The notes under the pieces: model-generated
What the model was told of the DNA's origin: nothing
Databases searched by the model: none
Seen by the model: only the letters and a program-made list of their open reading frames with translations
Made by a program: the position numbers and the translations under genes
Shown: in pieces, positions 1 to 64,000 of the stretch
Layout of the letters: every line of letters starts with the position of its first letter
Numbering within the stretch: position 1 is the first letter of the stretch
DNA from: Candidatus Chloroploca mongolica
GTDB lineage: Bacteria; Chloroflexota; Chloroflexia; Chloroflexales; Chloroflexaceae
Reading direction: 5' to 3'
NCBI RefSeq assembly: GCF_004762035.2
Contig: NZ_SIJK02000027.1
Coordinates: 3,764-67,763 of the forward strand
DNA length: 64,000 bases

Positions 1-55
1 GAGGAGGCGTCGCCACGGCACCGCCGACGGAGGAGGCGTCGCCACGGCACCGCCG
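1..55. repeat. 29-bp direct repeat, two copies
   Basis: A GC-rich unit beginning gaggaggcgtcgccacgg occurs at 1-26 and again at 30-55, a period of 29 bp. The second copy ends 12 bases before the likely start codon of the glycosyltransferase gene, so the repeat occupies its upstream region. The left edge cuts the array, so the copy number is unknown. Confidence 0.75.
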
Positions 56-66
56 TGGTTCTACTG

Positions 67-1326
67 ATGCGTATTCTGCTGCCAACAGATGTGTTTCCGC
101 CCGATGGCCGTGGGGGAGCTGCCTGGAGTAGCCACGCCCTGGCGCGTGCGTTGCTAGCCAGGGGTCATCAGGTGACAGCACTGGTGCCTGTGCGTGGTCG
201 GCGAGGTGTGGTTCACGCTGATGCACTTGGGGTGCCTGCCGTGCGCATCGGGTATACTGCCCCTTCGCTTCCTGTTGTTCAGAACTATTTCCGGCACGAG
301 CGCTTCTGGCCCGTGCTGGCTAAAGCTATTGTCGCCGAGGCACGCCGTGGGCCGCTACCACAGGTGTTGCATGCCCAGCATGTGCAGACTGCTCCCGGTG
401 CCGTGCTGGCGGGCAAACAATTGGGGGTTCCAGTCGTGGTCACGGTGCGCGACCACTGGCCCTGGCACTATTTTGCCACTGGTCTCCACGGTGATCAGGT
501 CCCCTATGGTCGCCCCGGCTGGCCTGGGCTGGCCACCGAGCTGCCCGCACGCCTTGGGCCATTGCGTGGGATTCTGGCCCTGGCGGGGCTTCCCTATATG
601 CTGGCGCATCAGCGACGACGGGCACAGTATCTCGCCCGTGCCGATGCCGTTATCGCGGTGAGTACCTATATTGCCGAACGCCTGGCCGGGATAGTACAAC
701 CTGAACGCTTGCATGTCTTGCCCAATATGCTTGATATGGCGGCAAATGAAACGATTGCAGCTGCCCCGCCAGAAACGAGGTGGGAAGGTGGACTGCTGCT
801 CTTTGTGGGTAAGCTCGAAGCCAACAAAGGGGCAGGGTTGCTTCCGGCGATCTTTCGTGAACTGCGCGCACCTGGCATGCCCAACGTACCACCTTTCACG
901 CTCGTTATCGCAGGTGATGGGGCACTGCGTGACCGTCTGACGACTGAACTAGGTACACTGGGCCTCCAGATGCAGATGCTCAACTGGGCCAGCCATGATG
1001 AAGTGTTGCGTCTGATGAAACAGAGTACGCTGTTGCTCTTTCCGTCGACCTGGGGCGAACCGCTCAGTCGGGTCTTGTTGGAAGCCTCGGGGATGGGCAC
1101 GCCGATTCTGGCGATGCCAACTGGTGGTACGCAAGATATCATTCATCACGGCATCACGGGGGCAATCGCCGCGACACCACGTCTCTTTGCCCAGCGTATG
1201 GCCGAACTTTTGCTTGACCCCGTTGCACGGAACAGGCTCGGCGAGGGTGCGCGTGCTTTTGCGCACACCCATTTTGCGTACGAGGCGGTGTTACCGCGCT
1301 ACGAACGACTCTACCAGGCGTTGTAG
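67..1326 (+). CDS. GT4-family glycosyltransferase
   Basis: A 419-residue cytoplasmic or membrane-associated glycosyltransferase of the GT-B fold, expected to move a sugar from a nucleotide donor to a glycan or lipid acceptor. The N-terminus has the hydrophobic strand MRILLPTD followed by a glycine-rich GGAAW loop, as in GT4 enzymes. The C-terminal half has LLLFVGKLEANKG and the WGEPLSRVLLEASGMGTPI segment, which holds the family's paired glutamates and donor-binding loop. I chose the ATG at 67 because the upstream GTG at 55 lies inside the 29-bp repeat. Upstream context is cut by the window edge and the next gene is convergent, so the acceptor cannot be inferred. Confidence 0.88.
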   Translation: MRILLPTDVFPPDGRGGAAWSSHALARALLARGHQVTALVPVRGRRGVVHADALGVPAVRIGYTAPSLPVVQNYFRHERFWPVLAKAIVAEARRGPLPQVLHAQHVQTAPGAVLAGKQLGVPVVVTVRDHWPWHYFATGLHGDQVPYGRPGWPGLATELPARLGPLRGILALAGLPYMLAHQRRRAQYLARADAVIAVSTYIAERLAGIVQPERLHVLPNMLDMAANETIAAAPPETRWEGGLLLFVGKLEANKGAGLLPAIFRELRAPGMPNVPPFTLVIAGDGALRDRLTTELGTLGLQMQMLNWASHDEVLRLMKQSTLLLFPSTWGEPLSRVLLEASGMGTPILAMPTGGTQDIIHHGITGAIAATPRLFAQRMAELLLDPVARNRLGEGARAFAHTHFAYEAVLPRYERLYQAL

Positions 1327-1360
1327 GTATCGTTTTTTCGACGAACGAAGCAGCGGGTTT

Positions 1361-1846
1361 TTAAGCAAGTGATGGTAGGACAAAGGGCAAGAAGACTTGA
1401 AAAATACCGCCGATACGTAAGAGATTTTCAGCCAGAAGCGAACCCTCGATGGCGTTTGACCAGGTCGGCAGGGGGAAGGCAACCATCGCGACAATGATGA
1501 TGGCAGCAGCTAGGATCGCCTGGATGAGGCCGAGAACGCCACCAAGCAAGTGATCAAGCCAGCCAAGAAAGAGCAGGCCAACAAACATGCGGAGAACCGA
1601 GGCAAGTAGACTTGCCAGGCTACTCACGAGGAGCAGAACACCAACAAAGCCGAGCACACCTGCAACGAGCGGATCGGCGATAAATGAGGTGAGCCAATCG
1701 GCAACCTCGGGGCCGTAGCGCCCGGCCATCGCAATGCCAACGACGAGACCGACAAGCGAGAGAACCTGCCTGATCAAGCCCCAATAGATTCCAAGCAGAA
1801 CAAAAACACCACTTCCAAGCAGAATTGCATAATCAAGCGTATTCAT
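1361..1846 (-). CDS. CvpA-family membrane protein
   Basis: A 161-residue integral membrane protein of the CvpA (colicin V production) family. It opens with the family-typical NTLDYAILL stretch and a first helix at about residues 5-25. Further hydrophobic helices lie near 28-45, 60-88 and 105-127, with a short amphipathic segment between the last two. In E. coli CvpA is linked to colicin V export and envelope homeostasis, but the molecular role is unsettled. The gene is convergent with the glycosyltransferase (34 bp apart) and has no obvious operon partner. The C-terminal FLPFVLPSLA resembles the YLPL tails seen elsewhere here, but in a membrane protein this is probably coincidence. Confidence 0.85.
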   Translation of the reverse strand: MNTLDYAILLGSGVFVLLGIYWGLIRQVLSLVGLVVGIAMAGRYGPEVADWLTSFIADPLVAGVLGFVGVLLLVSSLASLLASVLRMFVGLLFLGWLDHLLGGVLGLIQAILAAAIIIVAMVAFPLPTWSNAIEGSLLAENLLRIGGIFQVFLPFVLPSLA

Positions 1847-2822
1847 AGGTGTATCCAGTGATCATCTATGCCTTATATCAATGACGATTGAAGATACCCC
1901 TTTCCTGCGCCACGATCCTGCGCTGCGCTCGGGGTGACAATCCGATATGGGCCACGGTAACATGGTCTTAGATTGTACTAAACGCCAACTGCGCTAGCAT
2001 TTGGCACAAGCTAAGACACAATGCTAGGGAACCAGAGGCTTCAAAGGGTTTCGCAATGGCAACATGCGCTCAAAGGGTTGCACCTGTTCAGGCACGGGCG
2101 TTCCCGTGCGGTTCACCGCTGCGTGGGTACGTGCCAACCCATGCGCCTTGCGGAGAACGGGAGCGCTCCGTCAAACCTGCCAGGTGGACGGCCTCCTGCG
2201 GGTAGCGGAGGATCCCTGCGACCCCTGGGATTCCTGGGTGCCCGCATGCGCGGGCATGACAGCGGGGGGCCGCCGTTTGGGGGCCCCCTTTGATGGAGGT
2301 GACGCCATCCTTGGATGCGTGCGTATCCGTCACGACGACCGGAGGGCCGAAACACCGCCCCATGGCCGTGCATGCACGTCCGTAGGGGCGGTGCTTCGGC
2401 CTTACGAGGGGCATGACGCCAGCGTGGGGCATGACGCCAGCGTGGGGCATGACGCCAGCGTGGAGCATGACGCCAGCGTGGGGCGCCGCAGCACCAGGGC
2501 AGGGGAGGGCGATAGCGGTCGCGGTGCGCCGCGCAGCCTGGACAAACGTCTTGACCCACCGAACGCGCTTGCTGGCGCCGCTGTATCGCATCAGCAAGCG
2601 GTGTCGCAAAAACGCTCTACCTGAGAGGGGCCGTGGGTGCCCGCGTGCGTGGGCATGACAGCGGTGCGCCCCGCCATCTGGTGACACTCGTTGACAGATG
2701 GCGGGATCCTCCACGGAACGGCCTGGACATCCCCGGGTGCCCTAGGTGCCCGCGTGCGTGGGTATGACAGCGGTGGGCCGCCGTTTGGTGGGCGGGTGCA
2801 GAGGCATTGCGGCAAGACCATG
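1847..2822. repeat. Repeat-filled intergenic region
   Basis: About 975 bases with no credible gene. The segment has three diverged copies of a palindromic element with core gggtgcccgcatgcgcggg followed by catgacagcg, near 2236-2264, 2635-2663 and 2744-2772. Each copy is followed by related GC-rich sequence containing gggccgccgttt or a variant. It also has an 18-bp tandem array (2411-2482) and a taggggcggtgcttcgg element near 2383-2400 related to the array at 28745-28872. Reading frames through it on both strands give proline/histidine/arginine-rich repeats and are artefacts. This looks like a sink for REP-type elements. Confidence 0.7.
2411..2482. repeat. 18-bp tandem repeat, four copies
   Basis: Four head-to-tail copies of gcatgacgccagcgtggg at 2411-2428, 2429-2446, 2447-2464 and 2465-2482. 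The third copy differs by one base (final a). The unit shares gcatgac with the dispersed palindromic element around it, suggesting that it arose by slippage of part of that element. Confidence 0.9.
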
Positions 2823-4775
2823 TTAGGGCCGGATGACACGGGAGAGCATGAGGGCAAGGTCGCTGGCACGGCGAGCGCGTAGCCCGAGGCGGTGCCAGGG
2901 CTTGAGCAAGTGCAGATCGGCGATATGGTCGAGGTGCAGTTGAAAGATAGTGCGGAGCAAGCGATGCCCTGGTTGTGCTGCCGGGGGCACGTGTTGCTGA
3001 GCCCAGGCATACAGGCGATCGAGGCTTGCCTGGGCTTCATGCACCGTTTCGTAGAGGGTCGCAGGGGCAGCTTTGCGGGCCGCGAGCACATAGAGTTGGT
3101 GACGGAGACGAAAAAACTGGAGTAACTCGGCCGCCAGTTGCCATTCGGCGGCTTCGGCAGCGAGATCAGGGTCAGACACTGATGCGAGGCTGGCCCAGGC
3201 TTGCTGGCCTTGTTGCAGCTGGCTTGCGATGGCAAGCATTGCTTCAAGGCGTTGCTCGGCGGTGCGCTGCGGCTCGGTGAGCATATCAAGGACATCCATC
3301 GGCGGTGCATTGACGGGATCACGCGATGGGATGAGGTTCAGGCGCATCGCATGGTCGCTTGCGGGGTCGCGGGCAAGCACTGGTTGCCAGGCAGCTTCGA
3401 GAGCGTCATAGGCCTCAACAAGATGGGTCGCCAACGCGGGCGACGTGGTACGCGCTAGGGCGTAGGTTTCACGGAGGGCGAGGGGATCGCTATCGGGGGC
3501 CCAGGCGAGCCGGGCAAAGAGGTAGGCGTTGAGAGGCGTCCAGGCAAAGGGACGATCACCAGTGAGCAGGGCATGCACCGAACTCACCCCGTTGGCACGG
3601 TAGGCTTGCAGGTCAGCGGCAATGATCCTGGTAAGCGGGGGCGGGCTTGCTTTAAAAAGAAGACCATCGAGATAATATTCAAAGACAGCCTGGTGCGCAA
3701 AGAGCGGACGATTGCCAGTCAGGTGTGCGGTGACAATCTGGTTGACCGGGGCATCAATAGCAGCGGCATAGCTACGCAAGCGCGGCGCGGTGAGCAACTG
3801 GATGGCGGGATGGGGCGAGGCAGATGTCGGGGGAGCCTCGGTATCGTGATAAGCCAGATAGCTAACCATGGCCTGGGGTTGGTGCGTACGAACTGCTTCG
3901 GCCACAGCATTCGTCGCGATCAGGGCCTGATCAGAGGGCGTGAGCCGGGCACAGGCCGGACAGTGGCACCACCCCCCGTCACGCAGATCATCAGGCCAGA
4001 GATGGTAGATCTCGGCTTCGGGATACGCGCGGGCGAAAGCCGCGGCGGACTGTTGCACATAGGCAAGCGCCTGGGGGCTAGAGACGCAGAAATTGTAGTC
4101 GGGGGTACGACGGGTGCCATCGTAGCGAAAGAGCTCGGGGGCCTTGCGAAAGAAACGGCGGGGCAAAAGATCGCGCAAGTGATGGCCGCCAATTTCGAGG
4201 CGCAGCGCACGATCATGGATCAACGGCAACAGTTGGCGACGGCAGGCACGCCAGGTCGCAAGGCGGCAGGCTCCAAAAGCCGGTTCGTGGATCGTAGTAT
4301 GGATAAAGAGCGTGTTGAGGCGATTCCGGACAGCCCAGATGATCCATGCTTCGGCCTGAGCCAGGAAGAGATCGTGCCCAATGATCAGGCTCCGGTGGGC
4401 AAAAGCGGGGCGATCAGCAACAGCGAGACCGGGGAGGCAAACGGTAGAGTGAGCGGGAACGTGGGTACCGTCCGGATCAGGCGTCAGCCAGCGACAACCG
4501 AGGGCCTCGAGGAGATCGTAGACCGCGTAGAGCAAGCCGCGAGGACCATCGCCACGCAGGCGAAGGCCGTGGGCATCGGTGGTACGGACAAAAGCATCGC
4601 CCGAGGGGCCATGATCGAGCAAAATACGCGAGCCATGGGGGGCAGATGTGACCGGCAACGCGGGGGCACCAAGCTGCACAAGGAAGGTCTGCAATTCTGT
4701 TGCCGCGAGACGGGCCGTACGATGGTCACTGGTCAATTGAAGTGACCAACTAGCATCGAGGCAGAGATCGAGCAT
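2823..4775 (-). CDS. DUF4838 domain glycoside-hydrolase-like protein
   Basis: A 650-residue protein of the DUF4838 type. The first ~115 residues resemble the alpha/beta N-terminal domain found before GH67 alpha-glucuronidase-like barrels (ATELQTFLVQLG, then RGLLYAVYDLLEALGCRWL, a typical signature of such domains). The middle holds an acidic, aromatic-rich barrel-like part, including EIYHLWPDDLRDGGW and a WCHCPAC cysteine cluster. No signal peptide is visible, so the protein should be cytoplasmic. A polysaccharide-active role is plausible, but the substrate is unknown and I cannot identify catalytic acids with confidence. The start has a good ribosome site (AGGAAG five bases before ATG). The EamA gene lies 38 bp upstream on the same strand. 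Confidence 0.75.
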   Translation of the reverse strand: MLDLCLDASWSLQLTSDHRTARLAATELQTFLVQLGAPALPVTSAPHGSRILLDHGPSGDAFVRTTDAHGLRLRGDGPRGLLYAVYDLLEALGCRWLTPDPDGTHVPAHSTVCLPGLAVADRPAFAHRSLIIGHDLFLAQAEAWIIWAVRNRLNTLFIHTTIHEPAFGACRLATWRACRRQLLPLIHDRALRLEIGGHHLRDLLPRRFFRKAPELFRYDGTRRTPDYNFCVSSPQALAYVQQSAAAFARAYPEAEIYHLWPDDLRDGGWCHCPACARLTPSDQALIATNAVAEAVRTHQPQAMVSYLAYHDTEAPPTSASPHPAIQLLTAPRLRSYAAAIDAPVNQIVTAHLTGNRPLFAHQAVFEYYLDGLLFKASPPPLTRIIAADLQAYRANGVSSVHALLTGDRPFAWTPLNAYLFARLAWAPDSDPLALRETYALARTTSPALATHLVEAYDALEAAWQPVLARDPASDHAMRLNLIPSRDPVNAPPMDVLDMLTEPQRTAEQRLEAMLAIASQLQQGQQAWASLASVSDPDLAAEAAEWQLAAELLQFFRLRHQLYVLAARKAAPATLYETVHEAQASLDRLYAWAQQHVPPAAQPGHRLLRTIFQLHLDHIADLHLLKPWHRLGLRARRASDLALMLSRVIRP

Positions 4776-4813
4776 AATTTCTTCCTAGCGAGCAAGCGAG
4801 CGCCAGCGGCACC

Positions 4814-5719
4814 TCAGCGGCGACTGAGCAGCACACCCGCCACAATCAAGATAGCACCAAAGCCCTGGAGATAGGTTGGGGTTTCGCCGAGGACAGGCCA
4901 AGCGACGAGGGTTGCGACGAGAGGGATGGCGCAGCCATAGATGGCGGTTCGATTACTGCCTGCAACGCGGACACTATTATTCCAGAGCACATAGGCGACC
5001 ACGATACCGAGCACCATTGAATAGGCGAGGCCAGCCCAGACATTGAGACTAACAGTTGACCAATTGGTGCGTAGCATATCAGGAAGGGCGGCCAGGACCA
5101 AACCGGGCAGACCGGCAACCATTGTCCAGGTTGTAATTGCCAGGGGCGACAGGCTTCCACCAAGGGTACGTACCCCGAGGGTATAGATCGTCCAGGCGAT
5201 CGCACAGCCAATCAAGAGCAGATCGCCAACGATGCTCTCGCTACGAAATTGGAGGCCTTGCGCAACAAGGATAAGAGCGACACCACTGATCGCCAGCAAG
5301 ATCCCAATGACCCCGATACGGCGCACGCGCTCGATGCCAAGCAGCGCACCAAAACCAGCGACGAGGGCGGGGGTCGTCGCAATAATCAGCGACGCATTCG
5401 CGGCAGTCGTCAACTTGAGGCCATAGGTGAACGCGACCTGATAGATCGTATTGCCGGCAATACCGACCCAGGTAAGTTTCCAGAGCAGCCCTCTGGGGAG
5501 AGACTGGGGGCCTTCGCGGAAGCGCAGAATGAGCCAGAGCAGGATGGCGGCACCAGAAAAGCGCAGGGCCGCAAAAGGGAGCGGAGGGATCTCTTGCAAG
5601 ACAATTTTCACAACGGTAAAGTTAATGCCCCAGATCAAGACCACCAGCAGCATGGTGAGATCGGTGATGGGGAGACCAAGGCGAGTAACGGGTTGTTCAA
5701 CCCTGGTGGAGACTGCCAT
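4814..5719 (-). CDS. EamA/DMT-family transporter
   Basis: A ten-helix permease of the drug/metabolite transporter superfamily with two EamA repeats of about 140 residues. The first opens with MLLVVLIWGINFTVVK and the second with GDLLLIGCAIAWTIYTLG, the usual position for repeat two. The protein sits in the inner membrane and exports or exchanges small metabolites of unknown identity. I set the start at the ATG at 5719 (301 residues), preceded by AGGA at five bases. An ATG at 5743 adds eight residues but lacks a ribosome site. A promoter (TTGCCT, 16 bp, TATAAT) is visible upstream. The DUF4838 gene may be co-transcribed. Confidence 0.85.
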   Translation of the reverse strand: MAVSTRVEQPVTRLGLPITDLTMLLVVLIWGINFTVVKIVLQEIPPLPFAALRFSGAAILLWLILRFREGPQSLPRGLLWKLTWVGIAGNTIYQVAFTYGLKLTTAANASLIIATTPALVAGFGALLGIERVRRIGVIGILLAISGVALILVAQGLQFRSESIVGDLLLIGCAIAWTIYTLGVRTLGGSLSPLAITTWTMVAGLPGLVLAALPDMLRTNWSTVSLNVWAGLAYSMVLGIVVAYVLWNNSVRVAGSNRTAIYGCAIPLVATLVAWPVLGETPTYLQGFGAILIVAGVLLSRR

Positions 5720-5759
5720 AGAGATCCTGGTATGCGTAGACATTGATCACAAGATTGTT

Positions 5760-5787
5760 ATTATACAACTGATTGCAACGTAGGCAA
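5760..5787 (-). promoter_or_regulatory. Promoter for the EamA transporter gene
   Basis: On the minus strand: TTGCCT, 16-bp spacer, TATAAT, with the -10 about 40 bp upstream of the chosen start. The -35 box lies inside the left arm of the large palindrome at 5770-5830, so hairpin formation and promoter recognition would compete for the same DNA. Confidence 0.5.
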
Positions 5788-5830
5788 CAACAGCCAGCTA
5801 AGCTGGCTGTTGTTGCCTACGTTGCAATCA
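5770..5830. terminator. Perfect 30-bp hairpin with 1-base loop
   Basis: Arms 5770-5799 and 5801-5830 are exact reverse complements around a single a at 5800. It lies just downstream of the 71-residue protein gene, so it is probably that gene's terminator. No U-tract follows on either strand. Confidence 0.7.
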
Positions 5831-5849
5831 ATCTGTGTCTTGGGGTAGT

Positions 5850-6065
5850 CTACAAGGAGCGACGTTGACCGTTATGTGCGCTGCGGTGAGGTGCATAGGC
5901 GAGTTCCTGCTCGTCACGCTCGTCTAATGACATGCGATCGGTAGTAGGTGTCTGGCTCTCGAGGGTTTCATAGGCTTCCCAGAGCTCAAGAACCAGGCTA
6001 TCGGGTAGCTTCCAGCCTCGCCGCAGGTGGCTAAGAATACGCTCGCGCTGACTGGCGGTAAGCAT
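5850..6065 (-). CDS. Small hypothetical protein
   Basis: A 71-residue soluble protein that I do not recognise. The N-terminal half is predicted helical and basic (SQRERILSHLRRGWKLPDSLVLELWEAY has the feel of a short helix-turn-helix or helical bundle). The C-terminal half is polar and likely disordered. The start is well supported: GAGGAGG sits nine bases before the ATG. A 30-bp hairpin follows the stop. A set of 10-bp repeats lies 120-170 bp upstream. The size, ribosome site and own terminator argue for a real single-gene transcript; the function is unknown. Confidence 0.6.
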   Translation of the reverse strand: MLTASQRERILSHLRRGWKLPDSLVLELWEAYETLESQTPTTDRMSLDERDEQELAYAPHRSAHNGQRRSL

Positions 6066-6185
6066 GGCGATGTACCTCCTCGTGTTCGTCGCAGTAACAG
6101 GCGACTGGCACGTTATACTTGCATAGTAAAAGCGACCTTGTTTGACGCAGTGCGCTATTTTGTCTCTACAGGAATAGTGTAGCGC

Positions 6186-6235
6186 CAGGAGTTACAAGGA
6201 GTTATCAGAAGTTACCAGAAATTACCAGGAGTTAC
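6186..6235. repeat. Five 10-bp tandem repeats (helical phase)
   Basis: Five consecutive imperfect 10-mers: caggagttac, aaggagttat, cagaagttac, cagaaattac, caggagttac. The period equals about one turn of B-DNA, so the copies face the same side of the helix. They lie between the 71-residue gene and the hairpin at 6242-6299 and could be an operator array. Confidence 0.75.
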
Positions 6236-6241
6236 ATTTCA

Positions 6242-6299
6242 CACAGCAGGACGTGAGGTTTACCAGCAATTGCTGGCAAACCTCACGTCCTGCGCTGTG
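6242..6299. terminator. Near-perfect long hairpin
   Basis: Core arms 6247-6269 and 6270-6292 pair over 23 bp with one mismatch and no loop. Flanking cacag/ctgtg extends the stem after a two-base bulge. It follows the stop codon (6330) of the decayed secreted-protein fragment on the minus strand, the normal place for a terminator. Confidence 0.6.
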
Positions 6300-6692
6300 A
6301 AAGCTGAGATGGTGTTGATATCAGAGGGTTTACCGGCGGATAACAAAGGGAAGGTAGACGCGGTTGGAGAGTTCGGCGAGATTGGAAGTAGCAACAGGAA
6401 GGAGGGTAAGGGGCGTATTCGTGGCACGCGATCCCATTGCACCGGTGAAGAGCACGCGTGTTGTAAGTTTGAAGGTGAGTTAGCTTGAGGCGTGATTATC
6501 CTGCATGTTTTCGCGGAGGCGGTAGGTTGCACTGGTGCCGCCTGGCCCATACATGATGCCGCGCAGCGTGCGCTCACTAGTCGGCTTCTTGCTCAGCCGA
6601 CTGAAGTCGGCACTCCCTGATTTCATTCTTGCAAACCATTAGCTTCGGGGCTGAACTTGCACCGAGAGACATGTACCGGTATCATGGCCGGC
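6300..6692. other. Mostly non-coding gap before purK
   Basis: Apart from the pseudogene fragment, the segment holds a short REP-like stem near 6579-6615 (agtcggct ... agccgact ... agtcggc). I see no complete gene. The purK promoter is not obvious. Confidence 0.5.
6330..6479 (-). pseudogene. 3' remnant of a secreted-protein gene
   Basis: A short open frame of 49 codons bounded upstream by a stop at 6480-6482, with no start codon of its own in a sensible position. It encodes a Thr/Leu-rich tail ending NRVYLPFVIRR and then stop. This is the same kind of C-terminal tail seen on the secreted hydrolase at 34868-37090 (SVYLPLLAQ). A hairpin follows at 6242-6299. Another frame upstream (about 6480-6570) also reads plausibly (GIMYGPGGTSATYRLRENMQ), which suggests a frameshifted or deleted gene. 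I interpret this as a degraded exported protein; the original function is not recoverable. Confidence 0.45.
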
Positions 6693-7823
6693 ATGATGCG
6701 CATTGGAATTTTTGGGGGCGGGCAACTCGCCCGCATGCTGACACAAGCAGCGATTACGCTGGGGCTCGAGACGGTCATTTTTGAGCGATTCGCAGACAGC
6801 CCGGCCGGGCGCCTTACACGGCGTGAGGTTGTGGGAGCGTGGGATGATCCCGAGGTACTGGCCCACTTTGCCGAGCAGTGCGATCTAGTAACGCTAGAAA
6901 ACGAATTTGTTGACGCGAGGATTCTTGCCACGCTGGAAGACCGGGGCGTCCCGGTTTTTCCCACCGCAGCGACTGTTGCCGTGGTGCAAGACAAGCTGAC
7001 GCAGAAAGAGCGGATCGCGGCAGCGGGGCTGAGTGTGCCTGCTTTTCAGGGAGTCACATGGCCTGACGAGGTGTTGCAAGCTGGCAAAATCCTGGGCTGG
7101 CCAATGGTCTTGAAGGCGCGGCGGAATGGCTATGATGGTTATGGCAACGCAACCCTGCGCAACGCCGAAGATATCGGGCCAGCGTGGGAACGTCTGAGCA
7201 AGGGAGGGAGCGCCTTGCTCGTTGAAGCGTGGGTACCATTTGTGCGGGAACTTGCCGTCATGGTTGTGCGTGGGCGTACGGGTGAAACAAAGGCGTACCC
7301 GGTTGTCGAGACGGTGCAACGTGATCATATCTGCCATGTGGTGCGCGTGCCTGCACCGCTTAGTCTAGCCGAAGCGAATAGAGCGACGGAACTGGCCGTG
7401 AATGCGGTACGTGCAGTTGATGGAATAGGCATTTTTGGTATCGAACTCTTTGCGTTGCCTGATGGTCAGATGCAATACAATGAAATGGCACCACGACCAC
7501 ACAATTCGGGGCATTATACGATCGAGGCATGTGTTTGTTCACAGTTTGAGAATCATGTACGTGCGGTCCTTGGGTGGCCGCTGGGCGATGTGCGTCTCCG
7601 TGAGCCAGCGGCAGTGATGATCAACCTGCTTGGGCAACGTAATGGGACCGTTGAACCTGAAGCACTGGAAGCGGCGCTGGCGATCCCGGGGGCGCATGTA
7701 CACCTGTATGGCAAACGTGAAGCACGGATCGGGCGAAAGATGGGCCACGTCACGGCATATGGAGCAACGATGGCTGAAGCCGAAGCCCGTGCACGACAGG
7801 CCGCAGATCTGGTGGCAATCTAA
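6693..7823 (+). CDS. purK: N5-carboxyaminoimidazole ribonucleotide synthase
   Basis: PurK uses ATP and bicarbonate to carboxylate aminoimidazole ribonucleotide in de novo purine synthesis. The N-terminal nucleotide-binding motif [14 protein letters not shown], the ATP-grasp entry ([16 protein letters not shown]) and the C-terminal [17 protein letters not shown] signature are all clear. Length (376 residues) fits the family. Start candidates are a TTG at 6657 and ATGs at 6684, 6693 and 6696. Homologues begin right before RIGIFGGG, so I use 6693; no start has a strong ribosome site. The stop overlaps the start of purE (TAATG), so the two are translationally coupled and act in consecutive steps. 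Confidence 0.95.
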
Positions 7824-8311
7824 TGACAAACCTGGTTGGCATTGTAATGGGAAGCGATAGCGACCTGCCAACGATGCAGGCCGCCATTGACATCTGTGCC
7901 GAATTTGGAATAGCCACCGAAGTGCGCATCCTTTCGGCCCACCGAACACCGCGGGACATGATTGAGTATGGCGTGACCGCCCACGAGCGAGGCTTGCGGG
8001 TAATTATTGCGGGTGCAGGCGGGGCAGCTCATCTACCAGGCATGCTTGCAGCCTGCACGGCCCTACCTGTGATTGGTGTACCGGTGCAAACGAAAGCACT
8101 CAGCGGGCTCGACTCGCTGCTCTCGATTGTGCAAATGCCAGCCGGTGTACCGGTAGCGACGGTCGCCATTGGTGGCGGACAGAATGCAGGCTTGCTGGCC
8201 GTACAAATACTTGCAACAAGCGATCCAGTTTTGATGACACGGATGAGTACCTACAAAGAAGCGCTCGCCGCAACTTCCCGTGCAAAGAATGAGCGTCTGG
8301 AGCAAGGGTAG
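7823..8311 (+). CDS. purE: N5-carboxyaminoimidazole ribonucleotide mutase
   Basis: PurE (class I) moves the carboxylate of N5-CAIR to carbon 4 to give CAIR, the step after PurK. The 162-residue protein shows the substrate-binding motif GSDSDLPTM, the catalytic SAHRTP histidine motif and the [11 protein letters not shown] loop. The start ATG overlaps the purK stop codon by one base. Together with purK this indicates the two-step bacterial route rather than the single-step class II enzyme. rmlB follows 26 bp downstream and may share the transcript. Confidence 0.96.
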
Positions 8312-8337
8312 GGTTCACTCTTTCTAAAGAAGGGCTT

Positions 8338-9357
8338 ATGCATAACTTACTTGTGACCGGAGGGGCAGGCTTTATCGGGTCGAATTTTGTTCACTATATG
8401 CTAGAAAAGTATAGTGACTATCGGATCATTGTTTTTGATAAACTTACGTATGCCGGACGGCTGGAAAACCTGGCACGCGCCGAAGCGTTCGGCCCACGGT
8501 ACGCTTTTGTTCAGGGCGATATTTGCGATATGGCAGCGGTGCGTCAGGTGGTGCAGCAGTATGCAATCGACACGATCATCAATTTTGCGGCTGAGACCCA
8601 TGTTGATCGCTCGATCATGACCCCGGATGCCGTCATTGCCACAAATGTGAATGGGACGTGGGTACTCCTGGAAGTAGCGCGTGAGCAGCAACTTGAGCGG
8701 TTTCACCAAATCAGTACCGACGAAGTCTACGGGGCCATCCCGGTACCACAACGGTCGAAAGAGGGTGATCCGCTCGAACCACGGAGTCCCTATTCGGCGA
8801 GCAAGGCCGGGGCCGAGCATCTGGTGTATGCGTATTTTGTAACGTACGGCTTGCCGGTCACGACGACCCGAGGCTCGAACAACATTGGCCCGTTCCACTA
8901 CCCCGAGAAGGCAGTGCCACTCTTTACGACCAATGCGCTTGACAACCTCCCGGTGCCGATTTATGGCGACGGCCTGCAGGTACGCGACTATCAATATGTG
9001 TTTGATCATTGCGAAGGCATTGATCTGGTGCTGCACAAAGGTGAACTGGGCGAATTTTACAATGTTGGCACCGAAGTCGAGACGGCGAACATCGCGATGG
9101 CCCACAAGATCCTCGATCTGCTGGGCAAACCACATAGCCTCATTACCTACGTAACCGACCGGGCAGGCCATGATCGGCGTTACGCGCTCGATTGCAGCAA
9201 ACTGCGTGCCCTGGGCTGGCAATCGCGCCATACGTTTGATCAGGCCCTTGAATTGACCGTACGCTGGTATGTTGACAACGAAGCCTGGTGGCGACCAATC
9301 AAATCAGGGGAATACCTAGAATACTATCGGAAGCAGTACGATGAGCGCCAGGGCTAG
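8338..9357 (+). CDS. rmlB: dTDP-glucose 4,6-dehydratase
   Basis: A 339-residue short-chain dehydrogenase of the extended class that converts dTDP-glucose to dTDP-4-keto-6-deoxyglucose, precursor of dTDP-rhamnose and other deoxysugars. Visible are the NAD-binding GGAGFIGSNF, the STDEVYG motif with the Asp-Glu pair that performs dehydration, the YSASKAGAEH active-site Tyr-Lys, and RGSNNIGPFHYPEK, highly typical of RmlB. The other rml genes are not adjacent. The gene closes with the 21-bp hairpin at 9364-9406, probably also the terminator of the purK-purE-rmlB transcript. Confidence 0.95.
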   Translation: MHNLLVTGGAGFIGSNFVHYMLEKYSDYRIIVFDKLTYAGRLENLARAEAFGPRYAFVQGDICDMAAVRQVVQQYAIDTIINFAAETHVDRSIMTPDAVIATNVNGTWVLLEVAREQQLERFHQISTDEVYGAIPVPQRSKEGDPLEPRSPYSASKAGAEHLVYAYFVTYGLPVTTTRGSNNIGPFHYPEKAVPLFTTNALDNLPVPIYGDGLQVRDYQYVFDHCEGIDLVLHKGELGEFYNVGTEVETANIAMAHKILDLLGKPHSLITYVTDRAGHDRRYALDCSKLRALGWQSRHTFDQALELTVRWYVDNEAWWRPIKSGEYLEYYRKQYDERQG

Positions 9358-9363
9358 AGTTAT

Positions 9364-9406
9364 GTTTGCCTACCCCTGCCAGCAATGCTGGCAGGGGTAG
9401 GCAAAC
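9364..9406. terminator. Perfect 21-bp hairpin with 1-base loop
   Basis: Arms 9364-9384 and 9386-9406 are exact reverse complements, beginning seven bases after the rmlB stop. No run of T follows, so it would be a stem-only terminator. Confidence 0.75.
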
Positions 9407-9439
9407 TGTAAGGGCATCGAGAGTTTAACCAGTTTGTCA

Positions 9440-9469
9440 TTGACTTTCTTTTGTATCAACTGCTATACT
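9440..9469 (+). promoter_or_regulatory. Promoter for the BTAD regulator gene
   Basis: TTGACT at 9440-9445, an 18-bp spacer and TATACT at 9464-9469, with TG one base before the -10 (extended -10). The predicted start of transcription near 9476 gives a leader of about 105 bases before the gene at 9583. Confidence 0.7.
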
Positions 9470-9582
9470 GATCGCGTCGCACCCCCTCAATCTGCTTCTG
9501 GCTCCTACGAAGGGTGACATCCACTTCGCTTCCTGATGCGGCAAAAGGCATTTCCAGCTTCTAGCCTCAGTGAGGAGGTGGC

Positions 9583-10509
9583 ATGAGCAACATTGCTGTG
9601 CAGCTCTTTGGCCGTTTGCATGTGCGTTACGACAATATTGAAGTAACGGGCCTGGATGTGCGCAAGGTACAGGAATTGCTCTGTTACCTGCTGATCCATC
9701 GCCGACGGCCCCATGCACGCGAAGGGTTAGCGAGTATCCTCTGGAGCAACACGAGCACCGCGCAATCGCGGGCGAATCTGCGACGCACGCTCTGGCAATT
9801 GCAACATCTGCCAGCCGAGCCCATCGCTGCCGAGCTTTTGGCGATCGAGGCTGACTGGATTCAGATCAAACCGCATCTTCCGCTGTGGCTGGATGTTGCT
9901 GAGATCGAGACAGTCTTTGAGCAGACGAAGGGGCAGCCTGGGGAGCAGTTGAGTCATGCGCATGCAAGCGCTGCCGCGCAGGCCGTGGATCTCTATCGGG
10001 GGGATCTCTTTGACGGCTGTTACCAGGATTGGTGTTTGGTCGAGCGTGAGCGGTTGCAACAGATGTATCTAGCGCTGCTCGATAAACTGATGGCTTACTG
10101 TGAATACCACGGTGAATACGAGCGGGGGCTGGCCTATGGCGCAGCTTTTCAGCAGTACGACAACGTGAATGAGCAGTGCTATCGGCGAATGATGCGCCTG
10201 TACTGGCGTGCCGGTGATCGAAGCGGCGCGTTGCGACAGTACGAGCGTTGCGCCACGATGCTTGCGGAAGAGTTCGAGACGACCCCAGGCCCCCTGATGC
10301 AGGCTCTGGTTGAGCGTCTGAAAACCAACCAACCCATTGATGCGTTAGCACGCGCAACCGATCACGCCCATGCTGGAGAGGAAATCAGCCTCAGTGAACT
10401 CGCGCTGCACTTACGGCAACTCCAGGTGTCAGTGGATCGTCATGGACAGGCGGTGAGTCATGCGTTGCGCATGGTTGAGCAGGCCTTGCGGCGCGGGGGA
10501 TCGTCGTAA
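9583..10509 (+). CDS. BTAD-domain transcriptional regulator (SARP-like)
   Basis: A 308-residue regulator of the SARP/BTAD type. Residues 1-95 form an OmpR-like winged helix of the kind that precedes BTAD (VQLFGRLHVRYDNIEV, then VQELLCYLLIHRRRPHAREGLASILW and SRANLRRTLWQL). Residues ~100-250 form the alpha-helical bacterial transcriptional activation domain (AVDLYRGDLFDGCYQDWC, RRMMRLYWRAGDRSGALRQYERC). There is no NB-ARC or kinase domain, so it is a minimal stand-alone form. The start has GAGGAGG four bases upstream and a clear promoter. It is convergent with crcB. Targets are unknown; neighbouring genes give no hint of a biosynthetic cluster. Confidence 0.85.
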   Translation: MSNIAVQLFGRLHVRYDNIEVTGLDVRKVQELLCYLLIHRRRPHAREGLASILWSNTSTAQSRANLRRTLWQLQHLPAEPIAAELLAIEADWIQIKPHLPLWLDVAEIETVFEQTKGQPGEQLSHAHASAAAQAVDLYRGDLFDGCYQDWCLVERERLQQMYLALLDKLMAYCEYHGEYERGLAYGAAFQQYDNVNEQCYRRMMRLYWRAGDRSGALRQYERCATMLAEEFETTPGPLMQALVERLKTNQPIDALARATDHAHAGEEISLSELALHLRQLQVSVDRHGQAVSHALRMVEQALRRGGSS

Positions 10510-10512
10510 GCC

Positions 10513-10884
10513 TCACACACTCCCCAAAAAGATGCCAAGCCAGGCAAAACCGAACCCGAGGATGGGTTGGCCGCAGAGGTTGAAGATAGCGCTGCGCTGG
10601 TTGCCCTGGCGCCAGAGTTGAACCGTCTCGAAGATAAAAGACGAAAAGGTGGTATAGGTGGCACAGAAGCCGACGCCAGCAAGAGCTTGAAGAGAACGGA
10701 TCGGCCAGTCGGGATGGGTGGCAATGAGCCCGGCAAGGATACCGAGCAACAGGCTCCCGCTAAGGTTGACAACAAAGGTGCCCACAGGAAAAGTACTACC
10801 ATAGCGGGCTTGCATCGCACGTACCAGATGGTAGCGGCTCAATGCACCAACAATCGCCCCCAGGCCAAGCAACAGGTAGCTCAT
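10513..10884 (-). CDS. crcB: Fluoride channel CrcB/Fluc subunit 1
   Basis: A 123-residue four-helix membrane protein that forms half of a dual-topology fluoride channel, relieving cytoplasmic fluoride toxicity. Family landmarks are GALSRYHL in helix 1, GTFVVNLSGSLLLG in helix 2 with the conserved asparagine, and YTTFSSF in helix 3, matching the phenylalanine box and the sodium-binding break. Its ATG overlaps the stop of the second crcB (ATGA), so the two are translationally coupled. Two adjacent paralogues usually mean a heterodimer with each subunit fixed in opposite orientation, as known for paired Fluc genes. Confidence 0.92.
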   Translation of the reverse strand: MSYLLLGLGAIVGALSRYHLVRAMQARYGSTFPVGTFVVNLSGSLLLGILAGLIATHPDWPIRSLQALAGVGFCATYTTFSSFIFETVQLWRQGNQRSAIFNLCGQPILGFGFAWLGIFLGSV

Positions 10885-11330
10885 GGCCGCCCCCGCGCAC
10901 TCACGAGGCGATGGAGGAGACGGGCGAGGACGATCCCCACCAACGCGGCCACGACACCCCCGACAAGCGAGCCAAATTGATAGGCTGCGGCAGTGGGCAG
11001 CGCCCCCGCCTGGATCAGCCGTACCAACTCGACGCTGACCGAAGAGAAGGTGGTCAGACCACCAAGAAACCCGACGGTCACCAACACTTGGATCTGGCGG
11101 CGCACGCTGATCAATTCGAGAAAAAGCGTCTGGGCCGCACCGATGAAGAAACAGCCGATCACGTTGACGAGCAGGGTTCCGAGAGGCAACCCGGCAGGAT
11201 GCAAGGGCGCAAGCAGACTGGTAAGCGTAAAACGGGTGCTGGCCCCAAGCACCGCACCGAGCGCAATGGCAAGTTCAGTGGACGGCAAGAGCATTCCTGC
11301 CGAACGAGGCCAGTTAAAAAAGGGTTTCAT
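10881..11330 (-). CDS. crcB: Fluoride channel CrcB/Fluc subunit 2
   Basis: A 149-residue partner of the other CrcB subunit. It has the same landmarks: GASTRFTLT, GTLLVNVIGCFFIGA and GGLTTFSSVSVE. It carries about 18 extra N-terminal residues before helix 1. The start is set at the ATG at 11330 (MKPFFNW); a longer reading to 11426 would overlap the DUF190-CBS coding region and is not supported. The gene begins 10 bp after the stop of the DUF190-CBS gene, so the order DUF190-CBS, crcB, crcB is a tight operon. I did not recognise a fluoride riboswitch upstream. Confidence 0.9.
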   Translation of the reverse strand: MKPFFNWPRSAGMLLPSTELAIALGAVLGASTRFTLTSLLAPLHPAGLPLGTLLVNVIGCFFIGAAQTLFLELISVRRQIQVLVTVGFLGGLTTFSSVSVELVRLIQAGALPTAAAYQFGSLVGGVVAALVGIVLARLLHRLVSARGRP

Positions 11331-11340
11331 GCGCGCATCA

Positions 11341-12636
11341 CTACTCGGCTTCGTGCTGGCCTTGCTCAAGCGCCCGCAGCACATCGGCGCGCCCGATGAT
11401 GCCAACGACGTGGCCTTGCTGGTCAATCACTGGTAGACGCTTGATCTTGTAGCTAATCATCAACTGGATGGCCTCGGTGGTTAGCGTATCGGTGGTCACG
11501 GTAATCACCGGACTCGTCATCACATCGGCGGCCGTTCGGCCTTTGAGATCGAGTTCAAGCCCTTCGGGGCGATTGCCGCCACTCAACAGCGTCGCCAGGC
11601 GTTGCAGCGCACTACCCGGGACAGGTCGCGTTGCGCGACGCAGAACATCCCCATCGGTGATGATGCCAATAACCTGTTTGTTATAGTTTACGACCACAAT
11701 ACGGCGCTTGCGCGTAGCGAGCAACTGGTCAAGCGTTTCGGCAAGTGAGGTTATCTCGCGCACCACAGGAATCGGGGCAATTGAAAGGCTCCCTACGGTT
11801 GAAAGCTCGCCATTAGAGCGGCGCAACTGCTGTTCGGGGCGCTGACGGAGTCCTTCGGTGACCGTCTTGAGCAGATCATAACGACTGACCATGCCAACAA
11901 GTTTGCCCGCCGCATTTACCACCGGAATGCGCTTCATATTATGTTTCGCCATCACCTCAGCGGCATGCGCGAGCGAGGTCGTCATGGTGAGAATGACCGG
12001 GTCGAGCGTCATCACATCGGCGGCGCGTTGGGGCTGTTGAGCAAGAGCAGCAACCTGAGCGGCACGTTCATCAAGGGGAAAGAGCTTCTGGAGACGCAAG
12101 GGCAGCGTCGTACCACCGCGGGTCAGCAGATCGCCATCGGTAATGATCCCGATCACACGCTGATCATCGTCGACAACCGGCAAGGCGCGCAAGGCGCGAT
12201 CAATCAAGAGGCTCACGATCTCACTGACCGGCGCATCGGGGCCAACCCGGGCAACATCACGACTCATCACATCAGCAACGGTGAGGTGACGCGGAAAGGG
12301 ACCACCCTCGCGATAGCTATGCTGGATCACCTGGATCGGGCTAACCGCGATCATCCCTTCAGTCACCAGTTCGCGGAGGGTTGGCAGCACCAACTCAACG
12401 CGATCGGTTCGATCAATAAAAGTAATAATCACAGGAAGTTGGCCGGGCGCATCCACAATAAGATCGCTGCGCATCATGCCATTGACCCCGTATCCACCAA
12501 TGCCACGAAGCACCGTTGCCCCCGGGCATCCCGCCGCACGGAGGGCATCAAGAACCCACTGCGTCAGTGACTGCCCATGCCGACTATCGCCCTCGCCGAT
12601 ATAGATCCAGACCTGCTGCGTTGTCGCGGTATCCAT
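11341..12636 (-). CDS. DUF190 domain fused to four CBS domains
   Basis: A 431-residue soluble protein. Residues 1-105 are a DUF190 domain (WIYIGEGDSRHGQSL, then RGIGGYGVNG), a PII-like fold family often encoded beside crcB. Four CBS domains follow, starting near residues 117, 194, 275 and 372, three of them with an ADVM entry motif and each with a GII/GMV ... D-V/L-L signature. CBS pairs normally bind adenine nucleotides, so this looks like a sensor that reports energy or nucleotide state to the fluoride channel. The ATG at 12636 is preceded by GGTGGAG at six bases; a longer upstream reading has no homology. Confidence 0.88.
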   Translation of the reverse strand: MDTATTQQVWIYIGEGDSRHGQSLTQWVLDALRAAGCPGATVLRGIGGYGVNGMMRSDLIVDAPGQLPVIITFIDRTDRVELVLPTLRELVTEGMIAVSPIQVIQHSYREGGPFPRHLTVADVMSRDVARVGPDAPVSEIVSLLIDRALRALPVVDDDQRVIGIITDGDLLTRGGTTLPLRLQKLFPLDERAAQVAALAQQPQRAADVMTLDPVILTMTTSLAHAAEVMAKHNMKRIPVVNAAGKLVGMVSRYDLLKTVTEGLRQRPEQQLRRSNGELSTVGSLSIAPIPVVREITSLAETLDQLLATRKRRIVVVNYNKQVIGIITDGDVLRRATRPVPGSALQRLATLLSGGNRPEGLELDLKGRTAADVMTSPVITVTTDTLTTEAIQLMISYKIKRLPVIDQQGHVVGIIGRADVLRALEQGQHEAE

Positions 12637-12719
12637 ATGTGACTCCACCTTGATCGCCAGGCGTTCGTCGCTCGCCTGAACCTGCCGTATAGTTGCCAGG
12701 ATACCATAGATTTGGGGGG

Positions 12720-12749
12720 TTGAAGCACACGGCAAGAGTATTGTACAAT
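12720..12749 (+). promoter_or_regulatory. Possible promoter for the gamma carbonic anhydrase gene
   Basis: TTGAAG at 12720-12725, an 18-bp spacer and TACAAT at 12744-12749, about 30 bp upstream of the gene, in the divergent gap shared with the DUF190-CBS gene. Confidence 0.4.
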
Positions 12750-12780
12750 CGAACCTATCTATATCTATGCAAAGGCAGAT

Positions 12781-13296
12781 ATGAACGATCAACAACCAGT
12801 CTTACGCGACGAGTTTGACATTCACCCAACCGCTTTTATCTTTCCCAACACCTTCCTTGCCGGAACCATCACCATTGGTGCTGAGAGTAGTGTCTGGCCG
12901 ATGAGTGTGCTTCGCGCAGATACGGTGCCGATCACCATCGGGGCTTACTCGAATGTCCAGGATGGCTGTATCATTCACGGCGACCCGGGCTTTCCAGCCA
13001 TCATTGGTAATTGGGTCACCCTCGGGCATGGCGCGATTGTTCATGGCGCAGAGATCGAGGACGAAGTCTTGATTGGCATCGGGGCCGTGGTGTTGAATGG
13101 GGCGCGCATCGGGCGCGGCTCGATGATCGGGGCACGGGCACTTGTGACTGAGGGCATGGAGGTTCCGCCCGGCTCGCTGGTGCTCGGTATTCCAGGGCGC
13201 ATCCGCCCCCTCAGCCACGAACAGGCGGCGCGCATCCGTACACCTGCTGAGCACTATGTGGCACGCAAAGAGTTGTATCGGCGTCGGATGACGTGA
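12781..13296 (+). CDS. Gamma-class carbonic anhydrase family protein
   Basis: A 171-residue left-handed beta-helix (hexapeptide repeat) protein of the gamma carbonic anhydrase/YrdA family, which forms trimers with metal at subunit interfaces. The hexapeptide ladder runs through most of the protein (FIFPNTFLAGTITIG, SSVWPMSVLRAD, IGIGAVVLNGARIG). The three metal-binding histidines fit the IHGD, LGHGAIVHG spacing. The catalytic proton-shuttle loop of the archaeal Cam enzyme is not evident, so hydratase activity is uncertain. AAAGGC precedes the start. It is divergent from the fluoride operon. Confidence 0.88.
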   Translation: MNDQQPVLRDEFDIHPTAFIFPNTFLAGTITIGAESSVWPMSVLRADTVPITIGAYSNVQDGCIIHGDPGFPAIIGNWVTLGHGAIVHGAEIEDEVLIGIGAVVLNGARIGRGSMIGARALVTEGMEVPPGSLVLGIPGRIRPLSHEQAARIRTPAEHYVARKELYRRRMT

Positions 13297-13338
13297 GGCC
13301 GCGAGGCGCACAAATTTTCGTCTCACCTAAAAACGCAC

Positions 13339-14973
13339 ATGATCAAGCATATCCAGCAACTGGAAGAACGATTAGCGGCAGTACGCGACCGTTGCGAACG
13401 GATTGACCTGCTCAACAAACTGGCCTGGGTGCTACGCATTGTCGATACCAAGCGTGGCGCACGGATTGCGCAGGAGGCGTATGATCTGGCGCGGGCTGAA
13501 GAGTATACGAAAGGCCTTGCCGACGGGCTGATCTCGCTCTGCGAATACAACTTCACCGATTATGTGCTTGCCCTCACTCAAGCCCTCGAAGCCCTAGCGA
13601 TCTTTGAAGAGCTAGGAGACATCGCAGGGCAGGCACGTGCCTGCTACACCCTCTGCTGGGCCCATTGGAGTCTCGATAATTTTGCTGAAGCCGTGGAAAT
13701 AGGTCAGCGGGGCCTCGAACTAGCATGTTCCGCTGAGGATCATCGGCTCACAGCGGATCTTTGGAATAATCTCGGGCTTGCTTATAAACGTTCAGGCAAC
13801 TATGAAGCGGGGTATGCAGCGTACCACCAGACCCTGAGCCTGTGTCGGGCACACGGTGATGAACTGACCGAAGCGAAAGTGCTGACCAATATCGCGCTGG
13901 CGTATGTGACGCAAAGCGAATATGAAAAAGCGCTCGCATATGCAGAGGCAAGCGCACACCTCAACATTGACATTGCTATCATCAACGGATACACCTTGCT
14001 CGCCCTTGGTCAGGCTTACTGTGGGCTCCAACAACGAGCAGCTGCGATTGCATGCCTCGAACAAGCGATGGAGATCGGGCAGAACCACGATATTGCGCAG
14101 TTATCACTGGTGGCGCTGCATACGCGCAGCCAGATTTGCGTTGAACATCAGGAATTTGATCAAGCGATCATCCTGTTGCAGCAAGGGTTGGCCTTCGCAG
14201 AACAGTCTGGCAGCTATCTGTATGGGGCACGCTGTCACGAGACGTTATCGCAGGTGTATGAAGAACGGGGCGAACTTGCCCAGGCGTTGCAGCACTATAA
14301 AGCGTTTCACCGCATCCGCGAAACGCTTTTCAATGATACGAATAGTAGCCGTGTCCAGAGCCTGGAGATCTACCATCGCACCGAGATGGCACGCCGCGAG
14401 GCTGAGATTTATCAGTTACGGAATATCGAACTGGAACGAGAAATTGCTCAGCGCAAAAAAACCGAGGAACTGCTCGCGCACCAAGCAAGAACCGATGGCT
14501 TGACAGGCATTGCCAATCGTCGCCACTTTCTCGGTGTCGCCAGGTATGAAATCGGACATGCCCAGAGCCAGGGCAACGCGCTCGCCCTGGCCTTGATGGA
14601 TCTGGATCATTTCAAGCAGATCAATGATCAGTACGGGCATGCCGTAGGCGACCAGGCCCTGATCGCTTTTACACAGACGGTGCAGAAGAATGCGCGGACA
14701 ATGGATCTCTTTGCACGTCTCGGGGGCGACGAATTCGCGTTGCTCTTTCCAACGACCACAGGCGAACAGGCTTATCAGGTGCTCCAACGCATTGTGCAGG
14801 AACTGGACACAAACCCGATCACGTCAGGCAGCGCCCAGATATGGATCACGCTCAGTGGCGGCATTGCGGGTGTGATTGCGCCTGAAGAGACCGTTGAGTC
14901 GTTAATGAGCCGTGCCGATGACGCGTTATATCGAGCCAAAGAAGCAGGGCGAAGGCAAATCCAGCTTGCCTGA
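13339..14973 (+). CDS. TPR-repeat diguanylate cyclase
   Basis: A 544-residue soluble signalling protein. Residues 1-335 are tetratricopeptide-like repeats (e.g. ADLWNNLGLAYKRSGNYEAGYAAY, seen in parts, with family A-Y-G spacing). A coiled coil (about 340-375) leads into a GGDEF domain (380-540). The active-site RLGGDEF lies near residue 460, and an RTMD inhibitory I-site sits five residues before it. The protein should make cyclic di-GMP, with product inhibition, controlled by ligand or partner binding to the TPR part. It starts 42 bp after the carbonic anhydrase gene and lacks a strong ribosome site. Confidence 0.92.
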   Translation: MIKHIQQLEERLAAVRDRCERIDLLNKLAWVLRIVDTKRGARIAQEAYDLARAEEYTKGLADGLISLCEYNFTDYVLALTQALEALAIFEELGDIAGQARACYTLCWAHWSLDNFAEAVEIGQRGLELACSAEDHRLTADLWNNLGLAYKRSGNYEAGYAAYHQTLSLCRAHGDELTEAKVLTNIALAYVTQSEYEKALAYAEASAHLNIDIAIINGYTLLALGQAYCGLQQRAAAIACLEQAMEIGQNHDIAQLSLVALHTRSQICVEHQEFDQAIILLQQGLAFAEQSGSYLYGARCHETLSQVYEERGELAQALQHYKAFHRIRETLFNDTNSSRVQSLEIYHRTEMARREAEIYQLRNIELEREIAQRKKTEELLAHQARTDGLTGIANRRHFLGVARYEIGHAQSQGNALALALMDLDHFKQINDQYGHAVGDQALIAFTQTVQKNARTMDLFARLGGDEFALLFPTTTGEQAYQVLQRIVQELDTNPITSGSAQIWITLSGGIAGVIAPEETVESLMSRADDALYRAKEAGRRQIQLA

Positions 14974-15510
14974 TTATGGTGCAACAACTTCGGTACGACC
15001 AGTCACCGAGGTCGGGTTGGTCAGCGCACGCAAGATCGGGCAGAGCTCGGCAATATCACGTTCGAGCATCGCCACCTCTTCGGGGGAGAGTGAGCCGGTG
15101 ACCCGTAGCAGATAAGCCAGATCAGTCGGGGCCACCGGGACATTGTCGGTCACTGCAAGCGTACCCCGGTAGTCGAGTTGGCCGGTGACCTCGATCTCAA
15201 GCTGTTCGAGATGCAGCCCACGGTCAGCAGCGATCACCAGGGCCGAATGGGCCAGGCAACTTGCGAGTGCGCCGAGGAGCAATTCGGGGGCGGTTGGCCC
15301 AAGCCCGTGGCCACCAAGTATCGCACCGGCGTCGGTCATGACGATGTGTTCGCGCATCTGGATCGGGCGGGCACCCGTGCCTGCGGCGACCTTGACTGTG
15401 GCCCGCAGGGGGGCCGGGGCCGCGTCGGGACTGCGCAGTTGTTCGCGATAGGCTTCGACCAGATCACGTTTACGTTCAAGATACTCGGGCAAGTTCCACG
15501 TCGGAGGCAT
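14974..15510 (-). CDS. OsmC/Ohr-family peroxiredoxin-like protein
   Basis: A 178-residue OsmC-fold protein, expected to reduce organic hydroperoxides or related thiols in the cytoplasm. The two conserved cysteines are present: the peroxidatic one in ASCLAHSALV and the second in AELCPILRAL. A GGHGLGPTAPELLLGALAS segment precedes the first. The start at 15510 is supported by AGGAAG seven bases upstream; a longer reading to 15534 starts before this site. It overlaps nothing and directly abuts the TPR-GGDEF gene tail to tail. Confidence 0.88.
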   Translation of the reverse strand: MPPTWNLPEYLERKRDLVEAYREQLRSPDAAPAPLRATVKVAAGTGARPIQMREHIVMTDAGAILGGHGLGPTAPELLLGALASCLAHSALVIAADRGLHLEQLEIEVTGQLDYRGTLAVTDNVPVAPTDLAYLLRVTGSLSPEEVAMLERDIAELCPILRALTNPTSVTGRTEVVAP

Positions 15511-15630
15511 GCTACGTCTTCCTTTCTTGGGCAAGGTCTCAGGCTGCTTTACAGTTCAGAGGCGTGCATCGCTTCCTGATGCGCTCGGCCTCTTTCCTCT
15601 TTTCTATCGTCGAAAGCCTTGTTTTACGCT

Positions 15631-16833
15631 CTACTGGCCAAGGCGAAGCGAGGGCACAACATCGAGATCCCAGCCACTCTGGATGCCGGCGTGAAAACGG
15701 TAAAAGGCAGCAGCGGCGACCATGGCAGCATTGTCGGTACACAGGGCGACTGAGGGGACAAAGACCGGCACACTGGCGCGCCGGGACAACTCTTCGCGCA
15801 GGCGCACATTGGCAGCAACGCCTCCAGCGACCAGAATGGCCGTGGCGTTATACCGGGTGGCCGCTTCAACGGTCTTGGTCGTAAGCACATCAACGACCGA
15901 CTCCTGGAAGGCGTAGGCCATCTGGCCGACAAAACGGGGGTCAAGTGACGTCTTTGGTGAGGGCGTAGCTGCGGTCGAACTCTCGGCAGGCTCGCGTGGC
16001 CGTTCCAGCGAGCGCTTACCGCGCAAGATCTGCGGTTGTGGACGACTGGTTGGTGTAGAGGGCGACTGCTGGTCAGGTGAAGAGGCCGACTTTTCGGATG
16101 ATGGGCGAGGCAACTGGGCGTCGCGCTCGCGCCGTTCCTGCACACGATGAAGCACGGCTGTTTTCAAGCCGCTAAAGGAGAAGTCAAAACTATCGCGCAA
16201 CCAGGCACGCGGCAGCGTCAGCGCCGAGGTTCCGCCCTGGGCGGCATGCTGAATGGCCGGACCACCAGGGTAGCCCAGGTCGAGCATCCGGGCCACTTTA
16301 TCAAACGCCTCACCGGCGGCATCGTCACGGGTCTGCCCCAGAAGTTCATAATCGCCGTGATCACGCAACAAAGCGAGCAACGTATGCCCACCACTGACGA
16401 CCAGGGCGACGAGCGGAAATTCAGGTGCGGGCACGTCGGTGCGTGGATCTTCAAGCAACCAATTCGCATAGATATGGGCTTCGAGATGATTGACGCCGAC
16501 AAACGGCAGGCCGCGGTGCCAGGCCATCGCCTTGGCCGCATTGAGCCCGGTCAGCAGCGCCCCACTGAGCCCGGGGCCATAGGTCGCAGCAACGGCATCG
16601 ATGCCTTCCCAGCCACCGGGGACAACCTCGAGGGCCCGTTCGACCACAGGCATCAAGCTCAGGATATGTTGACGCGAGGCAACCTCGGGCACAACGCCAC
16701 CGAAACGCTGATGCATCGCCATTTGCGAGGCAACCACATTCGAGAGCATGCGGCGCCCGCCCTGAACAACGGAAGCCGCAGTCTCATCACACGATGTTTC
16801 AAGCGCCAGGATGGTCTTTGGTTCAACTAGCAT
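15631..16833 (-). CDS. tsaD: tRNA threonylcarbamoyladenosine transferase TsaD, with insert
   Basis: TsaD transfers the threonylcarbamoyl group to A37 of ANN-reading tRNAs. Family motifs are complete: ALETSCDETAAS at the N-terminus, the metal-binding NHLEAH histidines (116 and 120), VSGGHT, FDFSFSGLKTAVL and the C-terminal VAGGVAANVRLRE. The protein has 400 residues, longer than the usual 330-360, because of a Ser/Pro/Arg-rich insert at about 231-296 between the FSGLKTAVL helix and DPRFVGQMAYAFQ. Its sequence looks disordered. The upstream neighbour on the same strand is a histidine phosphatase. No strong ribosome site is visible. Confidence 0.95.
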   Translation of the reverse strand: MLVEPKTILALETSCDETAASVVQGGRRMLSNVVASQMAMHQRFGGVVPEVASRQHILSLMPVVERALEVVPGGWEGIDAVAATYGPGLSGALLTGLNAAKAMAWHRGLPFVGVNHLEAHIYANWLLEDPRTDVPAPEFPLVALVVSGGHTLLALLRDHGDYELLGQTRDDAAGEAFDKVARMLDLGYPGGPAIQHAAQGGTSALTLPRAWLRDSFDFSFSGLKTAVLHRVQERRERDAQLPRPSSEKSASSPDQQSPSTPTSRPQPQILRGKRSLERPREPAESSTAATPSPKTSLDPRFVGQMAYAFQESVVDVLTTKTVEAATRYNATAILVAGGVAANVRLREELSRRASVPVFVPSVALCTDNAAMVAAAAFYRFHAGIQSGWDLDVVPSLRLGQ

Positions 16834-16897
16834 TAGATCGGCAACTCGCTGCTACAGGCACCACACCGCAGAGATACGGGGGGCCAGCGGGTAAGGC

Positions 16898-17521
16898 TCA
16901 GGCCTCGACCGGGGGAAGAGGCGGCACATGATTCACCATACGCACAATGACCCCGGCAGCATAGGCATCAAGACTCGTCAGGCTGCCCGTATCAATCCGC
17001 CAGTGCCAATGACTTCCGGGGGCAAGGCCAAAGCATTCACAGAGCACAAGTTGAATCGGCGTCGCATGGGTCACGACAAGAATCCGTCCACCGGGATGAT
17101 CGTGGAGCAGCGCACGCCACGCGGCAGCGACGCGTGCATAGACCTCAGCGAGACTCTCGCCGCCTTCAGCGCGACCATTGATTCCGGCGCTCCAGCGAGC
17201 GCGAGCTTCGTCGGGAAACTGTTGCAGCACCTCGCGATAGGTCAAGCCTTCCCAGCGACCATGGTGCAACTCGGCCCAATTTTGATCGAGGCGCACCGTC
17301 ACACCACGCCGCCCGGCGAGGATCGCCTGGGCAGTCCGCTGCGTCCGTTCGGCAGGGCTCACCAGGGCGACATCAAACGGAATGCGGCGCAGGCGCAAGG
17401 CAACAGCACGACTCTGGCGGTGCCCATAGGCAGTGAGCGGGCTATTGCTCCAGCTCTGATAACGGCGCTCGAGATTGAATTGCGTCTGACTGTGACGCAC
17501 AAACCAGATGCTCGTTCGCAA
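16898..17521 (-). CDS. Histidine phosphatase family protein
   Basis: A 207-residue branch-1 histidine phosphatase (phosphoglycerate-mutase-like). The catalytic motif is VRHSQTQFN (RHS in place of the common RHG). The general acid region reads WAELHHGRWEGLTYRE, and VVTHATPIQLVL holds the second histidine. Such enzymes dephosphorylate small metabolites such as sugar phosphates or cobalamin or nucleotide intermediates; the substrate is not clear. I choose a TTG start at 17521 because GGAGG lies seven bases upstream; a GTG at 17539 overlaps that site. It follows LysK by 32 bp and is probably in one operon with it. Confidence 0.85.
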   Translation of the reverse strand: MRTSIWFVRHSQTQFNLERRYQSWSNSPLTAYGHRQSRAVALRLRRIPFDVALVSPAERTQRTAQAILAGRRGVTVRLDQNWAELHHGRWEGLTYREVLQQFPDEARARWSAGINGRAEGGESLAEVYARVAAAWRALLHDHPGGRILVVTHATPIQLVLCECFGLAPGSHWHWRIDTGSLTSLDAYAAGVIVRMVNHVPPLPPVEA

Positions 17522-17553
17522 TAATCTTCCTCCGGTCACACTTCATACCCAGC

Positions 17554-18603
17554 CTAGACCTGTTGAGCCAGCACATCGGCGAGCACAAGAATCGCGCGCT
17601 GATATTCTTCCAGGTCAAGATGTTCATCGGGGGTATGGTCAAGGCGTGAGTCGCCAGGACCATACGCCACAATTGGACAACGCCAGGCTGGACCAACAAC
17701 ATTCATATCGGCGGTACCGGTCTTGTGCAAGAAACCGGGCTGACCGCCATGCTGACGGATCGCCCGCACAAACGCCCCGGCGAGCGGGGTCGTCCGCGGG
17801 CTACGAAAAGCGGGGCATCCACCTTCAAAACGCAGGCGAGCCGAGCCAGCGAGCGACGCGACATGGCTGGCAAGTGCATCAGGGTCAACCCCTTCAGGCA
17901 AGCGCAACCCGATCGTCGCCTCACACCAATCACTCATGCCATCACCGCCACTGGCGACGTGGCGCAACGAAGGAAGTAACTGCTCAAAGAGGCGATCGCG
18001 CCCGACATTAACCGTAGCGCAGTAGGCTTCCAGTTCACGCCAGAAAGCAACCATCACCTGGGGGGCCGCAGGTTGCTCGCCGGCGCTATGGGCCGCATCT
18101 TGTTCGAGGTGATAGTGAACAAGCAAGCGCCCCTTATAGCCAAGGGTCACCCGATCCCAGCCACTCGGCTCGCCGATAATGCAACTCGTGGGAGCATACT
18201 GTTCGCGGGCATAATGAGCCCCACGAGAACTGGCGGACTCTTCTTCAGTCGCGCCGATCAAGACCAGGCGACAACGCAAGCGTCCGGTCAACTCGAGGTG
18301 GCGTGCAGCCTGGACAAAGGTTGCAAAAGGGCCTTTCGCATCAACGGCACCGCGCCCATAGAGGCAGCCATCCTGAATGCGCACAGGGATCATCCCGGGC
18401 ACCGTATCAATATGCCCAAGCAACACCACGAGCGGGCCGGTTGTCCCGAGTTGACCAACGGCATTGCCGGCGGCATCAACAAACGCATACCAGCCAAACT
18501 CACGCATCCGGGCCGTCAAGAACGCGGCGGCTTCACCCTCTTGCCCCGAGAGCGACGGAATCCGCAGCAAGGTTTCAAGAAACTCAACAGCATTCATCTG
18601 CAT
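17554..18603 (-). CDS. lysK: [LysW]-lysine/ornithine hydrolase, M20 family
   Basis: A 349-residue zinc carboxypeptidase-like enzyme of the LysK type, which releases lysine (or ornithine) from the carrier protein LysW at the end of the alpha-aminoadipate pathway. Motifs are GHIDTVPG with the first metal ligand, GRGAVDAKGP with the bridging aspartate, ATEEESASSRGA with the catalytic glutamates, and HKTGTADMNVV near the C-terminus, characteristic of LysK over other M20 peptidases. LysW and LysX are not in the window, so the gene is separated from its pathway partners. The substrate call rests on motif similarity. Confidence 0.8.
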   Translation of the reverse strand: MQMNAVEFLETLLRIPSLSGQEGEAAAFLTARMREFGWYAFVDAAGNAVGQLGTTGPLVVLLGHIDTVPGMIPVRIQDGCLYGRGAVDAKGPFATFVQAARHLELTGRLRCRLVLIGATEEESASSRGAHYAREQYAPTSCIIGEPSGWDRVTLGYKGRLLVHYHLEQDAAHSAGEQPAAPQVMVAFWRELEAYCATVNVGRDRLFEQLLPSLRHVASGGDGMSDWCEATIGLRLPEGVDPDALASHVASLAGSARLRFEGGCPAFRSPRTTPLAGAFVRAIRQHGGQPGFLHKTGTADMNVVGPAWRCPIVAYGPGDSRLDHTPDEHLDLEEYQRAILVLADVLAQQV

Positions 18604-18673
18604 ACGACGTCTCGCCTATCGGCACAATCTCTCTGTGGCTTGCATTATACCGCAGGTAGGGGAGAGATAACGC

Positions 18674-20668
18674 TCAAGCATCTGGAAACGCAGCCATCCG
18701 CCAGCAATTGCGACCCGCCTCTTTGGCCTGATAGAGGGCGTCATCGGCGAGGTCAACCTGCTGGTCAAATGAGACGAGCGCAGGATGAAAAGGCGCAATG
18801 CCAAGACTGGTTGTCACAGATATGACAGCGTCTTCAAACTCAAAGGGCGAGGAACTGACCGTCTGTAAGAGCCGTTCGGCAAGTTGAGGGATATTTTTTT
18901 GATCAGGAATCATCATGAGCACAATAAATTCCTCGCCGCCATAGCGGGCCAGGATGTCACCAGGACGAAGATTGGCACGAATGCGACGGGCAAATTCACA
19001 GATGACGAGATCGCCAACCGAGTGCCCATAGGTGTCATTGACAAGCTTGAAGTGATCGAGGTCAAGCATAAAAATCGCCCCGCCGGGATCACCAGCTTTG
19101 GCCCGCAGAAAAAGCCTGCTCCCATGCTCAAAAAAATAGCGCCGGTCATAGACCCCTGTGAGGGCGTCGGTTGTCGCGAGGCGTTCCAGTTCAGCCTGAA
19201 TCTTCTGCCGCTCGGTGATATCGCGGATCGAGACAATATGGACATTCTCGCCGTCCCATTCAATGAAACGGGCGGTGAGTTCAACGGGGAAGACCGTGCC
19301 ATCGCGGCGGCGATGCCAGCGCAGAGGGATGCGCACAATCTCTTTGCTGGGCTGCACATCGGTTGACCGTTCGTGCGTTGCTTCAGGCTCAGCCGAGAGA
19401 TCGACGTTGCGCATCTGTTTCAGTTCATCTTGTGAAAAACCGTAGAGTACCGCCGCCGCACCATTGGCCTCAAGGATCTTGCCGTCAGAACTGCGCACCA
19501 CAAAATTAGCGTCGGACTCAAATTCAAAGAGATCACGATACTTTTCACTGGCATGCACCAGGGCAATCGTGCCAACATTGATGCGCTCTTCCATCTGCTT
19601 GATCAGATAGTTCCTTTCGTGATCAAGCCGATTGATCTCGCTCGCTAAAGATCCGATTTCATTATTCAAATGCACTGTAATTTCGGTATTCATTTGACCC
19701 AAGTTCCACTGTTGCATACCTGCCAGCAATGCCCTCAGTGAACGAATGATGATCATAGCAAAGAGCAACGGCAAAGCCACGATCAGACCAAGGTTGACCA
19801 GCACCGTGGCAATGGTTAGTGACCAGAGTTGATTATGGAGCAAGAAACGAATATGCACATCTTCCTGGTCTTGCCCATACTGTTCAACGTAATTTGGCGA
19901 AATAAACCATGCAAAAAGCGCTAGAATTAACATGATGATCACGAGCAAACTCGCTGACAGCGTTACCGTGAGTGAGGTTGGTTCGCGGAACAAGGTGAGG
20001 CTGGCGATCACAGCAAAGAGCAGGCTGAGCATCAAGGCATACGTGACCAGGACATGGTAGACAGGCAAGGCAAGCAGATCCCACGCAAAGGCCAGGCGCA
20101 ACCCAACGACCAGGGCAAGAAGAGCCAGCACGAGCACCTGGAGTCGCTGGGCAGGCGCATAGACCTGGCCCTGCCGCATATGATGCATCAGCCGCAACAA
20201 CACCCAGAGCAGACCGACAAGCGGGATAAGCTCAAGCCACCCCGGGCGCAGAACACCTGCGGATGCTGTGCGCCACAACGCTTGCAGCGCCAGAGCACCT
20301 TCCAACCCCAGATAGGCAAGACTCGCCACAGCTACGATTGAGCGTTCACGCTGCAACGGGGGTGATCGATCATCATCCGCCATGGTCACAAACTGGATCC
20401 AGAGGGCAACGAGAAGGGCCACCGCCACCGGTTGCAGCGCGACGGCAATGAAGCGTGGCGAGGCCAGGAAAGAAACCTCAACGAAAGCCAGGCCAGCAAA
20501 AAGGGCGGTGCTAAGACTAAACCCAGTGACATAGAGCAACTGACTATTCAGCGCACGGAGTTGGGTACGGAACAGACGAAAGATCAGATACGCCGAGGCC
20601 AGGATCGCTAACATAAACAGGCTAAGGCAGCCCGACGAAGCCGGAGTAAGAAAGAGGGTTTCGGTCAT
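18674..20668 (-). CDS. Membrane PAS-GGDEF diguanylate cyclase
   Basis: A 664-residue inner-membrane signalling enzyme. The first ~230 residues contain seven or so hydrophobic helices in a sensory membrane domain. A further helix pair (about 230-310) leads into a HAMP-like linker with NEIGSLASEINRLDHER. A PAS domain follows (370-490: KYRDLFEFESDANFVVRSS). The GGDEF domain (about 500-660) has the active-site RYGGEEF near residue 575, preceded by an RPGD inhibitory I-site. It should make cyclic di-GMP in response to a membrane or PAS-bound signal. The gene stands alone, with no clear ribosome site. Confidence 0.9.
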   Translation of the reverse strand: MTETLFLTPASSGCLSLFMLAILASAYLIFRLFRTQLRALNSQLLYVTGFSLSTALFAGLAFVEVSFLASPRFIAVALQPVAVALLVALWIQFVTMADDDRSPPLQRERSIVAVASLAYLGLEGALALQALWRTASAGVLRPGWLELIPLVGLLWVLLRLMHHMRQGQVYAPAQRLQVLVLALLALVVGLRLAFAWDLLALPVYHVLVTYALMLSLLFAVIASLTLFREPTSLTVTLSASLLVIIMLILALFAWFISPNYVEQYGQDQEDVHIRFLLHNQLWSLTIATVLVNLGLIVALPLLFAMIIIRSLRALLAGMQQWNLGQMNTEITVHLNNEIGSLASEINRLDHERNYLIKQMEERINVGTIALVHASEKYRDLFEFESDANFVVRSSDGKILEANGAAAVLYGFSQDELKQMRNVDLSAEPEATHERSTDVQPSKEIVRIPLRWHRRRDGTVFPVELTARFIEWDGENVHIVSIRDITERQKIQAELERLATTDALTGVYDRRYFFEHGSRLFLRAKAGDPGGAIFMLDLDHFKLVNDTYGHSVGDLVICEFARRIRANLRPGDILARYGGEEFIVLMMIPDQKNIPQLAERLLQTVSSSPFEFEDAVISVTTSLGIAPFHPALVSFDQQVDLADDALYQAKEAGRNCWRMAAFPDA

Positions 20669-21020
20669 TATTTATACAGAACCTTGAGCGAAAAGATAAT
20701 CAAAGTCGATTCGATCTGCATTACCTTTTCCGTAAATACAAAGGTTAGTATAACACAGCCAGCACATGTACCGGTACAAAGACATCCAGCATCTGCGCCC
20801 CTCTGCGTCACTCTGCGGTGAACAAAACAAGCTTTTGGCGTTGACAGACTACTCCGTTATTCTTTGAACGCAGTTTTCCGGTCTTTTCCGAGCCTGGGTG
20901 TGCGCCGCATGGTAGCGCGGGCTTCCAGCCCGCACGCAGGAAAGTAGCGCGGGCTTCCAGCCCGCACGCAGGAAAGTAGCGCGGGCTGGAAGCCCGCACG
21001 CAGGCTGGAAGCCCGCGCCA
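20669..21020. repeat. REP-type repeat array
   Basis: The gap between the PAS-GGDEF gene and the VWA gene has a 32-bp unit, gtagcgcgggcttccagccc plus gcacgcaggaaa, at 20912-20943 and 20944-20975. A third copy at 20976 carries its core in the inverted orientation (gcgggctggaagcccgc) and is followed by another half copy ending at 21019. The array reaches to within two bases of the VWA stop codon. Upstream of it, 20790-20870 is a degenerate gcagagtgacgcagagg element. No gene is seen. Confidence 0.85.
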
Positions 21021-22175
21021 CTATATCTCACCCCGCGCCGCAACGAAGCCTTGCGCCGCCGCCCATTGTCCAAGGTCGCGGCGGTTAATGGCAACGGCCA
21101 TGAGATCAGGGAAAAGGTCGGGCGTACAGGCAAAGGTTGGGACTCCAAGGGTAGCCAGAGCCGAGGCGTTACGCTGATCGTACGCTGGTGCGCCCTGGTC
21201 GCTGAGCGCAAGCAGGGCGATCAGTTGAACACCCGAGGTTGTCAGGTTCGCAGCACGCTGCAGCATTTCGTTCACGTTGCCACCTTCGTAGAGGTCACTG
21301 ATCAGCACAATGATCGTCTCTTGCGGGCGACGTACCAGGCTCTGACAATAGGCGAGCGCCTGGTTGATGTCGGTGCCGCCCCCGAGTTGCACACCAAAGA
21401 GCAATTCTACAGGGTCGTTGAGGTCGGTGGTGAGGTCAACCACGGCGGTGTCAAAGACAACCATACGCGTTGACACAGCGGGCAGCGAGGCGAGCACAGC
21501 CCCAAAGACGCTGCTGTAGACAACTGATGGCCCCATCGAGCCGCTCTGGTCAACACAAAGGATGATGTCGCGGAGTGAGCCACGCTTGCGACCGTAGCCA
21601 ATCAATCGTTCGGGGATGATCGTGCGATAGGCCGGCTGATAGTGGCGCAGATTGCGGCGAATCGTGCGCCCCCAGTCAATTTCGTTGTGGCGCGGGCGGA
21701 AATTCCGCGTTGCGCGACTGAGGCTGCCGACGATCGCCTGGCGCGTCGGGGCTTCGAGCTTGCGCGAGAGTTCTTCAACAACCTTGCGCACCACCTGTCG
21801 TGCTGTGTCAATGACTCGGTTCGGCATGACGCTGCGCAGACTGATCAGCGTACTCACCAGATGCACGTCGGGGGTGACACTATTGAGCAGTTCAGGTTCG
21901 AGCAGCATTCGTTGCAAATTGAGCCGCTCGATAGCGTCGCGTTGCATCACCTGGACAACCGGCGAGGGGAAATAGGTGCGAATATCACCGAGCCAGCGCG
22001 CCACCGATGGCGACGAACCACTCAGACTCGCGCTGCGCTCACGGTCGTACAAGGTCTCCATGGCACGATCCATCGCCAGGTCGTTGCCCTGCAAGGTATA
22101 GCCAAGGCTCTCATTGGCACTCTCACCGAGGATCAAGCGCCAGCGTCGTTGGCGTTCAGTTTCTGTTATAGGCAT
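21021..22175 (-). CDS. VWA-domain protein (CoxE-like)
   Basis: A 384-residue protein whose C-terminal half is a von Willebrand A domain with an intact MIDAS: CVDQSGSMGPS (DxSxS), then the conserved threonine in GGGTDINQAL and the aspartate in LISDLYEGG. The N-terminal half is helical with basic segments (RNFRPRHNEIDWGRTIRRNLRHY) typical of the CoxE-like group that works with MoxR ATPases. The start at 22175 follows GGGGAG; a longer reading only translates the hairpin at 22189-22258. It is the last gene of the SWIM-DUF5691-MoxR-DUF5682-VWA cluster. Confidence 0.88.
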   Translation of the reverse strand: MPITETERQRRWRLILGESANESLGYTLQGNDLAMDRAMETLYDRERSASLSGSSPSVARWLGDIRTYFPSPVVQVMQRDAIERLNLQRMLLEPELLNSVTPDVHLVSTLISLRSVMPNRVIDTARQVVRKVVEELSRKLEAPTRQAIVGSLSRATRNFRPRHNEIDWGRTIRRNLRHYQPAYRTIIPERLIGYGRKRGSLRDIILCVDQSGSMGPSVVYSSVFGAVLASLPAVSTRMVVFDTAVVDLTTDLNDPVELLFGVQLGGGTDINQALAYCQSLVRRPQETIIVLISDLYEGGNVNEMLQRAANLTTSGVQLIALLALSDQGAPAYDQRNASALATLGVPTFACTPDLFPDLMAVAINRRDLGQWAAAQGFVAARGEI

Positions 22176-22188
22176 TTTTTCTCCCCAA

Positions 22189-22258
22189 ACCTGCCAGGAG
22201 TGCGCTTGCAGCGATCTTTGGTGGAACCGAGACATGCGCCAGCGCACTCCTGGCAGGT
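22189..22258. terminator. 18-bp inverted repeat inside the VWA cluster
   Basis: Arms 22189-22206 and 22241-22258 are exact reverse complements separated by 34 bases. They sit between the DUF5682 stop and the VWA start, so the structure may attenuate or process the transcript rather than end it. Confidence 0.6.
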
Positions 22259-22279
22259 CTCATTGCGACCTCAATCTTC

Positions 22280-24532
22280 CTACCTCCTCGTTACGATCAG
22301 TTGAATCCGTGCTAACGCTGCTTCGGCGCGAGCGACATCAAAGCGCAGATGCTCTTCACGTGGGCGTGCGCCAGGTGCCTGTTTGACACGTTCGCCAAGG
22401 AGGTGCCGTTCGTGCGGTGTGAAGGTAGCAAAGGTGCGCCGTAAGAGCGGGACGATGGTCTGGAAGGTTTCGTCGTTGAGCGTGCCAAGCCAGGTATCGA
22501 CGAGACGCCAGAGTTGTTCGTCATGCACGATGAACATGCCACTACCCTGAAGCAAGCCCTCGATCCAGGCAGCCGCCGCCGTGGGTGGCTGGGCCGATGA
22601 AAGGGCCTGGCTCAAGAGGCGCGCTGCTGCGTCGTTGCTCAGGCGTTCAGCGTCGAGCAACAGACGGCACGCCTGGCCGGCGATCAGGCCATGAATATGC
22701 GGTGCTTGCACGAGTTGGGCCAGAGCCGTAAGCCATTGCTCGCGTTGCGCAGGCTGCCCAAGCAGACCAATGGCCGCGTTGGTCGCCGCAATGCGCCGAC
22801 TCATCGTTACCGCGGCTTCGTCGTTGACATTGGTGCAGACATTGATTAAGCCGATGCAGATCCGCGTGACCATGCCGTCAACAACGATGGCAATGAGACT
22901 CGTGTCAAGCTCGCGCACGCTGCCGTACCGCAGGCTGTTGACGAGGCTGCTGCGTGTCTGCCCATCTTCGCTCGTCAGCGCATCCATCAACGCTCCGGCA
23001 TCGTTTGTATGCGTGGCCCGCCGCTGGAGCATATCCATCAGCGGCGGTATTGCGTCAGGAAGATCGGCAAATAAGGCTTTATTGACAATCGAAATAAGAG
23101 TGCTCAGCACATCACTCTTGCTGGCGCGGTCGAGCGTGCGTGCCGTGGCTGCCCCGCGTACCGTTGTGCCCCAGATGGCGGCTTCGATCAGGGCGACGTC
23201 AAAAGCGGGTTGCCATTGCAGCCACCAGGTCTCACGGAAGGTTCCGGTGCCCGTCACGTCGCCCGGTTCACCCCAGGCCAGGCCGAGCAGATTCAACTGG
23301 CGCACCAGGGCGCTCTGTTCGCGGTGGTTAGCTTTGCGCAGATCCAGTTCGACCAGGCGTCGCTCGGCGGTTGGCTTCATGCGGAGCCGCCGCTGTTGCT
23401 GGCGGAGATCTTGCTGCAAGGGGACGAGCGGGGTTTCGTCGGGGATGCTGCCGATGCGTTCGCCAACAATCAGTTGCTGGTGAATGAGGTGCATCGGCGC
23501 GTCGTTGCCGGTGCAGAAGACCGCCCGCGCTGCTTCTTCAAGCTCACTCAACCCTGGCACAGGGTGTTCGCGCAGCGCCGCTAGCGCTTCGGCGAGGCGC
23601 ACTGCTTCGATGATATGCGCCGATGAGGCGTCGAGATCGTGCTGCCGCAACAACCGGGCAACGCTGGTCATCCATTGGATCGTGACCGCCGTTGCATCGT
23701 GCGTGCTCGCACTCATTGCCCAGAGATGATCGTACCACCCTGGCGAGGCAATGCCGGCGCCATACCCACTGGCAACCGTGAGTCGTCCGTAGGTCCACGG
23801 GGCGAGCGTCGCCGCCGTTTTGATTTTTGGCAGCCCTTTGAGCAGTTGGTCATCAGTACGGGCAGCGTCAAGTGAGACCAGGGCTGGTGCGTGCCATGCC
23901 CCACAGACCACCGCGATCCGCTGAAAGCCCTCGCGGCGTGCCTGGCGGAGCGTACGGCGCATCCAGGCTTCGCGATAGGCCTCGTGCGGATCGGTTGGCG
24001 TCGGTTGATCCTCGCGCAGCGCGCTCATCGCCTCAAGGACCGCGCTGAAGATCGCCGCATCATCGCGGCGCTGCTCGACCAACTCCTCCCACCAGCGTTC
24101 GCCATCGCTATAGCCTGCCGCGAGCGCCAGGGCACCGAGAGGATCGTCGGCAGGGTGCAAGATCGGTGAAACACCAGCCTCCCTGTGAGCCTCCCCGGTT
24201 TTTTCCAGTGCGAGCTGATGGAACTGCGGCAGATCCATACAGCGCACAGGAATCTGCTGGTGCAGGGCGTACGTAATCGCCTGAAACTCGGGCGAAAAGC
24301 GGGCAAACGGATAAAAGACGGCCTGATCGGGGCGCTCGGTGGCATAGATGAGCAGAGCGATGGGCGGTTTGAGCTCGGGATGGGCGAGCAGGGGCAAGAT
24401 CGGGTCGGCCTCGGGCGGCCCTTCGACCAGAACAAGATCGGGGGCAAGTTCCGTCAAGGCCCGGCGCAGACTGCGCGCCGAACCAGGCCCGTGGTGGCGA
24501 ATACCAAAGATGTGGTGGGTTGCGGGTGCCAT
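22280..24532 (-). CDS. DUF5682 family protein
   Basis: A 750-residue cytoplasmic protein of the DUF5682 family. The N-terminal part has FGIRHHGPGSARSLRRAL and VLVEGPPEADPIL, a conserved histidine-rich opening. The mid section has VVCGAWHAPAL, which resembles the glycine/histidine cluster of TraB/ChaN-type folds. The C-terminal half is helical and repeat-like. The function is unknown. The gene starts six bases after the MoxR gene ends, which argues for co-translation. The family recurs beside MoxR ATPases and VWA proteins in other bacteria, so it is likely a client or adaptor of that pair (inference). Confidence 0.8.
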   Translation of the reverse strand: MAPATHHIFGIRHHGPGSARSLRRALTELAPDLVLVEGPPEADPILPLLAHPELKPPIALLIYATERPDQAVFYPFARFSPEFQAITYALHQQIPVRCMDLPQFHQLALEKTGEAHREAGVSPILHPADDPLGALALAAGYSDGERWWEELVEQRRDDAAIFSAVLEAMSALREDQPTPTDPHEAYREAWMRRTLRQARREGFQRIAVVCGAWHAPALVSLDAARTDDQLLKGLPKIKTAATLAPWTYGRLTVASGYGAGIASPGWYDHLWAMSASTHDATAVTIQWMTSVARLLRQHDLDASSAHIIEAVRLAEALAALREHPVPGLSELEEAARAVFCTGNDAPMHLIHQQLIVGERIGSIPDETPLVPLQQDLRQQQRRLRMKPTAERRLVELDLRKANHREQSALVRQLNLLGLAWGEPGDVTGTGTFRETWWLQWQPAFDVALIEAAIWGTTVRGAATARTLDRASKSDVLSTLISIVNKALFADLPDAIPPLMDMLQRRATHTNDAGALMDALTSEDGQTRSSLVNSLRYGSVRELDTSLIAIVVDGMVTRICIGLINVCTNVNDEAAVTMSRRIAATNAAIGLLGQPAQREQWLTALAQLVQAPHIHGLIAGQACRLLLDAERLSNDAAARLLSQALSSAQPPTAAAAWIEGLLQGSGMFIVHDEQLWRLVDTWLGTLNDETFQTIVPLLRRTFATFTPHERHLLGERVKQAPGARPREEHLRFDVARAEAALARIQLIVTRR

Positions 24533-24538
24533 AGTGCC

Positions 24539-25618
24539 TCAGGCAAGTTCACGGCAGGCGCGGTAGAGATCTTTCCAACCTTCGCGTTCTTTGACGACGG
24601 TTTCGAGGTATTCAAGCCAGGCAACGCGGTCTTGAACCGGATCTTTGATCACGGCGCCAACCAGCACGGCAGCCACATCGCCCGCTCGCAAGGCACCATC
24701 ACCAAAATGGGCCGCGAGCGCCATGCCGCTATTGACCACCGAAATCGCCTCGGCGGTGCTGAGCGTGCCGCTCGGTGATTTGAGACTTGTCCGGCCATCG
24801 GCGGTCATCCCGGCGCGTAATTCACGGAAGATCGTCACAATCCGGCGGATCTCTTCGAGGGCTGGCGGTTCGCCTGGCAACTCCAGGGCACGCCCGAGAC
24901 TCGTCACGCGTTGCTGCACAATCTCAACCTCTTGTTCGAGGCTATCAGGGAGCGGCAGCACGACCGTATTGAAGCGGCGCTTGAGCGCACTCGAAAGCTC
25001 GTTGACGCCACGGTCGCGATCGTTAGCGGTCGCGATCAGATTGAAGCCCTTGACGGCCTGCACTTCGCTACCGAGTTCAGGAATGGGCAAGGTTTTTTCG
25101 GAGAGGATCGTAATCAACGAATCCTGCACCTCGGCAGGAATGCGCGTCAACTCTTCGACACGGGCAATTTTGCCTTCTTGCATCGCCCGCATCAACGGGC
25201 TAGCGACGATTGCAGCGGCACTTGGGCCATCGGCGAGCAAGCGGGCATAGTTCCAGCCATAGCGAATCGACTCCTCGCTGGTGCCAGCGGTGCCCTGGAC
25301 AAGCATGGTCGAATCGCCGCTAATCGCCGCCGCCAAATGCTCTGAAACCCAACTCTTGGCGGTTCCGGGCAACCCGATCAGCAACAGGCCCCGGTCGGTG
25401 GCAAGGGTAGCAATGGCTGTTTCGATCAGCCGACGTGCCCCGATATACTTTGGCGTAATCGTCGTCCCGTCGGGCAACTGCCCACCAAGCAAGTAGGTCG
25501 CCACGGCCCAGGGTGACAAGCGCCAGCGTGGCGGGCGCTGGCGCTGATCATGGGCGGCCAGCGCGTGCAACTCATCTGCGTACTGCTGCTCGGCATGTTC
25601 ACGAAGGAGTGAGGTCAT
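24539..25618 (-). CDS. MoxR-type AAA+ ATPase
   Basis: A 359-residue AAA+ ATPase of the MoxR branch, which remodels or activates protein complexes together with VWA partners. The Walker A is GLPGTAKS. The Walker B position reads ARVEELTR, where most MoxR proteins have IDEINR, so the usual aspartate is replaced by glutamate. Sensor 1 is in GFNLIATANDRDRGVNELSSALKRRF. The start is the ATG at 25618 after AAGGAAA; an 81-residue upstream extension only translates the hairpin region. It lies between DUF5691 and DUF5682 in the same direction. Confidence 0.9.
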   Translation of the reverse strand: MTSLLREHAEQQYADELHALAAHDQRQRPPRWRLSPWAVATYLLGGQLPDGTTITPKYIGARRLIETAIATLATDRGLLLIGLPGTAKSWVSEHLAAAISGDSTMLVQGTAGTSEESIRYGWNYARLLADGPSAAAIVASPLMRAMQEGKIARVEELTRIPAEVQDSLITILSEKTLPIPELGSEVQAVKGFNLIATANDRDRGVNELSSALKRRFNTVVLPLPDSLEQEVEIVQQRVTSLGRALELPGEPPALEEIRRIVTIFRELRAGMTADGRTSLKSPSGTLSTAEAISVVNSGMALAAHFGDGALRAGDVAAVLVGAVIKDPVQDRVAWLEYLETVVKEREGWKDLYRACRELA

Positions 25619-25659
25619 ATGTGTGTTTCCTTGTTGTGCTGACGCACGAGGGAGATTCT

Positions 25660-25729
25660 TGGGGGCTACGCCCCTAAACCCTGTTCTGTTGTGCGGTGTT
25701 GGCGGCAAAGCCGCCAACACCGCACAACA
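25660..25729. terminator. 20-bp hairpin between MoxR and DUF5691 genes
   Basis: Arms 25687-25706 and 25710-25729 are exact reverse complements around aaa. A second small stem, ggggc-tac-gcccc, lies just before it near 25660. Neither is followed by a T-run. It separates two genes of one apparent operon. Confidence 0.65.
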
Positions 25730-25748
25730 TGTCCATGGGTGCGCAGCC

Positions 25749-27323
25749 CTAAAGTGCATGTTCAGGGGCCTGGAAGACTTCGGCGATGCGATAACGGAGG
25801 CGTAACCGTTCGCCAAAAAGCACCATGATCTGTCGCCAGTAGTTATGTCCAACAAGCGCAAGGGGAATTATATCGTCTACTTCATCAGCTATTTCAGGGG
25901 GGACTGCCTCGACGAGCAGATCAAGCGTTAGCCGCAATTCATAGAAGGCTTGGGCGTTGGCTGGTTGTATATGAGCCAGTTCACGGGCGACTTGCGCAAG
26001 CATAGCCCTGGCGAGTTGCGGGCTCCAGGGCGTGATGCTGGCTTCAAGCAACTGGCGGGTCAGGCCATGCTGCGGGGCTTTCTGATCGGCCTTGAGCAAC
26101 GTGAGGACGAGGATTTCGCGCTCGACCGGCGGAATCAGGGCCAAAAGAGGGAAGACATCGACGGCATCAGGGTTTTTCAGACCATAGGCAACCAGCGCCT
26201 GCGCCCATGCCTGATCGCGAAAAGCGAGCGTTGCCGTAATCCAGGCTTTGAGCATCGGCTCACGCCATTCTTTGGGCATCCGTGTTTCGAGCAGGGTAGA
26301 GGCCGAACGCGACCAGGCGTCGCACCAGGCCGATGGTGGCGTTCGGGCGACGATGGCGATCAGCCACCAGGTACGCTCGCCAAGCCCAAGCGGAGGTGCG
26401 AGGCTAATGCCATCACGCTGCATCGCCTCGTCACACACCGTAGGCAATTCAATGCTCAACTTAGCGAGCAAGCCGCCGCTATACCGCACCAGCGCCAGGG
26501 CTCGCTCGGTCATACGCTGGGCCAGGCGCGAGGTTGGCAGGGTCGCCAGCAACGCGGCGGCTGTCTGGCGAACACCTTTGCTTCGGTCGTCAAGCGCCGT
26601 TTCGAGCAACGGCTCATCGGCGCTGCACAAACCGACCCGCAGCGCCTCAAGCAACGCCTGGCGATCATCGGCCTTCTCTTGCGACCAGGTCGTCTCGATG
26701 AGCGAGCGGGCGAGAGCGGGGCGTTCGGGACGCACAGCCTTCAGCAGCGCCAGCCGCTCGCCACGAGTACCCACGTCCCACGCAGCCTGGAGCGCTGCCG
26801 CATCCTGCGCGGCCACCGCTGTCTCACTGACCGACGCAAAGACCCATCCGGGATGAAAGGTTGCGAGCCAGCGGCCCCGTTCACCAACCACCTTCAGCAC
26901 CAGAGGTTGCAGATCGGGCGAGGTTCGAGCGCGTTCAAGCAATGCAGGCAGAAATTGCAGAGGAACCCGCACCCCGTGCGCAACGGCCCTGGTCAACCAC
27001 TCGCGCAACAGGGCCTCGGGCTGACCCTCAAACACCTGCGCCAACAGATCTGCCGCCTCGGGCGTACAGATTGATTGGGTCTCGTCGGGTGCAGGCGCAA
27101 CGGGATCAAGCGCAAGCACCGGCGGCAACACACCAGCGCGCACATAGAGCGTCGCTGCCGCAGCGGCATCAAGGAGCCGCGCCGCCGGGTCGTCCTCACC
27201 GGGCAATTCGGCGACCAGATCGGCCAGCGCACCAGCAGGAGGTTGCGGCAACTGTGGACGGCGTGCCGTCCCCAGCAGCGCCACCGTCGCCAGATCATGC
27301 CAATAATGCTGCGGATCACTCAT
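25749..27323 (-). CDS. DUF5691 family protein
   Basis: A 524-residue protein of the DUF5691 family, made largely of alpha-helical HEAT-like repeats (for example RQTAAALLATLPTSRLAQRM and SLIETTWSQEKADDRQALLEAL, in part). It has no signal peptide or catalytic motif that I can identify. It opens with SDPQHYWHDLATVALLGTARR, a conserved start for the family. Alternative ATGs at 27323 and 27326 are adjacent; I use 27323. It is the second gene of the cluster, after the SWIM protein. Its place suggests a scaffold in the MoxR-VWA machine; this is inference. Confidence 0.8.
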   Translation of the reverse strand: MSDPQHYWHDLATVALLGTARRPQLPQPPAGALADLVAELPGEDDPAARLLDAAAAATLYVRAGVLPPVLALDPVAPAPDETQSICTPEAADLLAQVFEGQPEALLREWLTRAVAHGVRVPLQFLPALLERARTSPDLQPLVLKVVGERGRWLATFHPGWVFASVSETAVAAQDAAALQAAWDVGTRGERLALLKAVRPERPALARSLIETTWSQEKADDRQALLEALRVGLCSADEPLLETALDDRSKGVRQTAAALLATLPTSRLAQRMTERALALVRYSGGLLAKLSIELPTVCDEAMQRDGISLAPPLGLGERTWWLIAIVARTPPSAWCDAWSRSASTLLETRMPKEWREPMLKAWITATLAFRDQAWAQALVAYGLKNPDAVDVFPLLALIPPVEREILVLTLLKADQKAPQHGLTRQLLEASITPWSPQLARAMLAQVARELAHIQPANAQAFYELRLTLDLLVEAVPPEIADEVDDIIPLALVGHNYWRQIMVLFGERLRLRYRIAEVFQAPEHAL

Positions 27324-27353
27324 CATACCCACCACCCCCAATGCCCCCTCGCG

Positions 27354-27391
27354 TGTAAGGAGTGTGGAGCGCAGCGCCCACACTCCTTACA
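27354..27391. terminator. 14-bp hairpin between SWIM and DUF5691 genes
   Basis: Arms 27354-27367 and 27378-27391 are exact reverse complements around agcgcagcgc. The right arm overlaps the SWIM gene stop region, so it could form in the intercistronic RNA. Confidence 0.55.
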
Positions 27392-28700
27392 GGCAAAAAA
27401 ATCCCCCCTCGCATTGCACACTCAACGGCAGCAACATCCCCCCATCCCATTCGCCCACGATGGTGAAAGGATGGCCGCCTGTCAAGGCCAGCAATTGCCA
27501 GATCTGCGTAGAAGTACGCGACAGGGGCAGCGTCTGGTCATCAGCGTCACACAGATACCAGCGGTCTTCTGCGCAGGCAAGACGACAGGGGCCAATGATC
27601 AACAGATGGCGTTCAAGCCAAGGCTGCTGTGCCAGCGCCGCCGCATAGATCCCAATGGCAGCATTGATTGACCAGCCTGGCAACGGGCCGGGTTCAGGCA
27701 CCAATTCCTCGCGAGTTCGTACGAGCGCACGTTGCGGCACCGAACCCGGATAAAAGACAAGCTCGCCGGCAAAAAAACTCCCCGGTACCAGGCTCTGGTC
27801 AAAAGGTTTCTCGGCCACACTAAAACTGAGCACCAGCGCCGGACGCTGTTCTGTCATTCCCCAGAGCCAGGTACGTTGCACACGCAGGCGCTCTTCATCT
27901 TCAATGCGCCGCCCAAGCACCAGCCACTGATCGAAGATACCCTGACCTGCCAGGAGCTCCTCCTGGCTCTGCGTAAAGCCAATGGTTGTTCGCACATCGG
28001 CCTGGAGATCGGGGGGCAGATCATCCAGGTGCGCATAGGCACGCGCAAGCAAGTGCAAAAGACTCAACTGATCAAGCAGACGGCCTTCCCAGCCGACGCC
28101 AGATCCTGGCAACAGGGCCGCCTCACGCAGGCGACGGGCCACGCCGGGGGCCTGCGCATCAACCATCCGGCTCGCAAATGGTGCAAAGAGGCCCAAAGCC
28201 CCTTCTTGCAACCCAGCGAGGCCCGTTCTGACGCGATCTTCAAGCCAACGGTCAAGCTCGAGCATACCCGCTGCCACACGCTGTTCACGCGCTGTCGGCG
28301 TACGCGAAGGTGGCGGTTCAGGCGCGGCAGATGCGGCGATAGGCGCAGCCTCGGCGGATACCTGGCGACGCTCGGCGGTACGGGCACGCTGTGCGAGCCA
28401 CTCAGCCACCCAGTCGGGCAACTCGGCCACTGGCACCTGATCAGCCTGGTTTGCCAGCAGCAACATCAGCGCAAGCGTATGTTTACAGGGGAGCTTGCGG
28501 CTCGGGCACGAGCAACGAAAGGCCAGGGTCTCAAGGTCAACCTGGACGCGATACGGATTGGCCCCACTGCCCTGACACTCGCCCCACAGGGCGCGGCTAT
28601 GCGTGCCAAGGTTTGGCCAGAGCTTTGGCAACGCCAGTTTCCTGGCCGCCGTCAACGACGCCGCATCAGGGGCCATGGCTGCAATCTGATCGTCGTGCAA
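27387..28700 (-). CDS. SWIM zinc-finger protein
   Basis: A 437-residue protein. The N-terminal zinc-binding SWIM motif is FRCSCPSRKLPCKH (CxCxnCxH), after the conserved WGECQGSGANPYRVQVDL. The rest has long helical and mixed segments without other recognised domains. SWIM fingers bind DNA or protein. I choose a TTG start at 28700 because GGAGG sits nine bases upstream and the resulting N-terminus (LHDDQIAAMAPDAAS) matches the family's short helical opening; no ATG gives a comparable fit. It is the first gene of the five-gene cluster. Confidence 0.85.
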   Translation of the reverse strand: MHDDQIAAMAPDAASLTAARKLALPKLWPNLGTHSRALWGECQGSGANPYRVQVDLETLAFRCSCPSRKLPCKHTLALMLLLANQADQVPVAELPDWVAEWLAQRARTAERRQVSAEAAPIAASAAPEPPPSRTPTAREQRVAAGMLELDRWLEDRVRTGLAGLQEGALGLFAPFASRMVDAQAPGVARRLREAALLPGSGVGWEGRLLDQLSLLHLLARAYAHLDDLPPDLQADVRTTIGFTQSQEELLAGQGIFDQWLVLGRRIEDEERLRVQRTWLWGMTEQRPALVLSFSVAEKPFDQSLVPGSFFAGELVFYPGSVPQRALVRTREELVPEPGPLPGWSINAAIGIYAAALAQQPWLERHLLIIGPCRLACAEDRWYLCDADDQTLPLSRTSTQIWQLLALTGGHPFTIVGEWDGGMLLPLSVQCEGGFFCL

Positions 28701-28744
28701 GGAAGCAAGCCTCCGGCTGAGGGTTCGGGTGCGCCCCGTCGCCC

Positions 28745-28872
28745 GGTAGGGGCGAAGCACCCGCCCGCGAGCACGGTGTACCTTCGGCATGCGGCAGAGG
28801 TAAGGGGCGAAGCACCCGCCCGCGAGCATGGTGTACCTTCGGCATGCGGCAGGGGCGGGTGCTTCGCCCCTA
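28745..28872. repeat. GC-rich repeat pair, 53-54-bp unit
   Basis: A unit with aggggcgaagcacccgcccg, then cgagcacggtgtaccttcgg and catgcggcag, occurs at about 28748-28800 and 28802-28854. An inverted half copy (ggggcgggtgcttcgcccct) closes it at 28852-28871. The element separates the SWIM gene from the sigma factor gene and may help isolate the two transcripts. Confidence 0.8.
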
Positions 28873-28885
28873 CGACTATCGCCCT

Positions 28886-29923
28886 CTACTCGAGATAATC
28901 ACGCAAATGCTGCCCAACATCGGGGCTACGGAGGCGGCGGAGCGCCTCGGCCTCAATCTGACGTGCGCGTTCACGGGTCATGCCCAGGGCGCGCCCAACC
29001 TCTTCGAGGGTGCGGCGGCGGCCATCGAGCAGGCCGTAACGGAGATCAATAATGCGGCGTTCGCGGTCATTAAGATGGTTGAGGGCCGCCGAAAGATCGC
29101 GGCGCAGGAGTTGCGACGAAGCAAAATCGGTTGGCGAGGGCACATCATCATCAGTCAAAAAATCGCCGAGCGTATGATCGCCCTCATCACCAACCGGCGT
29201 TTCAAGCGAAACCGGGCGGCGGGCGGCCTCAAGCACACGCTGGATACGCTCAATCGGCTGCCCAAGGGCCAGCGCGATCTCTTCGGCAGTTGGCTGACGT
29301 TCAAGCGATTGCGCCAGGCGCTCGGTCGTACGTTTCACCTGACCAACCGACTCACTCATATGCACCGGCAAACGGATCGTACGACCCTGTTCAGCAATTG
29401 CCCGGGTCACGGCCTGGCGGATCCACCAGGTCGCATAGGTGCTGAAGCGATTGCCCTTGCGGTAATCAAACTTCTCCACGGCCCGCATCAACCCGATATT
29501 GCCCTCCTGGATCAGATCGAGCAACGAAAGACCGCGTCCCACATACTTCTTGGCAATGCTCACCACGAGGCGCAGATTCGCCTGGATCAAATGACGCCGG
29601 GCATCATTGCCACACTGAACATCACGTTCGAGGAGGCAACGAAACTGGAAATCAGGCTCATCGCCAGCCTCCAGATGAGCCTCGGCTGCATTGCCACGCT
29701 CAATCCGTTCAGCAAGTTCAACCTCTTCACGTGCTGTCAACAGGGACACACGGCCAATCTCCTGGAGATAATGCTGCACGGCATCGAGCGAAGGCTCGCC
29801 AACACGCCCGCCATTCACCGCAGGAGATTGCTCATCAATATCGTTCAGCACCTCGGTCTCATGCTCCTGCTCCAACGTCTGCGGTTCGGCTAACTCCCAG
29901 ATCGGGGTTGTTCGCTTGAGCAT
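28886..29923 (-). CDS. RpoD-family RNA polymerase sigma factor
   Basis: A 345-residue sigma-70 group 1/2 factor. Region 1.2 ([19 protein letters not shown]) is present. Region 2 is canonical ([51 protein letters not shown]). Region 3 and region 4 follow ([33 protein letters not shown]). It directs promoter choice at -10 and -35 sites. It lacks a long region 1.1, so it could be a group 2 alternative factor or the housekeeping one. It has a GGAG site nine bases before ATG and a strong promoter with a ~230-base leader. Confidence 0.93.
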
Positions 29924-30157
29924 TGATCCGCGCTCCTAGCTAGGTTCTCAGAGTATGGCAGAGGTGCCATGCATGACAGAAAAGCGACATCTGCCTATCC
30001 AAGCTTCAGGCCCAACAGATCGAACCAGTCTCCGGTAATAGCGCCACATCGAACTATTCCAGGGGCCAGAAGTCATTTTTCGTTGCACGTAACAGTGCGG
30101 GGGCAACCGCGTGTGGGTGAATTGATTTGGGGTTCAAAGCAACTATCTACGATGTTG

Positions 30158-30186
30158 AGTATAGTTGCGATACCATAACTTGTCAA
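30158..30186 (-). promoter_or_regulatory. Consensus promoter of the sigma factor gene
   Basis: On the minus strand: TTGACA, 17-bp spacer, TATACT (-35 at 30181-30186, -10 at 30158-30163). Transcription would start near 30151, giving a leader of about 225 bases before the ATG at 29923. The leader (29924-30150) contains no gene that I recognise. The -35 lies about 25 bp from the psuG stop. Confidence 0.8.
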
Positions 30187-30211
30187 GGGGGTTTCACCAT
30201 TTCTGGTGGAA

Positions 30212-31147
30212 TTATCTTGCGAAAAGAGGAGGAAGGTCGGCATACGCCATTGCAACGAGCCCGGCGACGCGGGCATTCTGGGTAAGCAGCGCCACATTCG
30301 TCGCAATGCTTTCGCCCTCGGTCTCAACGGCCATCGCGCGCAGCAAAAACGGGGTGACCTCGGGGCCACGGACAGCGGCGGCTTCAGCGGCAGCGAGGGC
30401 GCGCGCCACCGCCGCTTCAACCATCTGGCGCGGCAACGCGGTTGCTTCAGGTGGCGGCACGCAGAGCAGCATCCCGCCTGGGGCAGCCATCGTCGCCATG
30501 GTGCGCTGGGTATGCCAGAGTGCGGCAACCTCGGCGGCATCATTGGCGCAAGCATTCAGGCGCAGACCACTGCTGATACTGTAGAAGGCCGGAAATTCAT
30601 TGGTTGCCAAGCCAACCACCGGCACACCCAGAGTTTCAAGATATTCAAGGGTTGCCGGCAGATCAAGGATCGCTTTGGCCCCGGCGCACACAACGAGCAC
30701 CGGCGTACGGGCCAGTTCAGTCAAATCAGCCGACACATCCCACGACAGACTCGCCTGACGGTGAACCCCACCGATGCCGCCGGTCGCAAAGATAGCAATG
30801 CCAGCCGCCGCAGCGAGCGCCATTGTTGCAGCGACGGTCGTGGCCCCATCGGCGCGTTGCACCGCTGCCAACGCCAGATCGCGTCGCGTCAACTTGCGGA
30901 TTTGCTCGCCGCCGGTCGCAAAACGCTCCAGTTCGTCAAGAATGAGCCCGACCGTCGGCACGCCGCGAACCACCCCGATCGTCGCAGGGACTGCACCAGT
31001 TGCCCGTACCTCAGCCTCGAGCGCCTGCGCCACCTCAAGATTCTGTGGATACGGCAACCCATGACTGATCAGCGTACTCTCGAGCGCCACGATTGCCCGA
31101 CCCTCTTCGAGCGCCTCACTCACTTCATCAGCAACTCGTAACAGCAT
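30212..31147 (-). CDS. psuG: Pseudouridine-5'-phosphate glycosidase
   Basis: PsuG cleaves pseudouridine 5'-phosphate to ribose 5-phosphate and uracil in nucleoside salvage. The 311-residue protein starts ADEVSEALEEGRAIVALEST, followed by LISHGLPYPQNLEVA, the typical substrate-binding opening. It has the conserved TVAATMALAAAAGIAIFATGGIGGVHR core (in part) and VCAGAKAILDLPATLEYLE. The start at 31147 follows GGTGGGAG; an upstream extension reads through repeat sequence. The partner kinase gene psuK is not adjacent. The gene overlaps no neighbour and the sigma factor promoter lies right after its stop. Confidence 0.94.
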   Translation of the reverse strand: MLLRVADEVSEALEEGRAIVALESTLISHGLPYPQNLEVAQALEAEVRATGAVPATIGVVRGVPTVGLILDELERFATGGEQIRKLTRRDLALAAVQRADGATTVAATMALAAAAGIAIFATGGIGGVHRQASLSWDVSADLTELARTPVLVVCAGAKAILDLPATLEYLETLGVPVVGLATNEFPAFYSISSGLRLNACANDAAEVAALWHTQRTMATMAAPGGMLLCVPPPEATALPRQMVEAAVARALAAAEAAAVRGPEVTPFLLRAMAVETEGESIATNVALLTQNARVAGLVAMAYADLPPLFAR

Positions 31148-31606
31148 AATGGCTCCCACCTTAGATATTTGACGCAAAGGCGCAAAGGCGCAAAGGGCGT
31201 TAAGACCACATCTGGACGCCAAGCGTGCGACGGATGGCTGTGCGAGCCTGGATACGCGGGCGTCCCAGGGCGATTGCATCTTCCGTGTATGCACCCCCAC
31301 CAGGGCACCCGCAAGGGGTGCCCGTACACCGGGCCCGGCCCTGTAGGGGCACCCCTTGCGGGTGCCCGTACACCGGGCCGTGGGCCGCCGTGTGCGCCGC
31401 TAGTTGCATGCACATGCTGCCACATAGCGCGTATGTTTGTATCCGGTTTCGTAAAATGCAATCGCCCTAGCGGGCATCTCGCCCGCTGTTGCTGTGGCGA
31501 GGTATTGGGGCTAGTATAACATGCCGCTTCGTATGGCTTGCAAAACGGTGTATCATGGTAATGTTGCTTGCAAAACAGTCGTTTCATAATATAAGGATTG
31601 CAAGAT
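31148..31606. repeat. Repeat-filled gap with short direct repeats
   Basis: About 460 bases without a gene. It has inverted units gggcacccgcaaggggtg at 31303 and its reverse complement at 31348, and a direct repeat gggtgcccgtacaccgggcc near 31317 and 31361. Two copies of gcttgcaaaac at 31537 and 31566, 29 bp apart, lie just upstream of the secreted repeat protein and could be a regulatory site. A caaaggcg low-complexity run lies near 31175-31195. Confidence 0.7.
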
Positions 31607-33148
31607 ATGATGGTGCCTCTTGTTTCACGCATACGCACAGGCAGTGCGTTGCTGTTGTTGTTGACGCTGATGCTGGCGCTGGTGTTGCCGTTGCAGGTGC
31701 AGGCAAATGTGCCGACGGTAGCGCCTGGTGAGCGCATTCATTTTTATGCCGATGGCTTTAATCCGGGTGAGCGGGTTGATTTCTGGGTGACTGGCCCTGA
31801 TGGAAGAAGCCGCCCACGGTTCCCGGCAGTTTTTGCCGATGATGACGGGGCTGTGCTCTGGTCGTGGGATGTTCCCACCGATGCGCCTGGCGGGCGTTGG
31901 ACCGCTGTGGCGCGTGGAATTCGTTCGAATCGCCAGGTGCCCACCGATTTCATTGTGGTTGCACCAGAAGCGCCAACTCAGGTTGCTTCTGTTGCGCCCG
32001 AGGCAGGTGCCCCAGGGACAACGTTCCGCTTTGCGGTGACGGGCCTGACCCCCGGGGATCGTTTTGCGCCCTGGGTACGTGGCCCCGATGGCCGCGACCG
32101 CAATATTGGCCCTGATAGCGAGTCACTGCGCGTCGAAGTTGATCGCGAGGGCCGCCTTGCCTGGACATGGACCGCTCCCGAAGGCACGCTCCCTGGGGCA
32201 TGGCGTTCGCTGGCCCGCGCTGAACGCGGTGGAACCGTGCTTGAGGTTCCCTTTACCGTGACCGGCCAGGCCCCACCAGCGCCGGTGCGCCAGGTGCAAC
32301 CAGTGGTCGGGGCACCAGGGACGCGCTTTGAGGTGACGGTGGGCGGCCTGACGCCAGGCGAAGTGGCTGGCAGTTGGCTCAATACGCCCTCGGGGGCGCG
32401 GGTTGACGGCACGCCGTATATGATCGTGGCACGTGATGGCACGGTGCAGTGGACATGGACGGCGCCTGCGAATGCGCAAGCTGGGCGCTGGCAGGCGATT
32501 ACCCGTGGCGCCGATAGCCGCATCGAGGTTGTGCTTGACCTGACGATCACCGGCGCAAATCCTGAACCAGCACCGCGCCCTGACGGTGACGGCAGTGTCA
32601 CTCCGGCCAGTGGCAAACCCTTCGACACCTTCACCTTTACGGCACGTGGGTTCAACCCCAACGAACAGATCGCCTACTGGCCCACTGATCCCACCGGCAG
32701 TTCGGTACCAGTGCTCGAAAAGCTGCGCGCCGACCACAACGGCCAGGTGACCTGGACCTGGCAGACGCCTCGGCTCGTCACGACGGGCACCTGGATCATG
32801 ACGGCCCGCGGCATGACGAGTCGGCGTGAAGTGCAGATCCCCTTTACGATCGAAGCCCCGTATGTGCCCTTTGCAACCGTAACCCCCGACATTGGCCCGC
32901 CAGGAACGACGTTCCAGTTCAAAGCAGTCGGCTTCAATGTCCACGAACGCCTCGACACCTGGGTTGAACGCCCCGATGGCGTCGTTCTGCACGGCACCCG
33001 CGACGTCAAGGCGATCGGCGATAACAGCGCAAGCTGGGAATGGCGTGCGCCCGATGACGCCCCCGAGGGAACCTATATCATGGTCGCAGTCGGACGCGAA
33101 ACTGATCTGACTTTCAGAATTGAATTTCGGGTACGGGCCAATCCGTAA
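31607..33148 (+). CDS. Secreted protein with five Ig-like repeats
   Basis: A 513-residue exported protein that I do not recognise by family name. An N-terminal signal peptide (basic SRIRTGS, then a hydrophobic stretch to ~residue 30, cleavage near QVQA) is clear. Five repeats of about 85-100 residues follow, starting near 38, 130, 230, 335 and 425. Each has the pattern PG-T-F-F, GxxPGE, a tryptophan, a Gly-Pro-Asp-Gly-like turn and a WTW or WEW core. This suggests five beta-sandwich domains at the cell surface. AAGGA lies nine bases before the ATG. There is no anchor or catalytic motif; adhesion or sheath roles are possible. Confidence 0.75.
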   Translation: MMVPLVSRIRTGSALLLLLTLMLALVLPLQVQANVPTVAPGERIHFYADGFNPGERVDFWVTGPDGRSRPRFPAVFADDDGAVLWSWDVPTDAPGGRWTAVARGIRSNRQVPTDFIVVAPEAPTQVASVAPEAGAPGTTFRFAVTGLTPGDRFAPWVRGPDGRDRNIGPDSESLRVEVDREGRLAWTWTAPEGTLPGAWRSLARAERGGTVLEVPFTVTGQAPPAPVRQVQPVVGAPGTRFEVTVGGLTPGEVAGSWLNTPSGARVDGTPYMIVARDGTVQWTWTAPANAQAGRWQAITRGADSRIEVVLDLTITGANPEPAPRPDGDGSVTPASGKPFDTFTFTARGFNPNEQIAYWPTDPTGSSVPVLEKLRADHNGQVTWTWQTPRLVTTGTWIMTARGMTSRREVQIPFTIEAPYVPFATVTPDIGPPGTTFQFKAVGFNVHERLDTWVERPDGVVLHGTRDVKAIGDNSASWEWRAPDDAPEGTYIMVAVGRETDLTFRIEFRVRANP

Positions 33149-33204
33149 GAGGCTGTCTGAAAAGGATGTCAGCATCGTTCGCCACCACGTGGTGTGCCCT
33201 TGGA

Positions 33205-33430
33205 GTAGGGGCACCCCTGGCGGGTGCCGCCGGGCCGGTAGGGGCAAGGGCACCCGCCGGGCAAGGGCACCCGCCGGGCAAGGGCACCCGCCAGGGGTGC
33301 CCCTACCCTGGCGGGTGCCGCCGGGCCGGTAGGGGCAAGGACACCCGCCGGGCAAGGCCACCCGCCGGGCAAGGGCACCCGCCGGGCAAGGGCACCCGCC
33401 GGGCAAGGGCACCCCTGGCGGGTGCCGCCT
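33205..33430. repeat. GC-rich tandem and inverted repeat block
   Basis: About 230 bases of the unit aagggcacccgccgggc (17 bp). It runs as three copies near 33246-33296, then about four (33335-33410) in a second block after an inverted segment. A segment cctggcgggtgccgcc occurs near 33210, 33308 and 33414. The same strand is open through the block, giving a false N-terminal extension to the downstream peptidase. A CRISPR interpretation is ruled out by the lack of spacers. Confidence 0.85.
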
Positions 33431-33465
33431 GGTTCAACGAGCCTTCAAGAAAAGAAAGTGTAAGA

Positions 33466-34728
33466 ATGAACGCAGATGAACGAGCGATCGTCGAAGCGAT
33501 TGATCAACAAGGCTTGCTTGCGGCCCTGAGCGAACTGGTGGCGATCCCAAGCCTGGGGGGGACACCAGAGGAATATGCGGCGCAAGAGGCGGTCGCCGCG
33601 TTGATGAAACGTTGCGGACTCGAGGTCGAACAGTGGAACCTCGATCTGCCGACGCTCTATGCCCATCCGGCGTGTAGCTGGGAGTTGCCTCGCGAACGAG
33701 GGCTCGGGGTTGTTGGCAGCCTTGGGAGTCCAGGCGCAGGGCGCGATCTGATCTTCAATGGGCATGTTGATGTCGTGCCCGCAGGCGACCTGGCAAACTG
33801 GACGTATCCACCCTGGCAAACCACGCTCACCAACGGGCGGATCTATGGGCGGGGCACCACCGATATGAAGGGCGGGCTCTGCTGTGCCATCTTTGCCGCC
33901 AAGGCGCTTCGCGATGCAGGCGTTGCCTTGCATGGTCGCCTGGTGATCCAGAGCGTCATCGGCGAAGAGGATGGAGGACTGGGAACCCTGGGCGCCATCC
34001 TCCACGGCCCTCAAGCGGATGGAGCGATCGTGATAGAGCCGACCGAATTAAAGATTGCGCCACTACAAGCCGGTGCGCACAATTTCCGGTTGACCGTCTA
34101 TGGGCAGGCAGCCCACGGCTGTGTCCGTGAAGAAGGGGTCAGCGCGATCGAGAAGTTTTTTCCGCTGCACCAGGCGATCCTGCACCTCGAACGCGAACGC
34201 AACCAGCGCTTCCGCCATCCCCTTTATGCCCGTTACAACACCCCGTACCCAATCTGCATCGGTACCGTCCACGCAGGCACCTGGGCCTCTTCGGAAGCCG
34301 AGAGTCTGGTTGCCGAGGGGCGTTATGGCATTGCGATCGGCGAAGATCCGCTGGTCGCCCGACACGAACTTGAAGCGGCGATTGGCACAGCGGTCGCCGC
34401 AGATCCGTGGTTACGCGAACATCCGCCGCTGCTCGAATGGTGGGGCGGCACCTTTGACCCCGCCGCAACGCCGCAGGATCACCCGTTGGTGCAGACCGTC
34501 GCCGCCAGTTACACCGATGCCACCGGCAACCCGCTGCGCTTCGAAGGAATGACCTACGGGGCCGACATGCGGCTGCTCGCCAATACTGCCGGCATCCCGA
34601 CGGTGCTCTTTGGCCCCGGCGACGTACGCATCGCCCACCGCCCCGATGAATATGTCACGCCCGATGACCTCCTCAGATGCACCCGCACCCTCGCCCTCAC
34701 TGCCCTGCGTTTTATTGGCAGCGCCTGA
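33466..34728 (+). CDS. M20-family peptidase/deacetylase (ArgE/DapE-like)
   Basis: A 420-residue zinc-dependent hydrolase of the M20 family. Metal and catalytic motifs are present: FNGHVDVVPAGD, GRGTTDMKGG and SVIGEEDGGLGTL, with a dimerisation-domain segment (AHNFRLTVYGQAAHGCVREEG). The C-terminal TVLFGPGDVRIAHRPDEYV is typical of ArgE/DapE-like acetylornithine or succinyl-diaminopimelate hydrolases; the precise substrate is not determined. The start at 33466 follows the repeat block; the ribosome site (AAAGAAAG) is weak. The gene ends before the palindrome at 34741. Confidence 0.88.
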   Translation: MNADERAIVEAIDQQGLLAALSELVAIPSLGGTPEEYAAQEAVAALMKRCGLEVEQWNLDLPTLYAHPACSWELPRERGLGVVGSLGSPGAGRDLIFNGHVDVVPAGDLANWTYPPWQTTLTNGRIYGRGTTDMKGGLCCAIFAAKALRDAGVALHGRLVIQSVIGEEDGGLGTLGAILHGPQADGAIVIEPTELKIAPLQAGAHNFRLTVYGQAAHGCVREEGVSAIEKFFPLHQAILHLERERNQRFRHPLYARYNTPYPICIGTVHAGTWASSEAESLVAEGRYGIAIGEDPLVARHELEAAIGTAVAADPWLREHPPLLEWWGGTFDPAATPQDHPLVQTVAASYTDATGNPLRFEGMTYGADMRLLANTAGIPTVLFGPGDVRIAHRPDEYVTPDDLLRCTRTLALTALRFIGSA

Positions 34729-34740
34729 GCAGAACTTCTC

Positions 34741-34790
34741 TTGCCAATCGGAAAAGGTGACGCGTACGCGTCACCTTTTCCGATTGGCAA
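34741..34790. terminator. Perfect 25-bp palindrome, no loop
   Basis: Bases 34741-34765 and 34766-34790 are exact reverse complements. The structure begins 12 bases after the peptidase stop and is a likely terminator without a U-tract. It also separates the peptidase from the hydrolase gene at 34868. Confidence 0.8.
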
Positions 34791-34867
34791 AAATCCCCTC
34801 CATGGCATAGAATTTCTCTGGCGTACCAAGCCATGTATTGGATCAGAGTCATGGAAGAGAGAGGTCG

Positions 34868-37090
34868 ATGAAGACACACCCTCCGAGCACTCATTGCTCA
34901 ACGCGACGCCGTGGTCTGTTCGCTCTGTCGGGTCTGCTCGTACTTGTTGTTGCCCTCGTGGGGTTCGGGGTTGCCGCCCCGGTACGTGCCATCAGTCCAT
35001 CCCAGGTTGGTTCCGAGAATGTGTTGCCCGCCTTTGTGCGTGGCGAGATCATCCGAGCCACGTATGACGGTGACACCGACGATCTGCTGACGGCCGGGCT
35101 TGGACAAACCGGGTTACAGGGTGCGGCACCAGTTGCGGCTGATCCGCTCAATCCGACCACTGCCGAGTTGCGCCGGTTGGCAATCTACACCAACTACCGG
35201 GCGATTGTTGATGTCACCCCCGGCTCGGGCTATGGCACCCTCTATGGACCTGCCGTTGGCCCCGGGGCCACCGAGAGTGGCAAAATTGCCGGTAAAGAGT
35301 ATCTGGCCTATGCCGATGATGGCACCGGTGCCCAGAATGTCACGATGATGGTGCAGATCCCAACAACCTTTGATCCCCAGAATGCCTGCCTCGTCACAGC
35401 ACCTTCGTCGGGTTCGCGTGGTGTCTACGGGGCCATTGGCGGGGTCGGCGAATGGGCCTTGAAGCGCGGATGTGCCGTCGCCTATACCGATAAAGGCACC
35501 GGCATGGGCTACCACGATCTGACCGCTGGCACCGTCAATCTGCTCACGGGCGAGCGGAGCACCGTGGCCGATGCGGGGCTGAATGCCAATTTTGTTGCCA
35601 CGTTCGACCAGGACTGGGCCACAGCCAACCCCAACCGGATCGCCGTCAAGCATGCCCACTCGCAGCAAAATCCCGAAGCGGACTGGGGTTTGCACGTCCT
35701 GCAATCGATCGAGTTCGCCTTCCACATCCTCAATCTGCCCGAGAATTACGGCACCGATGACGGTGGCACCAATCGGCGAGCCCTCGTACCCGACAATACG
35801 CTTGTCATTGCGTCCGGTGTCTCGAATGGCGGCGGGGCCTCGTTGCGCGCCGCTGAACTCGACACCCAGGGTTGGATTGATGGTGTTGCCGTCTCTGAGC
35901 CGAATGTCAACCCAACGCAACGGCGCGACTTACGCATCGAAGCGGGCGACGAGCTCTGGGCACTGCCAAATCACAGCCGAGGCTTGCTCGACTACTACAC
36001 CTTCTTGACCATCTATGCCCCGTGTGCCGTGCGTGACGCATCACTGGCGACAGCGCCCTTTAATATTGTCACTCCGGCTCTTGGTGATGCGCGCTGTGCC
36101 AGTCTGGCGACCCGTGGCCTCGTGAACGGGGCAACGGTCGAAGAGCAGGCCGCCGATGCGCTGACCCGCATTCGTGCCTATGGCATGGTCGAAGAGCAAC
36201 TGGTGCTCCTTCCTTCCCACCATGCCTTCACCGTCTTCGAGAGCATTGCGTTGCTCTACACCTACAGTTACGGCAGGTTTAGTGTAAGCGACAACATCTG
36301 TGGGTTCAGCTACGCCGCCGCCGATCCAACCTTTGCGCCGACGGCACCCGATGCAACGCTGCTGGCGAATATTTTCAGCACCGGCAATGGCATTCCACCG
36401 ACCAGCGCGATTGCGATCATCAATGATCGTTCGTTGGGCGGGCCACTGGTTAGCCGCGTCTCGCTCGGGCCAGGTGGCGAAACCGACCAGAACCTCGCTG
36501 GGGCGCTCTGTCTGCGTCGGTTGGCAACGGGTGTCGACGAAGCAGGCGAAGCCTTGACCGGTGACGAGCTCGCCCAGAGTCAACAGGTTCGTGACGGAGC
36601 CGCCGCAGTACGTGCGAACGGCAATCTTCAGGGCAAACCAACGGTGATTGTCCACGGGCGGGCCGACTCGGTGATTCCGGTCAATTATGCCGGACGAGCC
36701 TACTTTGGGCTCAATCAACTGGTGGAAGGCGAGGCGAGCAAGCTGCACTACTACGAAATATTGAACGCGCAGCACTTTGATGCCTTCAACGGGTTTGCTG
36801 GGTTCAATACGCGGTACATCCCAATCCACCACTACGCCCTTGAAGCGCTGGATCTGATCTATGCCCACCTGACGACGGGGGCGGCGCTCCCACCGAGTCA
36901 AGTCATTCCTGCCATCCCGCGCGAGCCAGGCGAGGCTGCGGGCACAGCCGTACCGATCACGACCGCGAACGTGCCGCCGGCGCTGGAAGATCCGCTGCGC
37001 ACCAACCGCATCATCTTCCTCGAGCAAGACAAACTTGTGCGCATCGGCGCAACCATTCGTAGCGTCTATCTCCCCTTGCTTGCCCAATAA
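34868..37090 (+). CDS. Secreted 3-hydroxybutyrate oligomer hydrolase
   Basis: A 740-residue exported hydrolase of the 3HBOH family (D-(-)-3-hydroxybutyrate oligomer hydrolase), which splits short PHB oligomers. A signal peptide spans residues 1-34 (RRRG, a hydrophobic core, cleavage after PVRA). The active-site region is ASGVSNGGGASLRAAE with the nucleophilic serine at about residue 319. HGRADSVIPVNYAGRAY and NAQHFDAFNGF hold the likely acid and histidine. The last residues are SVYLPLLAQ, matching a C-terminal tail seen on other exported proteins of this lineage. GAGAGAGG precedes the ATG. The gene's 3' end is within an 82-bp tandem duplication. Confidence 0.87.
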   Translation: MKTHPPSTHCSTRRRGLFALSGLLVLVVALVGFGVAAPVRAISPSQVGSENVLPAFVRGEIIRATYDGDTDDLLTAGLGQTGLQGAAPVAADPLNPTTAELRRLAIYTNYRAIVDVTPGSGYGTLYGPAVGPGATESGKIAGKEYLAYADDGTGAQNVTMMVQIPTTFDPQNACLVTAPSSGSRGVYGAIGGVGEWALKRGCAVAYTDKGTGMGYHDLTAGTVNLLTGERSTVADAGLNANFVATFDQDWATANPNRIAVKHAHSQQNPEADWGLHVLQSIEFAFHILNLPENYGTDDGGTNRRALVPDNTLVIASGVSNGGGASLRAAELDTQGWIDGVAVSEPNVNPTQRRDLRIEAGDELWALPNHSRGLLDYYTFLTIYAPCAVRDASLATAPFNIVTPALGDARCASLATRGLVNGATVEEQAADALTRIRAYGMVEEQLVLLPSHHAFTVFESIALLYTYSYGRFSVSDNICGFSYAAADPTFAPTAPDATLLANIFSTGNGIPPTSAIAIINDRSLGGPLVSRVSLGPGGETDQNLAGALCLRRLATGVDEAGEALTGDELAQSQQVRDGAAAVRANGNLQGKPTVIVHGRADSVIPVNYAGRAYFGLNQLVEGEASKLHYYEILNAQHFDAFNGFAGFNTRYIPIHHYALEALDLIYAHLTTGAALPPSQVIPAIPREPGEAAGTAVPITTANVPPALEDPLRTNRIIFLEQDKLVRIGATIRSVYLPLLAQ

Positions 37091-37219
37091 CAGGCCATCA
37101 TGCCATACGAGGCGGACAGCAAAGCTGTCCGCCTCGTTTCGTAGCGTCTATCTCCCCTTGCTTGCCCAATAACAGGCCATCATGCCATACGAGGCGGACA
37201 GCAAAGCTGTCCGCCTCGT
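37056..37219. repeat. 82-bp perfect tandem duplication
   Basis: 37056-37137 and 37138-37219 are identical. The unit carries the last codons of the hydrolase gene, its stop and the left part of a hairpin. The junctions lie at tcgt in the hairpin arm and ttcgt in the coding region, so a short microhomology may have mediated the event. Confidence 0.95.
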
Positions 37220-37226
37220 ATGGCAT
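37182..37226. terminator. 21-bp hairpin, second copy complete
   Basis: Arms 37182-37202 and 37206-37226 pair exactly around aaa. The first copy (from 37100) is truncated by the duplication. It ends the hydrolase transcript and faces the DUF92 gene tail, so it serves convergent genes. Confidence 0.75.
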
Positions 37227-37231
37227 AACAT

Positions 37232-38059
37232 CTACCAGGCACCAAGGGCAAGACCAGTGAGGATCGCCAGCAGGGCACCGGCAACCGAAGAGATCAGGTT
37301 CACCATATCGTTATTGAGCCATTGCCAGCCGCGGAGGAACGTGGTAGGACGGCCATCGCGGGCCACGCGGCGCTCGGTTTCACGGCCATCGGGGTAGGCA
37401 TAGATCGCCTGCACCGTTGCGCCCATCAGGCTATCAATGAGCGCACCGCCCACGCCACCAATTAGCGAAGCGGGGATCACCCACCAGGTTGAAGCAGCGG
37501 GTGCACCCTCGATCACCAGGAGGACAAAGAAGATCGTCCCGATGAGCAAAGCGCCGATCGCTGATGCACTGGTGCCAAAGACGGTAACGCCACCTGAGGT
37601 GCCAGGGTCAACCGGGCGACCATTGGTAATCAGGCGAGGCTTGTGCGGGCTGAGCACACCAAGCTCGGTCGCCCAAGTATCAGCTGTAACCGTTGCCATA
37701 AAACCAGCAAACGCAGCAAGCAGTGTCACTGGCTGCCCAGTCAAAGCATAGGCTGCAGCACACAGCGCACCAAGCCCACCGTTTGCAAAGGTTTGCCAGA
37801 GATCACGGCGCCCTCCTTTGGCAAACTTCTCGGCTGCCTTGCGCTCTTTGAGTGACTCTTTATAGTGCGACAGGATCGTACTGGTCACAAAAAAGGCAAT
37901 CAGGGTTAAGCCCCACGACCAGCCACCAAAGCCAAACGTCAGCGTACCAACAATAATCGCGCCAAGCCAGCCACTCTGCGTAAGAGAGCGACGCCAGTAG
38001 GCGAGCCCGCCAATCCCGACACTGAGAACCAGACCAAGGCCCAACTGTGCTATGTCCAT
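37232..38059 (-). CDS. DUF92 membrane protein (VTE6-like)
   Basis: A 275-residue inner-membrane protein of the DUF92 family. About seven hydrophobic helices are spread over the sequence, with the conserved ESLKERKAAEKFAKGGRRDLWQTFANG between helices, the DTWATELG motif and the NGRPVDPGTSGGVT motif. The plant homologue VTE6 is a phytyl-phosphate kinase, so in a phototroph this could act in salvage of the chlorin side-chain alcohol; that is inference. I use the ATG at 38059; a TTG at 38077 is also possible. It converges on the hydrolase gene. Confidence 0.85.
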   Translation of the reverse strand: MDIAQLGLGLVLSVGIGGLAYWRRSLTQSGWLGAIIVGTLTFGFGGWSWGLTLIAFFVTSTILSHYKESLKERKAAEKFAKGGRRDLWQTFANGGLGALCAAAYALTGQPVTLLAAFAGFMATVTADTWATELGVLSPHKPRLITNGRPVDPGTSGGVTVFGTSASAIGALLIGTIFFVLLVIEGAPAASTWWVIPASLIGGVGGALIDSLMGATVQAIYAYPDGRETERRVARDGRPTTFLRGWQWLNNDMVNLISSVAGALLAILTGLALGAW

Positions 38060-38191
38060 AACGTCTGCACTGCTCAATCCAGCCGCACAAGAGGGTTCAA
38101 ACCAAGCGACACATCAGACCTGCTTTGTGCGCGGCACACAAAACGGGGTGTCACCTGAGTGACACCCCGCGATTATACCAGACCTCAGCAA

Positions 38192-38671
38192 TCAGGCTGC
38201 AACAGCCTGAACTTTGAGTTCGGTCTCATTCATTTGCTTTTTAATCGATTTCAGAGCGGCATCAAGCTCGGCGATCAGCATATCGGCAACCTGCTGGGTT
38301 GGCACAAAGGCTGCCATTGGGCCAAGCATCGGAGCAAGGTTCAAACCCATCGTTGTCTTGATTTCAGTACCATTGATTGCCGGCACAAGCTCCCACCGTG
38401 TTTCAACGGGGACGGGCGTGCGCACATTGAAGACAATCTCCTGGTTATCAGTCCACGTCAGATCGCCTTCACAGCGGATGGTTCCAAAGATGCCACCGAG
38501 GCTCATATAAGTGACCAGACGAGCTTTGCGTGCAACTTCATCACGGCTGAGCAATTCAACTTTTTGCACCCGGGGAAGAATCATCGTGATGCTGTTGGGG
38601 TCAGAGAGGGCTGCAAAAATCGCCTCGGGAGTCGCATTCTCAATGTGGGCGCGGCGATGTACCTTGATCAT
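38192..38671 (-). CDS. SRPBCC-family protein
   Basis: A 159-residue protein of the START/SRPBCC (Bet v 1-like) fold, with a hydrophobic cavity for small ligands or a role in coenzyme Q-like chemistry. It starts MIKVHRRAHIENATPEAIFAALSDP (opening strand and helix quoted in part), and the long C-terminal helix (TQQVADMLIAELDAALKSIK) closes the cavity. No catalytic residues are assigned. The start at 38671 follows GAGAGGA. A consensus promoter and repeats of TTGCACAAC lie upstream, so the gene is likely regulated on its own. Confidence 0.82.
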   Translation of the reverse strand: MIKVHRRAHIENATPEAIFAALSDPNSITMILPRVQKVELLSRDEVARKARLVTYMSLGGIFGTIRCEGDLTWTDNQEIVFNVRTPVPVETRWELVPAINGTEIKTTMGLNLAPMLGPMAAFVPTQQVADMLIAELDAALKSIKKQMNETELKVQAVAA

Positions 38672-38718
38672 TATCTGTGTCCTCTCTTCTCGTGCGCGTC
38701 TGTCGTATGTCTGTGCTC

Positions 38719-38785
38719 TTGCACAACTAGCGTAAAATCTTTGTCCACCCTTTGCACAACTAGAGTATACAACCTTTTGCACACC
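38719..38785 (-). promoter_or_regulatory. Operator-like TTGCACA repeats
   Basis: Three sites with TTGCACA (plus-strand reading): 38719-38727, 38752-38760 and 38777-38785. The first two share ttgcacaactag and lie 33 bp apart, about three helical turns. The third lies in the promoter spacer. On the minus strand the core is GTTGTGCAA, with dyad TTG-NN-CAA. They flank and overlap the promoter, so they may bind a repressor. Confidence 0.6.
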
Positions 38786-38792
38786 TTGTCAA
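38764..38792 (-). promoter_or_regulatory. Consensus promoter of the SRPBCC gene
   Basis: On the minus strand: TTGACA at 38787-38792, 17-bp spacer, TATACT at 38764-38769. It lies ~90 bp upstream of the SRPBCC start codon and is the best sigma-70 promoter here together with the one at 30158-30186. Confidence 0.8.
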
Positions 38793-38972
38793 TGGTTTTG
38801 CGGGGCAAAGCTATGCAATCTATCCAAGCGGTCATCATGGGCACCGCGGCTTCCGTAACCATTCGCACTTGGGGTAACAGGCAAGCCTGGGAGCGCGAGC
38901 GGGATGCCCTCGCTCCCAGAAGAAGAAGAAACACGTACCGGCTTTTGCGCCTCATGGCAAGTATCCGTGAAA

Positions 38973-38981
38973 TGGTATAAT
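38973..38981 (+). promoter_or_regulatory. Extended -10 promoter of the CCG protein gene
   Basis: TGGTATAAT at 38973-38981 (TG-N-TATAAT). No good -35 is seen 17 bases upstream, as is common for extended -10 promoters. Transcription would begin near 38988, about 37 bases before the GTG start. Confidence 0.55.
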
Positions 38982-39024
38982 GGCGGGGGCGATCCCCTTT
39001 ACAGTGCGGTTAAGGAGACCAGAC

Positions 39025-39774
39025 GTGACAAGCGCAAACAACAACCGGCGGGCAACACTCTTTGTAACCTGCATTGTTGACCAAGTCTATCCTTCAATTG
39101 GTCAAGCAACAGTAGCGCTCTTAGAGCAACAGGGGGTTGAAGTTCATGTCCCACCCCGGCTCACCTGTTGCGGTCAGATGGCCTTCAATGCAGGGTTTCG
39201 CGATGAAGCCTATGCAATTGCCGGACGTACCATCGAAGTATTACGGGGTCAGGGCGACGTTGTCTTACCGTCAGGTTCCTGTACCGCCATGATCCGGCAC
39301 CTCTACCCCGAGTTGTTTGACCATAGCCCCTATGCTGAGCCAGCCCGCGAACTAGCTGGTCGTACCTACGAACTAACTGAATACCTCGTTGATGTTCTCG
39401 GCATTACCGACGTAGGCGCACACTTTGCGGGGCGCATCGCCTACCATCATGCCTGCCACGGTCTGCGTTTTATCGGGGTCAAGGCGCAAGCTGAAGCCTT
39501 GCTGAGCGGGGTTCGCGATGCTGAACTGATGCCACTCGCTGGTTGCCAGGAATGCTGCGGCTTTGGAGGGCTCTTTGCGATCAAACAGGCAGCCATCTCT
39601 GAGGCTATGCTCGAGCGGAAACTCGCGGCGATCGCAGCAAGTGAGGCCGACCTAGTGGTCACTGGCGATGCTTCGTGTATGACCCAGATTGCCGGCGGTC
39701 TTTCCCGTGCTGGAAGTTCGATCCGTGCACGCCATCTTGCCGAAGTCCTGGCAAATATGGTCGATGTGCGCTGA
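39025..39774 (+). CDS. CCG-domain Fe-S protein (LutA/GlcF-like)
   Basis: A 249-residue protein with two CCG domains (RLTCCGQMAFNAG and GCQECCGFGGLFA), the cysteine-rich modules that bind an unusual Fe-S centre in LutA, GlcF and heterodisulfide reductase B. It begins TLFVTCIVDQVYPSIGQATV, characteristic of the LutA/YkgE branch linked to lactate oxidation. The partners LutB and LutC are not adjacent, so the role is uncertain. The GTG at 39025 has AAGGAG seven bases upstream. The histidine kinase starts 12 bp downstream. Confidence 0.86.
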   Translation: MTSANNNRRATLFVTCIVDQVYPSIGQATVALLEQQGVEVHVPPRLTCCGQMAFNAGFRDEAYAIAGRTIEVLRGQGDVVLPSGSCTAMIRHLYPELFDHSPYAEPARELAGRTYELTEYLVDVLGITDVGAHFAGRIAYHHACHGLRFIGVKAQAEALLSGVRDAELMPLAGCQECCGFGGLFAIKQAAISEAMLERKLAAIAASEADLVVTGDASCMTQIAGGLSRAGSSIRARHLAEVLANMVDVR

Positions 39775-39786
39775 GGAGTCACGTCT

Positions 39787-41961
39787 ATGAGCGAGACGGG
39801 CAGCGCCAGACCAGGTGATGGCGATCTGCGCACAACAGCGCTGCTACAGCTTACAGCAGCCATTGAGACAGCAACGACGCTTGATGAATTGCTGATGCTC
39901 GGCCTCAATGAGTTCACCCGCTTGCTTGAGGTGAGTGATGGTGGTGTCATCTTGCTCGATGAGGCTGGCACGACGGCGAGCCTGGTCATTACGATCCCGC
40001 TGCGCACCAGTCTGCCTCCTGCATTTCTCATCACCGAGACGACGTTTCTCTGGCGGGTCGTTGCCAATCGCGAGGCTATGCAGGTTGGCGATGTGGCACT
40101 CGCGCTGGGGGCGGCTGATGCTGCCGCCGCAACACGCCAAATTCTGCCATTGCTCAACGCCGAACAGATCCGTTCGCTCCTCTTTTTGCCCCTGGTAGCT
40201 CAGGATCGGGTCATTGGCGTGCTTGTCTTTGGTAATCATACGGTGCCGCGTCAGTTTGATGAACACGAAGTTGCCCAGGCACGCCTGATGGCAGGGCAAT
40301 TTGCCGCTGCAATTACGTCGTTCCGGATCGCCGAAGAAGCCATCCGTCGTACCGCAGAACTCGCGACCCTCAATGAGATTGCCAATACCGTCACCTCTTC
40401 GCTCAATTCCCGCGAGATCTACCATCTGGTGATGGAGAAGATCAATACCTATTTCTGTGTTGATGCTGGCTCGCTCTTGATGCTTGATGAAGAGCGCAAT
40501 GACCTCGTGTTTGTGATGACCCTGGAAGCCGGTGAAGAAAAACTCTTTGGCGTGCGGGTACCCTATGGTCAAGGCATTGTCTGGAGCGTCGCCGCGAGCC
40601 AACATTATGCCGTGGTCAACGACGCACAGGCTGATCCGCGCTTTTTCCGTGAGGTGAGTGATGCCCTCGGGTATACCGTCCAGACGATTCTCTGTGTGCC
40701 AATGGTGGTCAAGGGGCGAACTATCGGGGTCATCGAGTTGTTGAATAAGCTTGAAGGCCCTTTTACCGAGGAAGAAGCGACCCGCCTGACGCGCATGGCG
40801 GCGACGATTGGGATTGCGCTGGAAAATGCGCGTCTCTTTCAAACAGTGACGACGGTGCGTGATCGCTTCGAGGCGATCCTGAATTCGACGAACGATGGTA
40901 TTTTGATGGTGGATATGCGTGGGATCATTATGACGGCCAATCCCAGGGCGGCACAACTGCTCGATCGACACCGCAACGAGTTGATCAATCATCCGCTCGA
41001 TCAGGTGCTCAACGATCTGCGCAGCCGCGCCGTCAGTGTCAGTCTCTCGTCACGGCTGCCCCACGAGGCCACCTCTGAAGTGCTCGAATTTGAACTGCCC
41101 GCCCTGCAGGGGCGCTTCCTCCGCCACTATATGTTGCCAGTACGAGAAATGAACGGTACCGAGATTGGACAACTGGCCCTCTTCCAAGATATATCGCAAG
41201 AACACGCCCTCGATCAGTTGCGCGAAGATTATGCCGGGATGCTTGTCCATGATTTGCGCGCTCCCTTGACAGCGATCATCAATGGTATCCTCATGGTGCA
41301 ACGTGGCCTCGGTGGGCCAACGACCGAGCAGCAACAAGAGTTGCTGTCGATTGCGCACGAGGGTAGCCAGACGATGCTGGCGATGATCAATACGCTGCTT
41401 GATATTTCGCGGATGGAACAGGGGCACATGAATCTGAATCGTGAGCCCCTCTCGCCCTATGCTGTCATTGACCAGGCCCTCGATCGCCTGCGGGTCTCGG
41501 CCCAAAGCCAGCGTATCCAGTTGAAACAGCACCTCGGCGCTGGCCTGCCCTTGATCGAGGCCGACCGCGAGAAGCTTGTCCGTGTCTTGCAGAATCTGCT
41601 TGATAATGCGATCAAATTCTCACCGTCAGGGGGCGAAGTTGTCCTTGGGGCTGGCGTTATGTCAATGGCAAGCCGCGAAGATCAGGGAATACTGCCGCTC
41701 GATCTTCGTATGCCCGATCCGGGGCCGGGTGAACACCTGATCTTCTGGGTACGCGATCAGGGTCCAGGGATTGCCGCCCAGTACCACGCCCGTATCTTTG
41801 ATAAATTTGGTCAGGCCCACCACGGGCAACGCATGCGCGGATCGGGCCTCGGGCTGACCTTCTGTAAATTGGCCGTTGAAGCCCACGGAGGCCAGATCTG
41901 GCTCCATAGCAGCGAAGGCCATGGAAGTACTTTTGCCCTGGCTCTGCCGGTCAGTGCATGA
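39787..41961 (+). CDS. GAF-GAF-PAS sensor histidine kinase
   Basis: A 724-residue soluble sensor kinase. Residues ~15-180 and 190-350 are GAF domains (EHEVAQARLMAGQFAAAI and PYGQGIVWSVAASQHYAVV fit GAF cores). A PAS domain follows at ~355-475. HisKA has MLVHDLRAPLTAI with the phosphorylatable His near residue 488, and the HATPase_c domain has NLLDNAIKFSP, DQGPGIA and GSGLGLTFC. It autophosphorylates in response to a cytoplasmic ligand. No response regulator is adjacent. GAGGAG lies eight bases before ATG. Confidence 0.94.
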   Translation: MSETGSARPGDGDLRTTALLQLTAAIETATTLDELLMLGLNEFTRLLEVSDGGVILLDEAGTTASLVITIPLRTSLPPAFLITETTFLWRVVANREAMQVGDVALALGAADAAAATRQILPLLNAEQIRSLLFLPLVAQDRVIGVLVFGNHTVPRQFDEHEVAQARLMAGQFAAAITSFRIAEEAIRRTAELATLNEIANTVTSSLNSREIYHLVMEKINTYFCVDAGSLLMLDEERNDLVFVMTLEAGEEKLFGVRVPYGQGIVWSVAASQHYAVVNDAQADPRFFREVSDALGYTVQTILCVPMVVKGRTIGVIELLNKLEGPFTEEEATRLTRMAATIGIALENARLFQTVTTVRDRFEAILNSTNDGILMVDMRGIIMTANPRAAQLLDRHRNELINHPLDQVLNDLRSRAVSVSLSSRLPHEATSEVLEFELPALQGRFLRHYMLPVREMNGTEIGQLALFQDISQEHALDQLREDYAGMLVHDLRAPLTAIINGILMVQRGLGGPTTEQQQELLSIAHEGSQTMLAMINTLLDISRMEQGHMNLNREPLSPYAVIDQALDRLRVSAQSQRIQLKQHLGAGLPLIEADREKLVRVLQNLLDNAIKFSPSGGEVVLGAGVMSMASREDQGILPLDLRMPDPGPGEHLIFWVRDQGPGIAAQYHARIFDKFGQAHHGQRMRGSGLGLTFCKLAVEAHGGQIWLHSSEGHGSTFALALPVSA

Positions 41962-41974
41962 CAGGACGTACGTG

Positions 41975-42967
41975 ATGCTCACACAATTTGATGTCGAGCG
42001 TGCTTTGCAACACTATGACCTCGGGGAGGTTCGTAGCGTCCGCCCGGCGAGCCACGGGGCGGTCAATGAGACGGCGTTCGTCGAGACGAGCATGGGACGC
42101 TATGTGGTGCGCCGTAATCAGCGCAAACAAGGGTTGAGCGCTGTTGATCTGCGCCATCGCTTGATGGCCTGGCTGCGTGCGCGCGGCTTTCCTGCCCCAC
42201 GACTTATTCCGGCACGGAATGGCGACCAGGCCATTGATTTTGACGGGCGCTTCTTTGAAGTCCAGACCTTTATCGAAGGTGACGAGTTTAACCGCGACCG
42301 CCTGGCCCACCTCGCTGGCACCGGGTCGATCCTGGCCCACTATCACAATGCTGTTGATGGCTTCCCTGATCCGCCCCTATCACAAGGGCCACGCTATAGC
42401 ACGTCATCGCTGTCAGGGCTGATCGAGCGCATTATGCAGCGCGATATGATGGGCGATTTGACCGTCCAACTCAATTGGTATGATCGACGGGCCGCCGATC
42501 TCAAACGCTCACTCAGCGAGCAAAGCTATGAGGCCCTGCCGCACGTGCTGATCCACGGTGATGTTCATCGCGATAACCTGATTTTTCGTGGTGATACCGT
42601 CGCCGCCCTGATTGATTTCGATCAGGTGACAGTTGATGCCCGCCTCGTTGATCTCGCCGATGCCCTCGTTGATTTTGCCGTCGGGATGCCTCCAAAAGAT
42701 TGGTATCCCTGGGGTGTCTATGCTGGCCCCCTTGATGCGCAGCGCGCAGCCCAGTTGCTCAATGGCTATGACCAGATCGCGCCCCTCTCATCCTATGAGC
42801 GCAAGGCGTTGCCACTTATGATTGAGGTGATCTGGCTTCAAGGCAATCTGCGCCGTGTCCTGACGACTCACGATGCTGATCCTGATTATCATTGTGAAGT
42901 CCTGAGCCAGGGGCAACGCCTCGCCGAGTGGCTGCACGAACACCTCGAGGCGATGAACCTCGGCTAG
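41975..42967 (+). CDS. APH/homoserine-kinase-II-like phosphotransferase
   Basis: A 330-residue kinase-fold protein of the phosphotransferase enzyme (APH) superfamily. The catalytic loop HGDVHRDNLIF and the metal-binding IDFDQVTVDARLVDLA are canonical. The substrate could be a hydroxyl-bearing amino acid, choline or an antibiotic; nothing in the sequence settles it. The start at 41975 follows a GTG at 41972 and begins 13 bases after the histidine kinase stop. The gene runs in the same direction as Uma2, 42 bp downstream. Confidence 0.83.
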   Translation: MLTQFDVERALQHYDLGEVRSVRPASHGAVNETAFVETSMGRYVVRRNQRKQGLSAVDLRHRLMAWLRARGFPAPRLIPARNGDQAIDFDGRFFEVQTFIEGDEFNRDRLAHLAGTGSILAHYHNAVDGFPDPPLSQGPRYSTSSLSGLIERIMQRDMMGDLTVQLNWYDRRAADLKRSLSEQSYEALPHVLIHGDVHRDNLIFRGDTVAALIDFDQVTVDARLVDLADALVDFAVGMPPKDWYPWGVYAGPLDAQRAAQLLNGYDQIAPLSSYERKALPLMIEVIWLQGNLRRVLTTHDADPDYHCEVLSQGQRLAEWLHEHLEAMNLG

Positions 42968-43009
42968 GAGCCTACCCTGGCAACGAAACGCAAGCCAAAG
43001 GAGCACGCT

Positions 43010-43564
43010 ATGGTTGTCGCTCGCCGTCAATTTACCGTCCAAGAGTACCATCGGATGCGCAATGCGGGTATTTTTGCCGAAGATGATCGCGTTGAATTAC
43101 TTGACGGAGAGGTCGTGCTTATGAGTCCGATCGGGCCCCTGCACGCTGCGATTGTTCGCCGTCTGAATGCGATCTTGAGTCAGGCTGTAGGCCATCAGTT
43201 TCTGCTAAGTGTTCAAGATCCCATTCAATTATCAGATTTGAGTGAACCACAACCAGATCTTGCGCTTCTACAATATCGTGCTGATTATTATGGATCATCA
43301 CATCCACAACCCGCTGAGATTGAACTGCTGATCGAAGTGTCAGATACCTCGCTTGACTATGATCGCGAACAAAAACTTCCACGGTATGCCGAGTCAGGCA
43401 TCCGTGAAGTGTGGCTTGTTGATCTCTCTCATCAGCAGATTGAACAGTATATCGATCCTGCCAATGGATCGTATCGAACCAAACAGACATGGATCCACGG
43501 CCAGACGTTGACGAGTCCGCATCTTGCGATGCTGAGCATCCACGTTGATGATATTCTTGGGTAA
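43010..43564 (+). CDS. Uma2-family endonuclease-like protein
   Basis: A 184-residue protein of the Uma2/DUF820 family with a restriction-endonuclease-like fold. It has DDRVELLDGEVVLMSPIG, PDLALLQ and IELLIEVSDTSLDYDREQK, giving the PD-ExK-type acidic cluster (D, E and K). These families are multicopy in Chloroflexota and Cyanobacteria, and their function is unclear. AAGGAG lies six bases before the ATG. The gene sits between the phosphotransferase and the hypothetical protein, likely in one operon. Confidence 0.88.
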   Translation: MVVARRQFTVQEYHRMRNAGIFAEDDRVELLDGEVVLMSPIGPLHAAIVRRLNAILSQAVGHQFLLSVQDPIQLSDLSEPQPDLALLQYRADYYGSSHPQPAEIELLIEVSDTSLDYDREQKLPRYAESGIREVWLVDLSHQQIEQYIDPANGSYRTKQTWIHGQTLTSPHLAMLSIHVDDILG

Positions 43565-43588
43565 CGATGCCAAAAAGGAGACGAAGTA

Positions 43589-44104
43589 ATGACGGAACGA
43601 GCCGAATATACGGATGAGGAATGGGCAACCGTTCTCGCGGCACCGGTGGCGGTGATTTCAGCAATTATTGGCTCGAGTCTCGGTGGGCCGGTGGGCATCA
43701 TGAAAGAGGTCGCCGCGGCGGTGAAGAGTTTTGAGCAAGCCGCCGAAACGAAGCGCGATAATCCGTTGATTGTTGCTGTACTCTTGAGCCTCAAAGAGCG
43801 TTTTGAGGCGTTTGGCGGCGGGCTTGATGATCCGGCACTCCAACAGATGAATATTCTTGAACTAGGCCAGGATGTGGATCGTGCCGTGGAAGCCTGCCGC
43901 ATCGCCCGCGAGTTGCTTGAACAAAAGGCCCCCGCCGACATGTCAGCCGAGTTGCGAGCCTGGTTGCTTGAGATCGGGGTCAATGTCGCCCACGCGGCCG
44001 TCGAAGGTGGCTTTTTTGGCATCGGCGGTGAACGCGTGAATCAGGCCGAACGCGATATGCTGGCTCGCCTCGCCGAGGCCTTGGATGTGCCGTCACCACT
44101 ATGA
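43589..44104 (+). CDS. Conserved-looking hypothetical protein
   Basis: A 171-residue, mainly helical protein that I do not recognise. The N-terminal AEYTDEEWATVLAAPVAVIS and GSSLGGPVGIMKE segment suggests a helix-glycine-helix motif and could touch a membrane. The rest has acidic amphipathic helices. It has no known catalytic motif. AAGGAG lies eight bases before the ATG. The stop overlaps the next start (ATGA), so it is coupled to the PHP hydrolase, and a linked role is plausible. Confidence 0.6.
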   Translation: MTERAEYTDEEWATVLAAPVAVISAIIGSSLGGPVGIMKEVAAAVKSFEQAAETKRDNPLIVAVLLSLKERFEAFGGGLDDPALQQMNILELGQDVDRAVEACRIARELLEQKAPADMSAELRAWLLEIGVNVAHAAVEGGFFGIGGERVNQAERDMLARLAEALDVPSPL

Positions 44105-45138
44105 TCTTTAGTTATCCTGGTGCGCTCCATATTCATTCAATCCACTCCGACGGCACCGGTACCCTCCCTGAGATCGTCGCCGCGGCATGGGATGCCGGTC
44201 TGCGCTGGATCATTGTCACCGACCACGATACGCTTGCCGGGCGCTCGTATGCCGGTTGGCACGATGGCGTGCTGGTAATTGTTGACCACGAGATTACGCC
44301 TGACCGCAATCATTTTCTCGCCCTGGGGGTTGACCAGGTCATCAGCCATCAATTGCCGCCCCAAGAGTTCATTGACCAGACCTATGCGAGCGGTGGGTTT
44401 GGCATTATTGCGCATCCCGACGAACAGGTCGTCAATCGGTTCAAGGATTGTTATCGCTGGGACGATTGGAGAATTGATGGCCCACGCGAGCGTGTCAGCC
44501 AGACGGTCGGGCTCGAATTGTGGAATCTGATGAGCGATTGGGGGGAACACCTTACCCCTCGCAACCAGTTCCTCCATTTTTGCGTGCCCGGACTCGGGCT
44601 CACTGGGCCGTCGCCCGCCACGCTCGCCTGGTGGGATCGGCTCAATATGACCGGACGGCGTACGTTTGGCGTGGGTGGGGTTGATGCCCACGCCTTTCGC
44701 CGTAAGATCGGCTGGTACGAGATCGAAATCTTCCCCTATCGGTGGCTCTTTCAGACCCTGACCAACTATCTGCAACTCACCGCGCCGTTGAGCAACGATG
44801 CCACCGAGGCGACCCAACAGGTCTATGCCGCCCTGCGCCAGGGCCAGAGTTATTTCATCAATCGGCGTGAAGCCGATCTGCCCGCCTTGCATTTTGTGGC
44901 CCGGCGCAATGGTCACTCGTATCGCAGCGGAGACACCGCCTCGCTCGCTCAGGGGCCGCTGCACATCGAGGTGGACGTGCAGCGCAATGCCGACCTCCGC
45001 CTCATCGGCAACGGACACATGATCGCCCAGGGGGTCCGCCAACTGCGCCACACGATCACATCCCCCGGCGTCTATCGCCTCGAAGCCTACATCGGTAGTA
45101 AAAGCTGGCTCTTTGCCAACCCGATCTATGTCGCATAA
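44101..45138 (+). CDS. PHP-domain metallohydrolase (CehA/McbA-like)
   Basis: A 345-residue hydrolase of the PHP superfamily. The first metal motif is ALHIHSIHSDGTG (HxH), followed by IIVTDHDTLAG, IVDHEITPDRNH and IAHPDE, with GVDAHAF near the end, fitting a three-metal site. CehA/McbA-like members cleave phosphate or carbamate esters; the substrate here is unknown. The C-terminal 70 residues are beta-rich. It is translationally coupled to the hypothetical protein upstream and ends the co-directional set that starts at 39025. Confidence 0.85.
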   Translation: MIFSYPGALHIHSIHSDGTGTLPEIVAAAWDAGLRWIIVTDHDTLAGRSYAGWHDGVLVIVDHEITPDRNHFLALGVDQVISHQLPPQEFIDQTYASGGFGIIAHPDEQVVNRFKDCYRWDDWRIDGPRERVSQTVGLELWNLMSDWGEHLTPRNQFLHFCVPGLGLTGPSPATLAWWDRLNMTGRRTFGVGGVDAHAFRRKIGWYEIEIFPYRWLFQTLTNYLQLTAPLSNDATEATQQVYAALRQGQSYFINRREADLPALHFVARRNGHSYRSGDTASLAQGPLHIEVDVQRNADLRLIGNGHMIAQGVRQLRHTITSPGVYRLEAYIGSKSWLFANPIYVA

Positions 45139-45430
45139 AGACACGGTAGGGTTGCCACCCTACGTTGATGGTGGCGCCTACCATGAAGATGCCACATCGT
45201 CATCCTGAGCGCAACGAAGCATCTCTGCCGTCGGCATGCCTGAGTAGTCTGTAACGTACATTTCCTGATATTCTGGAGTGCGGGCTTTAGCCGGCTGAAG
45301 CCCGCACTCGCTTCGACAGCAGAGTAGAAAACGTACGTTACAAACTACTGCGAACCTCACCCTAAAACCTTGACTTTGCGCCTCTGCGCCTTTGCGTCAA
45401 AAAAACCACCTTCTTTGACAAGTATTGCCC
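45139..45430. other. Gap with MITE-like inverted repeat
   Basis: A gap of 292 bases. It holds the nested inverted repeat at 45243-45349 and a gcgcctctgcgcctttgcgtc-type low-complexity run near 45376-45397. No gene is seen. Confidence 0.6.
45243..45349. repeat. 107-bp nested inverted repeat (MITE-like)
   Basis: The ends, agtagtctgtaacgtac at 45243-45259 and the reverse complement at 45333-45349, match at 16 of 17 positions. In the centre, gagtgcgggctt and aagcccgcactc (45276-45287 and 45298-45309) form a second stem. No target duplication is obvious. The structure resembles a small non-autonomous element or a REP-derived cruciform. Confidence 0.55.
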
Positions 45431-46318
45431 CTACGAACCACCAACTTCGACGCCGGCAAGACGCTCAATCGCCTTGATCAGCGCATGATTGCCCTCTTCA
45501 CCCAGACCGTCGGCTTGCAAGGTGCGGTAGAGTTGAAAGATCATGCCCGTGCCAAGCATCGGCACCCCGATTTGATCAGCCGCCTGGAGTACGAGGCGCA
45601 GATCTTTTTGCTGCAAATCAATCGTGAACCCAGGACGCCAGTCACGGTTGACGCACTGCGGTCCGCGATTCGTGAGCATCCAACTCCCTGCCGCCCCACC
45701 CGACACGGCAGCAAGCGTGCGCTCGAGATCGACCCCACTCGCCTGCGCAAAGACAAGGGCCTCACTCACGGCGAGCATCGTGCCAACCACCAGAATCTGA
45801 TTGACGAGCTTGACCGTCTGACCATCACCGACGCGCCCAACATGGGTGATCGTCTTGCCCATCGCCTCAAAATAGGGGCGGGCGCGTTCAACATCCTCGG
45901 CGGCACCGCCAACCATGATGCTCAGCGTGCCCTTTGCGGCGCCCTCGCTGCCCCCGCTGACCGGTGCATCGAGGAACGCAATGCCCCGCGCCGCAAGCGC
46001 CTCGGCACAGACCCGCGCACCCTGCGGGCTGATCGTGCTCATATCAATCACTAGGCTCCCAGGTTGCGCCGACGTCAACACATCGCCAAGCAAGAGGGCG
46101 TGTACATCGGGCGTATCACTGACACACGAAATAATCACCTGGCACTGGGCCGCCAGTTCCGCCGGGCTCGCCACCAGGTTCGCGCCCTGGGCCACCAACG
46201 CTTCCGCACGCCCGCTCGTCCGATTCCAGACCGTGAGATCAAAACCTGCCTTCAGCAGATTAGCGGCCATCCCGCGCCCCATAATGCCCAACCCGATAAA
46301 GCCGACTCGCTCTGTCAT
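45431..46318 (-). CDS. Beta-hydroxyacid dehydrogenase (GarR/HIBADH family)
   Basis: A 295-residue NAD(P)-dependent dehydrogenase. It has the Rossmann motif GFIGLGIMGRGMAANL, the DAPVSGGSEGA loop, and GRVGDGQTVKLVNQIL with the catalytic lysine. It fits the tartronate semialdehyde reductase or 3-hydroxyisobutyrate dehydrogenase group. The exact substrate cannot be told; the R-rather-than-S loop choice is not decisive. The start is supported by AGGGG seven bases upstream of the ATG. Confidence 0.92.
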   Translation of the reverse strand: MTERVGFIGLGIMGRGMAANLLKAGFDLTVWNRTSGRAEALVAQGANLVASPAELAAQCQVIISCVSDTPDVHALLLGDVLTSAQPGSLVIDMSTISPQGARVCAEALAARGIAFLDAPVSGGSEGAAKGTLSIMVGGAAEDVERARPYFEAMGKTITHVGRVGDGQTVKLVNQILVVGTMLAVSEALVFAQASGVDLERTLAAVSGGAAGSWMLTNRGPQCVNRDWRPGFTIDLQQKDLRLVLQAADQIGVPMLGTGMIFQLYRTLQADGLGEEGNHALIKAIERLAGVEVGGS

Positions 46319-46380
46319 CTTCTTGCCCCTCTATAATCTCGTCTTCGTCGCGATAGCAGCCCGCGATCATTTGTGAAGAC

Positions 46381-46421
46381 CTGGGTGCTTGCTCACGGCT
46401 ACACCGCGAGCAAGCACCCAG
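46381..46421. terminator. 18-bp hairpin with 5-base loop
   Basis: Arms 46381-46398 and 46404-46421 pair with one mismatch around ctaca. The stem lies downstream of the minus-strand open frame ending at 46439, like other gene ends in this window. Confidence 0.6.
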
Positions 46422-46438
46422 ACGCTTGGACAAACCCG

Positions 46439-46561
46439 TTAGGGTTGCGATAGCACGATCTTATCCCAGATAGCGACGATCTGCAAAAGCTGGTCAGGTA
46501 TCCAACCCCGCCATAGCAAAATGCAATACAACTCATTCGAAGTTGCGCTTTCTTTACTATA
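46439..46561 (-). pseudogene. Possible 3' gene remnant
   Basis: Forty open codons on the minus strand with no start codon, reading LYCILLWRGWIPDQLL and then QIVAIWDKIVLSQP before the stop. The segment is hydrophobic and could be the tail of a larger lost gene. A hairpin follows, as it does for real genes here. I do not recognise a family. The length is short enough that it could be chance. Confidence 0.2.
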
Positions 46562-46655
46562 TTAACAAGTTTTATTCGTTACTATAGGTAAAGATTGGCA
46601 CATCCTCAAAGAGGGTAAAAATCGGACATAAAACATCGCGAAGGATAATCCTTCT

Positions 46656-48194
46656 ATGCACATCGTTTTGATCAGCCCCTACAGTGGCATTGAGGCAACC
46701 GGGTTGCGTGTCCTATCGTCATGTCTCAAAGCGGCAGGGGCGACGACCAGCATGATCTTTCTCCCCAATCTCGAAGAGGCCATGGCGGGCGACCATTTCC
46801 ACGTGCGCAATGTGGAACCCGAGTTGGTGCAGCAGATGACGACCATTTGCGCCAGTGCGGATCTCATTGCCATGAGTGTGATGACGCCGAGTTTTCATAT
46901 GGCACGCTGTTTGACCGAGGCCATCAAAGCGAACCTGTCTATCCCGGTGATCTGGGGCGGTATTCATCCAACGGTACGCCCCGATGAGTGCCTCCAGTGC
47001 GCCGATCTGGTCTGTGTAGGCGAAGGTGAACAGGCGATGGTTGAACTCATGCAGGCCCTCGCCACAGGACGCTCGTATGCCTCGATTAACAACCTGGGGT
47101 ACCTCGACCAGGATGGTCATCTCGTCCTCAATCCGCTGAATCCACTGCTCACCGATCTTGATGCGCTGCCCTTCCCCGATTATGCCTTTGAAGACCATTA
47201 TCTGCTGCACGAGGCGAAGTTGACCCGTGCAACAGAACGACTGATGCACTACTATATGACTGACCTGGGAAGTTGGGCTTCAGGCCCCGTTTATGGCGTG
47301 TTGACGATGCGTGGGTGCCCGTATCATTGTACCTATTGTGCCAATAATGCCCTGATGGACATCTATGACCATTGGAGCCATCTGCGACGGCGGAGTCCCG
47401 CCAGCGTGATCGCCGAGATCCAGGCGATACGCGAGCGCCTCCCTCAGATCGAGGCAATCATTCTGCGCGATGATACTTTTCTTGCCAACGCAACCGACTA
47501 TATCGCCGAATTCAGCCGCCTCTATCGCGAAGAGGTCGGGTTGCCTTTTCGTGCCTATACGACAGCGCAAACCGCCGATCCGGTCAAGTTGCAGTACCTC
47601 GCCGACGCAGGGTTGCGTTATGTCATCATGGGCATCCAGAGCGGCTCACGACGCATCCAGAAGCTCTACGAGCGCAAGGCAACTAACGAACGGGTGTTGC
47701 AAGCAGCCAGGGTGATCCACCAGTTTGCAGCCTGGGCGCCGCGACCAACCTATGATGTGATCACCGATAATCCCTATGAAACACTGGAAGATCGTTGGGT
47801 AACGCTGCAACTCATCCACCAACTTCCCCCTCCTTACCGCCTTTCCCTCTACGCGCTGACCTTTTATCCAGGCACCGACCTCTATCACCGGGCGATCGCC
47901 GACGGTTACATCACCCCTGATGACCAGCGTAGTTATGCCTACAATTTCCAGATCATCGCGTCAACCTACTATAACTTTGCCCTCTTTTGCCATAGCCTCA
48001 ATCTGCCACGTATCTTCTTGCGCATACTCGCCACCTATGAGGTCTTCCGTCTCATGAGTCTCGAACCACTGGATCGGTTGGCAGGGCGCTTGCTCGATGG
48101 CTTGCTGGCGTTACGGCTCTGGCGCAATACAAGGCTCTATGCCCGCCGCCATGTTGCATGGCTGGAGACCGAAGAGGTTGAAGCCCATGGCTGA
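46656..48194 (+). CDS. B12-binding-type radical SAM protein
   Basis: A 512-residue enzyme with an N-terminal cobalamin-binding-like fold (residues 1-140: MHIVLISPYSG, then WGGIHPTVRPDECL and CVGEGEQAMVEL) and a radical SAM domain. The cluster motif is RGCPYHCTYCANN (CxxxCxxC). Such proteins use S-adenosylmethionine radicals for methylation, ring formation or other carbon chemistry. A DxHxGxT B12-binding loop is not evident, so cobalamin use is unsure. AAGGA lies 10 bases before the ATG. The last eight bases overlap the methyltransferase gene, so these genes act together. Confidence 0.9.
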   Translation: MHIVLISPYSGIEATGLRVLSSCLKAAGATTSMIFLPNLEEAMAGDHFHVRNVEPELVQQMTTICASADLIAMSVMTPSFHMARCLTEAIKANLSIPVIWGGIHPTVRPDECLQCADLVCVGEGEQAMVELMQALATGRSYASINNLGYLDQDGHLVLNPLNPLLTDLDALPFPDYAFEDHYLLHEAKLTRATERLMHYYMTDLGSWASGPVYGVLTMRGCPYHCTYCANNALMDIYDHWSHLRRRSPASVIAEIQAIRERLPQIEAIILRDDTFLANATDYIAEFSRLYREEVGLPFRAYTTAQTADPVKLQYLADAGLRYVIMGIQSGSRRIQKLYERKATNERVLQAARVIHQFAAWAPRPTYDVITDNPYETLEDRWVTLQLIHQLPPPYRLSLYALTFYPGTDLYHRAIADGYITPDDQRSYAYNFQIIASTYYNFALFCHSLNLPRIFLRILATYEVFRLMSLEPLDRLAGRLLDGLLALRLWRNTRLYARRHVAWLETEEVEAHG

Positions 48195-49110
48195 GATGGT
48201 CGCCTGCTGGCTGTGTGGCGCACGTCAGGCCAACCGGTGGAAGACCACCCACGACTATATGGTTCCTTCGGCAGAAGAGTACACCTATGTGCGCTGCAAG
48301 CAGTGTGGTCTGGTTTATCTCAATCCGCGCCCAACCTGGGCAGAGCGTGACGCCCATTACACCACGAGCTACCGCGGGTACCATCGACTTGCCACTGAAC
48401 CCGCACCGGATCAACGCCAGTCTATGGCGTACGGCCTGCGCAAGCGTTGGCGCATCCTGACACGCCATAGTACCGGGGGGTGCCTGCTTGATGTCGGTTG
48501 CGGGGGCGGCGATTTCCTCCACTGGATGCGCCAACAACCAGCCTGGCAGGGCTATGGGCTCGAGCGGGTGACAACGATGGCCTACGCCGCCCGCGCTACC
48601 TATGGGCTGAACATCGTGCTTGGCGATCTGCTTGAGGCTGGCTTTGCTCCAGCTACCTTTGATGCGATCACGCTCTGGACGGTGCTCGAACATCTTGCCG
48701 ATCCCGCTGCCGGCCTAGCCGCCTGTGCCCGCCTGTTGCGTCCCGGTGGCATTTTGATTGTGCGGACAGTCAACGACAACAGTCTCGGGCGCAGGCTCTT
48801 TGGTGGCTGCTGGGTAGGTTACGATGCACCACGTATCACGGTCGTCTTTACACCCCACACCCTGCGGATGATGCTCGCGCAAAGCGGCTTTACGGTCATC
48901 GAGATGGGTTGCTGGTTTCACGATTTCTATCCCTTTCTCTGGAGTTGGCGCAATCTTTGTGCAGCGCGCGGCTTCCCTGCTCACGTATGCGAGGCCAGCC
49001 ATGCGCTGCTGCGTTCGTGGCCGGTTCGCCTGGCGAGTTTGCCCTTCTTTGCCCTGCAAACAGCCCTGGGAGGAAATAGCTTTGTCACTGCGATCGCCCG
49101 CAAAGCATGA
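48187..49110 (+). CDS. Class I SAM-dependent methyltransferase with zinc-ribbon N-terminus
   Basis: A 307-residue methyltransferase. The N-terminus has two CxxC pairs (CWLC and CKQC) forming a probable zinc ribbon like that of sugar C-methyltransferases. The SAM site reads LLDVGCGGGDFLHWM, then LWTVLEHLADP. It could methylate a sugar nucleotide or a product of the radical SAM enzyme. The start at 48187 overlaps the radical SAM gene end, which shows coupling. A possible alternative is ATG at 48196. Confidence 0.88.
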   Translation: MAEMVACWLCGARQANRWKTTHDYMVPSAEEYTYVRCKQCGLVYLNPRPTWAERDAHYTTSYRGYHRLATEPAPDQRQSMAYGLRKRWRILTRHSTGGCLLDVGCGGGDFLHWMRQQPAWQGYGLERVTTMAYAARATYGLNIVLGDLLEAGFAPATFDAITLWTVLEHLADPAAGLAACARLLRPGGILIVRTVNDNSLGRRLFGGCWVGYDAPRITVVFTPHTLRMMLAQSGFTVIEMGCWFHDFYPFLWSWRNLCAARGFPAHVCEASHALLRSWPVRLASLPFFALQTALGGNSFVTAIARKA

Positions 49111-50134
49111 GTCGGCGCTCACGATCCGACCAGTTGCTCGCGCAACCTGGGACCAGTTCGTCGCGGAGCATCCGGACGCACTGCTCTTTCATACCAGTGC
49201 GTGGCTTGACCTGCTTGCCAGAGTCTACGGGCATACCTGGCATCCCCTCGGCATCTGGGCGAGCGGCGAACTGGTTGGCGTGATCCCAATTCAGCGACGC
49301 CGCCTCGGGCCATTTGTGCTGGCTGGGTCCCCGCTCATGCAGACGATTGCCAGTACCCCGTTTCTCGGGCCACTGGGCAGGCCAGGGCAAGCAGCAACCA
49401 TCGTCGCGGCACTGGAGCCATGGTTCCGCCAACAGCGCATTGCCCACAGCGAGTTGGCCTTTCCCCAGATGATCGAAGCGACCGCTGCGCTCAAGCACCT
49501 CGGTTACCAGAGCGAAGTTTGTGAAACGATTGTTGTACCCCTGGCTGGCCGCAGCCGCGCTGAGGTCTGGCAGAGTCTGTCGCCCGCGTGCCGACGAGCT
49601 GTCCGCAAAGCCGAAGCAAACGGCATCGAGATTGTTGAAGCCGAGAGCAACGCCTTCCTGCAACCCTACAACCAGATGTGTCAAGAGGTCTATCGCCATG
49701 CGGGAAGGCCGCCCCATCTTGACCTGAACTTTTACGTAGCGCTCTGGCAAGCCTTGCATCCTCGTGGCAACCTGAATGTGCTGCTCGCCTATCACCAGGG
49801 GCACCCCATCGCCGGAGGCATTTTTGTCACTGACCAGCGCACCATCTGGTATCTGAGTGGGGCTTCGTTTGACCAGGGCCAGCCCCTGCGCCCCAACAAT
49901 TTGCTCCATTGGCACGTGATCACATGGGCGCTTGCGCAGGGCTATCAGCGTTACGATATGGGCGGTGCAGTCGTGCCTGGCATTACACGCTTCAAGCTGA
50001 GCTTCGGTGGACAGCGTCACCCGTACACCCGGATCTATCGCGCCCACACACCACTCGCCCGGCTCGGGCGCACCATCTACCAGCAAGCAATCCCGTGGTG
50101 GCGACGCTTCCTGCACACACGCCAGAAAGGGTAA
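49082..50134 (+). CDS. FemAB/GNAT-like acyltransferase
   Basis: A 350-residue protein of the FemAB-like GNAT group, known from peptidoglycan bridge formation and exosortase-linked loci. It has two GNAT-like halves: SAWLDLLARVYGHTWHPLGIW, and RPNNLLHWHVITWALAQGYQ with YDMGG. No ATG is near the start; a TTG at 49082 with GGAGG eight bases upstream is the best choice. It overlaps the methyltransferase by 29 bases. It may transfer an amino acid to a cell-surface lipid or glycan. Confidence 0.85.
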   Translation: MSLRSPAKHESALTIRPVARATWDQFVAEHPDALLFHTSAWLDLLARVYGHTWHPLGIWASGELVGVIPIQRRRLGPFVLAGSPLMQTIASTPFLGPLGRPGQAATIVAALEPWFRQQRIAHSELAFPQMIEATAALKHLGYQSEVCETIVVPLAGRSRAEVWQSLSPACRRAVRKAEANGIEIVEAESNAFLQPYNQMCQEVYRHAGRPPHLDLNFYVALWQALHPRGNLNVLLAYHQGHPIAGGIFVTDQRTIWYLSGASFDQGQPLRPNNLLHWHVITWALAQGYQRYDMGGAVVPGITRFKLSFGGQRHPYTRIYRAHTPLARLGRTIYQQAIPWWRRFLHTRQKG

Positions 50135-50142
50135 AGCAAGCG

Positions 50143-51285
50143 ATGCGGATCTGTCTTGTGAGCCTTGACTATTGGCCCCACCGCAGTTCGGGCCTGACGA
50201 TCTATGCCGAGGATCTTGCGCGAGGCCTGAACGAACGGGGCCACACGGTCAGTGTGATCGCAGCCCACCGAAGCGGCACGCCCCGTGTAGCAACAATCAA
50301 CGGTGTCACCGTCTACCGGGTTGCGCTCGGCGTCACTGACTGGATCGGGTATAGCCTCCGATCAGCCAGAGTAGTCACACAACTACGACGTACCAAAGAA
50401 TTTGACATCGTCCATTTTCTCGATGTTCACTTTGCTTATGCCTACAACGGGCCATATGTTGCCTCGCTCTGGCAATCATTTCGCCAGCGGCTGCACGCAG
50501 ATGGCGGACATCCGTACGCCAGCAGCCGACGCAACTATCTGATCAGGCGCACCTACTATGCCGTGGCCCGGCGCGTGATGGAACCAATCAGCCTGCGGCG
50601 AGCTCGGTGCCTGCTCGCCGCATGTACCTCGACTGCCCAGGAATTCATCGAACACTATGGTGTTGCGCCAACCCGGATCAGACACGTTGTACAGGGTACA
50701 AACCTGGAAGCGCTGCGTCCCATCCCAACCAATGCACTCCGCGAGCGCCTTGGCTTGAACGGCAAACGCATCATTCTTTTTGTCGGCTTTGCGACGGCCC
50801 GCAAAGGTCTCGAACATCTGGCGGTTGCGTTACGCCAACTTCCACCCGATGTCGTCTGGCTGATCGTCGGCCAATGGGAAGCAGGCTATCGCGCCAGAGT
50901 GATGAGCGCACTTGGCGACGCCTACGAGCGGGTCATTGAAATTGGATCGATTGCCGACGACGAACGCGCCGCCTACTACTCGCTCGCCGATGTCTATGTC
51001 TCGCCGTCGCTGCTCGAAGGCTTCGGGCTCACCCCTATCGAGGCTCAGGCGTGTGGCACACCAGCCATCGTCACCGACGCCTCCTCGGGCCTTGAAGAGG
51101 TTGGGGCCTACGGACTTGTTGTGCCAGCGCGCAACCCCGACGCCCTCGCCGTCGCCCTTCGGCGGCTACTCGATGACCCAGCATTGCGCCAGCACCTCGG
51201 CACCCAGGCCCGCGCCCGTGTGCTTGCCAGCTTCAGCTACCAAGCCATGGCCGCCCAGACCGAGTCCGTCTACCGCGCAAGCTAA
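50143..51285 (+). CDS. GT4-family glycosyltransferase
   Basis: A 380-residue GT-B glycosyltransferase. It begins MRICLVSLDYWPHRSSGLTIYAEDL (in part), with the glycine-loop nucleotide site; the C-terminal half has VYVSPSLLEGFGLTPIEAQACG with the E-x7-E pattern. It probably adds a hexose to a cell-surface glycan. The start at 50143 is eight bases after the FemAB-like stop. It completes the four-gene co-directional set starting with the radical SAM gene. Confidence 0.9.
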   Translation: MRICLVSLDYWPHRSSGLTIYAEDLARGLNERGHTVSVIAAHRSGTPRVATINGVTVYRVALGVTDWIGYSLRSARVVTQLRRTKEFDIVHFLDVHFAYAYNGPYVASLWQSFRQRLHADGGHPYASSRRNYLIRRTYYAVARRVMEPISLRRARCLLAACTSTAQEFIEHYGVAPTRIRHVVQGTNLEALRPIPTNALRERLGLNGKRIILFVGFATARKGLEHLAVALRQLPPDVVWLIVGQWEAGYRARVMSALGDAYERVIEIGSIADDERAAYYSLADVYVSPSLLEGFGLTPIEAQACGTPAIVTDASSGLEEVGAYGLVVPARNPDALAVALRRLLDDPALRQHLGTQARARVLASFSYQAMAAQTESVYRAS

Positions 51286-52409
51286 AGCACCGTGCGCAGC
51301 GCATCCTCCAACGCAGCACACACCTCATCCTGCTCATCATCGCGCATCCCCACATAGAGCGGTAGACTCAAGACATGGGCGGCCATATGTTCGGCAACAG
51401 GAAAACGCGAGCACGAGACAAGCGCCTGATAGCATGGCTGCCGATGCACCGGCAGCGGCCAACTCACCCGCGTCTCGATCCCGCAGGACGCTAGGGCCGC
51501 CTGGACGTCATCACGGTTTGGCACCAGCACCGAATAGAGAAACCAGGTCGAGGTTGCGCCGGGCAAGAGGCAGGGCAACTGAATCGGCAGATGCGCCAGG
51601 TGCGCCTGATAGCGGGCCGCCAGACGCGCCCGTTCAGTCAGGCGCGCCTCGAGTTGCGGAATTTGCGCCAAACCAATCGCAGCGTGCAGATCACTCAGAC
51701 GGTAATTGTTGCCAATCGCAAGATGGCAATACTTCTGCTGCGGATCTTCGCCCTGATTGCGCAGCAGCCGGACACGCTCGGCCAGTGCTTGATCATCCGT
51801 AAAGATCATGCCACCTTCAATTGAGGTCAGAATCTTGACCATATGAAAGCTGGTGATCGCCACCTGGCCGTACGCAACCGTCTGACGCTGCTTGAAACAC
51901 GCCCCAAGCGACTCGGCTGCATCAACGACGAGCGCAAGACCATGCGCCTCGGCCAGTGTGGTAAGGGCTTCATGATGAGCCGGCGCACCACCATAATCAA
52001 GCGACAGCATGGCCCGCGTCGCCGGGGTAATGCGTCGCACAACATCAGCAGGATCAAGCGTCCAGGTCTTCGGATCAACATCGGCGAGCACCAGTCGCGC
52101 CCCCTGATAGCTGACCGCATTGGGCGCGGCGATATAGGCCATCGCCGGCACAATCACCTCATCACCAGGGCCAATTCCGAGGGCGGCCAGGGCAAGATCG
52201 AGGGCAGCCGTACCCGACGACACCGCAACAGCATAACGGCGGCCAGCCAGCGCAGCAAGTTGCTGCTCAAATGCAGCAACCCGTGGCCCCATTGTGAGCC
52301 AGTTGGAATGGAGTGCAGCTACCGCCGAAGCAATTTCGGCCTCGCCAAAGGCTGGACGTGCCCACGGGATACGTACAGGTATAGCCATACGGATTGAAGG
52401 ATCGGACAC
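51282..52409 (-). CDS. DegT/DnrJ/EryC1/StrS-family aminotransferase
   Basis: A 375-residue PLP-dependent sugar aminotransferase. It has SSGTAALDLALAALGIGPGDEV near the N-terminus, the SLDYGGAP and AESLG region, and the PLP-binding lysine in SFHMVKILTSIEGG. Such enzymes aminate dTDP-keto-sugars, and rmlB (8338-9357) could supply a substrate, although it lies far away. It is convergent with the glycosyltransferase (4 bp overlap). Start candidates are GTG at 52409 and ATG at 52388. A possible TATACT -10 lies at 52448-52453. Confidence 0.92.
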   Translation of the reverse strand: MSDPSIRMAIPVRIPWARPAFGEAEIASAVAALHSNWLTMGPRVAAFEQQLAALAGRRYAVAVSSGTAALDLALAALGIGPGDEVIVPAMAYIAAPNAVSYQGARLVLADVDPKTWTLDPADVVRRITPATRAMLSLDYGGAPAHHEALTTLAEAHGLALVVDAAESLGACFKQRQTVAYGQVAITSFHMVKILTSIEGGMIFTDDQALAERVRLLRNQGEDPQQKYCHLAIGNNYRLSDLHAAIGLAQIPQLEARLTERARLAARYQAHLAHLPIQLPCLLPGATSTWFLYSVLVPNRDDVQAALASCGIETRVSWPLPVHRQPCYQALVSCSRFPVAEHMAAHVLSLPLYVGMRDDEQDEVCAALEDALRTVL

Positions 52410-52474
52410 GCTTTTGTTAATAAAACACCTTCAAAAGTTACGGCAATAGTATACACCACTTTTCCCACGTGTTT

Positions 52475-53290
52475 TCAAGTTCTCAACCAGCGTAACAAAA
52501 TGGGCATGGTGACAGCATAATCATGTCCACGCAGCATATTGTGGCTCGTGCCTGGTACCTCCTCGATCTGCGCCTGACGACCCTCAAGGCGCTGTTGTGC
52601 CATGGCGCGTTGTTCGGGCGAAACAACGGTCAATGTAGGATCAGCGACCAGCATCAGCAGCGGTACATGAACCTGCGCAAACCGATCAAGCAAATCCCAT
52701 GCCGCCGGTGGGCAAAAAAGACCCTCGACCTGCGCAACACGGCACTGCTCAAGGGCAATTGCTTTCCAATAAACATCCTCATCACGCCAGGTTGGATTAT
52801 TGGCCCGCACGGTGACAAGCCCCTGCTCGACCGGATCACCAACACCCGCCCCATAGGTCGACTTGCGCTCGCTGGCCCACCCTGGATCAAGACCCAACAA
52901 TGGATCAACCAGGACAAGCCGCTTCAGTAACCTGCCATAGACCGAGTGGCTGGCAAGCGCCAGCGCGGTCGCCCCACCCCACGAATGCCCGAACAGCGTC
53001 ACCTCGCTGAGCCCAAGTTGCTGCATTGCCTCGCCAATCAGCCGCGCAATCGTATCAATGTTATGCTCAGGACTCACCTCGCTGAGACCGTGGCCGGGCA
53101 TATCAAACGAGATCGGGTGCAAACCAGCCGCACGCAATGCACCGGCAACCTGCCAGAGGGTCGCCGCACTACTCGTAATGCCGTGCAACAACACTGCTGG
53201 TGGCCCGGCACCGCCCCAATCAAGGTAGCTTAGCCGCGTCGCCTCAACTGTGATCATCCGGTGAACCGCATCGGAAGGAAACGAATGCAT
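52475..53290 (-). CDS. Alpha/beta hydrolase
   Basis: A 271-residue soluble hydrolase of the alpha/beta fold. The oxyanion motif is VLLHGITSSAA. The nucleophile elbow is LFGHSWGGATALAL with the catalytic serine (GHSWG). The acid lies in the VPLLMLVADPTL strand and the histidine in PGTSHNMLRGH. The substrate could be an ester, lactone or epoxide and is undetermined. GAGGAAG lies four bases before the start. It is downstream of the ArsR repressor gene and separated from it by the hairpin at 53326-53378. Confidence 0.92.
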   Translation of the reverse strand: MHSFPSDAVHRMITVEATRLSYLDWGGAGPPAVLLHGITSSAATLWQVAGALRAAGLHPISFDMPGHGLSEVSPEHNIDTIARLIGEAMQQLGLSEVTLFGHSWGGATALALASHSVYGRLLKRLVLVDPLLGLDPGWASERKSTYGAGVGDPVEQGLVTVRANNPTWRDEDVYWKAIALEQCRVAQVEGLFCPPAAWDLLDRFAQVHVPLLMLVADPTLTVVSPEQRAMAQQRLEGRQAQIEEVPGTSHNMLRGHDYAVTMPILLRWLRT

Positions 53291-53325
53291 ACAACTTCCT
53301 CAGATAGAGTCAGGAAACTGATCAA

Positions 53326-53378
53326 TGAAGCAGACGTGATGAGAGCCAGCGACGCTGGCTCTCATCACGTCTGCTTCA
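53326..53378. terminator. Perfect 26-bp hairpin with 1-base loop
   Basis: Arms 53326-53351 and 53353-53378 are exact reverse complements. The right arm ends three bases before the arsR stop codon, so this is likely the arsR terminator, upstream of the hydrolase gene. Confidence 0.8.
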
Positions 53379-53380
53379 CA

Positions 53381-53749
53381 TCACACCTCAACAAGCTCAA
53401 TCACAGATGGCAATGACGATGTACAATGTGGACATGGACATTGCACCGCATCAGGGTAGACTGGCTCGTCACTACCAGTCATCTGCCGCGCCGTCTCAAG
53501 CAGGTGCAAAACCTCGGGTCGGGTCAAGCGATAGAAAATATTAAGACCATCGCGACGATCTTCGATCAAGCCAGCTTTGCGCAAGACGGCTAGTTGCTGC
53601 GAGACGTAGGCCTGACGCTGACCAAGTTTGGCTTCCAGATGGCAAACACACGCTTCGCCGTCGCGCAAAAGCGTGAGGATCGCCAGACGCACTGGATGTG
53701 CCAGCGTTTTGAAGATTTGAGCCTGTTGCAAGGTGGCTGAATCTTTCAT
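53381..53749 (-). CDS. ArsR/SmtB-family metalloregulator
   Basis: A 122-residue winged-helix repressor with a metal-binding site: CVCHLEAKLG is the alpha-3 CVCxL-type motif, and the C-terminus has CPCPHC. It should release DNA when it binds a thiophilic metal such as arsenic, cadmium or lead. The ATG at 53749 has a TATACT -10 immediately upstream, so the transcript may be leaderless. It is divergent from the lipoprotein gene. Confidence 0.9.
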   Translation of the reverse strand: MKDSATLQQAQIFKTLAHPVRLAILTLLRDGEACVCHLEAKLGQRQAYVSQQLAVLRKAGLIEDRRDGLNIFYRLTRPEVLHLLETARQMTGSDEPVYPDAVQCPCPHCTSSLPSVIELVEV

Positions 53750-53760
53750 ACTGTTAGTAT
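53748..53760 (-). promoter_or_regulatory. Possible arsR operator and -10 box
   Basis: A 5-3-5 dyad, atactgttagtat, overlaps the arsR start codon. On the minus strand TATACT ends eight bases or so before the ATG. This is a plausible autorepression site of the regulator; a good -35 is not seen. Confidence 0.45.
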
Positions 53761-53808
53761 AGCAGATGCTGTACCCAATATGATCGGAGGACGACAACTG
53801 TCGGAGCT

Positions 53809-55959
53809 ATGTTTGTACGCGTTATTTTTGTTGCCTGGGTGATCCTGGCCCTGACTGGTTGTGCCCTTACACCAGGGTTGCCAGCACCCTACGATCTCGA
53901 TGAGCCGTTTTTGAGTGCCTGGCGCCGGGCCGGCGGTGAAACGCTTGGCCCCCCTCAGACCCCTCCGCTCTGGATTGACGAATATCAGGTGCAACTCTTT
54001 GGCAAGCACCGTATCACCGCCGTTGATCCCCGTCGTGCGGTGGTCGAGGCGCTGGAAGAAGGATGGAGCACCGGCTACCCCACCCTGCTGCGCGACGCCC
54101 CGGCGGCAGTCCAGCGTGCCTCGGTGTTGCTCGGCGAGGGCGCCGAGAGTCTCGCGGGGCCGCTTGCCCCTCTCAAGGTGACGGTTCGGGCACCTGGCTA
54201 TAACGGGCCTGCCACGTTGCACCTCTTTGATGCGGCGGTGCAGCCTGCCGGTCAGGTGAGCCTGGAACTCGCCGAGGGCTATGCCCACGTCACGATCGAC
54301 CCGCGTGGTGTCCCTGGTTCACAGTGGGCCGTCGTATTGATTGATGGGCAGGTGGCCGGGGCGCGCAGCGCCCTCTTCACGCTCCATCCTACGACCGCAT
54401 TGGAAACGGGCGATCCCGAGCTTGATGCGCTCTATCCGCGGCTCCGTGGTTTTATGGAACGCGCCGTTGTGAACTACGAGCTCAATGGGCGAGTCATTCG
54501 CGGTTATCGTTCGCCCGACAATCCGCTCATCTGGCTGCGCGATCACGTCTATCAGGGGCGCGGCTTCCGCTATTTCGAGACCGATGTCACCAGCGTGCTC
54601 GATGCCTTCCGCGACGCCCAGTTGCCCGACGGTAGTCTGCCCGATGTGCTCGACTATCCCGAACGCATGGTCAAAGCCCACCGTAAAGAGGTTGAAAGCG
54701 ACCTCGAATTTCTCTATGTTCAGGGCGTCTACGAAGCTTGGCAAATGACTGGAGACAATGAGTGGCTCCGTGGGCATGTTGAGTCAATGCGGCGTGCGCT
54801 GAACTACATCACCAGCGATCCGCTGCGCTGGGACGCCCAGCGCCAACTCGTGCGCCGGCCTTACACGATTGATATGTGGGACTTTGCCTATGGACCAACA
54901 ACGATCAGTCCTGATGGCAAGCCCGCCCCCCGTCACTGGATCGAACCGGATACTATCTGGGGCACGTTCCACGGCGACAATACCGGCGTCGCCCACGCTA
55001 TGCTCGTGATGGCCCGCATCGAAGAACACGTTGGCGACCCGCAAATGGCCCCGGTATGGCGCAGCGCAAGCAAAGGTTTGATGGATCGCCTGAACGATCT
55101 GAGTTGGAACGGGCGCTTTTTCACCCACTTTATGCCTGAAGATCCAACCTTTGCACCGGCTGGCGTTGACCCTGCCACCCAGTTGAGCCTCTCGAATGCC
55201 TATGCACTCAATCGGCTCGGCGTCGATGGCTATCAAGGGCAACGCATCATCGAAGAATATTTCAACCGACGCGACTTTGCCCGGGCCTTTGCCGAATGGT
55301 ACTCGATTGACCCACCCTTCCCGGCGGGCAGCTTTGGCATGGCGGGCGGCAAAGGCGAAAATCCCGGCGAATACACCAACGGCGGCATCAAACCCCTCGT
55401 TGGCGGTGAACTCGCCCGGGGAGCTTTTCGCCACGGCTTTGCCGCCTACGGGCTCGACATTCTCCGTCGCTACGCCGACCTCACCGAACTCACCGGCTCA
55501 ACCTACCTCTGGTACTATCCCGACGGGCGCCCAGGGATTCAAGGGCCCGACACGATTGCCAACGACGGCTGGGGTGCCGGGGCGATGATCGGCGCACTCT
55601 TTGAAGGTCTGGCCGGCTTTGACGACCAGGCCGAGCGCTACCGCGACGTGATCCTCTCGCCGCGCTGGGCCAGTGACCCTTCATTGACCGAGGTACGCGC
55701 CGTTGCCGCCTACGCCGCATCAGACACGTACCTCGCCTATCGCTGGCAACGTGAAGACCGGGCTATCCACCTCGACATCACCGGAGGAAGCGAACGCATC
55801 TATGCACGCATTCTCCTCCCGCCCGAACTTGACGCCGCGACCCTGCAGGTCACGCTCAACGGCGACAGCGTACCCACCACCATCGAAGGCGTCGCCCACG
55901 ACCGCTACATCGCCGTCCCCCTCGACGCTAGTAATGCGCAACTTGCCATCACCTGGTGA
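53809..55959 (+). CDS. Exported lipoprotein, six-hairpin glycosidase-like
   Basis: A 716-residue lipoprotein: a short basic start, hydrophobic stretch and the lipobox LTGC place the lipidated cysteine near residue 18. The core (200-620) resembles alpha/alpha six-barrel glycosidases: WLRDHVYQGRGFRYFETD, LPDVLDYPERMVK, HGDNTGVAHAMLV, NDGWGAGAMIGAL. A beta-rich C-terminal part follows. It likely acts on a glucan or other polysaccharide at the outer face. The catalytic acid cannot be assigned. A hairpin shared with the gas-vesicle operon follows. Confidence 0.82.
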   Translation: MFVRVIFVAWVILALTGCALTPGLPAPYDLDEPFLSAWRRAGGETLGPPQTPPLWIDEYQVQLFGKHRITAVDPRRAVVEALEEGWSTGYPTLLRDAPAAVQRASVLLGEGAESLAGPLAPLKVTVRAPGYNGPATLHLFDAAVQPAGQVSLELAEGYAHVTIDPRGVPGSQWAVVLIDGQVAGARSALFTLHPTTALETGDPELDALYPRLRGFMERAVVNYELNGRVIRGYRSPDNPLIWLRDHVYQGRGFRYFETDVTSVLDAFRDAQLPDGSLPDVLDYPERMVKAHRKEVESDLEFLYVQGVYEAWQMTGDNEWLRGHVESMRRALNYITSDPLRWDAQRQLVRRPYTIDMWDFAYGPTTISPDGKPAPRHWIEPDTIWGTFHGDNTGVAHAMLVMARIEEHVGDPQMAPVWRSASKGLMDRLNDLSWNGRFFTHFMPEDPTFAPAGVDPATQLSLSNAYALNRLGVDGYQGQRIIEEYFNRRDFARAFAEWYSIDPPFPAGSFGMAGGKGENPGEYTNGGIKPLVGGELARGAFRHGFAAYGLDILRRYADLTELTGSTYLWYYPDGRPGIQGPDTIANDGWGAGAMIGALFEGLAGFDDQAERYRDVILSPRWASDPSLTEVRAVAAYAASDTYLAYRWQREDRAIHLDITGGSERIYARILLPPELDAATLQVTLNGDSVPTTIEGVAHDRYIAVPLDASNAQLAITW

Positions 55960-55978
55960 TGAGGGCTATTGCCCTAAA

Positions 55979-56045
55979 AATCCATGCTTGTGCGGGCGAA
56001 AACGACCAACTGCGCTAGTCGTTTTCGCCCGCACAAGCATGGATT
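55979..56045. terminator. 28-bp hairpin between convergent genes
   Basis: Arms 55979-56006 and 56018-56045 pair exactly around an 11-base loop. It lies between the lipoprotein gene and gvpK and should end both transcripts. Confidence 0.85.
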
Positions 56046-56074
56046 AGTGGGGTTCTGTGGTTCCCACCATATAC

Positions 56075-56488
56075 TCACAGCAATTTCCCAAGCGGCCCAA
56101 GATCAATATTCAAATCCTCATCCGTCAAACCAAAGACCTCTTTCAACTCTTTCATGCGCTCGTCGAGACGCATAAAGGTCAGGCCAAGCCGTTCAATCGC
56201 TTCGTCGTCAAGCGAGCCATCCTCGATGCGATGCAAGGCCTGGCGTTCCATCAATTGACGCAGTAACTCAACGACCGTCAAGACCAGTTGGGCCAGGCCG
56301 CTCTCAACTTTGTCGGGATCTAAGGTTATCCGGCCTGAATGCGCATGGCGTGTTGCACCAAGTTCAGCCACAAGTCCGGTACGATCTTCAGGGGCGCAGA
56401 GTACCTTGTTGAGATCATCAATCTCCTGGATTTCCAGGTCGCAACGTGCAGTTGCATTATTTGTATCTGTATATTCGTGTAAACTCAT
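56075..56488 (-). CDS. gvpK: Gas vesicle protein GvpK
   Basis: A 137-residue GvpK. The core RITLDPDKVESGLAQLVLTV and VELLRQLMERQALHRIEDGS is nearly canonical, as is the C-terminal EDLNIDLGPLGKLL. It is an accessory protein needed for vesicle formation. AAGGA lies five bases before the start. It is the last gene of the operon. Confidence 0.96.
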   Translation of the reverse strand: MSLHEYTDTNNATARCDLEIQEIDDLNKVLCAPEDRTGLVAELGATRHAHSGRITLDPDKVESGLAQLVLTVVELLRQLMERQALHRIEDGSLDDEAIERLGLTFMRLDERMKELKEVFGLTDEDLNIDLGPLGKLL

Positions 56489-56569
56489 GATGTTCCTTGC
56501 TTACGTGTGCCACCCGAAGAAACCGTGCGTATACTGGCAAACACGAGATTCTTGGGGCCTGTGGCCTCC

Positions 56570-57268
56570 TCAGTCAGAGAGTTGTCGCACAAAACTATAC
56601 ACCGGCCACGGGCCTGTTGCCAGAAAAGCAAGCTCAGGATGTGCTTCGCGCATCGTGGCAAGACAACGTCGTGCCTCGTCCATACCTTCACGGTCAAGCA
56701 GATAGGCGGCTTTTAACAGGGTACGCGGCGAGACCAGGAATTTCTGTTCAACCTGAACGGCCAGGGCAGCAAGGTCAGCCGTTACGTCTGTCACCATCTT
56801 CGTCAACTCGGCCCGCTCGTGCTCCTCACGCTTCGTCTCACGGAGGCGCTCGAGCATATAGGAACGTCCATCGCTCGCTGCTGGCGTGGCCCGGGGCGCT
56901 TCAGGTTCGGGCGGTGCCTCACGGTACATCACCCGCAGCGCCAGTTCCACTTTACCCGCCAGCCGTACGAGATCATCCTGATAGATCTGTGCGCCCGCCG
57001 CGAGACGATCACGAATGCGCGTGGCCGAACCGATGGTGCCAAAGCGTACCGGCAAGACCGTCCGCTTTGCCATCAATGCCTCGATCACTGTCTCGTGCCT
57101 CAGCACATCTTCGCGGGTCACTGGCAACTCGGCACGATCGATCGGACTCACAATGGCGAGCAACTCGCCCTCACGCACGGTCTCAAGTGGGCCTTGCGCA
57201 AGACCGAGGATGTCAGGCAAGGCCATCTCAGGCAAGCCTGCAATCGCATAAAGATAATACCGATCCAC
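56570..57268 (-). CDS. GvpF/L-family gas vesicle protein
   Basis: A 232-residue GvpF/L protein. It begins RYYLYAIAGLP, has VLPVRFGTIGSATRIRDRL in the middle and ends TGPWPVYSFV, all family hallmarks. GvpF interacts with GvpA and supports nucleation. It has a GTG at 57268 after AGAAGG; a GTG at 57277 is also possible. It lies between the short GvpA-like gene and gvpK. It is one of four GvpF/L genes in the cluster. Confidence 0.9.
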   Translation of the reverse strand: MDRYYLYAIAGLPEMALPDILGLAQGPLETVREGELLAIVSPIDRAELPVTREDVLRHETVIEALMAKRTVLPVRFGTIGSATRIRDRLAAGAQIYQDDLVRLAGKVELALRVMYREAPPEPEAPRATPAASDGRSYMLERLRETKREEHERAELTKMVTDVTADLAALAVQVEQKFLVSPRTLLKAAYLLDREGMDEARRCLATMREAHPELAFLATGPWPVYSFVRQLSD

Positions 57269-57289
57269 GCGCAGCACCTTCTCGCAAGC

Positions 57290-57514
57290 CTACACTTCAA
57301 GCTCACGCTGACGCTCAACCAGTTGATACCAGGCCGCATTGCGCATCTTATCGGCAGTATCAACCGAACAAATCAGCGCTTTAAGCCCGACATAGACCAG
57401 ATCAACATCGGCGATCGACAGCGTGAGCTCACCCCACAAGAAAACACCCTTATCGAGGGCACGATCAAGGAGATCAATGATGGCAATTTCGCGTCCTTCG
57501 AAATCATCACCCAT
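57290..57514 (-). CDS. Small GvpA/J/M-family gas vesicle protein
   Basis: A 74-residue member of the GvpA fold family. It has IDLLDRALDKGVFLWGELTL and IADVDLVYVGLKALICSVDT, the small hydrophobic helix-strand-strand-helix core. It is shorter and more diverged than structural GvpA, so it is likely a minor GvpJ/M/S-like component. The start at 57514 has GGAGG six bases upstream and overlaps the GvpF/L stop by eight bases. Confidence 0.88.
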   Translation of the reverse strand: MGDDFEGREIAIIDLLDRALDKGVFLWGELTLSIADVDLVYVGLKALICSVDTADKMRNAAWYQLVERQRELEV

Positions 57515-58375
57515 CAACAACCTCCTGCACATCCTCGGTGGGTTCGACAAAACTGTATGCCGGCCACGGACCGGTCAACTCAAGCCGCAAACCACGCGGC
57601 CCATACGTTGTACACACCTGCTCGACCGCCGCCGTAAAAGCTGCATACTCTGCTTCGGCCACAAGATAGGCCCCATTCAAGACCATCGGCTCATTGGCAG
57701 TATTGCTCTGGGTTGCCGGTGGTTTATGGCGGTCGCTCGCCCGTACCAGCGCCACAAGCGTCTGATGGATCGCCTGAGCATCATTGTACATCAGATCATC
57801 AACCACTTCATGCGTAGCCCGTTGCAGGCGCTTGCTCAACATATACCGGACACCTTCAGAAGCTGCGTTGAACGTATTGGCAAGATCGCGTAGCTTGGGC
57901 ACCTCTTGTTGAGCCCAGGTCGTCAGGGCAGCACGATCATAGAAGAGCTTCACGCCCCATTCGAGGCAGCCTTCAATGCGGTCAAGCGCCGCACGGAACG
58001 TATCACCATACTCGGTGATGGCCTGGCGCAGACGCTCTTCACCAACATAGATCGTGCAAAACTTCAACGGCACAACCGTATAGTACTGCATCAATTGAAC
58101 GAGTACCCGCTGATGCGCAACCGCCCGTGCTTCGAGCCATTCGATATCCTGGACACGTTCACGCAAGCGATCAACCTCATACTCGGTCAACGGCACCGCG
58201 CTCACCATGACCTGCAGATCGGCATGGACAAACGACTGCACTTGATAGGCCGGCTCGATGCCCTCAATGAGCAAGGGCTCATCCGACAAGTTCGCATGGG
58301 GCCGCACGACCGCATAGGCATAGTACGCCAGCAGATTGTCGGCAAAAATAGCTGGATCAAAGGGGGGCAAAACCA

Positions 58376-58379
<4 letters not shown>
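57507..58379 (-). CDS. GvpF/L-family gas vesicle protein (long)
   Basis: A 290-residue GvpF/L protein. It has YYAYAVVRPHANL at the N-terminus, VVPLKFCTIYVGEERLRQAI in the middle and LTGPWPAYSFVEP near the end. An insert-like central region (WAQQEVPKLRDLANTFN) lengthens it. It overlaps the J-domain GvpF gene (ATGA) and the short GvpA-like gene, so the three are coupled. Confidence 0.9.
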
Positions 58380-61577
<3,198 letters not shown>

Positions 61578-61880
61578 CTATTGCCTGACCGATACCTGCG
61601 CCTCAAGACGTTCAATACGCTCTTGAAGAGCTTTATTTTCATCTGTAAGCTCACGTGCTTTGGTGGTCAAATAAGGATCATTTTCCCACCAGTTGATACC
61701 CATTTCCATTGCTTTATCAACTGAAGCAACAAGCAAGCGAATCTTAATCGACAGCAACTCGACGCCAACCAGTGAAATCGTAATATCACCGGCGATAACG
61801 ATGCCCCGATCAAGCACACGCTCAAGTATATCGGCCAGATTGGTTGACTGCACCGAGTGCTGCAACTGATTAGAGGCCAT
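61578..61880 (-). CDS. GvpA/J-family gas vesicle protein
   Basis: A 100-residue protein. The GvpA core runs from NLADILERVLDRGIVIAGDI to LVASVDKAMEMGINWW. The AGDI pattern and the coiled-coil tail (ARELTDENKALQERIERLEA) suggest the GvpJ-like group rather than the main rib protein, which usually has DAWVRVS at that place. The main GvpA gene may lie beyond the right edge. AGGATAGGAAG precedes the ATG. Confidence 0.88.
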   Translation of the reverse strand: MASNQLQHSVQSTNLADILERVLDRGIVIAGDITISLVGVELLSIKIRLLVASVDKAMEMGINWWENDPYLTTKARELTDENKALQERIERLEAQVSVRQ

Positions 61881-62010
61881 AACTTCCTATCCTCTCGCAG
61901 GCAACCTGAAACAAAGCCTGGCTCTGCTTCAGGGCACCTGACTGAGTAGCACGCTGCAACGAAGCCCGTCATCGAACAACTAACACCAACAGGCTCATTG
62001 CAGCGCACGT

Positions 62011-62277
62011 TTATTGTACTTTACCCTCGACTTGCCCACGATAATAGCGCTGGGTACGCTCATAGCTCATCAGATTGCCCTTCTCATCGAGCACCACCTC
62101 GTAGGTCGCGAGAATGTCGCTCGACTCGGGAATGCGTTTGAGCTCAATCATATCAACGATGATGTGCCAGCCATCTTCTCTATGTGCCAGGCTCGAAACC
62201 GTCCCTGCCGGCAAACCCGTCAGACCAACCAACTGATCCCTGGCCCGCATTGCAATCTCACCTACGCTCATTGGCAT
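62011..62277 (-). CDS. gvpO: Gas vesicle protein GvpO
   Basis: An 88-residue GvpO with DGWHIIVDMIELKRIPESSD and ILATYEVVLDEKGNLMSYER, the family core. GvpO is an accessory protein in vesicle formation. The ATG at 62277 has AAGGAGG six bases upstream; a longer reading to 62325 starts before this site. It follows gvpG by 48 bases. Confidence 0.92.
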   Translation of the reverse strand: MPMSVGEIAMRARDQLVGLTGLPAGTVSSLAHREDGWHIIVDMIELKRIPESSDILATYEVVLDEKGNLMSYERTQRYYRGQVEGKVQ

Positions 62278-62325
62278 GGAAGGCCTCCTTGCTTCACTCA
62301 GAACAATAGAACTCAGAACGATCAA

Positions 62326-62583
62326 TCACTGCTGCGCCTTAGAGGCATTGTACTCACGGATCTCTTTGATCCGCTCGAGCAAATACTCCTCGGCCTCCAT
62401 ATATTCATCCTCGGTAATTTCACCAAGGTCGAGTTTCAATTCCATCTCCATCAACTGACCACGAACCTTGCCTTCGTCGTAGATCTCGCCTTCAGCCTGC
62501 TCGAGCAGTTTCTCGGCGATCCAGATGGTGCCTTTGATGGGGGCTGTCACCGGCAACAGCAGCAGGTCAGTCAAGATACCCAC
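62326..62583 (-). CDS. gvpG: Gas vesicle protein GvpG
   Basis: An 85-residue helical protein. The opening GILTDLLLLPVTAPIKGTIW and the tail DLGEITEDEYMEAEEYLLER are typical of GvpG. It starts with GTG after GAGAGGAG at six bases. It lies between a GvpF/L gene and gvpO, the usual neighbourhood for GvpG. Confidence 0.93.
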   Translation of the reverse strand: MGILTDLLLLPVTAPIKGTIWIAEKLLEQAEGEIYDEGKVRGQLMEMELKLDLGEITEDEYMEAEEYLLERIKEIREYNASKAQQ

Positions 62584-62631
62584 GCGTAGCTCCTCTCTGG
62601 TTCCAACCCCGCTCTGGCGGGAGATTTGATC

Positions 62632-63402
62632 CTAACTATCCCAGCGGACAACAATATTGACAAAGTTATAGGGCGGCGCACTACCCACGTATTTGAACAT
62701 CATGCGCTTGCCCATCTCTTGATCCAACTCCTGGACGACCCGATCAACCTCGGTCTCATGCTCTTTTCTGACCAGGAATGCCGAATTGAGCACCATCCGC
62801 TCGGTGATGACCATGTTGTTCCGGGTTTCCAGCACGAGCGACTCAATCCTCTGCAGAATATAGTGCGCGTCTTCTTCGCGTTTGCGTTTCATCGCCGACT
62901 CGACCAGTTCGCCGAGTTTAATACGCTGGTAGTAGGTCTCTTCAGGTGACTTGCCCACCAGGCTATCGCGCAACTGGCGAATAGCAGGACTAGCCTCCAC
63001 AATCTCACGATAGACGACTTCTTCATACCAGAAGGCTTTCAGGCCCAGTTCAACACACCCATCCATTTTGTGCATCAGTTGATCAAGCTCGTCGTAACGA
63101 CGCTTGAGCATCTGCTCAACAACCGCCTCGGCATCCGGCGCAACAATGCCAAACCGTACCGGAAGAATGGTGTGTGTATTCATCACCTCTTCCAGCACCG
63201 TCGTATGCGCAAGCATATTGCGGCGCGTACTATCGTACTCAACAACCGGCGAACTACTCACCACGGCAGCGAGATCTTTATACACAAGCGCATGCACCTG
63301 GACATCCTGGCCCCCGATGCTACGTGATTGAAAGGTCAGCGGAGTCGAACTGCGAATGATGCAGTAGAGGTATTCGCCAATTTCGATGTTTGGAGCGGGC
63401 AT
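62632..63402 (-). CDS. GvpF/L-family gas vesicle protein
   Basis: A 256-residue GvpF/L protein with YLYCIIRSSTPL, TILPVRFGIVAPDAEAVVEQ and the C-terminal SAPPYNFVNIVV. This is the most standard GvpF in the cluster and lies directly before gvpG, as GvpF does in known clusters. The start at 63402 has GGAGGAG eight bases upstream. Confidence 0.92.
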   Translation of the reverse strand: MPAPNIEIGEYLYCIIRSSTPLTFQSRSIGGQDVQVHALVYKDLAAVVSSSPVVEYDSTRRNMLAHTTVLEEVMNTHTILPVRFGIVAPDAEAVVEQMLKRRYDELDQLMHKMDGCVELGLKAFWYEEVVYREIVEASPAIRQLRDSLVGKSPEETYYQRIKLGELVESAMKRKREEDAHYILQRIESLVLETRNNMVITERMVLNSAFLVRKEHETEVDRVVQELDQEMGKRMMFKYVGSAPPYNFVNIVVRWDS

Positions 63403-63438
63403 GAGACTTTCTCCTCCGCAGATTAAGATGATCAACCT

Positions 63439-64000
63439 TTACGCACCAGTTTCATATCGAGCTTCAACCGTCGCTTCGACCAGCAGCTCATATTCAGCTA
63501 GCGCGGTAGCAAGGTGGGCAGCCACCTGCTGCCCCCACGCGACGAGCGCTTCGACCGAGAGATCAGAAGCTAGATCGATATAGAGACGATTGATCGCGGC
63601 AAATGCTGGTACTACCTGCGGTTCAAGCTGTGGGAAGATTTCACGTTCGAGCACACGTAACAATTCACGGGCGGCATGGTCATGACCGGCGCGCACAAAG
63701 GGTGCTATTTCCATCGCCAGCACAAGGTGGCTCTCAAGATCACCCCCGAGCAAAATCTGACCAACTACCCGCTCACTACGATTGCCACTGGCAACATCCT
63801 GCTCGAGCAAGTTGCGTAACTGCATCCGTCCAGCCAGGCTACGGCCAGCATTCGCGACATTACGGCGATTGAGGTGCAAGAGCGCCTGGTCAAAGCTGGC
63901 TTCAATCGTCAACTGATTGGTAAAGATCTCACGGGGCGCACTGATCACCAGACGTTCGAGGAGTTCGCTCAAGAGCGTCTCGAGGCGACTCGCCTGTGGC
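63439..64000 (-). CDS. Partial gas-vesicle-cluster protein of unknown family
   Basis: At least 187 codons, open to the window edge, so the start is outside. The visible part is helical: LLERLVISAPREIFTNQLTI, LLHLNRRNVANAGRSLAGRM and LVAWGQQVAAHLATALAEYE. I do not recognise it as any named Gvp family. It lies 36 bp before the GvpF/L gene, reading in the same direction, so it belongs to the operon. A TTG at 63972 would be a possible start but the frame continues upstream. Confidence 0.7.
   Translation of the reverse strand, partial: PQASRLETLLSELLERLVISAPREIFTNQLTIEASFDQALLHLNRRNVANAGRSLAGRMQLRNLLEQDVASGNRSERVVGQILLGGDLESHLVLAMEIAPFVRAGHDHAARELLRVLEREIFPQLEPQVVPAFAAINRLYIDLASDLSVEALVAWGQQVAAHLATALAEYELLVEATVEARYETGA

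Follow-up and report, generated by a model that had tools for sequence, protein, structure and literature searches.

The five-gene locus

On the minus strand of the window, i.e. the whole 64,000-nucleotide stretch of Candidatus Chloroploca mongolica DNA analysed here, five adjacent genes lie between positions 21021 and about 28700, and Pfam searches of the open reading frames (ORFs) found all of them at the places claimed by an earlier reading made from the letters alone (the sequence-only reading). In minus-strand order they code for a SWIM zinc-finger protein (27387..28700, Pfam SWIM 3.8e-6), a DUF5691 protein (25749..27383, Pfam DUF5691 4.2e-138), a MoxR AAA+ ATPase of the YehL subfamily (24539..25618, Pfam AAA_5 2.7e-38, likely start ATG 25618), a DUF5682 protein homologous to YehM (22280..24532, Pfam DUF5682 3.3e-257) and a VWA_CoxE protein homologous to YehP (21021..22175, Pfam VWA_CoxE 9.6e-52, likely start ATG 22175). 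The SWIM ORF is open to 28829; because the ATG at 28829 lies inside a repeat, the start, which is uncertain, was put at about 28700, giving a protein of about 432 amino acids. The five genes are flanked upstream by a sigma-70 gene of the same strand and downstream by a PAS-GGDEF gene.

Several repeats accompany the locus. The gap between the sigma-factor and SWIM genes harbours two copies of a 53-nt repeat delimited by a perfect inverted repeat of 21 nt (28746-28873), within which the longest SWIM ORF begins, and a repeat search revealed a perfect 20-nt inverted repeat with a 3-nt loop (25687..25729) in the gap between the DUF5691 and MoxR genes, before the MoxR gene. A long inverted repeat occupies the gap preceding the VWA gene (22189-22258), and a 32-nt unit with a palindromic core (GCGGGCTTCCAGCCCGC) occurs three times in tandem directly 3' of that gene (20903-21018). 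The source genome carries a single copy of DUF5682, and a search of this genome found no DUF4132. Its second-best AAA_5 match is a second MoxR-like ATPase on the same contig, 1.7 kb beyond the end of the window (G000:C80:69509-69970).

Conservation of the gene set across bacterial phyla

With the DUF5682 profile alone, 80 loci were fetched from named genomes; as these are the best 80 of 586 relatives, the sample is skewed to the subtype found in the window. Own profiles were used for the five families, and 57 of the fetched loci were long enough to be judged as complete. The order SWIM-DUF5691-MoxR-DUF5682-VWA on one strand was found in 47 of these 57 (again from the best 80 of 586 relatives), and in four further loci (L034, L065, L086 and L087) SWIM and DUF5691 share one reading frame. 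The remaining complete loci show small rearrangements, and in 2/57 DUF5682 has no partner gene inside the fetched flank. The hosts belong to at least 11 phyla, among them Cyanobacteriota, Chloroflexota, Pseudomonadota, Bacteroidota, Planctomycetota, Actinomycetota, Verrucomicrobiota, Deinococcota, Armatimonadota, Thermodesulfobacteriota and Thermomicrobiota. The gene order is thus fixed far beyond chance and the set is ancient. The sequence-only reading had described the set as conserved in other bacteria, which agrees with the order in these 47 loci, and it had proposed a neighbourhood survey asking whether the genes scatter in relatives, which they do not.

The five proteins differ widely in their rate of change. 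The median identity between the window protein and its counterparts in other phyla is 71-77% for MoxR, 58-67% for VWA, 44-50% for DUF5682, 37-45% for SWIM and 26-35% for DUF5691, so that by this measure SWIM and DUF5691 are the fastest-evolving of the five families. As a yardstick for MoxR, RecA of E. coli and of the source genome are 61% identical, and the motor must therefore be under unusually strong constraint; a motor subunit that is more conserved between phyla than RecA is usually part of something important. The DUF5682 tree groups by phylum, with 18 label changes compared to a mean of 51.7 after shuffling, and with the Chloroflexota scattered. Within the latter the distribution is patchy, DUF5682 being present in 32 of 201 genomes.

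The MoxR-VWA pair and the E. coli yeh operon

All catalytic elements of the ATPase are retained: the Walker A lysine, the Walker B EE, the sensor 1 Asn and the Arg finger are 100% conserved among 91 sequences, in which the motifs GxPGTAKS, EE, ATAN and LKRRF are essentially invariant. Likewise, the MIDAS of the VWA protein is complete, with D209, S211 and S213 (D209-x-S-x-S) and D294 conserved in 100% and T268 in 95% of 86 sequences.

The match of the DUF5682 profile in E. coli, which served as a control, led to yehL-yehM-yehP-yehQ. The window MoxR is 41% identical to YehL over its full length, the window DUF5682 29% identical to YehM and the window VWA protein 36% identical to YehP. By sequence and by gene neighbourhood the window MoxR is closest to YehL, and its kinship with yehLMPQ places it in the YehL subfamily, one of seven MoxR subfamilies (PMC3893208). 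The sequence-only reading was right in recognising a tight conserved set and missed both yehLMPQ and the subfamily. The two operons share the adjacent MoxR-DUF5682-VWA core on one strand as well as a SWIM gene. Unlike the window, however, the yeh operon lacks DUF5691, and yehQ, the SWIM gene, comes last and encodes a protein whose likeness to the window SWIM protein is confined to the zinc finger. In addition, a DUF4132 gene (yehI) and a WGR gene (yehF) lie upstream in E. coli, whereas DUF4132 is missing from the genome of the window. Two further relationships were considered and dropped: YehQ cannot be read as a fusion of SWIM and DUF5691 in disguise, the zinc finger being its sole matching part, and homology between DUF4132 and DUF5691 was not accepted (E 0.0023, probability 12%).

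In E. coli, yehLMPQ is near-core: 5162 of 5426 genomes contain at least 80% of the length of the operon. It is also dispensable, as it is missing from a reduced-genome strain (PMC10652928). A DUF4132 gene accompanies the operon in E. coli, Iodobacter, Sinorhizobium and several Chitinophagaceae. On the conjugative plasmid of Sinorhizobium sp. RAC02 (L111:8935-16421) it is situated within the MoxR-DUF5682-VWA-SWIM operon, which suggests that the YehL-type system includes DUF4132 among its components. These architecture variants, including those with DUF4132, are new here. In a search of the literature outside subscription journals, no paper on DUF5682 or DUF5691 was found, and the yeh gene names returned only gene lists and false matches. 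The literature searched thus offers no function for the operon, as the sequence-only reading had stated.

Co-occurrence of MoxR and DUF5682

A set of 41 related genomes divides into 23 that possess DUF5682 as well as this MoxR (counted as present at E 1e-40 or better) and 18 that lack the two. If the two were independent, an exact agreement of this kind would arise in about 1 in 2 x 10^11 arrangements, a figure that ignores relatedness and shared ancestry. One genome (G033) carries three DUF5682 genes together with three copies of this MoxR. MoxR and DUF5682 are therefore obligate partners, a partnership that is new here. DUF5691 has a more restricted spread: of 201 Chloroflexota genomes, 22 score above its cut-off, and every one of these also has DUF5682. 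Taken together, co-occurrence and restricted spread identify MoxR-DUF5682(-VWA) as the core of the system and DUF5691 as a part of one of its subtypes. A third subtype with the order VWA-MoxR-DUF5682 was observed in two Chloroflexota relatives (L107 and L108, from genomes G033 and G038), where DUF5682 is very divergent in sequence and has retained its active-site residues.

Regarding the two other genes, the SWIM zinc ligands C58, C60, C67 and H69 (numbered from 28685) are kept in 98-100% of 63 sequences. A natural SWIM-DUF5691 fusion was folded with a pLDDT of 90.4 and a pTM of 0.67, and its DUF5691 part is predicted to be a HEAT/ARM-like helical solenoid whose structural matches are helical repeats only. 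Kinship with importins, Integrator and others (Z 8-10) was not accepted, these being common solenoid arrangements. The fusion of SWIM and DUF5691 in some loci suggests that both act together, probably as an accessory zinc finger and scaffold.

A predicted TIKI/TraB-like domain in DUF5682

The predicted model of the window DUF5682 (pLDDT 90.5) comprises a TIKI/TraB-like alpha/beta domain (residues 1-225) and a helical solenoid (residues ~440-750). The best structural match of residues 1-225 is a chain of Tetrahymena complex IV (VIA Z 9.9, 191 residues aligned). This complex has been reported to contain a TraB-family subunit (PMC10060162), to which the matched chain probably corresponds; it is not nameable as TraB by sequence, because PDB sequence searches with YbaP and a set of GumN proteins returned nothing useful. 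In a library of viral structures, a protein of the TraB family ranked first (Foldseek probability 1.00, E 0.011), whereas a Foldseek search of the PDB with the model gave no match below E 0.001 and a PDB sequence search with DUF5682 gave none. In profile comparisons, hhalign of DUF5682 against seven GumN proteins produced a weak match (E 0.0035, probability 9%), the Pfam ChaN model matched DUF5682 in one relative at E 0.066, and searches with PF01963 and PF04187 in Chloroflexota yielded no family usable for a better profile. Since sequence profiles support the kinship weakly, membership in the TIKI/TraB superfamily rests on the predicted fold and on an ordered motif.

This motif is formed by residues that hardly vary. 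Among 102 DUF5682 sequences, H13, H14, E37, E82, D100, R187, E188 and H214 are invariant, as is G211, while G10 is conserved in 96%; distant subtypes also retain the eight polar residues. The TraB/GumN set has in common the ordered elements G-x-x-H, E, R and G-A-x-H, whose counterparts in DUF5682 follow in the same order (G10-x-x-H13, E37, R187, G211-A-x-H214). The 2His/2Glu set of Ere and RRSP is not matched, Arg12 of DUF5682 lying near the place of its first Glu, which the aligned TraB/GumN proteins likewise lack. Residues 1-225 may thus be said to resemble the TIKI/TraB/PrgY/GumN superfamily in predicted fold and ordered motif, an assignment that is new here. DUF5682 differs from that superfamily by its long C-terminal solenoid, by the additional invariant residues E82, D100 and E188, and by a His-His pair after the first strand with an Arg before it, and the sequence similarity is very weak. 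The invariant residues may together line one catalytic or metal-binding pocket.

A proposed client within the operon

MoxR-VWA pairs insert metals into their clients or remodel them, and in NorQ-NorD, where a finger of the VWA protein enters the pore of the ATPase, iron insertion needs the MIDAS residues as well as ATP hydrolysis (PMC13036017, PMC9976466). As in NorQ-NorD, RavA-ViaA and CbbQ-CbbO, a MoxR AAA+ protein and a MIDAS-bearing VWA protein are encoded together in the window; those pairs, however, belong to other MoxR subfamilies and serve known enzymes, whereas the client proposed here is a TIKI-like solenoid protein of the same operon. In line with the statement of the sequence-only reading that no client enzyme adjoins the genes, the survey of neighbours in the fetched loci found no recurrent candidate except DUF4132 in some of them. 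As no neighbouring enzyme recurs, and as DUF5682 is an obligate, active-site-bearing partner, DUF5682 as the client of MoxR-VWA is the simplest reading. We therefore favour, with a probability of roughly 0.55, an ATP-driven remodelling machine whose client is its own TIKI/TraB-like DUF5682/YehM protein. The suggestion that the DUF proteins might be clients is in this way strengthened for DUF5682, given its co-occurrence with MoxR in 41 genomes and its TIKI/TraB-like domain with invariant His, Glu and Asp residues; it is weaker for DUF5691, which consists of fast-evolving helical repeats, is fused to SWIM in four loci and is missing in E. coli.

According to this model, the MoxR ATPase, which is presumably hexameric, would pair with the VWA protein as motor and adaptor, as in NorQ-NorD and RavA-ViaA. 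With its MIDAS metal site the VWA protein would take hold of an acidic patch of DUF5682, ATP hydrolysis would open or remodel DUF5682, and the pocket would thereby be loaded with metal or a cofactor, or be switched on. SWIM and DUF5691 together would serve as an accessory zinc-finger/scaffold arm, perhaps for recruitment. A more specific version, in which DUF5682/YehM acts in the cytosol as a TIKI-type hydrolase or protease gated by the MoxR-VWA motor, is put forward only tentatively on the basis of the model. If true, this would be an ATP-controlled switch of a new kind, conserved from one bacterial phylum to the next and shared by E. coli K-12; the literature searched contains no description of an ATP-gated TIKI-type switch. 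Placing DUF5682 in the TIKI/TraB superfamily would provide a concrete, testable client for the whole MoxR subfamily, and as E. coli K-12 has a version of the operon, the reading is open to test in a strain that is standard in the laboratory.

Alternative readings

In the less probable case that DUF5682 is a third chaperone subunit, MoxR, VWA and DUF5682 as adaptor would jointly serve the maturation of a metal enzyme encoded elsewhere, respiratory or other, much as the RavA-ViaA targets fumarate reductase and Nuo are respiratory complexes outside the ravA-viaA operon (PMC3893208, PMC10585395). An adaptor role would be in keeping with the solenoid half of DUF5682, a typical kind of binding surface, and with the lack of a client gene next to the operon; the eight invariant polar residues, however, suggest an active or metal site and not a plain adaptor, and the hosts, which are photosynthetic, heterotrophic or enteric, have no evident enzyme in common. 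Remodelling of a DNA or RNA nucleoprotein complex, e.g. in the DNA damage response, appears very improbable. SWIM and WGR domains do occur in proteins that act on nucleic acids, and such a role would account for SWIM and DUF5691, for the WGR and DUF4132 proteins of other operon versions and for the association of DUF4132 with this type of operon in Chitinophagaceae, Escherichia, Iodobacter and Sinorhizobium, but DUF4132 is absent from the source genome, no parts evolve faster than SWIM and DUF5691, and Pfam recognises no nucleic-acid domain in the MoxR-DUF5682-VWA core.

A conflict or defence system, in which a TIKI-like protease or hydrolase effector is restrained by MoxR-VWA and triggered by infection, is unlikely. 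MoxR-VWA pairs do occur in conflict systems, among them ternary systems which likewise combine MoxR and VWA with further subunits (Kaur et al. 2020, PMC7159879); some copies of the operon are plasmid-borne, one of them adjoining a restriction-modification operon, and the patchy occurrence in Chloroflexota (32/201 genomes) would also fit. Yet the terms Yeh, SWIM and TIKI are absent from that paper, and the bpMoxR Pfam model scores the window MoxR at 22.9 bits, under its 27-bit cut-off. PADLOC returned no real match, only a partial one of the SWIM region to one candidate model (1.6e-4), and the neighbours of the fetched loci are mixed and, counted without a control set, include few defence genes and none that recur. 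Moreover, the components are strongly conserved and include no variable effector or sensor, the DUF5682 tree follows the phyla (18 label changes compared to 51.7 when shuffled), and the operon is near-core in E. coli (5162/5426 genomes). The association with conflict systems raised by the sequence-only reading is consequently not borne out for this operon.

The viral contigs searched contain no DUF5682. The phage collection holds a single DUF5682, at MT835988.1:10608-12758, in an unannotated 14-kb record from human faeces labelled "Bacteriophage sp.", which may be misassigned bacterial DNA.
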